Of a stretch of 38,473 nt of DNA, positions 1-38,473 are shown in pieces (within the stretch, counting starts at the first letter, position 1; the number at the start of each line of letters is the position of its first letter). A model generated the notes under the pieces. The model saw only the letters and a list, made by a program, of their open reading frames with translations. It made no database searches and was not told the origin of the DNA. Origin of the DNA: Alphaproteobacteria bacterium. GTDB taxonomy: Bacteria; Pseudomonadota; Alphaproteobacteria; SHVZ01. The translations under genes were made by a program, and so were the position numbers. The DNA lies in the NCBI GenBank assembly GCA_016869375.1, contig VGEH01000027.1, positions 1-38,473 of the forward strand, written 5' to 3'.

Positions 1-339
1 ACGGCCGCAGCCGCGGCACCCGCTGCTGCCGCAGCGCCGGCGGCCGATGCGAAGCCGATGATGGCGTCCGCCGGCAATGGCCGCTTCGGCGCGCATCTCG
101 GCTCGTATCGCACGGTCAACGAGGCCAAGCATGGCTGGGACACGCTGGCCAAGGCGAACCCCGACGTGCTGGGGCCGCTCAGCTACCAGACCGCCGAGTT
201 CGATCCGGGCGACGGCCGCGGCATCTTCATCCGGCTTCTCGCCGGCCCCTTCGACGACCGCGTCAAGGCGAACGATCTCTGCAAGAGCCTCCAGGGCAAG
301 CGCGTCTTCTGCCGCGTCCTTAGCCTCGGCCCGGCCTAA
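1..339 (+). CDS. SPOR-domain protein, C-terminal fragment (5' end outside window)
   Basis: The frame is open from base 1, so the gene is cut by the window edge and only about 112 residues are visible. The fragment begins with an Ala/Pro-rich linker, as is usual before a SPOR domain. It then shows a typical SPOR pattern: FGAHLGSYRTVNEAKHGW, a central region, then IRLLAGPFDDRVKANDLC and a final short strand (VFCRVL). SPOR domains bind denuded septal peptidoglycan, and such proteins are normally membrane-anchored through an N-terminal helix lying upstream of this window. A strong terminator follows 20 bases after the stop, so this is the last gene of its transcript. The family call is fairly firm; the particular protein (FtsN-like or other) cannot be decided. 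Confidence 0.75.
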   Translation, partial: TAAAAAPAAAAAPAADAKPMMASAGNGRFGAHLGSYRTVNEAKHGWDTLAKANPDVLGPLSYQTAEFDPGDGRGIFIRLLAGPFDDRVKANDLCKSLQGKRVFCRVLSLGPA

Positions 340-359
340 AACTTCTTCTTCTCGATTGA

Positions 360-395
360 GGGACGGCGGCCCTAGGCTGCCGTCCCTTCTGTTTT
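360..395 (+). terminator. Rho-independent terminator after SPOR gene
   Basis: GGGACGGC (360-367) pairs with GCCGTCCC (379-386). The stem continues inward through a G-U wobble and GCC/GGC to a CTA loop, giving about 12 pairs, and is followed by TTCTGTTTT. It separates the SPOR gene from the aldehyde dehydrogenase. Confidence 0.85.
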
Positions 396-410
396 GAAAG
401 GCGGCAAGCG

Positions 411-1844
411 ATGTACGAAACCCTCGCGATGTTCATCGACGGCCAGTGGGTCCAGGGCAGCGACGGCCGATCCGAGGACGTGCTGAATCCGGCGACCGGC
501 GCCTCGCTCGGCCGCCTGCCGCACGCGTCGCGCGCCGATCTCGACCGCGCTTTGGAAGCGGCCAGGAAGGGCTTCAAGGTCTGGCGCAGCACCAACGCCT
601 ATGACCGCGCCAAGGTCATGCGGAAAGCAGCCCAGCTGATCCGCGACCGCCAGGAGCAGATCTCGCAGATATTGACGCTCGAGGAAGGCAAGACCATCGG
701 CGAGGCCAGGCTCGAGGTCGGCACCACCGCCGACATCATCGAATGGATGGCCGAGGAAGGCCGCCGTGCCTATGGCCGCATCATTCCCGGCCGCATGGCC
801 AATGTGCGCCAGATGGCGATCAAGGAGCCGGTCGGTCCCTGCGCCGCCTTCACGCCCTGGAACTTCCCGGGCGTGACCCCGGCGCGCAAGATCGCAGGCG
901 CGCTCGGCGCCGGCTGCTCGCTCATCATCAAGGCGTCGGAGGAGACGCCAGGCACCTGCATCGCGATGGTGCGCGCCTTCGCCGATGCCGGTCTGCCGGC
1001 CGGCGTGCTCAACCTCGTCTTCGGCGTGCCCAGCGAGATCTCCACATACCTCATCGGCTCACCGGTGATCCGGAAGATCTCCTTCACCGGCTCGATCCCG
1101 GTCGGCAAGCATCTCGCCAAGATGGCGGCCGAAGGCATGAAGAAGGCAACGATGGAGCTCGGCGGCCACTCGCCGGTGATCGTCTTCGACGATGTCGATC
1201 CGGTGAAGGTCGCGGACATCGCCGCCGCCGGCAAGTACCGCAACGCCGGCCAAGTCTGCATCGCGCCGACCCGCTTCTTCGTGCATGAGAGCAACTACAA
1301 GAAGTTCGCCGAGCGCTTCACCGAGATCGCGCAGGGCATGAAGCTCGGCAACGGCCTCGAAGCCTCGACGCAGATGGGACCGATGGCGAACGAACGCCGC
1401 GTCGGCGCCATGGAAGCCTTCGTCGGCGATGCCAAGGCCAAAGGCGCCAAGGTCGCCGCGGGCGGCGAGCGTCACGGCAATGCCGGCTACTTCTTCCGTC
1501 CGACGGTGCTGACAGACGTGCCGGGCGATGCGCGCGTGCTGAACGACGAGCCTTTCGGCCCGGTCGCGCCGATCATGCCGTTCAAGACCTTCGACGAGGT
1601 CATCGAGCGCGCCAATGCGCTGCCTTACGGTCTCGCCGCCTACGCCTTCACCAACTCGACCAAGACCGCGACCGCCGTCGCCGACGCGGTCGAGAGCGGC
1701 ATGGTCGGCGTAAATCACCTCGCGATCTCGCTGCCCGAGACGCCCTTCGGCGGCATCAAGGAGTCCGGCTACGGCCATGAAGGCGGGATCGAGGGGCTCG
1801 AGGCCTACCTCAACACCAAGTTCGTGACCCAGCTCGGCGCGTGA
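411..1844 (+). CDS. NAD(P)-dependent aldehyde dehydrogenase, succinate-semialdehyde-dehydrogenase-like
   Basis: The 477-residue product has the full length of the aldehyde dehydrogenase superfamily and oxidises an aldehyde to an acid with NAD(P)+. The oxyanion-hole Asn lies in the TPWNFPG segment (Asn151), the general base is Glu249 in MELGGHSP, and the nucleophile is Cys283 in NAGQVCIAPTR. The C-terminal EPFGPVAP and PFGGIKESGYGHEGG motifs are intact. Overall it resembles the GabD/succinate-semialdehyde branch, but the substrate cannot be read from sequence. The ATG at 411 follows GAAAGG at ribosome-binding distance and comes just after a terminator, so it probably has its own promoter. The next gene is a toxin-antitoxin pair and gives no metabolic context. 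Confidence 0.9.
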   Translation: MYETLAMFIDGQWVQGSDGRSEDVLNPATGASLGRLPHASRADLDRALEAARKGFKVWRSTNAYDRAKVMRKAAQLIRDRQEQISQILTLEEGKTIGEARLEVGTTADIIEWMAEEGRRAYGRIIPGRMANVRQMAIKEPVGPCAAFTPWNFPGVTPARKIAGALGAGCSLIIKASEETPGTCIAMVRAFADAGLPAGVLNLVFGVPSEISTYLIGSPVIRKISFTGSIPVGKHLAKMAAEGMKKATMELGGHSPVIVFDDVDPVKVADIAAAGKYRNAGQVCIAPTRFFVHESNYKKFAERFTEIAQGMKLGNGLEASTQMGPMANERRVGAMEAFVGDAKAKGAKVAAGGERHGNAGYFFRPTVLTDVPGDARVLNDEPFGPVAPIMPFKTFDEVIERANALPYGLAAYAFTNSTKTATAVADAVESGMVGVNHLAISLPETPFGGIKESGYGHEGGIEGLEAYLNTKFVTQLGA

Positions 1845-1847
1845 CGG

Positions 1848-1887
1848 TTGCATCTGCTTGTGTCACGACCATATAATCGTGACACAA
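1848..1887 (+). promoter_or_regulatory. Autoregulatory operator and promoter of the vapBC pair
   Basis: A perfect 11-bp inverted repeat, TTGTGTCACGA (1858-1868) and TCGTGACACAA (1877-1887), is separated by CCATATAA. A consensus TATAAT (1872-1877) sits in the spacer and runs one base into the right arm; a weak TTGCAT at 1848-1853 is 18 bp upstream. A repressor bound to the repeat would cover the -10 box. Transcription would start near 1884, just before the antitoxin ATG at 1902. This is the usual arrangement for antitoxin autorepression; the binding itself is inferred. Confidence 0.75.
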
Positions 1888-1901
1888 AACTGGATGATGT
1901 C

Positions 1902-2150
1902 ATGATTGCCAAGGCGCGGCTCAATGAGCAGGGCAGAGTAGTAATCCCAGCTGAATGCCGCGAAGCGGCCGGCCTTAAGCCAGGCGACGACGTGCTTATC
2001 GAGGTCGTCGGCGACGGTGAGCTCCGCCTTAGGACCAAGCGCCAAGCAATTCGCCGCGCCCAGGAGATCGTCGCCCGAAGCCTCTCCACGAAGCGCGACC
2101 TCGCATCGGAGTTGATTGAGGAACGTCGCAAAGAGGCGGCGCGTGAGTGA
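1902..2150 (+). CDS. vapB: AbrB/MazE-fold antitoxin (VapB-type)
   Basis: The 82-residue protein starts MIAKARLNEQGRVVIPAE, the swapped-hairpin AbrB/SpoVT DNA-binding fold, with the conserved GRVVIP, REAAGLKPGDDVLIEV and ELRLRT strands. The C-terminal half is charged and helical and would wrap the toxin. The ATG at 1902 is chosen because the domain begins there and because the upstream TTG start of the ORF track would lie inside the promoter. Its stop overlaps the toxin start by 8 bases (2143-2150), so the two are translationally coupled. It is expected to neutralise the PIN toxin and to repress its own promoter at the inverted repeat upstream. Base use is less GC-biased than in the neighbours, hinting at horizontal gain. 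Confidence 0.85.
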   Translation: MIAKARLNEQGRVVIPAECREAAGLKPGDDVLIEVVGDGELRLRTKRQAIRRAQEIVARSLSTKRDLASELIEERRKEAARE

Positions 2151-2529
2151 CGGCGACATCGTCGTCGACGCATCTGTCATCCTGGCGCTACTTCAAGGCG
2201 AGCCTTTCGAGGCAAGCTCCGAGCTGATCGTCGATGCGTACATCAGCGCGGTGAACCTTTCGGAAGTCCTCACCAAGCTTCGGTCTGGCGGCGCGACCGA
2301 TACTGATGCGATAGAGGGCACGAAAGCGCTCGGTCTTCGTGTTATCGCCTTTGGCGAGCCACATGCGGAGGTCGCGGCCAAGCTTTCGCAGTTCACTCGA
2401 CGGGCCGGCCTCTCGTTCGGAGACCGTGCGTGCCTCGCAACAGCCGCTCTGCTTGGCGCGACGGCGCTTACGGCCGATCGAGCCTGGGCGAAGCTCGATA
2501 TCCCGACGAAGGTAATGCTGATCCGCTAG
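2143..2529 (+). CDS. vapC: PIN-domain ribonuclease toxin (VapC-type)
   Basis: The 128-residue PIN-domain protein carries the acidic catalytic set. The first Asp is in IVVDASVILALL, the Glu in NLSEVLTKL, and the later Asps in FGDRACLATA and LTADRAW. Such toxins cleave RNA, often tRNA or rRNA, when freed from the antitoxin. The start is GTG at 2143, inside the end of the antitoxin gene. The longer ORF-track start would add residues encoded within the antitoxin and lacking similarity to the fold. The stop abuts the stop of the convergent amidase gene with no gap. Confidence 0.85.
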   Translation: MSDGDIVVDASVILALLQGEPFEASSELIVDAYISAVNLSEVLTKLRSGGATDTDAIEGTKALGLRVIAFGEPHAEVAAKLSQFTRRAGLSFGDRACLATAALLGATALTADRAWAKLDIPTKVMLIR

Positions 2530-3867
2530 CTATCTCTTCTTCCCGAACTCCGAGACCCAGGCCGCGACGCCGGAGAGAGCGCGCTCGCAGTTGGGGTAGC
2601 CCAGGAGCTGGAGTCCAAGCGGGAGACCGTCGACCTTCAGCAGCGGCAGCGACAGCGCCGGGTTGCGCAGCATCGAGGCCGGCATGTTGAAGACGGCGTT
2701 GCCGGTCGAGCCGATGCCGAGCGGCGCCGGCCCGGCCGAGCCGAGCGTGATGCAGGCATCGACATCGCCGGCCAGCCCCATCAGCACGTCGCGGGCATAG
2801 TCGCGCTTCTTCAGCAGCGCCACATAGTCGTCGACGGTCATGTTGTCGCGGCCCTTGAGCACCGCCTTGCGGAGACCCTCGCTCAAGCGGCTGCCTTCGC
2901 GAAGCTCGAGATCGGCGAAGGGCCAGATCTTCTCCCAGTCGTTGATGCCGAGCGACAGGTCGGAGGCACCGGCGATCGCGTCCTCGAGCTGGGCGACGCG
3001 CCTCGAGCCCTTGCGGTCGATCAGCGTGACGCCGGCCCTCTCCAGCTTCTTGAGGAACGCGGCGAGCGCCTTCTTGGCATCGGCATCGGCGACGGCCCAG
3101 CCATCGGTCTCCAGCACAGCGAGCACGTCGGGGCGGCGCGGCGCCGCCGGCTCGGCGCCGCCAGCGAAGGGGAGGAAACCGGGATCGCCACCGACGCGCG
3201 CGGCGATCTCATGCGCCACCGCCCAGGCATCCTCGAGCGTGTGCGAGAGCGTGCCGATGCAGTTCTGGCTGAACTGGTCGCCGATGCCGCCGCGGTTGAG
3301 CGCACCGAAGGTCGGCTTGAAGCCGACGATGCCGCAGAAACTGGCAGGCCTCAGGACCGAGCCGCCGACCTGGGTCCCGATCGCGACCGGCACCATGCCG
3401 GCGGCAACGGCAGCGGCGGATCCGGAAGAGGAGCCGCCAGGCGTGCGCTTCGGATCGTGCGGGTTGGTCGTGGGGCCGGGAGGCGCGCCGGCGAACTCGG
3501 TCGTCACCGCCTTGCCGACGATCACCGCGCCGGCCCGGCGCAGCGCGAAGGCGCAGGCGGAATCGCGGCCACCATTCCAGCCCTTGAAGATCGGGCTGCC
3601 GAACTCGGTCGGCATGTCGACGGTCTCGATGATGTCCTTGATCGCGATCGGCAGCCCGTCGATCGAGGAAAGCGGCTTCTTCGACTTCCACCGCTTGTCC
3701 GAGGCATCCGCCGCCTTGCGCGCGCCGTCGAGGTCGAGAGTGACGAAGGCGCGGACCGTGGGTTCACGCTTCTCGATCTGCCTGATGCAGGCTTCGAGAA
3801 ACTTGCGCGGGGTCAGCGTGCCGGCGCGAAACTCGGCGCGGGCCGAGGCGAAGTCGAGCTTGGCCAT
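2530..3867 (-). CDS. Amidase-signature-family amidase
   Basis: This 445-residue amidase-signature enzyme hydrolyses a C-N amide bond. The Ser-cisSer-Lys triad is visible: Lys77 in GLPIAIKDIIET, Ser147 in PGGSSSGSAAA and nucleophile Ser170 in GTQVGGSVLRPASF. The glycine- and serine-rich signature lies at residues 144-180. The start is the ATG at 3867 (MAKLDFASAR); the longer ORF-track form overlaps the upstream MFS gene. That carrier ends only 16 bases upstream on the same strand, so the two form an operon and the carrier may import the amide substrate. GatA is unlikely because gatB and gatC are absent. The substrate is unknown. Confidence 0.88.
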   Translation of the reverse strand: MAKLDFASARAEFRAGTLTPRKFLEACIRQIEKREPTVRAFVTLDLDGARKAADASDKRWKSKKPLSSIDGLPIAIKDIIETVDMPTEFGSPIFKGWNGGRDSACAFALRRAGAVIVGKAVTTEFAGAPPGPTTNPHDPKRTPGGSSSGSAAAVAAGMVPVAIGTQVGGSVLRPASFCGIVGFKPTFGALNRGGIGDQFSQNCIGTLSHTLEDAWAVAHEIAARVGGDPGFLPFAGGAEPAAPRRPDVLAVLETDGWAVADADAKKALAAFLKKLERAGVTLIDRKGSRRVAQLEDAIAGASDLSLGINDWEKIWPFADLELREGSRLSEGLRKAVLKGRDNMTVDDYVALLKKRDYARDVLMGLAGDVDACITLGSAGPAPLGIGSTGNAVFNMPASMLRNPALSLPLLKVDGLPLGLQLLGYPNCERALSGVAAWVSEFGKKR

Positions 3868-3883
3868 TACAGAGATCCTCTCG

Positions 3884-5098
3884 TCAGGCGGGAGCGAAGC
3901 GGCGACGGCCGGCGAACAGAAGCCAGAGAGCGATGCCGGCATTGACCATGTTCCAGGCGATGCCGTTCAGGAAGGCAATTCGGTAAGAGCCGGTCCAGTC
4001 GAAGATCGCGCCCGAGACCCAGCCGCCTGCGGCCATGCCGATGATCGTCGCCATCATGACGATGCCGACACGCGTTCCGGCCTCGGAGGCCGGCATGTAC
4101 TCGCGGATGATGATCGCGTAGCTCGGCACGATGCCGCCCTGGGCGAGACCGAACAGCGCCGAGACGACGTAGAGCGACATCAGCCCATCGAAAGGCAGGT
4201 AGAGGCACAATGTCGCCATCTGAAGGGTCGAGCCGAGCAGCAGCGTGCGTACGCCGCCGATACGATCGGAGATCCAGCCCGAGGCGAGCCGGCTGACAAC
4301 GCCGAAGCCCAGCATGATCGACAGCATCTCGGCGCCGCGCGCGACGCCGTAACCGAGGTCGCCGCAATAGGCGACGATATGGACCTGAGGCATCGCCATG
4401 GCGAGGCAGCAGGTGATGCCGGCGATGATCAGCAGTGTCAGGAGCGCATTGGTCGAGATCGGCAGGCGCCCGAGCGTGCCGCCGCCATTCGCCGCGTGGT
4501 CGTGACGGGGCGACGGGCGCCTGAGCACGAGCGCGAGCGGCAGCATGGTGACGATGCAGGTGAGCCCGATCGCGATGTAGGTATATCGCCAGCCGATGGT
4601 GTCGATCAGGTTCTGGATCACCGGCGGCCACACGGTTCCCGCGGCATAGTTGCCGCTGGCGGCGATGCCGACGGCGAGGCCCCGGCGGCGATCGAACCAG
4701 TGCGAGATGTCGGCGACCAGCGGGCTGAACACGGCCGCGCAGCCGAAGAAGCCGATCAGCAGGCCCTGCATCAGCGCGAACAGCCAGATGTTCGGCGACA
4801 GGCCGGCACCGATGTATCCCAGCGCCAGCGAGACCGCGCTGAGCGCGACCGGAGTCACAATGCCGAAGCGGTCGCCGAGCTTGCCCATGAACACGCCGCC
4901 GACGGCGAAGCCGATCATGCCGGCGGTGTAGGGGATCGAGGCGGCAGCACGGTCCACGCCGAACTCCGCCTGCACGGAAGGCAGGACGACGACGACCGAC
5001 CACATGCCGACGCCGCCGATGGTGGCGAGCAGGAGCGAGGCGGCGAGCCGAGCCCAGGCATAGGGCGACTCGACGCCGGAAACGGAAGCGGGTGACAC
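3884..5098 (-). CDS. Major facilitator superfamily transporter
   Basis: The 404-residue membrane protein has about 12 hydrophobic segments in two six-helix halves. The MFS loop 2-3 signature GGVFMGKLGDRFG and its echo in the second half (ASGWISDRIGGVRT) are present. The start chosen is GTG at 5098 (VSPASVSGVESPYAW), preceded by a GAAAGG ribosome-binding site; the ORF-track form adds a non-hydrophobic Arg/Pro-rich leader that runs through the divergent promoter. It lies upstream of, and close to, the amidase. Its general look is that of anion/monocarboxylate MFS carriers, but no substrate can be named. Confidence 0.85.
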   Translation of the reverse strand: MSPASVSGVESPYAWARLAASLLLATIGGVGMWSVVVVLPSVQAEFGVDRAAASIPYTAGMIGFAVGGVFMGKLGDRFGIVTPVALSAVSLALGYIGAGLSPNIWLFALMQGLLIGFFGCAAVFSPLVADISHWFDRRRGLAVGIAASGNYAAGTVWPPVIQNLIDTIGWRYTYIAIGLTCIVTMLPLALVLRRPSPRHDHAANGGGTLGRLPISTNALLTLLIIAGITCCLAMAMPQVHIVAYCGDLGYGVARGAEMLSIMLGFGVVSRLASGWISDRIGGVRTLLLGSTLQMATLCLYLPFDGLMSLYVVSALFGLAQGGIVPSYAIIIREYMPASEAGTRVGIVMMATIIGMAAGGWVSGAIFDWTGSYRIAFLNGIAWNMVNAGIALWLLFAGRRRFAPA

Positions 5099-5172
5099 GG
5101 GAGCGGCCTTTCGGGAGGAGAAGCCGTAGGCGAGGAGGATCAGAGGCGCGAAGCTACTCCGATCCGGCCCGT

Positions 5173-5206
5173 TTGTCGCCCGATGCGTGCATGCTAGCGT
5201 CGCGCA
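5173..5206 (+). promoter_or_regulatory. Sigma-70 type promoter for the dioxygenase/TRAP operon, apparently leaderless
   Basis: TTGTCGC (5173-5179) and GCTAGCGT (5193-5200) are 13 bases apart and match the Caulobacter housekeeping pattern TTGACGS / GCTANAWC fairly well. Transcription would begin about 6 bases after the -10 box, at or next to the ATG at 5206. No Shine-Dalgarno is visible before that ATG, which fits a leaderless mRNA. Confidence 0.5.
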
Positions 5207-6114
5207 TGTCTCTCTCGTCAGTCCCGGTGCTCGAAGGGAAACCGTTGGCCGCAGCGGCGTCGATGATCGACTCCTCCGCGCTCCTCTCGGACGGCACCGC
5301 GCTTCGCGCGCGGTTGGCTGAAGATGGCTATCTGTTCCTGCGCGGCGCGCTCGATCGCGACGAGGTCCTTGCGGCCCGGCACGAGGTGCTGGGGCGCATG
5401 GCGGAGGTCGGCGAGATCGCCGCACCGGCGGAAGCGGCGCTGCCGACCGGAGTCAGCCGACGTGCCGAGCTGCATCCGGATCTCGGCCGCTTCTGGCGAT
5501 CGGTCTCGGAAGGCCCCGCAGTGCGCAACGCCGTGCACGGAGAGCACGCTCGCCGGATAGCCGCCGCGGTGCTCGATGACGTCGTGCGCCCCTTCGACTT
5601 CATCTGGCTTCGCGCCATGCTCGCCGGCCGTGCGAGCCCGCTCCATTTCGACCATGTCTACATGAACCGCGGCACCGAAAGGGTGGTATCGATCTGGATT
5701 CCGCTTGGCGATGTCGCGGTCGCCGACGGGCCGCTCGCCGTGGTCGAAGGCTCGCACCGGTTCGACGAGCTGATCGGCCGGTACCGCGGCCACGACGTCG
5801 ACCGCGATCCGTCGCGGCCGGGTCATGTCGCAGAGGCGGGGCGCGATTTCCTCGAAGAGAAGCAGGCACGGCTCCTGACCGCCGATTTTCGCGCCGGCGA
5901 TCTCTGCCTGTTCAGCCTGTTCACCCTGCACGGCTCGGTCGACAACGCCTCGCCCTCGGGCCGCGTACGCCTGTCGGTCGACACGCGCTGGCAGCCGGCG
6001 GCCGAGCCGATGGACGAGCGCTGGGCCGGTCCTGACCCGAAAGGCCATGGTGGCACCGGCTATGGCAGCCTCGGTTCGGCCCGGCCCCTGGGCGCCCCGC
6101 AGCTTCGCAGGTAG
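5206..6114 (+). CDS. Phytanoyl-CoA dioxygenase (PhyH) family Fe(II)/2-oxoglutarate oxygenase
   Basis: The 302-residue protein has the PhyH double-stranded beta-helix pattern. The metal triad is His147-x-Asp149 in PLHFDH and His242 in LFTLHGSVDN, and a 2-oxoglutarate-binding Arg is expected at Arg255 in GRVRLSVDTRW. The family hydroxylates small molecules or acyl-CoAs using O2 and 2-oxoglutarate. The ATG at 5206 follows a promoter-like sequence directly; the in-frame ATG at 5191 would fall on the -10 box. The TRAP permease genes follow 34 bases after the stop, so uptake and oxidation of one compound is a reasonable guess. The substrate is unknown. Confidence 0.85.
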   Translation: MSLSSVPVLEGKPLAAAASMIDSSALLSDGTALRARLAEDGYLFLRGALDRDEVLAARHEVLGRMAEVGEIAAPAEAALPTGVSRRAELHPDLGRFWRSVSEGPAVRNAVHGEHARRIAAAVLDDVVRPFDFIWLRAMLAGRASPLHFDHVYMNRGTERVVSIWIPLGDVAVADGPLAVVEGSHRFDELIGRYRGHDVDRDPSRPGHVAEAGRDFLEEKQARLLTADFRAGDLCLFSLFTLHGSVDNASPSGRVRLSVDTRWQPAAEPMDERWAGPDPKGHGGTGYGSLGSARPLGAPQLRR

Positions 6115-6148
6115 GATCGCCCTCAAGAAGAAAGTTGGGGGGACGCCG

Positions 6149-6646
6149 ATGAGACGATGGCTCTGGCGCGGCGAGGAGAATCTCGCCGCCCTGTGCATGG
6201 CCGCGCTCCTGATCACACTCGGCCTGCAGGTTTTCACCCGCTACGTGCTCAACGACCCCTTCGCCTGGACCGAAGAGGCCTCGCGCTATCTCTACGTCTA
6301 CATCGTCTTCCTCGGCGCCAGCGCCGCGGTCTCCGATCGCAGCCACGTCGCCATCGGCTTCCTCGTCGCCGCGCTGCCGCGCCCGATGCAATGGGCGGTC
6401 TCCTTCGCCATCAACCTCCTGATCCTGTTCCTCCTGGGCAATCTCGTCTGGTGGGGCTGGGTTGCGACCGTACGGAACTGGACGATCCCGCTGATGGTGC
6501 TGGAGATCCCCTATGCCTGGGTCTACGGCATCGTGCCGCTGACCGCGGCGGCGATGACGATCCGCACGCTGATCGTCATGCATGAGGATTGGCAGGATTA
6601 TCGCCGAGGTCGGCCCGCCCGCACCGACACCTCGGGGGCGATCTGA
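6149..6646 (+). CDS. dctQ: TRAP transporter small permease subunit (DctQ)
   Basis: The 165-residue protein has four hydrophobic helices and the DctQ hallmarks: QVFTRYVLNDPFAWTEE after helix 1, SRYLYVYIVFLGASAAV in helix 2, and a conserved C-terminal helix pair. It is the small membrane subunit of a tripartite, Na+-driven, binding-protein-dependent importer. The start is ATG 6149, behind a GGGGGGA ribosome-binding site; the ORF-track start lies inside the dioxygenase gene. The stop overlaps the DctM start by one base (TGATG), so subunits are translationally coupled. Confidence 0.9.
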   Translation: MRRWLWRGEENLAALCMAALLITLGLQVFTRYVLNDPFAWTEEASRYLYVYIVFLGASAAVSDRSHVAIGFLVAALPRPMQWAVSFAINLLILFLLGNLVWWGWVATVRNWTIPLMVLEIPYAWVYGIVPLTAAAMTIRTLIVMHEDWQDYRRGRPARTDTSGAI

Positions 6647-7920
6647 TGCTGGGCTATTTCGGCGTCTGGCTGGCCCTCATCGCGCTGGCGATGCCGGTCG
6701 CCTTCTCGCTCGCCTTCATGGGCATCGCCTGGCTGTTCTTCGAGGGCCAGTCGATCACTCAGGCCGCGCAGCGGCTGATCGGCGGCGTCGACTCCTTCCC
6801 GCTGCTCGCCGTTCCCTGCTTCGTGCTCGCCGGCATCGCGATGAACTCGGGCGGCGTCAGCGTCCGCATCTACGACTTCGCCCGCGCGCTGGTCGGGCAC
6901 CTGACCGGCGGCCTCGGCCACGTCAACGTCATGGGCAGCGTGATCTTCTCCGGCATGTCGGGCTCGGCGATCGCGGACGCCGGCGGGCTCGGCATCCTCG
7001 AAGTCAAGGCGATGAAGGAGGATGGCTACAAGGCCTCCTTCGCCGGCGCGCTAACCTGCGCGTCGTGCATCATCGGACCGCTGATCCCGCCCTCGATCCC
7101 GATGGTGCTCTACGGCGTCATCGCCAATGTCTCGGTCGGCGCGCTGTTCCTTGCCGGCGTCGTGCCGGGGTTACTGACCGCGCTGATGCTGATGATCCAT
7201 GTCTATTTCTATGCCCGGAAGCGACCCGAGCTGGCGAGGCACCGGCGCGCCAGCCTGAAGGAGCTGTGGCTCGCCTTCCGCCGCGCCTTCCTCGCGCTGG
7301 TCACCCCGGTGATCATCATGGGCGGCATCTTCGGGGGAATCTTCACGCCTACCGAAGCGGCAGCCGTCGCCGCGATCTATTCGCTGGCGCTCGGCCTCTT
7401 CGTCTATGGCGACCTGAAGTTCTCGGATCTGCCGCGCATCTTCAAGGACGCGGTCCACACCTCGGCCGTGGTCGGCTTCATCGTCGCCGGCGCCAGCCTG
7501 TTCGGCTGGGTGCTGGCACGCGAACGCGTGCCCCAGGCCATTGCCGAGGCCTTCCTCGGATTCTCGACCGAGCCGCTGGTCATCCTGCTCATCATCAACG
7601 TCGTGATGCTGGTCCTCGGATGCTTCATGGAGGGCATCGCCATCATGATCCTGATGGTCCCGGTGTTCCTGCCGGTGATCCAGCAGGTCGGCATCGACCC
7701 GGTCCATTTCGGCGTCGTCGTCACGATGAACCTGATGATCGGCATCCTGACGCCGCCCTTCGGCGTGGCACTCTTCACGGTCGCCAAGGTCGGACGCATC
7801 CCGTTCGAGGAGCTGGCGCGCGAGATCCTGCCGTTCCTGCCCGGCCTGGTCCTCGTGCTGCTCCTGCTGACCTTCTTCCCCAGCCTCTCGATGTTCCTGC
7901 CGCGGCTGGTCTACGGGTGA
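6646..7920 (+). CDS. dctM: TRAP transporter large permease subunit (DctM)
   Basis: The 424-residue, very hydrophobic protein with about 12 membrane segments is the ion-coupled transport subunit of a TRAP system. Typical DctM stretches are visible: the SGMSGSAIADAGGLG loop, CIIGPLIPPSIPMVLYG, GGIFTPTEAAAVAAIYS and ILTPPFGVALF. The start is ATG 6646, overlapping the DctQ stop by one base. A substrate-binding protein (DctP) would be expected next to it but is missing; the next gene is on the opposite strand. The only DctP in the window is at 11749-12726 on the minus strand. Confidence 0.92.
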   Translation: MLGYFGVWLALIALAMPVAFSLAFMGIAWLFFEGQSITQAAQRLIGGVDSFPLLAVPCFVLAGIAMNSGGVSVRIYDFARALVGHLTGGLGHVNVMGSVIFSGMSGSAIADAGGLGILEVKAMKEDGYKASFAGALTCASCIIGPLIPPSIPMVLYGVIANVSVGALFLAGVVPGLLTALMLMIHVYFYARKRPELARHRRASLKELWLAFRRAFLALVTPVIIMGGIFGGIFTPTEAAAVAAIYSLALGLFVYGDLKFSDLPRIFKDAVHTSAVVGFIVAGASLFGWVLARERVPQAIAEAFLGFSTEPLVILLIINVVMLVLGCFMEGIAIMILMVPVFLPVIQQVGIDPVHFGVVVTMNLMIGILTPPFGVALFTVAKVGRIPFEELAREILPFLPGLVLVLLLLTFFPSLSMFLPRLVYG

Positions 7921-7921
7921 C

Positions 7922-8353
7922 CTAAATCGGCGGGTCGACGTGCAGGCGGAGGCGATCTCCGGCGAGCATGCCGAAGCGGATCAGCATCGCCTTGCGACGG
8001 GGTGCCGATAGCGGCTCCAGCAGAGGCTCGCGCACGACATGTGCGCTCCAGCGATCGGCGATCATGAGGCCGGTGTCGTCGGGCAGCAGCTTGACCGGAA
8101 AGCCTTCGGCGACGGCGAAATAGAAGGCATCGCAGAACTCCAGATACTCTCGCCATTTGCGGTCCGAGCGGAAATCGGCGCGGCTCGACTTGATCTCGAC
8201 GATGGTGAGCCGTCCGGCGGCATCGAGCGCCAGCACGTCGGCACGCCGGCCATTGGCGAGCGTGACCTCGGTCAGCGCCGTCTCGCCCCTCTCGGCGAAG
8301 GCGCGGACGATGCCGAGCGCGAGCTGATGCGCGAGCCGCTCTTCTTCGTTCAT
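7922..8353 (-). CDS. mmcB: MmcB-family DNA repair protein (DUF1052, putative nuclease)
   Basis: The 143-residue protein shows a PD-(D/E)XK nuclease-like core: Glu29 in ALTEVTLANG, Asp39 in RRADVLALD and Glu53-x-Lys55 in IVEIKSSRADF. This matches the alphaproteobacterial MmcB family, whose Caulobacter member is SOS-regulated and needed for mitomycin C resistance. Nuclease activity is inferred from the fold. It starts only 10 bases after the stop of the pentapeptide-repeat gene on the same strand, so the two should be co-transcribed, and a LexA-type box lies upstream of that gene. Its stop faces the DctM stop with one base between. Confidence 0.82.
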   Translation of the reverse strand: MNEEERLAHQLALGIVRAFAERGETALTEVTLANGRRADVLALDAAGRLTIVEIKSSRADFRSDRKWREYLEFCDAFYFAVAEGFPVKLLPDDTGLMIADRWSAHVVREPLLEPLSAPRRKAMLIRFGMLAGDRLRLHVDPPI

Positions 8354-8363
8354 GACCGCACGA

Positions 8364-9713
8364 TCACGGACGCGTCAGGTTCTTCGCCCCGCGGAGATCG
8401 GCCTTCTCGATATTGGCGCCGCGCAGGTCGGCGCCTTGGAACTCGGCGTCCTGGAGATTGGCCTCGCGCAGATCGCAGTCGCGCAGCGAGGCGTCGGTGA
8501 AATCGGCACCCTGGAAATTCGCCTTGCGGAAGTTGCCGCCGGAGAGATCCGCGGTCGAGAGCCGGGACCGTTCGAAATTGGAGACCCAGACCTGGGTGGT
8601 CGATCCCAGTAGATTGACCGGGCCCGCCTTGACGCTGACCAGCTTGGCACCGACGAGATTGGCGCGCTTGAGATTGACGCCGCGCATGTCGGACAGGCTC
8701 AGATCGGCGCTGCGCAGATCGGCTTGGCCGAAATCGCTCATCAGCAGCTCGGTCCGTGACAGATTGGCTTCCTTGAGCAGCGCGTGCTCGAAATTGGCGG
8801 CGGAGAGATTGGCGCTGCTGAAATTCTGGCTGCCGAGGTCGAAGCGCGAGAGATCGAGACGTTTGCCCTTCTTGCCGGCGGTGCGTATCCAGTCGATGTG
8901 GCGCTGCAGGACCTCGCGCAGCTCTTCGCCGAGCGAGTCCAGCGAGCGCGGCAGAATTGCCTTCGACATGTCGGCGCCGCGCGCATCGGCCGAGTCGAGC
9001 ACGCAGCCGACGAGGTCGGCGCCCTCGAAATTGGTGCCGGAGAGGATCGCGCCCGAGAGGATGGCACCATGCAGGATGGTGCCCGTTAAATTGGCCTCGG
9101 ACAGATCCGAACCCTCGAGATTGGCGCCGGTCAGGTTGCAGTGGCTCAAATCGGCGCGCACCAGCTTGATGCCGCGCATGATAGCGTCGGTCAGGTCGGT
9201 CTGCACGATGAAGGCGTTCGACATGCGCGACTGGCTCATGTTCGCGCCGCGCAGGATCGCCGAGGAGGCATCGGCCACCGTCATGTCGAAGGACATGGTG
9301 GTGAGATTTCCTTTGGAATCGGCCTTGAGCAGGATGCCGTCGCGGAGGTCGGACTCCATCATCAGCGCGTTGGTCATGTTGGCGCCGCGCAGGCAGGCGC
9401 CGCGCAGATCGACGCGCGTCAAATCGGCACCCGTGAGGTCCGCCTTGCGGAGATCGGCCGAGAACAGGCTGGAGGCGACGAGCTTGGCGCCCTTGAGGTT
9501 GGCGTTGGCGAGGCGGGCACCGGAAAGCTCGGCGTTCGAGAGGTTGCGGCCGCTCAGATCGAGATAGGACAGGTCGCAGCTGCCGAGATTCGCGCGCTGG
9601 CCGCCCGCCCGGCCGGCGGCGAATTTGCCGTGGGACTCGAGGATCTTGTCGAGCTCGCCCTGATCCAGCCGCTTGAAGCGGCCGGCATCGGCGTTTGCGT
9701 CGGGCTCGGACAT
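8364..9713 (-). CDS. Long pentapeptide-repeat protein
   Basis: Nearly all of the 449 residues are A(D/N)LXX pentapeptides, which fold into a right-handed quadrilateral beta-helix. Block one covers about residues 38-256 and block two about 293-449. Between them is a non-repeat, probably helical linker (LDSLGEELREVLQRHIDWI) followed by a basic stretch, KKGKR. The N-terminus is short, charged and without a signal peptide, so the protein is probably cytoplasmic. Some family members (Qnr, MfpA) mimic DNA and bind gyrase, but most have no known role. Co-transcription with mmcB and the LexA-type box upstream suggest a DNA-damage role; this is inference. Confidence 0.9.
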   Translation of the reverse strand: MSEPDANADAGRFKRLDQGELDKILESHGKFAAGRAGGQRANLGSCDLSYLDLSGRNLSNAELSGARLANANLKGAKLVASSLFSADLRKADLTGADLTRVDLRGACLRGANMTNALMMESDLRDGILLKADSKGNLTTMSFDMTVADASSAILRGANMSQSRMSNAFIVQTDLTDAIMRGIKLVRADLSHCNLTGANLEGSDLSEANLTGTILHGAILSGAILSGTNFEGADLVGCVLDSADARGADMSKAILPRSLDSLGEELREVLQRHIDWIRTAGKKGKRLDLSRFDLGSQNFSSANLSAANFEHALLKEANLSRTELLMSDFGQADLRSADLSLSDMRGVNLKRANLVGAKLVSVKAGPVNLLGSTTQVWVSNFERSRLSTADLSGGNFRKANFQGADFTDASLRDCDLREANLQDAEFQGADLRGANIEKADLRGAKNLTRP

Positions 9714-9752
9714 CGGGTCTCGGTTCTCGTTTCGCCGGATTTATCTGGAAGT

Positions 9753-10541
9753 CTAGAGACTTTCCCCGCCGAACGCACCCGGAACGAACCGCGCGACGAC
9801 GCGCCGGCGCTCCGATGAATTAGAATCGATCTCAGGTGCTGGTGCGATGTCCCACCACCATTCCCGGTCGGCGCGGGGCTCGGCCAGGTCGGCGATCAGG
9901 CTGGCCCGCTCGATCTCCTGTCCGTTCCGATCCGTCACCACCCGCTCGACATCGGAGACCAGCAGGGTCGCCGCGCGGCTCCGGTCGAAATCGGCGAGAT
10001 GGCTCTTCACCAGATTCTGGGCGGCCGCTGCCAGCCGCGCATCGTCGATTCGCCCGTCCAGGCGGCGGACCGGGACCACGGGGATCTGCGACAGAAGGTT
10101 GAGCGACACCGCCAGGTCGACCTCCGGGTCGGCGAGCAGCGGGAATGGACGCGGTCGCACCAGCTCGCCCCTGGCCACAGCTTCCAGGGTTCCGGTCACA
10201 TCGTCGGTGACGTGCATCACCTGAGGCAGGTGGCGCGTCTTGAGGCGAGCGGTCCAGGGATGCACGAGGTCGACGAGCAGCACGCGCTCGAAGGCATCCG
10301 CGAGCTCCTCCAGCGGTACATCGAGCAGCGCCCCCGATCCCATCACCAGTGCCGTGCGGCGCCGCGGCGTGCGGGCGATCGCATCGAGAATGACCTGTCG
10401 CGTCGCAGCAAGATGCGGCGCCCAGGCGGCTCGGCAGCGCCGGTGACGGGCAGAGATCGCGATCGATTCGGTGAGCAGGCCGAGCCGCCGCACATAGAAC
10501 GGACAGGGCGTGGCGAGCCAGGCGAGCGCCTCGCCGATCAT
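9753..10541 (-). CDS. Uncharacterised methyltransferase-fold-like protein
   Basis: This 262-residue protein was not recognised as a named family. The middle resembles the nucleotide-binding half of a class I SAM methyltransferase: a motif-I-like strand and loop (ALVMGSGALLDVPLEEL, residues about 64-80) and a motif-II-like VLLVDLVHP strand. The glycine loop is not canonical, so catalysis is uncertain. No membrane segments or signal peptide are seen. The ATG at 10541 follows AAAAGG. The stop is 39 bases upstream of the pentapeptide gene and the LexA-type box lies within its 3' end, so the downstream genes may have an internal promoter. Confidence 0.65.
   Translation of the reverse strand: MIGEALAWLATPCPFYVRRLGLLTESIAISARHRRCRAAWAPHLAATRQVILDAIARTPRRRTALVMGSGALLDVPLEELADAFERVLLVDLVHPWTARLKTRHLPQVMHVTDDVTGTLEAVARGELVRPRPFPLLADPEVDLAVSLNLLSQIPVVPVRRLDGRIDDARLAAAAQNLVKSHLADFDRSRAATLLVSDVERVVTDRNGQEIERASLIADLAEPRADREWWWDIAPAPEIDSNSSERRRVVARFVPGAFGGESL
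9771..9785 (-). promoter_or_regulatory. LexA-type SOS box upstream of pentapeptide-mmcB operon
   Basis: On the minus strand GTTC-CGGGTGC-GTTC fits the alphaproteobacterial LexA consensus GTTC-N7-GTTC exactly, with a further GTTC directly before it. It lies 58-72 bases before the pentapeptide start codon, inside the end of the preceding gene, and a -10-like TCTAGACT follows downstream. By base composition such a match is expected about once per window by chance, so the support comes from its position before mmcB, a family with an SOS-regulated member. Confidence 0.5.
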
Positions 10542-10556
10542 GGCGAGCCTTTTAGC

Positions 10557-10570
10557 TGCATGCTAGCGTC
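10557..10570. promoter_or_regulatory. TGCATGCTAGCGTC element in the divergent promoter region
   Basis: This 14-mer also occurs exactly at 5189-5202, where GCTAGCGT is the presumed -10 box of the dioxygenase operon. Here it lies between the methyltransferase-like gene and rraA. Because GCTAGC is palindromic it could serve either strand. No convincing -35 was found for either direction. Confidence 0.35.
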
Positions 10571-10612
10571 CGCGCGACCTTCCCCACCGCCGCCCCGCCC
10601 GAGGACCCGTCC

Positions 10613-11314
10613 ATGACCCTGACCGCCGCCGATCTCAAGAAGCTTGCCGCCTACGATACCCCGACTATCTGCAACGCGCTGGAGATCGTCGCGCCGGAGC
10701 GGCGGGCCCATGGCTTCAACCGCAAGCCGCTGGTCTGCCCCTTTCCGAAGCTGAAGCCGATCGTCGGATATGCCCGGACCGGAACTATCCGCTCGCGCGA
10801 GCCGAGCTCGCTGCCCAAGGCCGAGCAGCGCGCGATGCGCGCCGCCTATTATCGATCGATCGCGGCCGAACCGCGGCCGTCGATCTCCGTTCTCCAGGAT
10901 CTCGACGGACCGGATGCCGGCTTCGGCGCCTTCTGGGGCGAGGTACAGTCGACCATCCATAAGGGTCTCGGTTGCCTCGGCGTCATCACCGATGGCTGCA
11001 TCCGTGACATCGAGATGTGGGCGCCCGGCTTCCAGGCGCTGGCCGGCTCGATCATGCCGAGCCACGCGCATGTCCACCTGGTCGGCATCGGCGAGACGGT
11101 GAGCATCGCCGGCATGATCGTGCGGCCGGACGACCTGCTGCACGCCGATCATCACGGCGCGGTGGTGATTCCGATCGAGTTCGCGAAGAAGGTGCCGGCG
11201 GCGTGCGAGCTGCTGACGCGCAAGGAGTCGGTGATCCTCAATGCCGCACGTGCGAAGGGCTTCAATGCCGACAAGCTGATGAAGGCGATCGCCGAGGCTG
11301 ACGAGATCCACTGA
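10613..11314 (+). CDS. RraA-family protein (HMG/CHA aldolase or oxaloacetate decarboxylase-like)
   Basis: The 233-residue protein has the RraA/HMG-aldolase fold signature. KGLGCLGVITDGCIRD (about residues 117-132) contains the substrate- and metal-binding Arg131-Asp132 pair, and it is preceded by a GE(V)-type loop at 109-111. Members are class II pyruvate aldolases or decarboxylases, while Escherichia coli RraA is an RNase E inhibitor. The long N-terminal extension and intact active site favour an enzyme. There is no partner gene on this strand. A weak hairpin and T-run follow the stop. Confidence 0.8.
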   Translation: MTLTAADLKKLAAYDTPTICNALEIVAPERRAHGFNRKPLVCPFPKLKPIVGYARTGTIRSREPSSLPKAEQRAMRAAYYRSIAAEPRPSISVLQDLDGPDAGFGAFWGEVQSTIHKGLGCLGVITDGCIRDIEMWAPGFQALAGSIMPSHAHVHLVGIGETVSIAGMIVRPDDLLHADHHGAVVIPIEFAKKVPAACELLTRKESVILNAARAKGFNADKLMKAIAEADEIH

Positions 11315-11323
11315 GGATGAGAC

Positions 11324-11349
11324 GCGCGTCAAACATCGCGCAATTTTTT
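11324..11349 (+). terminator. Probable weak Rho-independent terminator of the RraA-family gene
   Basis: GCGCG (11324-11328) pairs with CGCGC (11337-11341) and is followed by AATTTTTT. The stem is only 5 bp, but the T-run is good and it lies 10 bases after the stop. Confidence 0.5.
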
Positions 11350-11409
11350 CTCAAATCCGAACGCGTGTTGAGCGAGCGGATCAACGGAAACTCAACATTC
11401 CATCTTCAG

Positions 11410-11425
11410 TGTGATGGGGGTCACA
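11410..11425. promoter_or_regulatory. CRP-like palindrome TGTGA-N6-TCACA
   Basis: TGTGA-TGGGGG-TCACA is a perfect match to the classic CRP consensus. It lies about 15-25 bases upstream of the first structured element of the putative sRNA. Whether this organism has a regulator with that specificity is unknown, since alphaproteobacterial CRP/FNR relatives differ. Confidence 0.4.
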
Positions 11426-11434
11426 TCGCGGGGA

Positions 11435-11588
11435 GGCCTTTGATGCGAATCTACTCTCGCATCAAGGTCGGGGTCTGGGCGGTCGTTGCCTCCTAGGCAC
11501 ATCCCCACCCCCTCCTCCCTGAGAGGGCCGCCCGGCCCCGACCTTGAGCTCCCAACCCTCCTCCCCGCCTACCGGCGGGGAAATTTTT
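11435..11588 (+). ncRNA. Putative structured small RNA with CCUCCUCCC motifs and intrinsic terminator
   Basis: Nested and consecutive inverted repeats fill this gene-free stretch. An 11-pair stem, with one G-U, joins 11438-11448 and 11457-11467. A 10-pair stem AAGGTCGGGG/CCCCGACCTT (11464-11473, 11536-11545) continues inward as GGGCGG/CCGCCC. The stem CCCCGCC-TACC-GGCGGGG ends in AAATTTTT (11563-11588). Two anti-Shine-Dalgarno motifs (CTCCTCCC) lie in the large loop and just before the terminator. The first two stems share four bases, so they are alternatives or partly exclusive. The plan resembles rhizobial trans-acting sRNAs with CUCCUCCC loops (alpha-r14/NfeR1 type). The 5' end is not determined. 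Confidence 0.6.
11563..11588 (+). terminator. Intrinsic terminator of the first putative sRNA
   Basis: A perfect 7-bp GC stem (11563-11569 with 11574-11580), a four-base TACC loop, then AAATTTTT. Confidence 0.75.
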
Positions 11589-11597
11589 AAAGGGACA

Positions 11598-11725
11598 TGT
11601 GCGCCGGATCACAGGCGCAGGATTGGGAAAGAGGCAAGATGGCATGACATCGCAACATTCCCCGTTGCGATGTTCCTCCAGAAAAGACTTCGGCCCCGCC
11701 GCATCGACGGGGCCGATTTTTGTTT
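11598..11725 (+). ncRNA. Second putative small RNA, suhB/alpha-r8 (MmgR)-like
   Basis: Three successive hairpins are seen: TGCGCC/GGCGCA (11600-11605, 11614-11619), the perfect 10-bp ACATCGCAAC/GTTGCGATGT (11647-11656, 11664-11673), and a GC-rich terminator with a T-run (11691-11725). Between the last two lies an unpaired TTCCTCCAGAAAAGACTT segment containing an anti-Shine-Dalgarno core. The layout of a hairpin, UUCCUCC single strand and strong terminator recalls the rhizobial suhB/MmgR family. That assignment is from memory and not from a covariance search. There is no ORF with coding character here. Confidence 0.5.
11690..11725. terminator. Strong terminator, probably bidirectional (sRNA on plus, dctP on minus)
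   Basis: CGGCCCCG (11691-11698) pairs with CGGGGCCG (11708-11715), with a flanking T-A pair. On the plus strand it is followed by ATTTTTGTTT; on the minus strand it is followed by AAGTCTTTT and lies about 33 bases after the dctP stop. Confidence 0.8.
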
Positions 11726-11748
11726 GGGGAAAGTGACGCCGCTAAAGG

Positions 11749-12726
11749 CTACTTGATCGCCTGGAGCTTCTGGTAGGTGCCGGCGCCCCAGTCCTTCTCG
11801 CCCAGCTCATAGACCGAGGTCATCCGTGCGCGGAAGGATTCGCGGTCGGAATTCACCACCGTCATTCCCTTGGCCTTGAAGGCATCGACCAGACCCGCCT
11901 CGTCGGCGCGCGTCAAGCTGTCATTGACCTTGGCGCCCTCGACAAAGGCCGCCTTGAACGCCGTCTTGTCGGCCGGCGTCGCCGCCGCATAGACCTTGTT
12001 GTTCATCATGATCATGATCGGCACGATCACGTGCCCGGTCAGGTTCAGATACTTCTGCACCTCGAAGAACTTGTTGTTGTTGATCGTGGGCAGCGGGTTC
12101 TCCTGGCCCTCGGCGACGCCGGTCTGCAGCGAGAGATAGACTTCGCCGAGGCTCATCGGCGTCGGCGTCGCCTCCAGCGCGCGGATCATCGCGAGGAAGA
12201 GCGGCGCCTCCGGCACGCGGATCTTGAGGCCCTTCACGTCACCCGCGACGTTGAGCGCCTTGGTCTTGGTCGTGAAGTGCCGGACGCCGTAATAGAAGGT
12301 GCCGATATGCGCCATGTTGCGCTGCGTCTCCATGATGCGCAGCTGCTCCTTGGCGTAGTCGGATTCGAGCATCTTCAGGAGATGATCCCAGTCGCGCGCG
12401 ATGAACGGCGCCTCGAACACGCTCAAGGGGCGATGCAGCGCCGAGAGGCTGCCCGGACCTTCGGAGACGAAGTCGAGATTGCCGTCGACGACCTGAGACA
12501 CCATCTCGCGCGCCTGGCCGAGCTGGCTCGAGGGGAAGATGTTGATCTTGTAGCGGCCCTGGGTCTGCTTCTCGACCTCCTCCGCGGCCTTGGCGATGCC
12601 CTTGTGCACCGGCGAGTCGACAGAATGCAGATGACCGAAGCGCAGAACCTTCTGCTGAGCGAGCGCAGGCGCGGCGGCGAGCGCGGCGAGCGCGACGCCG
12701 ACGAGCCACGAATAGGCGAGCCTCAT
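11749..12726 (-). CDS. dctP: TRAP transporter substrate-binding protein (DctP family)
   Basis: The 325-residue periplasmic binding protein has a classic signal peptide (MRLAYSWLVGVALAALAAAP, cleaved after ALA at about residue 23). DctP features follow: the LRFGHLHSVDSPVHKG start of the mature protein, the INIFPSSQLG segment, and KGLKIRVPEAPLF, whose Arg normally binds the ligand carboxylate. The ATG at 12726 has a GGAGG ribosome-binding site (GGGAGGAAACATC). The larger ORF-track form runs back through the GPH gene in another frame and is not real. It has no permease genes beside it, while DctQ and DctM near 6.1-7.9 kb lack a binding protein; the two may form one system. Confidence 0.92.
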   Translation of the reverse strand: MRLAYSWLVGVALAALAAAPALAQQKVLRFGHLHSVDSPVHKGIAKAAEEVEKQTQGRYKINIFPSSQLGQAREMVSQVVDGNLDFVSEGPGSLSALHRPLSVFEAPFIARDWDHLLKMLESDYAKEQLRIMETQRNMAHIGTFYYGVRHFTTKTKALNVAGDVKGLKIRVPEAPLFLAMIRALEATPTPMSLGEVYLSLQTGVAEGQENPLPTINNNKFFEVQKYLNLTGHVIVPIMIMMNNKVYAAATPADKTAFKAAFVEGAKVNDSLTRADEAGLVDAFKAKGMTVVNSDRESFRARMTSVYELGEKDWGAGTYQKLQAIK

Positions 12727-12782
12727 GATGTTTCCTCCCGGTTGTATAGTTGCCAACTGGCTAACATGCGCGCCGCGGCGCT
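12727..12782 (-). promoter_or_regulatory. Leader of dctP with AGTTGGCAACT palindrome
   Basis: The 56-bp gap between the GPH symporter and dctP contains AGTTGGCAACT (an inverted repeat around a central G) and an AT-rich ACTATACAAC stretch before the ribosome-binding site. This could be an operator or promoter that separates dctP from the operon upstream. No firm -35 is seen. Confidence 0.35.
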
Positions 12783-14105
12783 TCAACCGGCCGGCCCCGC
12801 CTCGATCCGCCGGCGCAGGCCGGCCTGCATCTCCGCATCGATCTCGTAGCGGAAGATCAGGATGCCGGCGGCAAGCTTGAAGGCGACCGGCACCCAGGCA
12901 TAGAGAACCGCGAGCACGAATAGCCCGCCGTCGGCCCCCGCTCCGTCCGCTCCGCCGGGCACGAAGCCGAACATCTCGAGCAGCGGGAAAGCGATGCCGA
13001 CGGCGAGCGCAAGCGCGAGCTTGGTCGCCACTCCCCAGAGCGCGAAGAGGAGGCCGGCGCGCTCGGTCCCCATCTCGGCCGTGTCCCAGTCGACGACATC
13101 CGCCCACATGGAAGACGGCAGCGCGAGATCGGCGCCGAGGCAGAGCCCGGTGACAACGCACACCAGCGCGAACCAGACGACACCGCCTTCCGGGATGAAC
13201 GGCACGACGGCGAAGGCGAGGCAGGCAATGCCCATCGCCAGTACCCAGGCACGATGCTTGCCGAGACGCCGGCTGGCCATCACCCAGAGCGGCACCGAGG
13301 CGACGCCGAGCAGGAAATACTCCAGCAGCAGGATTCCGGCCCAGCCCGGCGTCTTCAGCCGGTATTGCACGAACATCAGGAACAGTGTCGCCGGCAGGGC
13401 GTTGGCGATGCCGTTGAAGAGATAGGCCAGGATCAGCTGCCGGAACGGCCGGTTGCGCGCGAGCACACGGTAGCCCTCCATCAGGCTCTGGCGCTGATAG
13501 GGGCCGGGCGCAGGCTCGGAGACAGTGGCTACGGCGATCGCCACCGCCGGCGGCAGCAGCGCCAGGATGGCGAGCGCGAGGCCGTTCATCGCATCGCCCT
13601 GGTCGCCGCCGATCAGCGCCGGCAGGGTAACCGCCGCCAGCGTGCCCAGCACCGAGGCGACCTCGCGCGATCCCGAGATGCGGCTGCGCTCGTGATAGTC
13701 GGTCGACAGCTCAGCACCCCAGGCGCCGTAGGGCAGCAGGAACATGGTCCAGCCGAGATAGAGCGCCATGCTCCAGACCAACAGGTATTGCCAGGTCACC
13801 GGCGCCACCGGCCGGAACAGCAGCTCGACCGCGAGGCAAATCACCGGCAGCGAGAGCACGAGCCACGGGCGCCGACGGCCGAAGCGCGTATGGATACGGT
13901 CGGACAGCTCGCCGATGCCGAGATCGACGACGATGTCCCAGAGCCTCGCCGCCAGCAGGACGGCGCCGACCACGCCGAGCCCCAGCCCGAGATCGACCGC
14001 GTAGAAAGCCGGCAGATAGATATAGAGCGGCAACCCGACCATCGCGATCGGGAGGCCGGGCAGCGCATAGGCGAGCAGCGTCGTGCGATCGACCCTATCG
14101 TTCAT
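12783..14105 (-). CDS. GPH-family (MelB-like) MFS cation symporter
   Basis: The 440-residue protein has about 12 hydrophobic helices and the glycoside-pentoside-hexuronide family marks. RLWDIVVDLGIGELSDRIHTRFGRRRPW carries the Asp residues of the cation site and the loop 2-3 signature, and PYGAWGAELSTDYHERSRI is the family helix 4-5 segment. It is the last gene of the photolyase, FAD oxidoreductase, DUF1365 and cyclopropane-synthase operon, 46 bases after the previous stop. A GPH carrier also accompanies these genes in the Rhodobacter sigma-E regulon. The substrate in this setting is unknown; lipid-related cargo is conceivable. Confidence 0.85.
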   Translation of the reverse strand: MNDRVDRTTLLAYALPGLPIAMVGLPLYIYLPAFYAVDLGLGLGVVGAVLLAARLWDIVVDLGIGELSDRIHTRFGRRRPWLVLSLPVICLAVELLFRPVAPVTWQYLLVWSMALYLGWTMFLLPYGAWGAELSTDYHERSRISGSREVASVLGTLAAVTLPALIGGDQGDAMNGLALAILALLPPAVAIAVATVSEPAPGPYQRQSLMEGYRVLARNRPFRQLILAYLFNGIANALPATLFLMFVQYRLKTPGWAGILLLEYFLLGVASVPLWVMASRRLGKHRAWVLAMGIACLAFAVVPFIPEGGVVWFALVCVVTGLCLGADLALPSSMWADVVDWDTAEMGTERAGLLFALWGVATKLALALAVGIAFPLLEMFGFVPGGADGAGADGGLFVLAVLYAWVPVAFKLAAGILIFRYEIDAEMQAGLRRRIEAGPAG

Positions 14106-14151
14106 GCCTCACGCTCGCGTGCCTGCATGAGGCTCTTATAGGTGTCCGGTG

Positions 14152-15348
14152 CTAGCTTCGCTGGATCACGATCTGGCGAACGTCGATCGAGCCGGCGCGG
14201 AAGCCGCCTTCGCAATAGGCGAGGTAGTATTGCCACATGCGTTTGAACCGCTCGTCGAAGCCGAGGTTGCGAATCTCCGGCCATGCCTCGACGAAACGCT
14301 GGCGCCAGAGGTGGAGCGTCCGCGCATAGTCCTGGCCGAAACCGTGATCGCCGACCCACTCCATGCTGGCGCCCGAGGCGAGCGAGCGGAGATGCGTCAA
14401 AGTCGGCAGCATGCCGCCGGGGAAGATGTAGCGCTGGATGAAGTCGGGACGATCGCGATAGGCCTCGAAGCGCTCCTCGGCGATGGTGATGATCTGCATG
14501 GCCGCGACCCCGCCCTGGGTCAGCCGCTCGCGCACGCGCTCGAAGAACACCGGCCAGTAGCGCTCGCCCACCGCCTCGAACATCTCGATCGAAGCGATGC
14601 GGTCGAACAGCCCCTTGGTGTCGCGATAGTCCTCGAGCCTGATGTCGATGCGATCGGAAAGGCCCGCCTCGGCGGCACGCTTCATCGCGAAATCGCGTTG
14701 GCGCTCGGAGAGAGTCAGGCCGGTGACGCGGCAGCCCTGCTCTCCCGCCGCCGTGACGGCGAAGCCGCCCCAGCCGCAGCCGATCTCCAGCACCGACTGG
14801 CCCGACTGGAGCCCCAGCAGCGAGGCGAGCCGGCGATACTTGGCGCGCTGGGCGTCCTCGAGCGTCGCATCTTCGCGCTCGAACAGCGCCGAGGAGTAGG
14901 TCATCGTCGGGTCGAGCCAGAGCCGATAGAACTCGTTCCCGAGGTCGTAGTGGTAGGCGATGTTGCGCCGGCTGCCGAAGCGCGTGTTGGTGCGCACGGC
15001 ATGCAGCGCCCGGCGGATCAGGCCGCCCCAGATCGTTTCCTGAAGATGCTTGTCGATCGCATCCGCGTTGCGGGCCGCATACTCGACGACGGCCGCCGGG
15101 TCCGGGCTTTCCCAGTCGCCGTCCATGAAGGCCTCGGCGAAGGCGACATCGCCGCCGACCAGAAGACGGCGGACGACGCTCTCGTCGCGCAGCGCCAGCT
15201 CAGCGGAGGGGCCGGGGATATCGCCCTGGAAGCTGTGGCGCTCGCCGCCCGGCAGAACGATATCGATGCGGCCGATGCCGGCGCGTTCAAGCACATAGAG
15301 TAGGGCCCTGGTCCAATGACTGCGGGCCGCGATGGTGCTGCCGGTCAT
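14152..15348 (-). CDS. Cyclopropane-fatty-acyl-phospholipid synthase family methyltransferase
   Basis: The 398-residue SAM-dependent enzyme acts on unsaturated acyl chains of membrane phospholipids. The CFA signatures are clear: NIAYHYDLGNEFYRLWLDP (residues about 129-147), the SAM loop VLEIGCGWGGFA (186-197) and IEMFEAVGERYWPVFF. ATG 15348 follows a GGGGGAAA ribosome-binding site; the ORF-track extension is rejected. It may make cyclopropane fatty acids, or it may be the methylating enzyme of the furan fatty acid route described in Rhodobacter, given its FAD-oxidoreductase and DUF1365 neighbours. The sequence does not decide between these. Confidence 0.9.
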   Translation of the reverse strand: MTGSTIAARSHWTRALLYVLERAGIGRIDIVLPGGERHSFQGDIPGPSAELALRDESVVRRLLVGGDVAFAEAFMDGDWESPDPAAVVEYAARNADAIDKHLQETIWGGLIRRALHAVRTNTRFGSRRNIAYHYDLGNEFYRLWLDPTMTYSSALFEREDATLEDAQRAKYRRLASLLGLQSGQSVLEIGCGWGGFAVTAAGEQGCRVTGLTLSERQRDFAMKRAAEAGLSDRIDIRLEDYRDTKGLFDRIASIEMFEAVGERYWPVFFERVRERLTQGGVAAMQIITIAEERFEAYRDRPDFIQRYIFPGGMLPTLTHLRSLASGASMEWVGDHGFGQDYARTLHLWRQRFVEAWPEIRNLGFDERFKRMWQYYLAYCEGGFRAGSIDVRQIVIQRS

Positions 15349-15397
15349 CGTTTCCCCCGTCTTTCCAGCCGGCTCGTTCGTCGGCCGGCGGCGTATT

Positions 15398-16210
15398 TCA
15401 ATCCGAAGCTGCCGTTCTGGCAACCGGGTTGAGAGGCAGCGGGTCCGGCACCGAGACATCTACGGGCGGTGGCGCCGGCCGGCTCTGCAGCGGCGCGCCC
15501 TTGATCCAGAGCCGGAGCGCCTCCCAATGGATGCCGCCGATCACCTTGAGCGCCATCAACGGATGGGAGGCCAGCGCGCGGGCGAGCGCACCGTCGCTCA
15601 AGGGCAAGCGCCGGGCCGTCTGGGTCGCGACCAGCAGCTCGCCCTCGTCGTCGTGCTCCTGAATGGCAAGCGAGAACTCCCCACCCGGCGGTTTGAGAAG
15701 AAAGCGGTAGCCCGCCTGCATCGGAACGAAAGGCGAGACGTAGAAGGCCTTGGCGCAGCTCTGGCGGATGAGCCCGCGCGCGGCTTCCTCGCGATCGACC
15801 GCGATCAGATAGGCGTGGCGTTCGCCAAAGGTGTTGCGGACCGCATAGATCACCGCGCCCAGGCTGTCATCGGCGCGCCGGCAGAAATAGAGGATCAGCG
15901 GATTGAAAGCATAGCCCAGGATGCGCGGGAAACAGAGAAGCTCGATCCTTGCCGAGGCGTCGGCAAGCCCGGCGCGGTCGAGTGCCGCCTCGACCCAGGC
16001 GCGCGGGCTCGATCCGTCGGCGGCGCCATGGTCGCGATCGTGGAAGGAGAGAAGCGCTGAGCGGTTGTGACCGAACAGGCGGAGCCAGCGGTCCAGCTTC
16101 GGCAGCTCGTCGAGGTCGAGCAGCAGCGAGAAGGTGCGATAGACGAAGCGGTGCCGCTTCGGCCGCAGCCGGTGATGCATGACCTCGCCGATATAGAGGG
16201 CGGAGCGCAT
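15398..16210 (-). CDS. DUF1365 family protein
   Basis: The 270-residue protein begins MRSALYIGEVMHHRLRPKRH and contains FCRRADDSLGAVIYAVRNTFGERHAY and AFYVSPFVPMQAGYRF, all typical of DUF1365. The biochemical role is unknown, but the family is almost always next to a CFA-type synthase and an FAD oxidoreductase, which implies a role in fatty-acyl modification. The ATG at 16210 is two bases after the stop of the upstream oxidoreductase. A TTG start at 16216 is also possible. The C-terminus ends in a Pro-rich tail. Confidence 0.85.
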   Translation of the reverse strand: MRSALYIGEVMHHRLRPKRHRFVYRTFSLLLDLDELPKLDRWLRLFGHNRSALLSFHDRDHGAADGSSPRAWVEAALDRAGLADASARIELLCFPRILGYAFNPLILYFCRRADDSLGAVIYAVRNTFGERHAYLIAVDREEAARGLIRQSCAKAFYVSPFVPMQAGYRFLLKPPGGEFSLAIQEHDDEGELLVATQTARRLPLSDGALARALASHPLMALKVIGGIHWEALRLWIKGAPLQSRPAPPPVDVSVPDPLPLNPVARTAASD

Positions 16211-16212
16211 GG

Positions 16213-17493
16213 TCAATCCGCGGCCATCGGCCGCGGCTCGGCGAAGGAGGCAAGCACGCCCTCGGCCGCGGCGAGGCCGGAGGAGAGCGCGTCCTCATGG
16301 AAGCCATGGCCGCAATAGCTGCCGCAGAACCAGGTGCGGCGCGTTCCCTGAATGGCGGGAAGCTCGGCCTGCGCCGCGAGCGCGTGGCGATCGAATACCG
16401 GGTGCTCGTAGGCGAGCTCGCGATGGATCAGCCCCTGACGCGGCGGCCGCGTCGGGTTCAGCGTCAGGAAGATCGGCAGGGAGGTGTCGAGGCGCTGCAG
16501 CCGGTTCATCCAATAGGTGACGAAGACGCGACGCTCGCCCGACTGCCCGCGGTCGCCGAGATAGTTCCAGCTCGACCAGACACGCTGGCGCCGCGGCATC
16601 AGGTCGGCGTCGGAATGGAGGTAGCCGATATTCTCCTGAGTCCCGAAGGCGCCGAGGACGCGGCGCTCGTCGTCGCCGGCGTCGGCGAGAAGCCGCAGCG
16701 CCTGGTCGCCATGGGTGGCGACGATCACGGCATCGAAGCGCAGGCTGCCGGCATCGGTCGCGACGCTGACGCCCGTGGCATCGCGACGGATGGAGCGCAC
16801 CGGCGTCTCGGAGCGGATGCGATCGGCGAAAGGTCCGATCAATCGACGCACATATTCGCGGCTGCCGCCCTCGACCGTGCGCCAGGCCGGCCGGGCGTCA
16901 TAGGTGAGCAGGCCGTGATTGTGGAAGAAGCGGAGGAAGGTGATCAGCGGGAAGTCGAGCATCACCGCGGTCGGGCACGACCAGATCGCTGCCGCCATCG
17001 GCAGCAGGTGATCCTCGATGAAGGCGCGGCCGAAGCCGGCGCGCGCGAGCCAGTCGCCCAATGTCGGCTCCGCGCCTTCGGCTCCGGCGAGCACGCGCGG
17101 CGCGGTGCGGAAGAATCGGAGGATGTCGAGCAGGAGGCCGAGGAAGCGCGGCCGGAGCAGGTTGCGGCGCTGGCCGAAGATCGCGTTGTAGCGCTCGGTG
17201 CCGTATTCGAGCCAACCATTGTCGAGGCTGACGCCGAAGGACATGTCCGAGGGCTTGGTCGGGACCTTCAGATCGGAGAAGAGCCGCGTCAGGTTCGGGT
17301 AGTTCTTCTCGTTGTAGACGATGAAGCCGGTATCGACCGGGATCGTGTGCGGTCCCCAGCAGACATCGACGGTGTGGCTGTGCCCGCCGATCCACGTGTC
17401 CTTCTCGAACACGGTGATGTCGGCATGGGGTGCGAGACGCGCGGCGGCTCCGAGGCCAGCCACTCCGGAGCCGATTACCGCGACCCTTCTCAT
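16213..17493 (-). CDS. FAD-dependent oxidoreductase (COG2907 type)
   Basis: The 426-residue flavoprotein has an N-terminal dinucleotide-binding motif (VAVIGSGVAGLGAAARLA), then FEKDTWIGGHSHTV and DTGFIVYNEKNYPNL, which place it in the COG2907 amine-oxidase-like group. This group sits beside DUF1365 and CFA synthases. In Rhodobacter an operon with such a flavoprotein is involved in desaturating or oxidising the methylated acyl chain during furan fatty acid formation; the equivalence here is inferred. The start codon overlaps the photolyase stop by four bases (ATGA, 17490-17493), indicating translational coupling. Confidence 0.85.
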   Translation of the reverse strand: MRRVAVIGSGVAGLGAAARLAPHADITVFEKDTWIGGHSHTVDVCWGPHTIPVDTGFIVYNEKNYPNLTRLFSDLKVPTKPSDMSFGVSLDNGWLEYGTERYNAIFGQRRNLLRPRFLGLLLDILRFFRTAPRVLAGAEGAEPTLGDWLARAGFGRAFIEDHLLPMAAAIWSCPTAVMLDFPLITFLRFFHNHGLLTYDARPAWRTVEGGSREYVRRLIGPFADRIRSETPVRSIRRDATGVSVATDAGSLRFDAVIVATHGDQALRLLADAGDDERRVLGAFGTQENIGYLHSDADLMPRRQRVWSSWNYLGDRGQSGERRVFVTYWMNRLQRLDTSLPIFLTLNPTRPPRQGLIHRELAYEHPVFDRHALAAQAELPAIQGTRRTWFCGSYCGHGFHEDALSSGLAAAEGVLASFAEPRPMAAD

Positions 17494-18884
17494 GCCGCCT
17501 TCACCTTCAGCTCGTGGAAGGCGGCGAGCGCACGGGCGCGCGCCGCGGCGTGATCGACGATGGGCCGCGGATATGTATCACCGAGACGGATTCCAGCCTT
17601 GTCGAGCACCGCATCGGAGGCCTGCCAGGGCTTGTGCAGCACAGCGTCAGGCAGAGCCGCGATCTCGGGCACCCAATGCCGGACATAGGCGCCGGCGGCA
17701 TCGAACTTCTCGCCCTGGAGCACCGGGTTGAAGATGCGGAAGTAGGGTGCCGCATCGGCGCCGCAGCCGGCGACCCACTGCCAGTTTGCGGCATTGTTGG
17801 CGAGGTCGGCATCGACCAGCGTGTCCCAGAACCAGGCTTCGCCTTGCTGCCACGGCAGAAGCAGGTGCTTCACCAGGAAGGACGCCACGATCATCCGCAC
17901 GCGGTTGTGCATCCAGCCGGTGTGCCAGAGCTGGCGCATGCCGGCATCGACGATCGGATAGCCGGTCTGGCCGCGCTGCCAGGCACGGAGCTGAGCCGCA
18001 TCGCGCCGCCAGGGAAAATCGGCGAAGGCGTCGCGCAGCGGCTGCTCGGGCAAGCTCGGCGTCCGGTGCAACAGGTGGATTGAGAACTCGCGCCAGGCGA
18101 GCTCGCGCAGGAAGGCGTCGGCCTCGGGCACGCGGGCGCGGATCGAGTGCCAGACCTGGCGCGGACTCACCTCGCCGAAATGAAGGTGCGGCGAGAGGCG
18201 CGAGGTGCCCTCCTCGCCCGGGAAGTCACGCGCGCGTCCGTAGGCGGCCGCGATCTCGCAGAAGGTATCGATCCGTTCGGCAGCGCCCGCCTCGCCCGGC
18301 GTCCAGGTGTCGCGCAGGCCCGTGGCCCAGTCGGGCGCGCTGGGCTGAAGCTTCCAGTCGGCGAGCGTCTGGCTCGAGACCGCCGCAGCCGCCGCTTCCA
18401 ACCGAGAGGGCGGCGGCAGCGGCCGCGGTGGTTCGCCCCATTCCTGAATCGTGCGCCAGAACGGCGAGAAGACCTGGTAGGGACGCGCGAGATGCCACGG
18501 CTCGACGAGGCAGGACGCGTTGTAGCTGTCGACCGAGAGGCCCCGCGTCTTCAGCGACGCCTTGATCTCGGTGCCGCGCTCCACGGCCGCGGGCTCGTAG
18601 AGGCGATTCCAGACGACGCGCGTGATGCCGGCTTCGGCGACGAGGTCTTCGAGGACCTGCAGCGACGGCCCGCGGCGAAGCACCAGAGGCGCGCCTAGTC
18701 TGGCGAGGTCGCGGCCGAGGCTCGCCAGGCTCTCATGCAACCACCAGCGGCTGGCGGCGCCGGGCGACCAGGGAAGCGTGTCGTCGAGGATGAAGACGGG
18801 AAGAACGGGGCCGTGGGCGGCGGCCGTCAGCGCCGGGTTGTCGGTCAGCCGGAGATCCTGGCGGAACCAGATGAGGGTGGTCAC
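17490..18884 (-). CDS. phr: Deoxyribodipyrimidine photolyase (class I CPD photolyase)
   Basis: This 464-residue flavoenzyme repairs UV-induced pyrimidine dimers with blue light. The N-terminal Rossmann domain starts TTLIWFRQDLRLTDNPAL. The C-terminal FAD-binding domain shows GTSRLSPHLHFGEVSPRQVW, TGYPIVDAGMRQLWHTGWMHNR and DADLANNAANWQWVAGCG, all hallmark photolyase motifs. The start is GTG at 18884; no clear Shine-Dalgarno is visible. It is the first gene of a five-gene operon for membrane lipid modification. A sigma-E-like promoter lies 22-57 bases upstream. Combining light-damage repair with acyl-chain modification fits a photo-oxidative stress response. Confidence 0.92.
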   Translation of the reverse strand: MTTLIWFRQDLRLTDNPALTAAAHGPVLPVFILDDTLPWSPGAASRWWLHESLASLGRDLARLGAPLVLRRGPSLQVLEDLVAEAGITRVVWNRLYEPAAVERGTEIKASLKTRGLSVDSYNASCLVEPWHLARPYQVFSPFWRTIQEWGEPPRPLPPPSRLEAAAAAVSSQTLADWKLQPSAPDWATGLRDTWTPGEAGAAERIDTFCEIAAAYGRARDFPGEEGTSRLSPHLHFGEVSPRQVWHSIRARVPEADAFLRELAWREFSIHLLHRTPSLPEQPLRDAFADFPWRRDAAQLRAWQRGQTGYPIVDAGMRQLWHTGWMHNRVRMIVASFLVKHLLLPWQQGEAWFWDTLVDADLANNAANWQWVAGCGADAAPYFRIFNPVLQGEKFDAAGAYVRHWVPEIAALPDAVLHKPWQASDAVLDKAGIRLGDTYPRPIVDHAAARARALAAFHELKVKAA

Positions 18885-18912
18885 GGGCGGCGCGCGGAAT
18901 TCGGCATGGGGT

Positions 18913-18941
18913 CAATACGCACCCCGGTACTGAGCGGATCA
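18913..18941 (-). promoter_or_regulatory. Candidate ECF (sigma-E/ChrR, ECF11-like) promoter of the photolyase operon
   Basis: On the minus strand TGATCC (18936-18941) is followed after 17 bases by GTATTG (18913-18918). TGATCC is the -35 of the Rhodobacter sigma-E that answers singlet oxygen. The -10 part fits that consensus only partly. The -35 overlaps the TGA stop of pdeM. The start would be near 18906, giving a leader of about 20 bases. Confidence 0.5.
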
Positions 18942-19601
18942 CCCCAGCGGGACACGAACCACCCGGGAAACGCCCAGGACATGGGCCGCCAGGCCGCGGC
19001 CGAAAAGCCGGCGCAGCGCCGGATCGCGGGCGTCCAGGCCGCCGGTGAAGGCGCCGAAGGCCGGCAGCACCAGCCTCGTGCCGTCGGAGAGGAAGCAGCG
19101 TCCGGTCACCATGCGGCCGCGCACCGCGACCGACAGCTTGGGGTGGTAGTGGCCGCTGACCTCGCCGACGTTGCGCTTTCGCTCAGCCTGGTGGCGGAAG
19201 ACCAGCGGGCCGATGACGATCTCCTCGGCGACGCGCCCGCCCCATAGCGCGGCGGGCGCCGGATCGTGGTTGCCCTCTATCCAGACCCAGTCGCAGGCAT
19301 CCGTCAGACGCCTCAGGCGCCGGCCATCCTCCTCGTCGAAGCGGCTCTCGGCGCTGCGGTCATGGAAGCTGTCGCCGAGCGCGATCACCTGGGCCGGGTT
19401 GAGCCGCTCGCGGAGCTGCTCCAGGCGGGCCAGAGTCTCCCTGCTGTCATAGGGCGGGAGGCCGAGCGCCGAACCTTTCTCGAAATGTAGATCGGCCACC
19501 ACCATCACGCGCCGCTCCGGCCACCAGAGAGCGCCGGCATGGTCGGCAACCAGATCGGCGCCGTTGACGGTGAGCGGGGACATCGTCTGAACGGTTCGCA
19601 T
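18939..19601 (-). CDS. pdeM: PdeM: ligase-associated DNA damage response endonuclease (metallophosphatase fold)
   Basis: This 220-residue calcineurin-like phosphoesterase shows the metal motifs in order: VVADLHFEKG, ALGDSFHD, IEGNHD and VSGHYHPK. It fits the PdeM family, found in bacterial DNA-repair clusters with an Lhr-type helicase, an exonuclease and an ATP-dependent DNA ligase. The helicase is present in this window at 20955-23390, but a D-amino-acid dehydrogenase on the opposite strand lies between, and ligase and exonuclease are absent. Start may be ATG 19601 or the ATG six codons later. Divergent from the dehydrogenase gene. Confidence 0.85.
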   Translation of the reverse strand: MRTVQTMSPLTVNGADLVADHAGALWWPERRVMVVADLHFEKGSALGLPPYDSRETLARLEQLRERLNPAQVIALGDSFHDRSAESRFDEEDGRRLRRLTDACDWVWIEGNHDPAPAALWGGRVAEEIVIGPLVFRHQAERKRNVGEVSGHYHPKLSVAVRGRMVTGRCFLSDGTRLVLPAFGAFTGGLDARDPALRRLFGRGLAAHVLGVSRVVRVPLG

Positions 19602-19701
19602 GATTCGCCCGGATTGGGAAGACGGACCGGCCCATCTGCTTTCGGCTTGTCAGGTTCGGCAGCGGCTCCTCATGCTGCCTCTGATCGCGAAGGGGGAGCG
19701 G

Positions 19702-20958
19702 ATGCGCGTTGCGGTATTGGGCGGTGGCATCGTCGGCACCGCGGCGGCCTGGTATCTGGCGGAAGCCGGGGCCGAGGTCACGGTCGTCGAGCGCAACGAA
19801 AAGGCCGCCGCCGAATGCAGCTTCGCCCCGACTGGCCAGCTGGCACCCGGCCATTGCGGCGCTTGGGCAAGCCCGCGGGCGCCGAAGATCCTGCTGAATT
19901 CGCTCCTCAACCATGACGCGGCACTGCGCCTGCTCCCGCATGCGCTGCCGGGGATGATCCGCTGGGGCATCGCCTTCCTGCGCGAATGCACGGCGGAGCG
20001 ATACAGGCGCAACAGCCTGATCAAGCTGAAGCTCTGCCTCGACTCGACGGCCGAGACGCGCGCGCTGCGCGACCGGCTCGGCATCGCCTACAGCCACAAC
20101 GACCATGGCGCGCTGTTCCTGCATCGCGACCGCGCGCGCTTCGAGAAGGAGGCGAAGGACGCCGATGCGCTGACGCCTTACGGGCTCAAGCTCGAAGTGC
20201 TCGATGCCGACGGCGCGGCCCGGATCGATCCGGGCCTGGGGCCGGTCAAGGACAAGCTGGTCGGCGCGCTCTACTCGCCGGTCGACGGCAGCGGCGACTG
20301 CTCGGCCTTCGCGCGTGCGCTCGCCGGCCACGCCGCCGCACGCGGCGTCACGTTCCGTTATGGAAGCGCTATCGAGCGTATCGAGGAGGATGGCGACCGT
20401 ATCGCGCGCGTCGTCACCTCGACCGGTTCGGTCGAAGCCGATGCCTTCGTGCTGGCCTTAGGCGCCGAGAGCCCCAAGCTGATGAAGCCCTTGGGCGTCC
20501 ATCTGCCGATCTATCCGGTGAAGGGCTACAGCCTGACGCTGCCGGTGAAGCCCGGCGGCGCGGCGCCGCGCATGGCGATGGTTGATGAGCAGAACCTCGT
20601 CGGCATCGCCAGGCTCGGCGATCGCGTGCGCTTCGCCGGCAAGGCGGTCTTCACCGGCTACGATACGCGCATCATCCCGAAGATGTTCGGCGGCATGAAG
20701 CATGTCGCGCGCGACCTGTTTCCGGACGGCGTCGATGAATCGCAGCCCTCCTACTGGGCCTGCCTCCGACCCATGACGCCGGACGGCCCGCCGATCATGG
20801 GCACCGGAAAACACAAGAACCTCTGGTTCAATACCGGCCACGGTCATGTCGGCTGGACGCTAGCCTGCGGCGCCGGCCGCGCCACCGCTGCGATGATCTT
20901 CGGGAAGGATCCTGGCATCGACATGGAGGGGCTGACGCTGGAGGGAAGAGAGCTCTAA
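19702..20958 (+). CDS. D-amino-acid dehydrogenase small subunit-like FAD oxidoreductase (DadA family)
   Basis: The 418-residue DAO-fold flavoprotein has the N-terminal FAD motif VAVLGGGIVGTAAAWYLAEAG and acidic VVERN at the end of strand two. Later segments include GALYSPVDGSGDC, VYPVKGYSLT-like IYPVKGYSLTLP, CLRPMTPDGPPIMG and FNTGHGHVGWTLACG, all DadA-like. It should deaminate D-amino acids to 2-oxo acids, passing electrons to the respiratory chain. ATG 19702 follows AGGGGGAG. Its stop overlaps the stop of the convergent helicase. It has no alanine racemase neighbour, so exact substrate is open. Confidence 0.88.
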   Translation: MRVAVLGGGIVGTAAAWYLAEAGAEVTVVERNEKAAAECSFAPTGQLAPGHCGAWASPRAPKILLNSLLNHDAALRLLPHALPGMIRWGIAFLRECTAERYRRNSLIKLKLCLDSTAETRALRDRLGIAYSHNDHGALFLHRDRARFEKEAKDADALTPYGLKLEVLDADGAARIDPGLGPVKDKLVGALYSPVDGSGDCSAFARALAGHAAARGVTFRYGSAIERIEEDGDRIARVVTSTGSVEADAFVLALGAESPKLMKPLGVHLPIYPVKGYSLTLPVKPGGAAPRMAMVDEQNLVGIARLGDRVRFAGKAVFTGYDTRIIPKMFGGMKHVARDLFPDGVDESQPSYWACLRPMTPDGPPIMGTGKHKNLWFNTGHGHVGWTLACGAGRATAAMIFGKDPGIDMEGLTLEGREL

Positions 20959-23390
20959 AGCGGTAGCTTTCCCTGCGGGCGCGGATCCATGACCTCGGCG
21001 ATCAGGGCTTCCGCCGCCTCGTCCCAGAGATCGTCGATGCCGGCGCCGTCGACGCGTTCCTTGCCGATGTCGAGCATTGCCGGCACCGCCAGCGGCGAGA
21101 CGCGATCCAGGCGGCGATGGCGGATCTTGCCTTCGACACGCACGAGGAAATCGGCGAGGCGCTTCACATCGAGCAATCCCGTCGCGGCGTCGGCGCGGGT
21201 GGCGCGCAGCAGGATGTGCTGCGGGTCGTGGCGGCGGAGCACGTCGTAGACGAGATCGGTGTTCACCGTCACCTGCCGCCCCGATTTCTCCTTGCCCGGG
21301 AAACGGCGCTCGACCAGGCCCGCGATCACCGCGACGTTGCGGAAGGTGCGCTTCATCAGGCTGGACTCGGCGAGCCAGGATTCGAGGTCGTCGCCGAGCA
21401 TGTCCTTGTCGAGGAGCGCGTCCATGTCCTGGACTTCCTTGAGGCTCCAGACCGCGAGCACGTAGTCGGTGGCGACGAAGCCGAGCGGCTTCAGGCCGAG
21501 GCGCTCCATCCGCCGCGTCAGCAGCATGCCGAGCGTCTGGTGCGCGTTGCGGCCTTCGAAAGCGTAGAGGCAGAAGAACTCCTTCTCGCCGCGCGGGAAG
21601 GATTCGACCAGCAGCTCGCCGCGCCTGGGCAAGACCGAGCGCCAGCGCTGCAGATCGAGCCAGTCCTCGACCGCCTTCGGCAGGGTCGGCCAGATGCTGG
21701 AATCCTCCAGCATGGCACGCACGCGTTCGGCCAGATGCGTGGTCAGCGGCAAGCGGCCGCCTTCATAGGCCGGCACCATCGGCTCGCCGCCCGAGGCCGG
21801 CGTCACCTCGGCCCAGGTCTCGCGGAGGCCTTCGAAGGTGAGCAGCCTTCCACCGAAGATGAAGGTGTCGCCGGGCGTCAGCGTGTTGATGAAATATTCC
21901 TCGACCTCGCCCAGCACCGGGCCGCGGCGCAGCTTCACCTTGATCGTCACCGCCTCGACGATGGTGCCGATGTTCATGCGATAGCGCTTGGCGAGCGTCG
22001 GGTTGCCGATACGCCAGCGTCCGTCCGGCATCTTCCGCAGCCGCTTGTAGCGCTCATAGGCTTTCAGCGCGTAGCCACCGGTCGAGACGAAGTCGAGCAC
22101 GGCATCGAAATCCTCACGAGAGAGGGTCCGGTAGGGCGCGGCGCCGGTCACCTCGCGATAGACCTCGTCGGGCGCGAAGGGCTGCGAGCAGGCGAGCCCG
22201 ACGAGATGCTGCGCCAGGACATCCAAACCGCCGGTCTTGGGCGGGTCGCCGTCGAGCTCGCCGTTCATCACCGCATCGATCGCCGCCTGGCATTCGAGCG
22301 CCTCGAAGCGGTTGCCGGGCACCAGCAGCGCGCGGCTCGGCTCGTCGAGGCGGTGATTGGCGCGGCCGATGCGCTGGATCAGGCGCAAGGCGCCCTTCGG
22401 CGCCCCCATCTGGATCACGAGATCGACGCCGCCCCAGTCGATGCCGAGATCGAGCGAGGATGTCGCCACCACGGCCTTTAGCGCGCCTCTGGCCATTGCC
22501 GCCTCGACCTTGCGCCGCTGCTCGGGCTCGAGGCTGCCGTGATGGATGCCGATGGCGAGGTTGTCGTTGTTCATGCGCCAGAGGCCCTGGAAGGCGATCT
22601 CGGCCTGAGCGCGCGTGTTGACGAAGACGATGGTCGTCGTGTGCTTTTTGATCTGCTCGTAGATCTCCGGGATGGCGTGATGCGCCATGTGCCCGGTCCA
22701 TGGCGTCTCCTCCTTGGTGCGGAGGATGCCGATCTCCGGCTTGGCGCCGCCCTTGAGCACGACACGGCGCACGCGTGGATCGTCGGGCTTGGCCTCGGTC
22801 GAGAGAAAGGCCGAGAGCGCATCGGGAAAGGCGACGGTCGCCGAGAGTCCGATGCGGCGAGCCTCCGGCGCCAGCTTTGCGACGCGCGCGAGACCGAGCG
22901 CCAGCAGGTCGCCGCGTTTCGAGCCGGTGACCGCATGCAGCTCGTCGACGATGACGCACTTCAGATGCCGGAAGATCTCCGGCGCATCGGCGTAGGAGAT
23001 CAGGAGGGCCAGCGACTCCGGCGTCGTCAGCAGCATATGCGGCGGCGTCTTCCGCTGGCGCTGGCGCTTGGAGTGCGGTGTGTCGCCGGTGCGCGTCTCG
23101 GCCGAGATCGGCAGCGCCATCTCGGCGATCGGCTCCAGCAGGTTCCGGTGCACGTCGACCGCCAGCGCCTTCAGCGGGCTGACGTAGAGCGTGTCGAGGC
23201 GCGGCTTGGGGTCGGCAGCGAGGCGCACGAGGCTCGGCAGGAACCCGGCCAGCGTCTTGCCGGCGCCGGTCGGGGCGATCAGCAGGACCGACTCGCCGGC
23301 CCGGTCGGCGTCGATGAGCGCAAGCTGATGCGCGCGCGGTTGCCAGCCGCGCGACGCAAACCAGCCGGAAAACGGCTCCGGCAGCGACAT
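20955..23390 (-). CDS. Lhr-type DEXH helicase, ligase-associated DNA damage response
   Basis: The 811-residue SF2 helicase has motif I APTGAGKT (39-46), motif II DELH (149-152), motif III GLSAT (181-185) and motif VI QRIGRANH (339-346). A long Lhr-specific C-terminal region (about 430-811) follows. This length and layout match the bacterial helicase associated with ligase/PdeM repair clusters rather than the much longer classic Lhr. It probably unwinds or translocates 3'-5' on damaged DNA. The ATG at 23390 lacks a well-placed Shine-Dalgarno but overlaps the stop of a possible 17-codon leader ORF (TGATG). Confidence 0.9.
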   Translation of the reverse strand: MSLPEPFSGWFASRGWQPRAHQLALIDADRAGESVLLIAPTGAGKTLAGFLPSLVRLAADPKPRLDTLYVSPLKALAVDVHRNLLEPIAEMALPISAETRTGDTPHSKRQRQRKTPPHMLLTTPESLALLISYADAPEIFRHLKCVIVDELHAVTGSKRGDLLALGLARVAKLAPEARRIGLSATVAFPDALSAFLSTEAKPDDPRVRRVVLKGGAKPEIGILRTKEETPWTGHMAHHAIPEIYEQIKKHTTTIVFVNTRAQAEIAFQGLWRMNNDNLAIGIHHGSLEPEQRRKVEAAMARGALKAVVATSSLDLGIDWGGVDLVIQMGAPKGALRLIQRIGRANHRLDEPSRALLVPGNRFEALECQAAIDAVMNGELDGDPPKTGGLDVLAQHLVGLACSQPFAPDEVYREVTGAAPYRTLSREDFDAVLDFVSTGGYALKAYERYKRLRKMPDGRWRIGNPTLAKRYRMNIGTIVEAVTIKVKLRRGPVLGEVEEYFINTLTPGDTFIFGGRLLTFEGLRETWAEVTPASGGEPMVPAYEGGRLPLTTHLAERVRAMLEDSSIWPTLPKAVEDWLDLQRWRSVLPRRGELLVESFPRGEKEFFCLYAFEGRNAHQTLGMLLTRRMERLGLKPLGFVATDYVLAVWSLKEVQDMDALLDKDMLGDDLESWLAESSLMKRTFRNVAVIAGLVERRFPGKEKSGRQVTVNTDLVYDVLRRHDPQHILLRATRADAATGLLDVKRLADFLVRVEGKIRHRRLDRVSPLAVPAMLDIGKERVDGAGIDDLWDEAAEALIAEVMDPRPQGKLPL

Positions 23391-23443
23391 CAGCGGCGGC
23401 GGCGGCTCCGCGCGGAGGCGGGCGGCAGCGGATCGAGAATCAT
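23390..23443 (-). CDS. Possible 17-residue leader peptide translationally coupled to the helicase
   Basis: The ORF reads MILDPLPPASARSRRRR and stops in TGATG, whose ATG is the helicase start. Its own ATG has GAGG four bases upstream, whereas the helicase ATG has none nearby, so coupling is plausible. The start sits in a near-palindrome (GAGAATCATGATCCTC). Small size means chance is a real alternative. Confidence 0.3.
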   Translation of the reverse strand: MILDPLPPASARSRRRR

Positions 23444-23469
23444 GATCCTCAACCCTACCACGCCGCGCT

Positions 23470-23946
23470 CTATCGAATCCGCTTCGCCGCTTGCCAACCT
23501 GTGTAAGCGAAGAAGATCAGCACCAGGCCCTGCACAGCGGCGAAAGGCGGCTCGTTGCCGTTCGGCGCCAGCTCCTTGAGCTGGGGAAACTTGAGGAAGG
23601 ACTGCACCACCAGCACGAAGGTATTGAGATAGAGCGAAACCACCGCACCGAAGACGTAGCGCTTTCGCCACTTCCCCTCGAGATCGAAGCGATAGAAAGC
23701 AAGGAGCGTCGGGATCAGCACCAGCGTGGCGACGATGCCGGTACCGATCGCCGGCGTGAACTCCTTGAACGGAAACAGGAAGCCTGTGAGGCTCGTCAGC
23801 AGCGTGGTGATCAGGAAGACGTGGTTCCACAAGCCTTCCGGCCGATCGCCCCGCAGCAGCGAGGCAAGAACGGCAAAGCCGGAAAAGATGCCGACGAAAC
23901 TCAAAGCGACATGAAACAGCCCGAAAGCCGCGGAACCCAAGATCAT
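23470..23946 (-). CDS. Small integral membrane protein of unknown function
   Basis: The 158-residue protein has four clear hydrophobic helices (for example ILGSAAFGLFHVALSFVGIF and GIVATLVLIPTLLAFY), joined by short charged loops, and ends in WQAAKRIR. No family was recognised. The ATG at 23946 follows a GGGGG ribosome-binding site. The 641-residue ORF of the track extends back through mlrC antisense and is not coding there. It is divergent from the MlrC peptidase gene, and the shared 87-bp region holds an 8-bp palindrome. It stops 26 bases before the leader/helicase region on the same strand. Confidence 0.7.
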   Translation of the reverse strand: MILGSAAFGLFHVALSFVGIFSGFAVLASLLRGDRPEGLWNHVFLITTLLTSLTGFLFPFKEFTPAIGTGIVATLVLIPTLLAFYRFDLEGKWRKRYVFGAVVSLYLNTFVLVVQSFLKFPQLKELAPNGNEPPFAAVQGLVLIFFAYTGWQAAKRIR

Positions 23947-23973
23947 CGAAAGCCCCCTTACTCGGATACCGCA

Positions 23974-23994
23974 ACACGCCATACTTTGGCGTGT
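23974..23994. promoter_or_regulatory. Palindrome in the divergent region before mlrC (putative operator)
   Basis: ACACGCCA (23974-23981) and TGGCGTGT (23987-23994) are perfect 8-bp arms around TACTT, midway between two divergent start codons. A repressor site is the simplest reading. A GCTAGCGC box at 24013-24020 may be the -10 of mlrC. Confidence 0.4.
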
Positions 23995-24033
23995 GCGTCT
24001 ATCGTGCCTTAGGCTAGCGCAGGGGACCGGATC

Positions 24034-25527
24034 ATGAGCTTCACCGTCTTCGCCGCATCCGTGATGCACGAGACGCATACCTTCTCGATCACGCCGACGA
24101 CGCTGGCGAGCTTCAAGGCCTACCAGTACCTGCAGGGAGCGGCGATTCCGAAGGCGATGCGCGGCACGCGCTCGGAATGGGGCGCGGTCTTCGATCTCGC
24201 CGACGAATTCGAATGGAAGATGATCCATCCGCTGTCGGCGATCGCGCAGCCTTCCGGCAAGGTCGCGGCCGATGCCTTCGCGCAGATGCTCGACCTCATC
24301 GAGAGCGGGCTGAAGGCGGCGCTGCCGGTCGACGGCGTGCTGCTGCCCCTGCACGGCTCGATGGTCGCCGAGAGCCATGACGATGCCGAGGGCGAGATCC
24401 TGAAGCGCGTCCGCGCGCTGGTCGGCCCCGACGTGCCGATCGCCGTCAGCCTCGACCTCCACGCCAACGCGACCGAGGAGATGGCGGCGCTCGCCGACAT
24501 CATCACCACCTATCGCACGACGCCGCACACCGACATGTACGAGGCGGCGGAGCGCGCCGGGCGATTGCTCCAGCGGGCGATGAGGAAGGAGATCCGGCCA
24601 AGCGTCACCCTCGCCAACCGCCCCGTGCTTTCCGGCCTCGACCGCGGCCGCACCATTGCCGGTCACGGTCCGATGATCGACATTTTGCAGATGGTGAAAC
24701 AGGCGGAGGCCGAGGAGCCGGGCGTGCTCGAGATCGGCGTGAACGCCGGCTATGCGTGGAGCGACGTGCCTTTCACCGGTCCGACCGTGCTCGTCACCGG
24801 CGACGGGAGGAAGCCCGCGTACAAGGACGTCGCCGAGCGCCTTGCCGAGCACATCTGGACGACCAGGGGCAAGGACACCGTCCACCTGATCTCGATGGAA
24901 GAGACGATCCGCATCGCCGCGGAGAAGCGGCCCGCGGGTGCGGGGCCGCTGCTGATCGGCGATTACACCGACAATCCCGGCGGCGGCGGCCATGGCGACG
25001 GCACCAACCTGATCCGGGCGCTGATCGCCGCCGGCATCGAGGACGTCGTCGTCGGCACCATGGCCGATCCGCAATCCGCTCAGATCGGGCTCAATGCCGG
25101 CGTGGGCGCTATGGTCACCATCGATCTCGGCGGCAAGATCGATCCGCGCTTCGGCGGCACGCCGATCCGGCTGACCGGCAAGGTCGCGGCGGTCTCGGAC
25201 GGGATCTATGTGCGAAAGGGCAAGTTCGCCACCGGCACCACCGGCACGATGGGGCCGAGCTTCCTGCTCGACATGGGCAGGATCCGCATCATCGTCGCCA
25301 CGCATCGCACGCAGATCGACGATCGCCAGCAGTTCCGCATCTACGGCGTCGAGCCGGAAAAGGCGAACATCCTCGCCTGCAAGGCCATGAACCATTTCCG
25401 CGCCGATTTCGAGCCGATGTCGCGGAAGCTGATCTATGTGGATTCGGGCGGCATCTGCTCGCTCGATTACAAGCAGTTCCCGTGGACGAAGCTCCGGCGG
25501 CCGATCTGGCCGCTGGATCTCGCCTAG
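24034..25527 (+). CDS. M81-family metallopeptidase (MlrC/microcystinase C-like)
   Basis: The 497-residue protein matches the M81/DUF1485 family. It starts FAASVMHETHTFS, and LLPLHGSMVAESHDDAEGE and VSLDLHANATEEM carry the expected metal-ligand His and Asp residues. The C-terminal MlrC domain includes YTDNPGGGGHGDGTNLIRAL. Despite the name, most members outside sphingomonads are not microcystin degraders and their peptide or amide substrates are unknown. The ATG at 24034 has GGGGA upstream. It overlaps the convergent response regulator at the stop codons. No linked transporter is next to it. Confidence 0.88.
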   Translation: MSFTVFAASVMHETHTFSITPTTLASFKAYQYLQGAAIPKAMRGTRSEWGAVFDLADEFEWKMIHPLSAIAQPSGKVAADAFAQMLDLIESGLKAALPVDGVLLPLHGSMVAESHDDAEGEILKRVRALVGPDVPIAVSLDLHANATEEMAALADIITTYRTTPHTDMYEAAERAGRLLQRAMRKEIRPSVTLANRPVLSGLDRGRTIAGHGPMIDILQMVKQAEAEEPGVLEIGVNAGYAWSDVPFTGPTVLVTGDGRKPAYKDVAERLAEHIWTTRGKDTVHLISMEETIRIAAEKRPAGAGPLLIGDYTDNPGGGGHGDGTNLIRALIAAGIEDVVVGTMADPQSAQIGLNAGVGAMVTIDLGGKIDPRFGGTPIRLTGKVAAVSDGIYVRKGKFATGTTGTMGPSFLLDMGRIRIIVATHRTQIDDRQQFRIYGVEPEKANILACKAMNHFRADFEPMSRKLIYVDSGGICSLDYKQFPWTKLRRPIWPLDLA

Positions 25528-25940
25528 GCCGGGTTCTTGCGGAGAGCGGTATCCAACCTCGCGATCAAGACCGGGATGGAGATCGGCTTGACCAGGATGC
25601 CGCTCGCTCCCGCCAGCCGCGCCGCGCCCACCGCCTCGCGCGTGGCGACGCCAGTGATGACGATGACCGGTATCCGACTCACCCTCTCGTCCTTGTAGCC
25701 GCGGATGATCTTGAGGAAGGTGATGCCGTCGACGGGCTGCATCTGGATGTCGCAGAGAATGACATCAGGCCGCTGCTCGTCGACGAGCCTGAGGGCCTCG
25801 TCGCCATTCGTCGCTTCGACGATCTTTGCACCCCGATAGGAAGCGAGGCCCGCGATGATGAGATGGCGGGTCGATGCCTGATCATCGACGACAAGAATGG
25901 TGGGAGGCGGAGATTCCGCCGCCTCCGACTCTGGACTCAT
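25524..25940 (-). CDS. Single-domain response regulator (CheY/DivK-like)
   Basis: The 138-residue protein is essentially one receiver domain: acidic pocket in ILVVDDQ, phospho-acceptor Asp in VILCDIQMQPVDG, Thr in VIVITG and Lys in GILVKPIS. There is no output domain, so it works by protein contact. ATG 25940 is preferred because the longer ORF-track start would reach into the kinase gene and adds unstructured residues. The gene sits 31 bases after the histidine kinase stop and is its likely partner. Confidence 0.85.
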   Translation of the reverse strand: MSPESEAAESPPPTILVVDDQASTRHLIIAGLASYRGAKIVEATNGDEALRLVDEQRPDVILCDIQMQPVDGITFLKIIRGYKDERVSRIPVIVITGVATREAVGAARLAGASGILVKPISIPVLIARLDTALRKNPA

Positions 25941-25971
25941 CGTCGCGACTCTGTGCTCCGGAGGACCACGC

Positions 25972-27162
25972 TCAGGCCGCTTCGGAGAGCTCGCGCGGGA
26001 GGAGCACGGTGACGACGGTGCCACCGCCCGGCCGCGTCACGATCTCGAGCTGACCGCCCAGCCGCTCGACGAGGGACCGCGTCAGCGGCAGGCCTAGGCC
26101 CGCGCCTTGCGGCCGCCCGTCGATCGGACGGCCGACCTGCCCGAACGGCTTGAGCGCGGTCGGGACATCGTCCGGCGCCATGCCGATGCCGGTATCGCGG
26201 ATGACCAGGATCATCGCACCGCGAAGCCGGTCGACGCGCGCCTTCAGCTTCACGCGGCCGCCCGAGGGTGTGAACTTGATCGCGTTGGTCGCGAGGTTGA
26301 GCACGATCTGCAGAAGCTTGGAGCCGTCGGTTCGAAGCTCCGGGAAATTCGGCTCGACCTCGACCTTGAGACGGACGCCGCTGTCGCCGGCGAGGTCGCG
26401 CACCATCGCGATCGCCTGGTCGAAGATGTCGCCGACGGAAACGGTCTCGGCGGCGATCGGTTCGGCGGCACCGGCCTCGGCCTTGGCGAGCGCCAGCGCG
26501 TCTTCGCAGACCCGCGCCAGATGGGTCGCGGAGCGGTGGATATCCGCGGCATAGCCGGGATAGCGCGGATCGCCGAGTGGGCCGAAATGCTGGGCTTTGA
26601 GGATCTCCGAGAATCCCATGATCGCGTTCAGGGGCGTGCGGATCTCATGCGCGAGATAGGCCGCGACCTCGGCATCGCTGCGCTGCTGCGCCTGGTTGCG
26701 CGCCTCGAGCGCGGCGAAGCGCTCCTCGGCCTCGCGCAGAAGCGCGCGCGCTTCGTTGAGCTTGCGGGCGGCAACGACGGCGCGATGCCAGGAGGCGTGC
26801 CAGCGCGACAGCCCGATCACCCGGTCCTTGAGCTCGCCTGCCTCGTGGGGAATGCGGACCGCATCGCCGATTGACAGCGCCACCGGCCGATGGGCCGGAT
26901 TGTCGTAGAGCGCGAGCGCCGCCGGCCGCTGTTCGTCGGGAAGGCGGGACCAGGCGATCAGCATCGATAGCGCCGCGGAACCGCCCGTGGACAGGTCGAG
27001 CACCACCAAGTCGCTCGCGCGCACCTTGCCGGATTCCAGAGGCTCCGCCGTCACGCGAAGCTCGGTCCCGGCGAGCAGCGGCTCGAGCTCGCGCGCCAGG
27101 GACGGCGCCCCGAGGACCAGCACCCGCGGCTCGGCCGCTGGAGGTGGCAAGGTGGAACTCAT
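25972..27162 (-). CDS. Cytoplasmic histidine kinase, DivJ/PleC-like HisKA
   Basis: The 396-residue kinase lacks membrane segments. Residues about 12-115 look like a degenerate receiver or sensor module, followed by a coiled coil (about 128-162). The HisKA domain has phospho-acceptor His172 in AYLAHEIRTPLNAIMGFSEIL and the FGPLGDPRYPGYAADIHRS stretch typical of alphaproteobacterial cell-cycle kinases. The ATPase domain has LNLATNAIKFTPSGG, DTGIGM and QGAGLGLPLTRSL. A CtrA-type box lies 26-40 bases upstream of the start codon. It forms a two-gene unit with the single-domain regulator downstream. Confidence 0.88.
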   Translation of the reverse strand: MSSTLPPPAAEPRVLVLGAPSLARELEPLLAGTELRVTAEPLESGKVRASDLVVLDLSTGGSAALSMLIAWSRLPDEQRPAALALYDNPAHRPVALSIGDAVRIPHEAGELKDRVIGLSRWHASWHRAVVAARKLNEARALLREAEERFAALEARNQAQQRSDAEVAAYLAHEIRTPLNAIMGFSEILKAQHFGPLGDPRYPGYAADIHRSATHLARVCEDALALAKAEAGAAEPIAAETVSVGDIFDQAIAMVRDLAGDSGVRLKVEVEPNFPELRTDGSKLLQIVLNLATNAIKFTPSGGRVKLKARVDRLRGAMILVIRDTGIGMAPDDVPTALKPFGQVGRPIDGRPQGAGLGLPLTRSLVERLGGQLEIVTRPGGGTVVTVLLPRELSEAA

Positions 27163-27187
27163 GCCCGATAGGAAACCATGGAAAGCC

Positions 27188-27202
27188 TTAAGCAGGCGTT
27201 AA
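27188..27202. promoter_or_regulatory. CtrA-type box upstream of the histidine kinase
   Basis: TTAA-GCAGGCG-TTAA matches the CtrA spacing TTAA-N7-TTAA. It lies 26-40 bases before the kinase start, where a bound regulator would touch the promoter. In DNA this GC-rich such a match is unexpected by chance (roughly 0.03 per window by a base-composition estimate). Confidence 0.55.
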
Positions 27203-27211
27203 AAGCCCGAC

Positions 27212-29068
27212 CTACGATCCTAGCGTGCGCTCGACATAGGCAGTCAGTTGCCCAAGACAAGCTTCGAGGCTGTTCGCGGCCGTGTCGACGACCAGCTCCG
27301 GCGATGCCGGCGCCTCGTAAGGTGCTGAGATGCCGGTGAATTCCGGAATCAGACCGGCCCTGGCCTTCTTGTAGTGGCCCTTGGGGTCGCGCTGCTCGCA
27401 GGTGGCGAGGTCGGCCTTCACATGGATCTCGTGAAACAACTCCGGGGCAATCTTGCGAGCGCCGTCGCGGTCCTCGCGATAGGGCGAGATGAAGGCCGTG
27501 ATGACGATCATCCCGGCACGGGCGAACAGCGCCGCGACCTCGCCGATGCGGCGGATGTTTTCGGTGCGGTCCTCCGGCGAGAAGCCGAGATCGGCAGAGA
27601 GCCCGTGGCGGATGTTGTCGCCGTCGAGCACCGTCACATGCCAGCCCTTGCGGAAAAGATGCTGCTCGAGCTCAACCGCGAGCGTCGACTTGCCGGCGCC
27701 AGAGAGACCGGTGAGCCAGAGGATACCGCTCTTGTGCCCGTTGGCCTGCCAACGTTCGGCAAGAGCGACGCGGCCCTCCTCGCGCTTGATGTTGGTCGAC
27801 TTGATGCCTTCGCGCCGGACGCGCGCATGACTGTCGAGCGCAACGGTCCCGCCCCCGGCGACGTCGTATGCGTCGACCAGCACGAAACGACCGGTGCGCG
27901 GCAAGACCTTGGAATCGTCGACCGCGAGCGTCGCACGCGTGCGCAGCACGATCTCGGCGATGTCGCCGGCGACCACCGCCTCGGCCGAGCGGCTGGCGAG
28001 ATCGGCGGTGTCGATCACGCGCTCGATCGTCTGCACCTCGACCTGATGCTCGGCGGTCGCCAGCTTCAGCTTGTAGCGCTTGCCGCGCAGCAGCGGCTCG
28101 CGGCCGAGCCAGACGATGCGGACGCGGAGGCTGTTGGTCTCGGCCGGCGCCGAGCCCTCGTGATGGCCGATCTGGCCGCGCTCGACGAAGATCTGGTCGT
28201 CGAGCGTGACGCCGATAGAGCGCCCCGCCTCGGCCTCGCTCGGCTTCGCGTTCTCCGGCCATGCCTCGATCGAGGCGATGCGCGCCTTGCGCCCACCGGG
28301 CGCAAAGGCCAGCGTATCGCCGACCTTGAGCCGCCCGCTCTCGATGCGCCCGGCGATGATGCGGCGTTCGTCGAATTTGTAGACATCCTGGATCGGAAAG
28401 CGGAGCGGCTGGTCGACGGGTGACGGCAGCGGCTGGAAGCCGTCGATCGTCTCGACCAGCGTCGGCCCGCGATACCAAACCATCGCTTCGGAGCGCCCCA
28501 CGATGTTGTCGCCTTCGCGCCCCGAAACCGGGATCACCGCCTTCGGCGCGATGCCGAGCGAACCGAGATAGGCCTCGATCGCATGCGCGACCTCGGTGAA
28601 GCGCGCGCGGTCGTAGCCGACCAGGTCCATCTTGTTAACGGCGACGACGATCTGAGTGAGCCCCAGCAGGCCGAGAAGAAAGGCATGCCGGCGCGACTGC
28701 TCGCGCACGCCCTCCTTCGCATCGACAACGAGCAACGCGCCATCCGCGGCAGCCGCGCCCGTCACCATGTTGCGCAGGAACTCCTTGTGGCCCGGCGCGT
28801 CGACCAGCGTGTAGCCGCGCTTCTTCGTCTTCAGCCAGACCTGCGTGGTGTCGATGGTGATGCCCTGGTCGCGCTCGGCCTGGAAGGCATCGAGCAGGAA
28901 GGCCCATTCGAAGGGCATGCCACGCTTGGCCGAGGAGGCGCGGATCGCTTCCAGCTTGCCCTCGGGCAACGAGCCGGTGTCGTGAACCAGGCGGCCGACC
29001 AACGTCGACTTGCCGTGATCGACATGGCCGGCGAGCGCGACGCGAAGAGGAGAGGTGGGCTCCGCCAT
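27212..29068 (-). CDS. cysN/cysC: Bifunctional sulfate adenylyltransferase subunit 1 / APS kinase (CysNC)
   Basis: The 618-residue fusion has two parts. Residues 1 to about 430 are the CysN GTPase: GHVDHGKST (14-22), DAPGHKEF and NKMDLV, plus EF-Tu-like beta barrels. Residues about 431-618 are APS kinase: P-loop GLSGAGKST (454-462), DGDNIRHGL and the ISPYREDR segment. It drives ATP sulfurylase by GTP hydrolysis and then phosphorylates APS to PAPS. ATG 29068 overlaps the cysD stop by one base (TGATG); the ORF-track N-terminus lies in cysD. PAPS reductase (cysH) and sulfite reductase genes are not in the window. Confidence 0.93.
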   Translation of the reverse strand: MAEPTSPLRVALAGHVDHGKSTLVGRLVHDTGSLPEGKLEAIRASSAKRGMPFEWAFLLDAFQAERDQGITIDTTQVWLKTKKRGYTLVDAPGHKEFLRNMVTGAAAADGALLVVDAKEGVREQSRRHAFLLGLLGLTQIVVAVNKMDLVGYDRARFTEVAHAIEAYLGSLGIAPKAVIPVSGREGDNIVGRSEAMVWYRGPTLVETIDGFQPLPSPVDQPLRFPIQDVYKFDERRIIAGRIESGRLKVGDTLAFAPGGRKARIASIEAWPENAKPSEAEAGRSIGVTLDDQIFVERGQIGHHEGSAPAETNSLRVRIVWLGREPLLRGKRYKLKLATAEHQVEVQTIERVIDTADLASRSAEAVVAGDIAEIVLRTRATLAVDDSKVLPRTGRFVLVDAYDVAGGGTVALDSHARVRREGIKSTNIKREEGRVALAERWQANGHKSGILWLTGLSGAGKSTLAVELEQHLFRKGWHVTVLDGDNIRHGLSADLGFSPEDRTENIRRIGEVAALFARAGMIVITAFISPYREDRDGARKIAPELFHEIHVKADLATCEQRDPKGHYKKARAGLIPEFTGISAPYEAPASPELVVDTAANSLEACLGQLTAYVERTLGS

Positions 29069-29928
29069 CACATGTAGCCCGCGACGCGAAGGCGCTCGAA
29101 GGAGTCTTCGGCCTCGTGATCCATCGCACGGCCGGCGCGCTCCGGCGTCCGCGTCGCCTCGAGCTCGGCGATGATCTCGTCGAGATTGGACGCGTTGCTG
29201 GTCATCGGATGGGTGATGTCCTGGTCGCCGAGCGAGCGATAGCGCTTCCCGCCCTTGGCGAAGTAGAGCTCGACGACCGGGATCTTCTCGCGGCGGATGT
29301 AGCGCCAGACATCGAGCTCCGTCCAATGCAGCAGCGGGTGCACGCGGATATGCGTTCCCGGCGCGAATTCGGTCTTGAACTGGTCCCAGAGCTCGGGCGG
29401 CTGCTCGCGCACATCCCATTCTGCGTTCTCGCCGCGCGGGCTGAAATAGCGCTCCTTCGCCCTTGTCGCATCTTCGTCACGGCGGATGCCGGCGATGACC
29501 GCCTTCAGCTTCAGGCGCTGCACGAGGTTCTTCAGCGCGTAGGTCTTGCGCGCCGAAGAACGCGCCGCCGGCGGCAAAGTCGGGTCCATTTCCTCGACCG
29601 GCGGGCAGGGTTCCTGGTTGAGATTCAGGCCCCATTCCGCCGCATATCGGTCACGGAACGCGTACATCTCGGGAAACTTTTTACCAGTGTCGCAGAACAA
29701 CGCCGGGAACGGCACCCGCCCGAAGAAAGCCTTCCGGCAGAGCCAGACCATGACGTTGGAATCCTTGCCCAGCGACCAGAGGAGACCGAGCGGATCCAGT
29801 TTGTTGAAGGCTTCGCGGAGTATGTAGACGCTCTGAGCCTCGAGCGCGTCGAGATGATCCATGAGGCGCTTGTTAAGCCAGCCCCGCCTTTGTGTCGAGC
29901 CCCCGAAATTCGCCGCCGCCTCCGCCAA
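29068..29928 (-). CDS. cysD: Sulfate adenylyltransferase subunit 2 (CysD)
   Basis: This PP-loop ATP pyrophosphatase family protein activates sulfate with ATP to form APS. The SLGKDSNVM loop and FCDTGKKFPEMYAFRD are present, as are IAGIRRDEDATRAKERYFSPR and HPLLHWTELDVWRYI. The middle and C-terminus (GDQDITHPMTSNASNLDEI) differ from enterobacterial CysD, so it is a divergent branch. The ORF-track start is a TTG at 29928. The ATG at 29862 (MDHLDALEAQSVYILREAF) aligns with known CysD N-termini and is equally or more likely, giving 264 residues. The stop overlaps the cysNC start. Confidence 0.88.
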   Translation of the reverse strand: MAEAAANFGGSTQRRGWLNKRLMDHLDALEAQSVYILREAFNKLDPLGLLWSLGKDSNVMVWLCRKAFFGRVPFPALFCDTGKKFPEMYAFRDRYAAEWGLNLNQEPCPPVEEMDPTLPPAARSSARKTYALKNLVQRLKLKAVIAGIRRDEDATRAKERYFSPRGENAEWDVREQPPELWDQFKTEFAPGTHIRVHPLLHWTELDVWRYIRREKIPVVELYFAKGGKRYRSLGDQDITHPMTSNASNLDEIIAELEATRTPERAGRAMDHEAEDSFERLRVAGYM

Positions 29929-29946
29929 GCCTTTGAAAGTCCTTGT

Positions 29947-29999
29947 CTTGATCTAGGCCGGCCGGCTTCCTAAATAGGTAGTCCCGGCGGTGCCTATTT
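29947..29999 (+). promoter_or_regulatory. Candidate heat-shock promoter and overlapping palindrome before hsp20
   Basis: CTTGAT (29947-29952), 16 bases, then CCTAAATAGG (29969-29978) resembles an alphaproteobacterial sigma-32 promoter. The -10 lies on the left arm of AAATAGGTA/TGCCTATTT (29972-29980, 29991-29999), so a repressor could act there. If transcription starts further upstream, the same repeat would instead be an extra RNA hairpin. Confidence 0.4.
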
Positions 30000-30014
30000 C
30001 AGGGCCGCAGGAAT

Positions 30015-30063
30015 GGGGCGCCCGGTCGGGCGTCCCGGCACTCGCTCAAAGGAGGAGGCCGTG
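30015..30063 (+). promoter_or_regulatory. ROSE-like RNA thermometer in the hsp20 leader
   Basis: A GC hairpin, GGGGCGCCC/GGGCGTCCC (30015-30023, 30028-30036) with a GGTC loop, precedes the key hairpin. There CTC-G-CTC (30041-30047) pairs with GAGGAG (30052-30057), the Shine-Dalgarno of the GTG at 30061. The loop is AAAG, and G30044 bulges opposite the duplex. The 5' strand contains TCGCT, matching the ROSE signature UYGCU with its crucial bulged G. Melting on heating would free the ribosome-binding site. ROSE elements control small heat-shock genes in rhizobia. Confidence 0.65.
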
Positions 30064-30519
30064 AGTCGTATGCCGCTCTTCAACAGCCCGTTCCTGCTCG
30101 GTTTCGACCATTTTGAGCGGGCCGTCGACCGAATCGCCAAGATGTCGGCCGAAGGCTACCCGCCCTACAACATCGAACAGCTCGGCGAGAACCGGATTCG
30201 CATCACGTTGGCCGTGGCCGGCTTCGCGGACCGCGACCTGCAGATCCAGGTCGAGAACAACCAGCTGACAGTGCGCGGGCGCCAGGAGGACGCGGGCGAT
30301 CGCGTCTACCTGCATCGCGGCATCGCGGCTCGCCAGTTCCAGCGGAGCTTTGTTCTGGCCGAAGGCATTGAGGTCACGGGGGCCGAGCTCGACAACGGGC
30401 TTCTCCATGTCGACCTCGTTCGGCCAGAGCAGGAGAGTCGGGTGCGGAACGTGGAGATCAAGACGAGCAAGTCCGGCAGCCGGACGATCGACAGCAGGAC
30501 CTCGCAGGCGAAGTCCTGA
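30061..30519 (+). CDS. Small heat-shock protein, Hsp20/alpha-crystallin family
   Basis: The 152-residue ATP-independent holdase has an alpha-crystallin domain covering about residues 33-135. It includes the NRIRITLAVAGFADRDLQI strand pair and the GLLHVDL motif near the end. The N-terminus MPLFNSPFLLGFDHFERAVDRI is the class A rhizobial Hsp20/IbpA type. The start chosen is GTG 30061, spaced correctly behind AAAGGAGGAGG; the ORF-track start at 30013 lies within the leader hairpins. It is followed by the DUF1150 gene 41 bases downstream. Expression is probably heat-controlled at the mRNA level by the hairpin upstream. Confidence 0.9.
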   Translation: MSRMPLFNSPFLLGFDHFERAVDRIAKMSAEGYPPYNIEQLGENRIRITLAVAGFADRDLQIQVENNQLTVRGRQEDAGDRVYLHRGIAARQFQRSFVLAEGIEVTGAELDNGLLHVDLVRPEQESRVRNVEIKTSKSGSRTIDSRTSQAKS

Positions 30520-30560
30520 TGACCGGGTGCCATGGAAGGACCCGGAGAAGGAGCTCAGAG

Positions 30561-30776
30561 ATGACCGAGAACGAGAACTACAGCCCGATGAACGCCAACG
30601 ACCTGGCGCGGCTGGGCATGAACTTCGTCGCCTATGTGAAGCCGATCGTCGTCGAGGACGAGATGCGCTTCGCCATATGCGCCGCCGACGGCACGCAGAT
30701 GGGCCTCGCGCCGAATCGCGAGATCGCGTTCGCCGCCATCCGCCAGCACGAGCTGGAGCCGCTCAGCGTCCACTGA
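30561..30776 (+). CDS. DUF1150 family small protein
   Basis: The 71-residue protein contains LARLGMNFVAYVKPI and a C-terminal IRQHELEPLSVH, typical of DUF1150, a family of unknown function regularly placed after hsp20 in alphaproteobacteria. ATG 30561 follows GGAG; the ORF-track start overlaps the hsp20 stop. Co-transcription with hsp20 suggests a heat-shock link. It converges on the histidine kinase gene with only 7 bases between stops. Confidence 0.85.
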   Translation: MTENENYSPMNANDLARLGMNFVAYVKPIVVEDEMRFAICAADGTQMGLAPNREIAFAAIRQHELEPLSVH

Positions 30777-30783
30777 GCCGAAA

Positions 30784-31938
30784 TCAGGGGCGCTGCACGA
30801 TCCGCGAGGCCGGGATCGCCAGGGTGGCCGTCGTCCCCTCGCCTTCGCGGCTGTCGATGTGAAGGCTGCCGCCGTTGAGTTCGGCCAGCGACCGGCTGAG
30901 CCATAGACCCAGACCCGCCCCGCGACCGCCGCGCGCTTGCTCGGCGGTCGCTCGCTGGAAGGGCTCGAAGATCGTCGTCATGCGATCGGTGGGAATGCCG
31001 AAGCCGGTATCGGCGACGACGACGATCAAGTTGCCGTCCCGGTCGCCTTCCACCCGAACCCAGACACGGTGCCCCGCCGGCGTGAACTTCGCCGAGTTGG
31101 AAAGCAGGTTGAGCAGGATCTGGCGGATCGACCTCCGGTCCACATGGATGATCCAGGACTCGTCGACCAGCGCCGCCTCGATCGTCGGGCCTAAGCCCTG
31201 GGCATAGCCGCGGGCCATGCGCACCGCCTCGTCGACGACCTCGGCGAGGACGACGTTCTCCGGCGTCTGCTGGAACTGGCCGAGCTCGATCTTCGACATG
31301 TCGAGCAGGTCGTTGATGATGCCGAGCAGATGCCGTCCGCTGACGGCGATGTCGCGAACGTATCCCCGATAATTGTCGTGGCCGAGCGGACCGAACAGCT
31401 GCTCGCCCATGATCTCGGAGAAACCCAGGATGGCATTCAGCGGCGTCCGAAGCTCATGGCTCATATTGGCAAGGAAGCGCGTCTTGGCGAGATCGGCGGC
31501 GGCGGCGATGTCGCGCGCCTGACGCCAGCGCGCCGAATCCGCTTCGGCATCGTGCTGAGGCGTCACGTCGCGCGTGGTCCCACGATGGCCGAGGAACTGG
31601 CCCTCCTCGCCGTAGAAGGGCCGGCCGCTGATGCGGAGATGGCGGATCCGCCCATCCGCCGCGGTCTGTACCACCGGCACGTCCATGAATGGCTCGCGTT
31701 TGTCGAGCACCTCGAGGAACTGGCGCTTCGCCGCCGGGTCCATGCCCTGCCCGGCATGCGTATCGAACAGCCTGAGGCCGACATAGGCCTCCGGCGGGAG
31801 TCCCGTCATGGCGCGAACGCCATCCGATACGAAGGTGTAGCGAAGCTCGCGGTCGAGCTCCCATAGCCAGTGCGAGGAGGATTCGGCGAAGTCGCGGAAC
31901 CGCTGCTCGCTTTCGCGCAGGCGGGCCTGCGTATCCAT
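30784..31938 (-). CDS. PAS histidine kinase, C-terminal part of a split gene
   Basis: The 384-residue ORF has a PAS domain (about 8-130), HisKA with His161 in ANMSHELRTPLNAILGFSEIM, and an ATPase domain with LLNLLSNSAKFTPAG, DTGFGI and GRGAGLGLWLSRSL. The FGPLGHDNYRGYVRDI stretch is DivJ/PleC-like. There are no membrane segments. Its first eight residues (MDTQARLR) are also the last eight of the upstream ORF, owing to a 26-bp tandem duplication. The ATG overlaps the upstream stop by one base (TGATG), so it may still be translated by coupling. Removing one repeat copy fuses both ORFs in frame. Confidence 0.85.
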   Translation of the reverse strand: MDTQARLRESEQRFRDFAESSSHWLWELDRELRYTFVSDGVRAMTGLPPEAYVGLRLFDTHAGQGMDPAAKRQFLEVLDKREPFMDVPVVQTAADGRIRHLRISGRPFYGEEGQFLGHRGTTRDVTPQHDAEADSARWRQARDIAAAADLAKTRFLANMSHELRTPLNAILGFSEIMGEQLFGPLGHDNYRGYVRDIAVSGRHLLGIINDLLDMSKIELGQFQQTPENVVLAEVVDEAVRMARGYAQGLGPTIEAALVDESWIIHVDRRSIRQILLNLLSNSAKFTPAGHRVWVRVEGDRDGNLIVVVADTGFGIPTDRMTTIFEPFQRATAEQARGGRGAGLGLWLSRSLAELNGGSLHIDSREGEGTTATLAIPASRIVQRP

Positions 31939-31966
31939 CAGCGCAGGCGGGCCTGCGTATCCATCA
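31915..31966. repeat. Exact 26-bp tandem duplication splitting a histidine kinase gene
   Basis: Two identical 26-base copies, 31915-31940 and 31941-31966, are followed by four more matching bases (GCGC). The length is not a multiple of three, so the second copy shifts the frame and creates a TGA stop at 31938-31940. GCGC at the unit border is the kind of microhomology expected for slipped replication. An assembly error remains possible. Confidence 0.95.
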
Positions 31967-32792
31967 GCGCCCGCTCGGCCTCCTTGAGCGGCGAGATGTC
32001 CATGCCGACGGTGAGCACGCTCGACGGCGGCCCCGCGCCGTCGGTCAGCGGCACCTTCTTCACCAGGAAGGTGCGGATGCTGCCATCGGCGATCGGCATC
32101 ACACGCTGGAAGGGCTGGCTTGCGACGCCCGAGGCCAGCACCGCCTCGTCCTGCGACCGCCCGACGGCAGCGACCTGCTCGCCGAGGAAGGCGCCGCTGA
32201 CGAGGCCGGTAGCCACGCCCGGCGTCGAGCCCAGGATCACGCGCGCGTAGTAGTCGTTCATCATCACGTATCGGGACAGCGCGTCCTTCACCATGATGAC
32301 GGCCGGCACCGTGTCGATGATGTCGCGCAGGAAACGCTCGGCATTGACGATCTGGGTGATCTCTCGGCCCGTGCCGCGGTATCCGGCGAACTCGCCCTTC
32401 GCATCGAAGATCGGCTTGGCGTTGATGCTGAAGTGCCGGAGACGTCCGCCCGCGTCCTTCCGCGCGAAGCGGAAGTCGACGATCGGCCTCCTGGCCGCCA
32501 GATCGCCGAGATGGTTCGACCAGGCTTCGTGGCTGACTTCCTCCAGGCCTTCCCTGACAGGGGTGCGGCCGAGGAGAACTGTCGGGTCCTCGCCGGTGCG
32601 CGCCGACGAGCCCGAGGAGATCAGCGAGAATCTGAGATCCCGGTCGAGCTCATAGAACCAGTCCGACGAGACCTCGGCAAAGTCGAGAAGGCGACGCTCC
32701 TCATCGGTCAGCGCCGGACGCCGGGCATCGCCGCCGGAGCGGGGCCCTTTCTGGTCGGTCGGCTCGGACACGGGACGACCTTCGTCCGTCAT
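31938..32792 (-). CDS. Tandem PAS-domain sensor protein, N-terminal part of the split kinase gene
   Basis: The 284-residue ORF has two PAS domains: about residues 33-150, with SDWFYELDRDLRFSLIS and YRGTGREITQIVN, and about 150-275, ending SVLTVGMDISPLKEAERAL. PAS domains sense redox, light or ligands. There is no output domain, because a 26-bp duplication brings in a stop right after MDTQARLR. With one repeat copy it would continue into the kinase at 30784-31938 as a protein of about 660 residues (PAS-PAS-PAS-HisKA-ATPase). A perfect CtrA-type box lies 44-59 bases upstream of its start codon. Confidence 0.8.
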   Translation of the reverse strand: MTDEGRPVSEPTDQKGPRSGGDARRPALTDEERRLLDFAEVSSDWFYELDRDLRFSLISSGSSARTGEDPTVLLGRTPVREGLEEVSHEAWSNHLGDLAARRPIVDFRFARKDAGGRLRHFSINAKPIFDAKGEFAGYRGTGREITQIVNAERFLRDIIDTVPAVIMVKDALSRYVMMNDYYARVILGSTPGVATGLVSGAFLGEQVAAVGRSQDEAVLASGVASQPFQRVMPIADGSIRTFLVKKVPLTDGAGPPSSVLTVGMDISPLKEAERALMDTQARLR

Positions 32793-32835
32793 CGGTTCAG
32801 CCTGGTCGCGTAGACGCTTGGTAGCCGGTTCGGCG

Positions 32836-32851
32836 TTAACGAAGTGTTAAC
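32836..32851. promoter_or_regulatory. CtrA-type box upstream of the split PAS kinase
   Basis: TTAA-CGAAGTG-TTAAC is a perfect match to the CtrA consensus TTAA-N7-TTAAC, and it also matches when read on the minus strand. It lies between the PAS protein start (32792) and the fluC gene, closer to the former. Confidence 0.6.
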
Positions 32852-32956
32852 CGTCGTGTCACCCACACCGAAAGTTCGTGGAGCGAAACGCCCGGCTCGG
32901 CAAGCCCTGGCATTCCTGGACCTTAGCCTGGAGGCCGAGGCATCCTTCGCCCCGGC

Positions 32957-33334
32957 ATGCTTGAAACCACGCTCTGGGTCGGGCTCGGCGGCGCCATCGG
33001 CAGCATCGGCCGGTACTGGCTGGCGCTTCTCTTCGAGGCCCTCATTGCCTCCCGCTTTCCCTGGGCGACCGTCGTCACCAACATCACCGGGTCCTTCGTC
33101 ATCGGCGTCGTCGCGGCGCTGCCGCTGAGCCCGACGATGAGGCAGTTCCTGATGGTCGGCGTGCTCGGTGGCTACACCACCTTCTCCGCCTTCAGCCTGC
33201 AGACGCTCGTCCTCGCCCAGGACGGCGAATGGCCGAAAGCGGTGGCGAATGTTCTGGCATCGGTCATTCTCTGTCTTGCCGCGGTGTGGCTGGGCCACGC
33301 GCTGGCGAGCGGCATGCGAGGAGGTACAGCGTGA
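32957..33334 (+). CDS. crcB: Fluoride-specific ion channel FluC (CrcB)
   Basis: The 125-residue protein has four hydrophobic helices and the FluC signatures: GGAIGSIGRY (residues 11-20), VTNITGSFVIG with the pore Asn42, and GGYTTFSAFS (71-80) with the fluoride-lining Phe76 and Phe79. It is a dual-topology dimeric fluoride exporter in the inner membrane. No near Shine-Dalgarno is visible before ATG 32957, and no fluoride riboswitch pattern was found upstream. Its last codons overlap the GTG of the next gene by four bases, so the two are coupled. Confidence 0.92.
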   Translation: MLETTLWVGLGGAIGSIGRYWLALLFEALIASRFPWATVVTNITGSFVIGVVAALPLSPTMRQFLMVGVLGGYTTFSAFSLQTLVLAQDGEWPKAVANVLASVILCLAAVWLGHALASGMRGGTA

Positions 33335-34581
33335 GCGACGGCAAGGCAGGCGCGAAGGTCGACGAGGCGCGGCTCTGGCAGCGCCATATGGACATGGCGG
33401 AACTCGGCAAGACGCCGAAGGGCGGCGTCAAGCGCCTGGCGCTGACCGACCTCGACAACGAGGCGCGGGCGAAGCTGATGGCCTGGGGTGCCAAGCGCGG
33501 CTTCAAGAGCTTCATCGATCCGATCGGCAATTTCTTCGTCCGCCGCGAAGGCACCGATCCAAGCCTGCCGCCGGTCATGAGCGGCTCGCACACCGACACC
33601 CAGCCCTCGGGCGGGCGCTTCGACGGCATCTACGGCGTGCTCGCCGCCTTCGAGGCGCTGGAGGCGATCGACGATGCCGGCCTCAAGACCAAGCGCGCGA
33701 TCGAGGCGGCGGTCTGGACCTGCGAGGAGGGCGGCGCCCGCTTCCCGCTCGGCACCATGGGCTCCTCGGTCTTCGCCGGGACCAACAAGCTCGATGAGGT
33801 CCTCAAGATGAAGGACCATGACGGCGTCACCGTCGGCGACGCGCTCAAGAGAACGCGCGCGCATGTGCCCGGCGCCATCGACCGCCCGCTCGGCGTGCCG
33901 GTCGCCTCCTTCGTCGAGGCCCATATCGAGCAGGGACCCGAACTGGAAGCGCAGGGTAAGACGATCGGTGTCGTTACCGCGATCCAGGGCTCGCGCCGCT
34001 TCGTCGTCGAGGTGACGGGCGAGGACGGCCATGCCGGCACGGTGACGCGCGCCCGGCGCAAGGACGCGATGTTCGCCGCCACCGATATGGTGCAGGCGCT
34101 TCGCAAGCACTTCATGGACGACGACGACCGCATCCGCTTCACCGTCGGGCGCTTCGTGGTCGAGCCGAACGCCATGGCGGTGATCCCGGGCAAGGTGACC
34201 TTCACCATCGACTTCCGCCATCCTGAGGAAGAGGTGATCGTCAAGCTCGGCGACGGCGTCGAGCCGCTGTGCCAGTCGCTGCGCGGGCCTTGCCAGGTGA
34301 AGGTGACACAGTTCATGCGCTCGAAGCCCGTCCCCTTCGGCGGGCTAATTCCCGGCCTTATCCAGTCGGCAGCCGATCGCTTCGGCTTCTCCTCGATGCC
34401 GATCCTTTCCGGCGCCGGGCATGACTCGATCTATCTCGCCAAGGTCTGCCCGACCGCGATGATCTTCGTGCCCTGCGAGAAGGGCATCAGCCACAACGAG
34501 ATCGAGAACGCGACGCCCTACGACCTCGCCGCCGGCGCGCGCGTGCTGACCGAGGTGCTGGTCGAGCTGGCGAACCAGTAA
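33331..34581 (+). CDS. M20-family Zn-dependent amidohydrolase (N-carbamoyl-amino-acid/allantoate type)
   Basis: The 416-residue metalloenzyme is of the AmaB/HyuC/AllC branch. Metal ligands are seen at His87 in MSGSHTDTQPSGG, Asp98 in RFDGIYG, Glu132-Glu133 in WTCEEGGARF, His198 in EAHIEQGPELE and His388 in GISHNEIE. Substrates in this branch are N-carbamoyl amino acids, allantoate, ureidoglycine or beta-ureidopropionate; the sequence does not choose. The start is GTG 33331 with GAGGAGG upstream, overlapping the crcB stop (GTGA). The ORF-track start would extend into crcB. The MATE gene begins directly after its stop. Confidence 0.88.
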   Translation: MSDGKAGAKVDEARLWQRHMDMAELGKTPKGGVKRLALTDLDNEARAKLMAWGAKRGFKSFIDPIGNFFVRREGTDPSLPPVMSGSHTDTQPSGGRFDGIYGVLAAFEALEAIDDAGLKTKRAIEAAVWTCEEGGARFPLGTMGSSVFAGTNKLDEVLKMKDHDGVTVGDALKRTRAHVPGAIDRPLGVPVASFVEAHIEQGPELEAQGKTIGVVTAIQGSRRFVVEVTGEDGHAGTVTRARRKDAMFAATDMVQALRKHFMDDDDRIRFTVGRFVVEPNAMAVIPGKVTFTIDFRHPEEEVIVKLGDGVEPLCQSLRGPCQVKVTQFMRSKPVPFGGLIPGLIQSAADRFGFSSMPILSGAGHDSIYLAKVCPTAMIFVPCEKGISHNEIENATPYDLAAGARVLTEVLVELANQ

Positions 34582-35898
34582 GTGAGATTGGGAAGCCGCG
34601 CGGCGCACCGCCGCGCCTTCGCCCTCGCCTGGCCGCTGATCCTGGCGAATGTCACGGTGCCGCTCGTCGGCGCCGTGGATACGGCCGTGCTCGGCCATTT
34701 GCCGGATGCTCGCTATCTCGGCGCCGCCGCGCTCGGCGGTGTTCTCTTCAGCCTGCTCTATTACAGTTTCGGTTTCCTTCGCACCGGCACGACCGGGCCG
34801 GTCGCCCAGGCGCGCGGCGCCGGCGACTTCGCCGAGGTCAAGGCGACGCTCTATCGCGCCCTCCTGATCGCTAGCGTCGTCGGCGTCACGATCGTCGCGC
34901 TCCAGCTGCCGATCCGCTGGATCGCCTTCCAGATCCTGAAGGCGAGCCCCGAGATCATGGGCGCAGCGGAGACCTATGTCGCGGTCCGCATCTGGGGCGC
35001 ACCGGCGGTGCTGACCAATTTCGTTCTGCTCGGCTGGTATCTCGGCCTCGAGAATGCGCGGATCGGCCTCCTCCTCCAGGTCGTGATCAACCTCGCCAAC
35101 CTCGCGCTCAACCTCTTCTTCGTCTTCGGTCTGGGCATGACCATCGAGGGCGTCGCCGCGGCGACCGCGATCGCCGAATGGATCGGTGCCGCGCTCGGCC
35201 TCCTGATCGCGCTACGCACCATCGCCGGCATGACGGGGACCGTCGATCGCGCGCGTCTCTTCGACCGTGCCCGCGTCCTCCGGCTGATCGCGCTCAATCG
35301 CGACATCTTCATCCGCACCGTTCTCGTCATCCTCTGCTTCTCCAGCTTCACCGCCATCGGTGCCCGCTTCGGTGACCTGACCGTCGCCGCCAACGCGGTG
35401 CTGATGACCTTCTCCACCTTCATGGCCTTCGCCCTCGACGGCTTCGCCCAGGCGGCGGAGACGCTGGTCGGGCGCGCCATCGGCGCCGGCGACCGCACCG
35501 AGCTCGACGACTGCCTCGGCGCCACCTTCGTGTGGTCGGCCGCCGTCGCCATGGGCTTCACGCTCGTCTACGGGACCGGCGGCCCCTTCATCATCGCCAT
35601 GCTGACCGACCTGCCCGCGGTGCGCACCGAAGCGCTGCGCTACCTGCCCTGGGCCGCAATCATGCCGATGGTCGCGGTCTGGAGCTTCCAGCTCGACGGC
35701 GTCTTCTGGGGTGCGGCGCGCGGCCCCGACATGCGCAACATGATGCTGATCTCGGCCGGATGCTTCGTCCTCGCTGCCTGGATCGCGGTACCGCGCCTCG
35801 GCAATGACGGCCTCTGGCTCGCGATCTACGTCTTCCTCATCGCGCGCGCCGTGACCTTGGGCCTCAAGCTCCCCGCGGTGCTGCGCTCGGTCGGCTAG
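34582..35898 (+). CDS. MATE-family efflux transporter (DinF-like)
   Basis: The 438-residue protein has about 12 hydrophobic helices in two halves. It shows WPLILANVTVPLVGAVDTAVLGHL, SFGFLRTGTTGPVAQARGAGD and, in the second half, ALDGFAQAAETLVGRAIGAGD, typical of the DinF subgroup of MATE exporters. It uses a Na+ or H+ gradient to expel organic cations or drugs. The GTG start at 34582 directly follows the TAA of the hydrolase with no gap, so its translation depends on the upstream gene. Substrate unknown. Confidence 0.88.
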   Translation: MRLGSRAAHRRAFALAWPLILANVTVPLVGAVDTAVLGHLPDARYLGAAALGGVLFSLLYYSFGFLRTGTTGPVAQARGAGDFAEVKATLYRALLIASVVGVTIVALQLPIRWIAFQILKASPEIMGAAETYVAVRIWGAPAVLTNFVLLGWYLGLENARIGLLLQVVINLANLALNLFFVFGLGMTIEGVAAATAIAEWIGAALGLLIALRTIAGMTGTVDRARLFDRARVLRLIALNRDIFIRTVLVILCFSSFTAIGARFGDLTVAANAVLMTFSTFMAFALDGFAQAAETLVGRAIGAGDRTELDDCLGATFVWSAAVAMGFTLVYGTGGPFIIAMLTDLPAVRTEALRYLPWAAIMPMVAVWSFQLDGVFWGAARGPDMRNMMLISAGCFVLAAWIAVPRLGNDGLWLAIYVFLIARAVTLGLKLPAVLRSVG

Positions 35899-35911
35899 CC
35901 TGCCAGCCCGA

Positions 35912-36271
35912 TCAAACCAGGAGGCCGGCAATCCCCCTCACCGCGGCCTCCGCGGCACCCAGCGTCTGGCGCAGCTGGCCGATCTGCCGACTGAGGTCGG
36001 CGATCTCCTGAATGCTCGTGCGGAGCGCCCCATTTGCCTGTCGCAGCGCATCCATCAACCTCCGGAGCTCATCCGACTCCACGACATTCGTCAGGATGAT
36101 CCGGTTGCGGGCATGCTGGATTTCGGACGCCTGGAGATACAGGAGTTCGGCCGCAGCCGCCGCATCCTCGTTGCCGGCCCGACGTGCCGCCTGAAGACGC
36201 GCGCGCAGTCGCGCCATGACCTCCCCGATATCGTCGCCTGTCTCTACGAGAAGCTGTTCCAGCTCGTCCAT
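35912..36271 (-). CDS. Small coiled-coil protein, unknown function
   Basis: The 119-residue protein is almost wholly helical and charged, with heptad-like repeats (LRRLMDALRQANGALRTSIQEIADL and following). It has no signal peptide; a short hydrophobic tail (VRGIAGLLV) ends the chain. No family was recognised. ATG 36271 has AGGAGAAGAG upstream. It is 16 bases downstream of the lipoprotein gene and surely co-transcribed with it, so the two products may work together. Confidence 0.7.
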   Translation of the reverse strand: MDELEQLLVETGDDIGEVMARLRARLQAARRAGNEDAAAAAELLYLQASEIQHARNRIILTNVVESDELRRLMDALRQANGALRTSIQEIADLSRQIGQLRQTLGAAEAAVRGIAGLLV

Positions 36272-36287
36272 GGCTCTTCTCCTCTGT

Positions 36288-37214
36288 CTAAGGAAGCACT
36301 GCGGTCAGGTCATCGACCGCCTTCTTGAAGGCCTGCACCGACGCCGTCAGGGTTCCGAACTGGCGTGAGGGATCCTTAAGCGCTTCTGCGAGTTCGCCAT
36401 GCGCCTTTACCATGGCGTCAAATATCGGCGCGGGACTTGCGTTGATGAGCGCAGCAACCTCCGCGGCTGACTTCCGGGCGGCGAGAACGCCCGGGATCGC
36501 GTCGACGCCGGGGTTGCGCGTGATCGGCCGAACCGAAAGAACGAACTCGTCGCGACGGCGCTGCACGTAGTCGGCCTTGGCGATCATCGCCAGTTCCGCG
36601 AGGCGCCCTTTGCCGGCCTGGAGGGCCGGCTGCACGGCGTCCGTCGCTTGCTTCAGGGCGACGTAGCGCTTGTAGTTGAGATGGTTTCCAGCGATCCAGG
36701 TAATCGCACCGGTGAAGGGACCGACGATGGCGTCGACGCTCTTCTGATCGGCGGTGGACGGCATGAACGCCTTGATCAGCCCGCCGACGTCCTTCGAGAG
36801 GGCGCCGATGGCGCTCGTTGCCTCGGCGATGTCCTTCGAGGAGGCCACTGCCTCAAGGCTGGCAGCGTAGTCGGCAAGGAGCGTCATGAGCTCAAGCACC
36901 TTGGCGGTGCCGACGCCGGGTTTTACTTCCGCCGGCGTGCCATTGAGCAGGACCCGACAGGGATTCGCCGCCGACGGGGCTGCCGCGTTGCATTCTGCAC
37001 TAAGCTCGATCGAGACCGAGCCTTGTTCGAGGATCGCGCGGCGCAGCCTGTTGCGATCGGCGATCTCGTCACTGGCCGTAACGAACGTGGCGACTGCCTG
37101 TGTCGCCTTTTCGGTCGAGGCCTTGAAGCTCTTGATCTCGTTCACGTAGACGGCCGCGGAGCAGCCGGCCGCGACGAGTGCGACAAGCACGATGGCGTTC
37201 GCTCGGATCCTCAT
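36288..37214 (-). CDS. Predicted lipoprotein, unknown function
   Basis: The 308-residue protein starts with a lipoprotein signal (VLVALVAAGCSA), with Cys18 as the lipidated residue. The rest is helical, rich in Ala, Lys and Glu, with two further cysteines (Cys75, Cys86) flanking a short Ala/Pro loop that could form a disulfide. No family was recognised. ATG 37214 has GGGGAG upstream; the ORF-track extension is rejected since it would remove the signal peptide from the N-terminus. It is the first gene of a two-gene operon with the coiled-coil protein. Confidence 0.75.
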   Translation of the reverse strand: MRIRANAIVLVALVAAGCSAAVYVNEIKSFKASTEKATQAVATFVTASDEIADRNRLRRAILEQGSVSIELSAECNAAAPSAANPCRVLLNGTPAEVKPGVGTAKVLELMTLLADYAASLEAVASSKDIAEATSAIGALSKDVGGLIKAFMPSTADQKSVDAIVGPFTGAITWIAGNHLNYKRYVALKQATDAVQPALQAGKGRLAELAMIAKADYVQRRRDEFVLSVRPITRNPGVDAIPGVLAARKSAAEVAALINASPAPIFDAMVKAHGELAEALKDPSRQFGTLTASVQAFKKAVDDLTAVLP

Positions 37215-37387
37215 GAGAACTCCCCATCGATACAACCTGCCGGAGAATGTACCCTCGCCAGGGGGAGGGGAAATCATCCGAACGGGGGATGGGTCGATCG
37301 GACCCGTGCGGCCAGCCCATCGGCACTTCTCACCAATGGACAAGGAAGCCGGTCCTTGCTACTGGCGGACGAGTCAGGAGCCCTCCG

Positions 37388-38374
37388 GTGAGCACGCGCA
37401 AACCCCTGGTCGTCGTCACCCGCAAGCTGCCGGACGCGATCGAGACGCGGATGATGGAGCTGTTCGAGGCTCGGCTGAACGCCGACGACCGGGCGCTCAC
37501 CCGCGAGGAGCTCGTCGCCGCCGTGGCGAAAGCCGAGGTTCTGGTGCCGACGGTCACCGACCGCATCGACAAGGACGTCCTCGCCGCCGCCGGGCCGCAG
37601 CTGAAGCTGATCGCCTCCTTCGGCACCGGTGTCGACCATGTCGACCTTGCAGCCGCTCAGACGCGCGGCATCGTCGTCACCAACACGCCGGGCGTGCTGA
37701 CCGACGACACCGCCGACATGGCGATGGCGCTGATCCTGGCCGTGGCGCGGCGGATCGGCGCCGGAGAGACCCTGGCCCGCTCCGGCGAGTGGCGGGGCTG
37801 GTCGCCGACCTCGATGCTGGGCACGCGGCTGACCGGCAAGCGGCTGGGCGTCGTCGGCATGGGGCGGATCGGCCAGGCCGTGGCGCGCCGCGCCCGCGCC
37901 TTCGGCCTCTCGATCCATTATCACAACCGGAAACGTGTCTATCCCGATGTCGAGGGCGCGCTCGAGGCGACATACTGGGAGAGCCTCGACCAGATGCTGG
38001 CGCGCATGGACGTGATCTCGGTCAACTGCCCGCACACGCCGGCCACATATCACCTGCTCTCGGGGCGGCGTATCAAGCTGATCAAGCCGGGCGCCATCCT
38101 GGTCAACACCTCGCGCGGCGAAGTCATCGACGAAGCGGCCCTGGCGCAGGCGCTCGCCTCCGGCACGCTGGGCGGCGCCGGGCTCGACGTCTACGAGCAC
38201 GAGCCGGCGATCCACAGGAAGCTGCTGGAGGCCGACAACGTCGTCTTGCTTCCGCATATGGGTTCGGCGACGCTGGAAGGCCGGCTCGCCATGGGCGAGC
38301 GCGTCATCATCAACATCAAGACCTGGGTCGACGGCCATCGTCCGCCCGACCGGGTCATCGAGCAGCTTCTCTAG
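37388..38374 (+). CDS. D-isomer-specific 2-hydroxyacid dehydrogenase (glyoxylate/hydroxypyruvate reductase-like)
   Basis: The 328-residue NAD(P)-dependent oxidoreductase interconverts 2-oxo and D-2-hydroxy acids. The nucleotide-binding motif is VGMGRIGQAVARRA (157-170). The catalytic residues are Arg243 in NTSRGEVIDE, Glu272 in YEHEP and His290 in LLPHMGSAT. The pattern YEHEPAIHRKLLEADNVVLLPHMGSAT is the GyaR-like glyoxylate reductase type. Start is GTG 37388, six bases after AGGAG; the ORF-track extension lies in untranslated sequence. No partner gene is seen. The last 99 bases of the window (38375-38473) show nothing recognisable. Confidence 0.88.
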   Translation: MSTRKPLVVVTRKLPDAIETRMMELFEARLNADDRALTREELVAAVAKAEVLVPTVTDRIDKDVLAAAGPQLKLIASFGTGVDHVDLAAAQTRGIVVTNTPGVLTDDTADMAMALILAVARRIGAGETLARSGEWRGWSPTSMLGTRLTGKRLGVVGMGRIGQAVARRARAFGLSIHYHNRKRVYPDVEGALEATYWESLDQMLARMDVISVNCPHTPATYHLLSGRRIKLIKPGAILVNTSRGEVIDEAALAQALASGTLGGAGLDVYEHEPAIHRKLLEADNVVLLPHMGSATLEGRLAMGERVIINIKTWVDGHRPPDRVIEQLL

Positions 38375-38473
38375 ACCCGCATTTCCCAGATGAACCATTG
38401 AACTGGGCGGCGTCGAATCCATTTGAGCCATAGGACGCAACGTCTTGTCTCATTGGACCGGGGTCGCAGATGG

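Follow-up and report, generated by a model that had tools for sequence, protein, structure and literature searches.

A probable RNA thermometer of the ROSE type in the leader of an alphaproteobacterial hsp20-DUF1150 operon

In a stretch of 38,473 nucleotides from an alphaproteobacterium (contig VGEH01000027.1; hereafter the window), a gene for a small heat-shock protein is preceded by sequence that could pair with its Shine-Dalgarno (SD) sequence. An earlier note, made from the letters alone, read this pairing as a ROSE-like RNA thermometer, and the question raised by the locus is whether the leader is indeed such an element and, if so, how it relates to those already described. The features on which the analysis rests are the following.

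29947 to 29975, plus strand: RpoH (sigma-32)-like promoter, CTTGAT-N17-CCTAAAT, a sequence pattern recurring in orthologues
29987 to 30008, plus strand: 5' hairpin, GCGG-U-G-CC(UAUUUCA)GG-G-CCGC, with G29992 bulged; matches the opening hairpin of the RF00435 consensus, conserved
30015 to 30036, plus strand: middle hairpin, 9 bp and fully paired, GGGGCGCCC(GGUC)GGGCGUCCC, from RF00435 alignment and folding
30037 to 30060, plus strand: SD-masking hairpin, from sequence, RF00435 alignment, folding and comparison
30061 to 30519, plus strand: hsp20 gene with GTG start, small heat-shock protein (HSP20/alpha-crystallin; PF00011, 64.1 bits)
30561 to 30776, plus strand: DUF1150 gene, the partner 3' of hsp20 (PF06620, 55.6 bits)

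The hsp20 leader contains three hairpins, the last of which takes in the Shine-Dalgarno sequence

The SD sequence GAGGAG (30052-30057) is separated from the GTG start codon of hsp20 at 30061 by 3 nt, and it pairs, as had been claimed, with CUC-G-CUC in the 5' arm CUCGCUC (30041-30047; in the DNA, CTCGCTC-AAAG-GAGGAG at 30041-30057), leaving G30044 bulged in the anti-SD strand as is found in ROSE elements. The core consists of six pairs (C30041-G30057, U30042-A30056, C30043-G30055, C30045-G30054, U30046-A30053 and C30047-G30052), and within it UCGCU (30042-30046), a form of the ROSE motif U(U/C)GCU, faces AGGA of the SD. The statement in the earlier note that every other base pairs holds for this core; however, it does not hold for the extended stem, in which three further pairs (G30037-C30060, G30038-C30059 and C30039-G30058; 30037-30039 with 30058-30060, GGC/GCC) create a second bulge, A30040. 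The loop, AAAG, is 4 nt long (30048-30051). This length had been taken as the mark of an unusually compact variant, and as a distinguishing feature it is rejected, because four is the modal loop length among orthologues (25/81) and in leaders across the class (30/85) as well as the length in the Rfam RF00435 consensus, and short ROSE hairpins are already known in Pseudomonas (PMC3669281). The separate stable hairpin reported 5' of the SD hairpin was recovered as the 9-bp helix at 30015-30036. In all, three hairpins span 29987-30060 with the SD in the last, within the two to four hairpins of ROSE elements, and the element thus begins at 29987, further upstream than the 30015 where the earlier note had placed it.

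The element belongs to a described class but falls below the Rfam cut-offs

At the Rfam gathering cut-offs, no match was found in the window. Below them, RF00435 (ROSE) aligned with 29987-30062 over model positions 1-94 (28 bits, E 0.025); a search with this model had been suggested as a check, and it produced the full-length match but not the score, as the gathering cut-off of 45 bits was not reached by the leader. When the whole genome was searched with RF00435, three matches were obtained (45.8, 28 and 19.3 bits), all directly before hsp20 genes, and one paralogue leader of the genome does pass the cut-off (45.8 bits). The other two elements (G000:C191:5465-5562 and G000:C221:5847-5915) carry a UUGCU core and stand directly before hsp20 paralogues. 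Neither the RF00435 nor the RF02523 cut-off was passed by any of 40 class leaders scanned, the window included, and since even textbook UUGCU leaders among the 40 fail, these cut-offs are conservative here. RF02523 (ROSE_3, cut-off 43 bits) gave no match in the window and none over its cut-off in 115 genomes, and its scores for three orthologues (L180, L036 and L191) were 18-26 bits. A weak minus-strand match to mir-1202, below the Rfam cut-off, was set aside as chance.

The leader is assigned as ROSE-like because U(U/C)GCU faces the SD, a G is bulged, several hairpins are present and the element stands upstream of a small heat-shock gene (PF00011 at 30061). RF00435, whose type is Bradyrhizobium japonicum hspA, has in common with it the order of the hairpins, including a first hairpin with a bulged G, the U(U/C)GCU with a bulged G facing the SD, the 4-nt loop and the place upstream of hsp20. 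It differs in the lower stem of the last hairpin, which is about 13 bp there and only 3 bp in the window, so that in the window the start codon lies outside the SD hairpin, and in that the window has UCGCU as its core and lacks the U-G wobble. The ROSE_3 consensus (RF02523) places CUC-G-CU opposite AG-GAG behind a bulged-G hairpin; this is the SD helix design of the window and its orthologues, which is therefore not new, although ROSE_3 has no middle hairpin. The short ROSE-like thermometers of Pseudomonas ibpA (PMC3669281) likewise combine a short SD hairpin, U(U/C)GCU and an unpaired start codon with a stable upstream hairpin and an RpoH promoter, but their core holds a G-U wobble, whereas UCGCU is the natural form in the window. 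Two other classes were rejected by sequence. The anti-SD strand is CUCGCUC and not the four consecutive U of a fourU thermometer; ROSE-G (PMC12857270) shares a core without a wobble pair, two C-G pairs and a bulged G, but its motif is CUGCU, its bulged Gs oppose each other on the two strands and it is placed before ABC transporter genes, whereas CUCGCUC has a single bulge and the SD strand of the window has none.

The Shine-Dalgarno helix is conserved and covaries

Among 83 non-redundant orthologous loci, mostly from Rhodospirillales and unnamed Alphaproteobacteria, CTCGCTC was found no more than 45 nt from the start in 69, against a mean of 0.5 (maximum 3) in shuffles of the sequence 5' of the SD. 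A bulged-G helix of six pairs reaching into the SD was present in 80/83 (shuffle mean 8.1, maximum 17; such statistics ignore shared ancestry), and as a control it was present in 1/74 leaders of the neighbouring DUF1150 genes. Because shuffles are blind to shared ancestry, the Alphaproteobacteria were also sampled at about one genome per family, which gave 60 type 1 hsp20 genes (close to that of the window) and 35 type 2 genes (more distant paralogues), the upstream DNA being taken whether or not it held a motif. The bulged-G helix occurred before 48/60 type 1 and 30/35 type 2 genes (78/95 leaders); with A, C or U bulged instead, it occurred at most 4 and 1 times, respectively (no more than 5 of 95). 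Collection of leaders started from the hsp20 protein because a covariance model, R1, yielded few matches (6 in 289 genomes, its first-pass filter letting few candidates through); R1 was seeded from N-padded sequences, recovers about 25/94 class leaders at E <= 0.1 and was not relied on.

To assess covariation, the two arms were located by their sequence, irrespective of pairing (n=85). The outermost pair was Watson-Crick in 60/85 leaders compared to 30.8 with partners reshuffled (maximum 43), occurring as C-G, G-C and A-U with G-U besides, and the loop-closing pair in 69/85 compared to 48.5 (maximum 60), while the inner pairs are almost invariant because the SD cannot vary. Four hsp20 orthologues (L043, L229, L231 and L232), several of them in AT-rich genomes, are without the anti-SD motif and are possible thermometer losses.

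It is scarcely credible that CTCGCTC is instead a DNA-level element of transcription, or that its pairing is coincidental. The conserved bases of the first ROSE elements were initially read as a protein-binding DNA site (PMC4166951), and bare CTCGCTC-N3-9-GAGGAG occurs several times in this GC-rich genome, about as often as a reversed control, such that the motif was discarded as a genome-wide detector. However, neither a DNA site nor a chance match would be expected to show a place directly before hsp20, a variable loop, compensatory changes and a strict bulged G, and the RpoH-like promoter lies upstream of CTCGCTC. A second alternative concerns the fold itself, as prediction also yields a hairpin in which the GTG start is paired and the SD is in the loop:

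30036 to 30075, plus strand: competing hairpin, CGGCA/UGCCG and CGCUCA/UGAG-CG, from prediction

In the window, the predicted stability of this hairpin exceeds that of the ROSE hairpin (-16.2 versus -12.0 kcal/mol at 37 C), and it is also preferred in the orthologues L005 and L088. That it is the working structure, with the ROSE pairing secondary or the two exchanging, is nevertheless quite improbable, as two orthologues from the same genus, L004 and L006, do not retain the competing hairpin and give the ROSE helix a probability of at least 0.94, and it is in the ROSE helix that pairs are conserved and covary. Across 80 orthologues, the probability of the ROSE helix at 25 C exceeded 0.5 in 85% without and in 69% with 15 downstream bases. 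It should be noted that a start-codon hairpin would itself be repressive, and possibly heat-labile.

Taken together, the full-length sub-threshold match, the conservation across the class, the covariation and the near-invariant bulged G lend good support to the central claim of the earlier note, namely that a ROSE-type thermometer masks the ribosome-binding site of hsp20. The leader element is a real ROSE element of an already described class, and the 5' leader of the hsp20-DUF1150 operon very probably acts as a ROSE-type RNA thermometer. A regulatory element missed by the Rfam cut-offs is now confirmed, and the same design stands before hsp20 across the Alphaproteobacteria.

Promoter and proposed mechanism

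The promoter sequence CTTGAT-N17-CCTAAAT fits a heat-shock sigma factor, and the pattern was found in 44/83 orthologues (shuffle mean 0.9, maximum 4). From its position, the transcript would begin near 29982-29986, close to the first hairpin. Sulfate-assimilation genes (a PAPS reductase-domain protein, then a fused GTPase/APS kinase; 27212-29928, minus strand) are divergent to the hsp20 operon, which places the heat-shock promoter between the two.

By analogy with the ROSE literature (PMC3669281, PMC11342760), the hsp20 SD would be repressed at low temperature and released by heat. CUC-G-CUC, in the structure drawn from comparison, would pair with the SD at low temperature and keep ribosomes off. 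Upon heat shock, going by other members of the family, the RpoH-like promoter would raise transcription, and the helix, weakened by its bulged G, would open and allow Hsp20 to be made, while the upstream hairpins would stay folded as a scaffold or a binding site. In ViennaRNA the SD helix is still closed at 45-50 C, although such models predict ROSE melting poorly.

The core sequence differs between hsp20 paralogues

Type 1 leaders carry UCGCU (41/52) and type 2 leaders mostly UUGCU (23/33; p about 7e-8), and predicted core stability favours type 1 by about 4 kcal/mol (median -4.0 versus -0.2). The tighter core, UCGCU, belongs to the DUF1150-linked hsp20 genes, and UUGCU to their paralogues. 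In Pseudomonas putida, replacing this U of the ibpA core by C lowered heat induction to 1.7-fold (PMC3669281), and the presence in the window of the form that weakened induction there was counted against the ROSE reading. Either a higher temperature is needed to open type 1 leaders, or the difference is offset by other features. We hypothesize that, within one cell, UCGCU leaders and those of UUGCU paralogues may open at different temperatures; if the split does set two opening temperatures, one cell would have a graded heat response from two versions of one RNA switch.

A bulged G is also conserved in the 5' hairpin

The 5' hairpin, of the form Y-G-CC(loop)GG-R with a bulged G, was found in 75/81 orthologues (shuffles 7.9, maximum 15) compared to 2 for each other bulge, and in 74/95 leaders across the class compared to 2, 1 and 0 for the other bulge bases. 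Its outer stem varies freely with compensation, but the search itself had required pairing there, and the contrast between bulge bases is therefore the cleaner evidence. The hairpin is also position-specific, with 79 occurrences in 150-nt leaders versus 32 elsewhere on the same strand (277 kb). Since RF00435 and RF02523 both include it in their consensus, it is part of the known ROSE models; a non-exhaustive literature search found no paper discussing it. The strict bulged G provides a concrete, testable part of the poorly understood upstream ROSE hairpins, and it is worth following, as is the UCGCU/UUGCU split between paralogues.

A strict bulged G is as expected for a recognised site, and one explanation is that the leader serves mainly as a binding site for Hsp20 autorepression, with temperature acting when unfolded proteins titrate Hsp20 away rather than by melting of the RNA. 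IbpA of E. coli binds its own leader and represses its own translation, for which Arg93 is needed and Tyr34 is suggested as its partner (PMC10474464). Equivalents of both residues, read from the motifs YPPYN and GIA-x-R-x-F and not from a full alignment, are kept in the window's protein and in 80-82 of the 83 orthologues, and binding of Hsp20 to the hsp20 leader is therefore plausible by analogy. As the main role of the leader, however, autorepression is unlikely, as the most conserved part is the SD helix itself and a temperature response of ROSE leaders is also seen in purified systems (PMC3669281); moreover, Hsp20 binding and RNA melting can coexist. The RNA thermometer remains the preferred reading. 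Tentatively, and with more doubt than confidence, we suggest that in hsp20 leaders of Alphaproteobacteria the SD hairpin is one bulged-G module and the 5' hairpin, single or double, a second, each conserved in its own right, the second being possibly a recognition site for Hsp20 and repeated before DUF1150 in the window, with UCGCU and UUGCU cores in paralogues as two set points.

Two tandem bulged-G hairpins precede the SD hairpin in 22/81 leaders (L066, L074, L022, L090 and others). In the window, a hairpin of the ROSE 5' hairpin kind was also observed inside the operon, between hsp20 and DUF1150:

30523 to 30545, plus strand: second bulged-G hairpin, CCGGG-U-G-CC(AUGGAA)GG-A-CCCGG, at the same place in L004

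It lies 15 nt before the DUF1150 start codon. Within 150 nt past the hsp20 stop, bulged-G hairpins were found in 10/83 loci compared to 1, 0 and 0 for the other bulge bases, and some of these may be terminators.

Follow-up and report, generated by a model that had tools for sequence, protein, structure and literature searches.

A 26-bp tandem duplication divides a three-PAS histidine kinase gene into two overlapping reading frames in a draft alphaproteobacterial genome

Introduction

Two adjoining reading frames on the minus strand of an alphaproteobacterial contig together carry the domains of one sensor histidine kinase. Are they two genes, or one gene broken by a short duplication? If it is broken, is the break an ordinary mutation, a reversible switch or an error of assembly? 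The locus lies in a stretch of 38,473 nucleotides that we analyzed as a whole and call the window (contig VGEH01000027.1). A first-pass annotation, made from the letters of the window, had drawn attention to the duplication and had offered all three of these readings. We found no published description of this locus in the literature. The genome to which the window belongs is a draft of 278 contigs with 89.6% completeness.

Results

The features on which the argument turns are as follows.

30784..31938, minus strand: ORF2, the C-terminal kinase piece, 384 aa, with the third PAS, HisKA and HATPase_c
31938..32792, minus strand: ORF1, the N-terminal kinase piece, 284 aa, with two PAS domains (PAS_4, two stretches)
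31915..31940, copy 1 as read on the plus strand, gene strand minus: exact 26-bp match; the downstream copy for the gene, holding the ORF2 start codon
31941..31966, copy 2 as read on the plus strand, gene strand minus: exact 26-bp match; the upstream copy for the gene, in the ORF1 frame
31967..31970, no strand: GCGC carry-over, the end of the array
31916..31931, no strand: perfect inverted repeat within the unit (CGCAGGC and GCCTGCG around GG), occurring a second time at 31942-31957

The annotation had described two exact 26-base copies with a 4-base GCGC carry-over, and in the assembled sequence both this repeat and the frame split that it causes are confirmed. The repeat unit, GCGCAGGCGGGCCTGCGTATCCATCA, begins at 31915 and again at 31941 (TRF: period 26, 100% matches). 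With the GCGC that runs to 31970, the array spans 56 bp (31915-31970) and gives a self-identity run of 30 bases at period 26. Reduced to one copy, the unit would have GCGC at either end, a microhomology of 4 bp. The inverted repeat within the unit has 7-bp arms and a 2-base loop; on its own it carries little weight, since comparable repeats occur about 1.8 times per kb across the window. In GC-rich coding DNA, chance often yields a microhomology of 4 bp or a hairpin of 7 bp. We claim no special DNA structure for the array, because the folded DNA was barely more stable than its shuffles (z = -1.25). When the one-copy 30-mer was searched for, its matches in the window's own genome were the two overlapping ones of this array only, and in viral contigs it had none.

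A unit of 26 bp is not divisible by three, and the duplication therefore shifts the frame of the kinase gene. ORF1 ends in EAERALMDTQARLR (...ALMDTQARLR), followed by a TGA stop, while ORF2 begins with MDTQARLRESEQ and reads MDTQARLRESEQRF. The two share a single base, the A in a TGATG that is at once the stop of ORF1 and the start of ORF2, just as had been noted. We removed one copy in silico and obtained a single reading of 660 aa, the length that the annotation had estimated and also the length, from the first Met, of the intact ortholog in congener G001. Pfam matches above the curated cut-offs placed two PAS domains in ORF1 and a PAS, HisKA and HATPase_c in ORF2. The full set of sensor histidine kinase domains is therefore present but spread over two ORFs, with the frame shift in the PAS2-PAS3 linker, and the description of the gene as a PAS-PAS-PAS histidine kinase holds.

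The annotation also called the two ORFs coupled, and here only part of the claim stands. The TGATG stop/start overlap is present. However, the bases just before the ORF2 ATG contain no Shine-Dalgarno-like GGAG or AGGA motif, and the arrangement is absent from the relatives, in which the gene is one frame. We regard translational coupling of ORF1 and ORF2 as a candidate that is only possible. An Rfam search of the region returned no RNA element, and promoter and terminator scans of the gene's strand gave nothing useful. Readings that invoked a mobile element or an RNA element had zero support and were dropped.

Is the split older than the species? The comparison set was a family of seven genomes, including the window's own, of which five are congeners (G001-G005). 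A kinase ortholog is present in all five, in the same gene neighborhood. The order cysNC-cysD-hsp20-DUF1150-kinase-crcB-hydantoinase-like gene-matE is common to the genomes, as far as each contig extends, and this shared order identifies the kinases as orthologs. Protein identity to the three-PAS kinases of G001, G002 and G005 is about 73-87% per piece. In these three genomes, and in the N-terminal contig of G004, the linker aligns with one gap of exactly 26 nucleotides and an open frame, so that each of these four congeners, whose alignments span the whole linker, has a copy number of one. The G004 kinase is itself broken over two contigs, about 50-150 bases from the duplication site. G003 likewise has one frame and no duplication, but its middle PAS (PAS2) is missing. 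The inverted repeat of the unit is not conserved in the congeners.

Relatives thus run one frame across the linker, which makes the split the derived state. The two copies are 100% identical, whereas dS between the window and the congeners is about 0.55-0.83 (dN is well below dS for both pieces), and this points to a recent event. Together these comparisons support a frame split that is derived and young compared with the divergence of the species. The comparison with relatives that had been proposed, run here on congeners, thus favored the suggested recent mutation: the five genomes lack the repeat and have one frame wherever it can be read. The same result refutes the alternative of an ancient fission.

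The orthologs differ from one another in other ways as well. In G003 (L025, contig C9, about 2336-3958), an exact deletion has taken out PAS2 and kept the frame. Its joint, GREVTALVDTQARLRES, falls within the PAS-PAS linker that holds the duplication in the window, which was thus a breakpoint in G003 as well. The sequence across the joint, GCGCTGGTCGAC, is similar to the PAS1-PAS2 linker of the relatives and also to their PAS2-PAS3 linker. The G005 kinase (L152, contig C32, about 7301-7304) has a frame break of its own, of one base, close to the C-terminal end of the HATPase domain, by decay or assembly error. All told, the kinase gene is altered somehow in three of the six genomes of the genus, which is consistent with loose constraint on this sensor or, in part, with draft-assembly noise. 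The hydantoinase/amidase-like gene beside crcB also varies: it forms two tandem stretches in G005 (L152, 9613-12220) and G004 (L030, 1813-4420), and one stretch only in G002 and the window.

Perhaps such duplications are common in this genome, or perhaps its assembly is rich in frame breaks? We sampled 2.04 Mb of it, made up of the window and 100 stretches of 20 kb, and scanned for exact tandem duplications with units above the mononucleotide and very short-unit range. Apart from the 26-bp case, no exact tandem duplication in the sample reached a unit length of 16 bp, and the next longest units, 15 and 12 bp, were both multiples of three. In 0.33 Mb of congener sequence scanned as a control, there was one 18-bp case. 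As the sole tandem unit of its class in the sample, the 26-bp duplication is beyond chance. For frame breaks, we used as queries the 118 congener ORFs that were 150 residues or longer and were covered over at least 75% of their length in the own-genome sample. The kinase alone was clearly split (seen from two queries). Elsewhere in the window's own genome, L096 may contain another frame change when compared with a G002 ORF, at about 10869-10925, in a 52-residue weak stretch of a variable region. With one clear split among 118 conserved queries, the assembly is not generally ridden with frameshifts; this reduces the probability of a local assembly error, though not to zero.

Discussion

We conclude that what the annotation saw was correct and that its explanation is ordinary. 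The locus probably records a single, isolated event in the strain that was sequenced: a short tandem duplication that disconnected PAS1 and PAS2 from the kinase and that could revert. An exact head-to-tail 26-bp pair followed by GCGC, set against a single ancestral copy in the relatives, is what such an event leaves behind. GCGC at both ends of the single-copy state is what slipped mispairing or a microhomology-templated duplication would usually yield. The stretch between the GCGC ends would have been duplicated by slipped replication or by microhomology-templated repair, perhaps aided by the hairpin-forming CGCAGGCGGGCCTGCG. The resulting frame shift in the PAS2-PAS3 linker would release a free two-PAS protein (ORF1). 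ORF2, having no Shine-Dalgarno-like motif before its ATG, would depend on re-initiation at TGATG and would at best be a weakly re-initiated soluble PAS-kinase that keeps its catalytic parts. The signal input of PAS1 and PAS2 would be lost, and the simplest reading is that sensor function is lost or weakened in this strain. The 30-bp direct repeat could in principle revert by simple deletion, a plausible route given that RecA-independent slippage between tandem repeats is described as well recognized (PMC3519483).

Could the second copy instead have been made by the assembler? A contig-joining error that kept a 26/30-bp overlap twice would leave a true gene of one frame and about 660 residues. 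One copy and one frame in all congeners would agree with this, as would a fragmented draft genome, a direct repeat with a hairpin that could impede assembly, and the nearby contig break in G004, which suggests that the region may assemble badly. Against it, the sampled genome holds no second such duplication and is not broadly enriched in frame breaks, and an array of 56 bp should pose no difficulty to assemblers whose final k-mers exceed 56. On balance, we hold an assembly error to be unlikely, though a serious contender.

The remaining readings grant the duplication a function, and we consider each of them very improbable. Gain and loss of the 26-bp copy might switch the gene from one fused three-PAS kinase to two proteins and back: frames are open in both states, an ATG at the stop offers ORF2 a start, and slippage of the RecA-independent kind can delete a 30-bp direct repeat with a hairpin. 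The contingency switch suggested by the annotation nonetheless found no positive evidence. The two-copy state occurs in none of the five congeners, and the inverted repeat is not kept there; the 2.04-Mb sample holds no class of similar hypermutable repeats (units of at least 16 bp), and ORF2 has no ribosome-binding motif. It is equally hard to credit a broader version, in which sensing would be reversibly uncoupled from kinase output by hairpin-assisted slippage, the linker being a breakpoint that recurs in the genus. Alternatively, ORF2 might be an adaptive or tolerated soluble PAS-kinase, freed from PAS1 and PAS2 like other short cytoplasmic PAS-HisKA kinases. All kinase domains are kept in ORF2, and the in-frame loss of PAS2 at the same linker in G003 implies that the N-terminal part tolerates remodeling. 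Yet G003 remains one fused frame, the C-terminal break in G005 suggests occasional loss as much as remodeling, and the duplication is too young for selection to show. Such a separation of domains therefore has very little probability in our estimation.

If the duplication is real, it offers a clean case of one short duplication separating a sensor from its kinase, and an example of mutational breakage at PAS linkers, in an alphaproteobacterial genus that is known from draft genomes of metagenomic origin. Beyond this it teaches little, and its practical use is as a warning for annotation: the two predicted proteins are best taken as one broken gene.

Three known systems help to place the locus. 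In phase-variable (contingency) loci with coding tandem repeats, as here, copy number determines the reading frame; in contrast, the present locus has two copies only, in one genome, with no repeat in relatives and no variation seen. The three-PAS cytoplasmic histidine kinases of G001, G002 and G005 share its gene position and domains, but theirs is one open frame over the linker with a single 26-bp copy. A close precedent is microhomology-mediated tandem duplication (MTD), which puts a premature stop into ssp1 of S. pombe and is described as reversible (reviewed in PMC13207564). Here the organism is a bacterium and the mechanism of origin is read from the end product. In both cases, a short segment between a few identical bases is exactly duplicated, a premature stop results, and one deletion could undo it.
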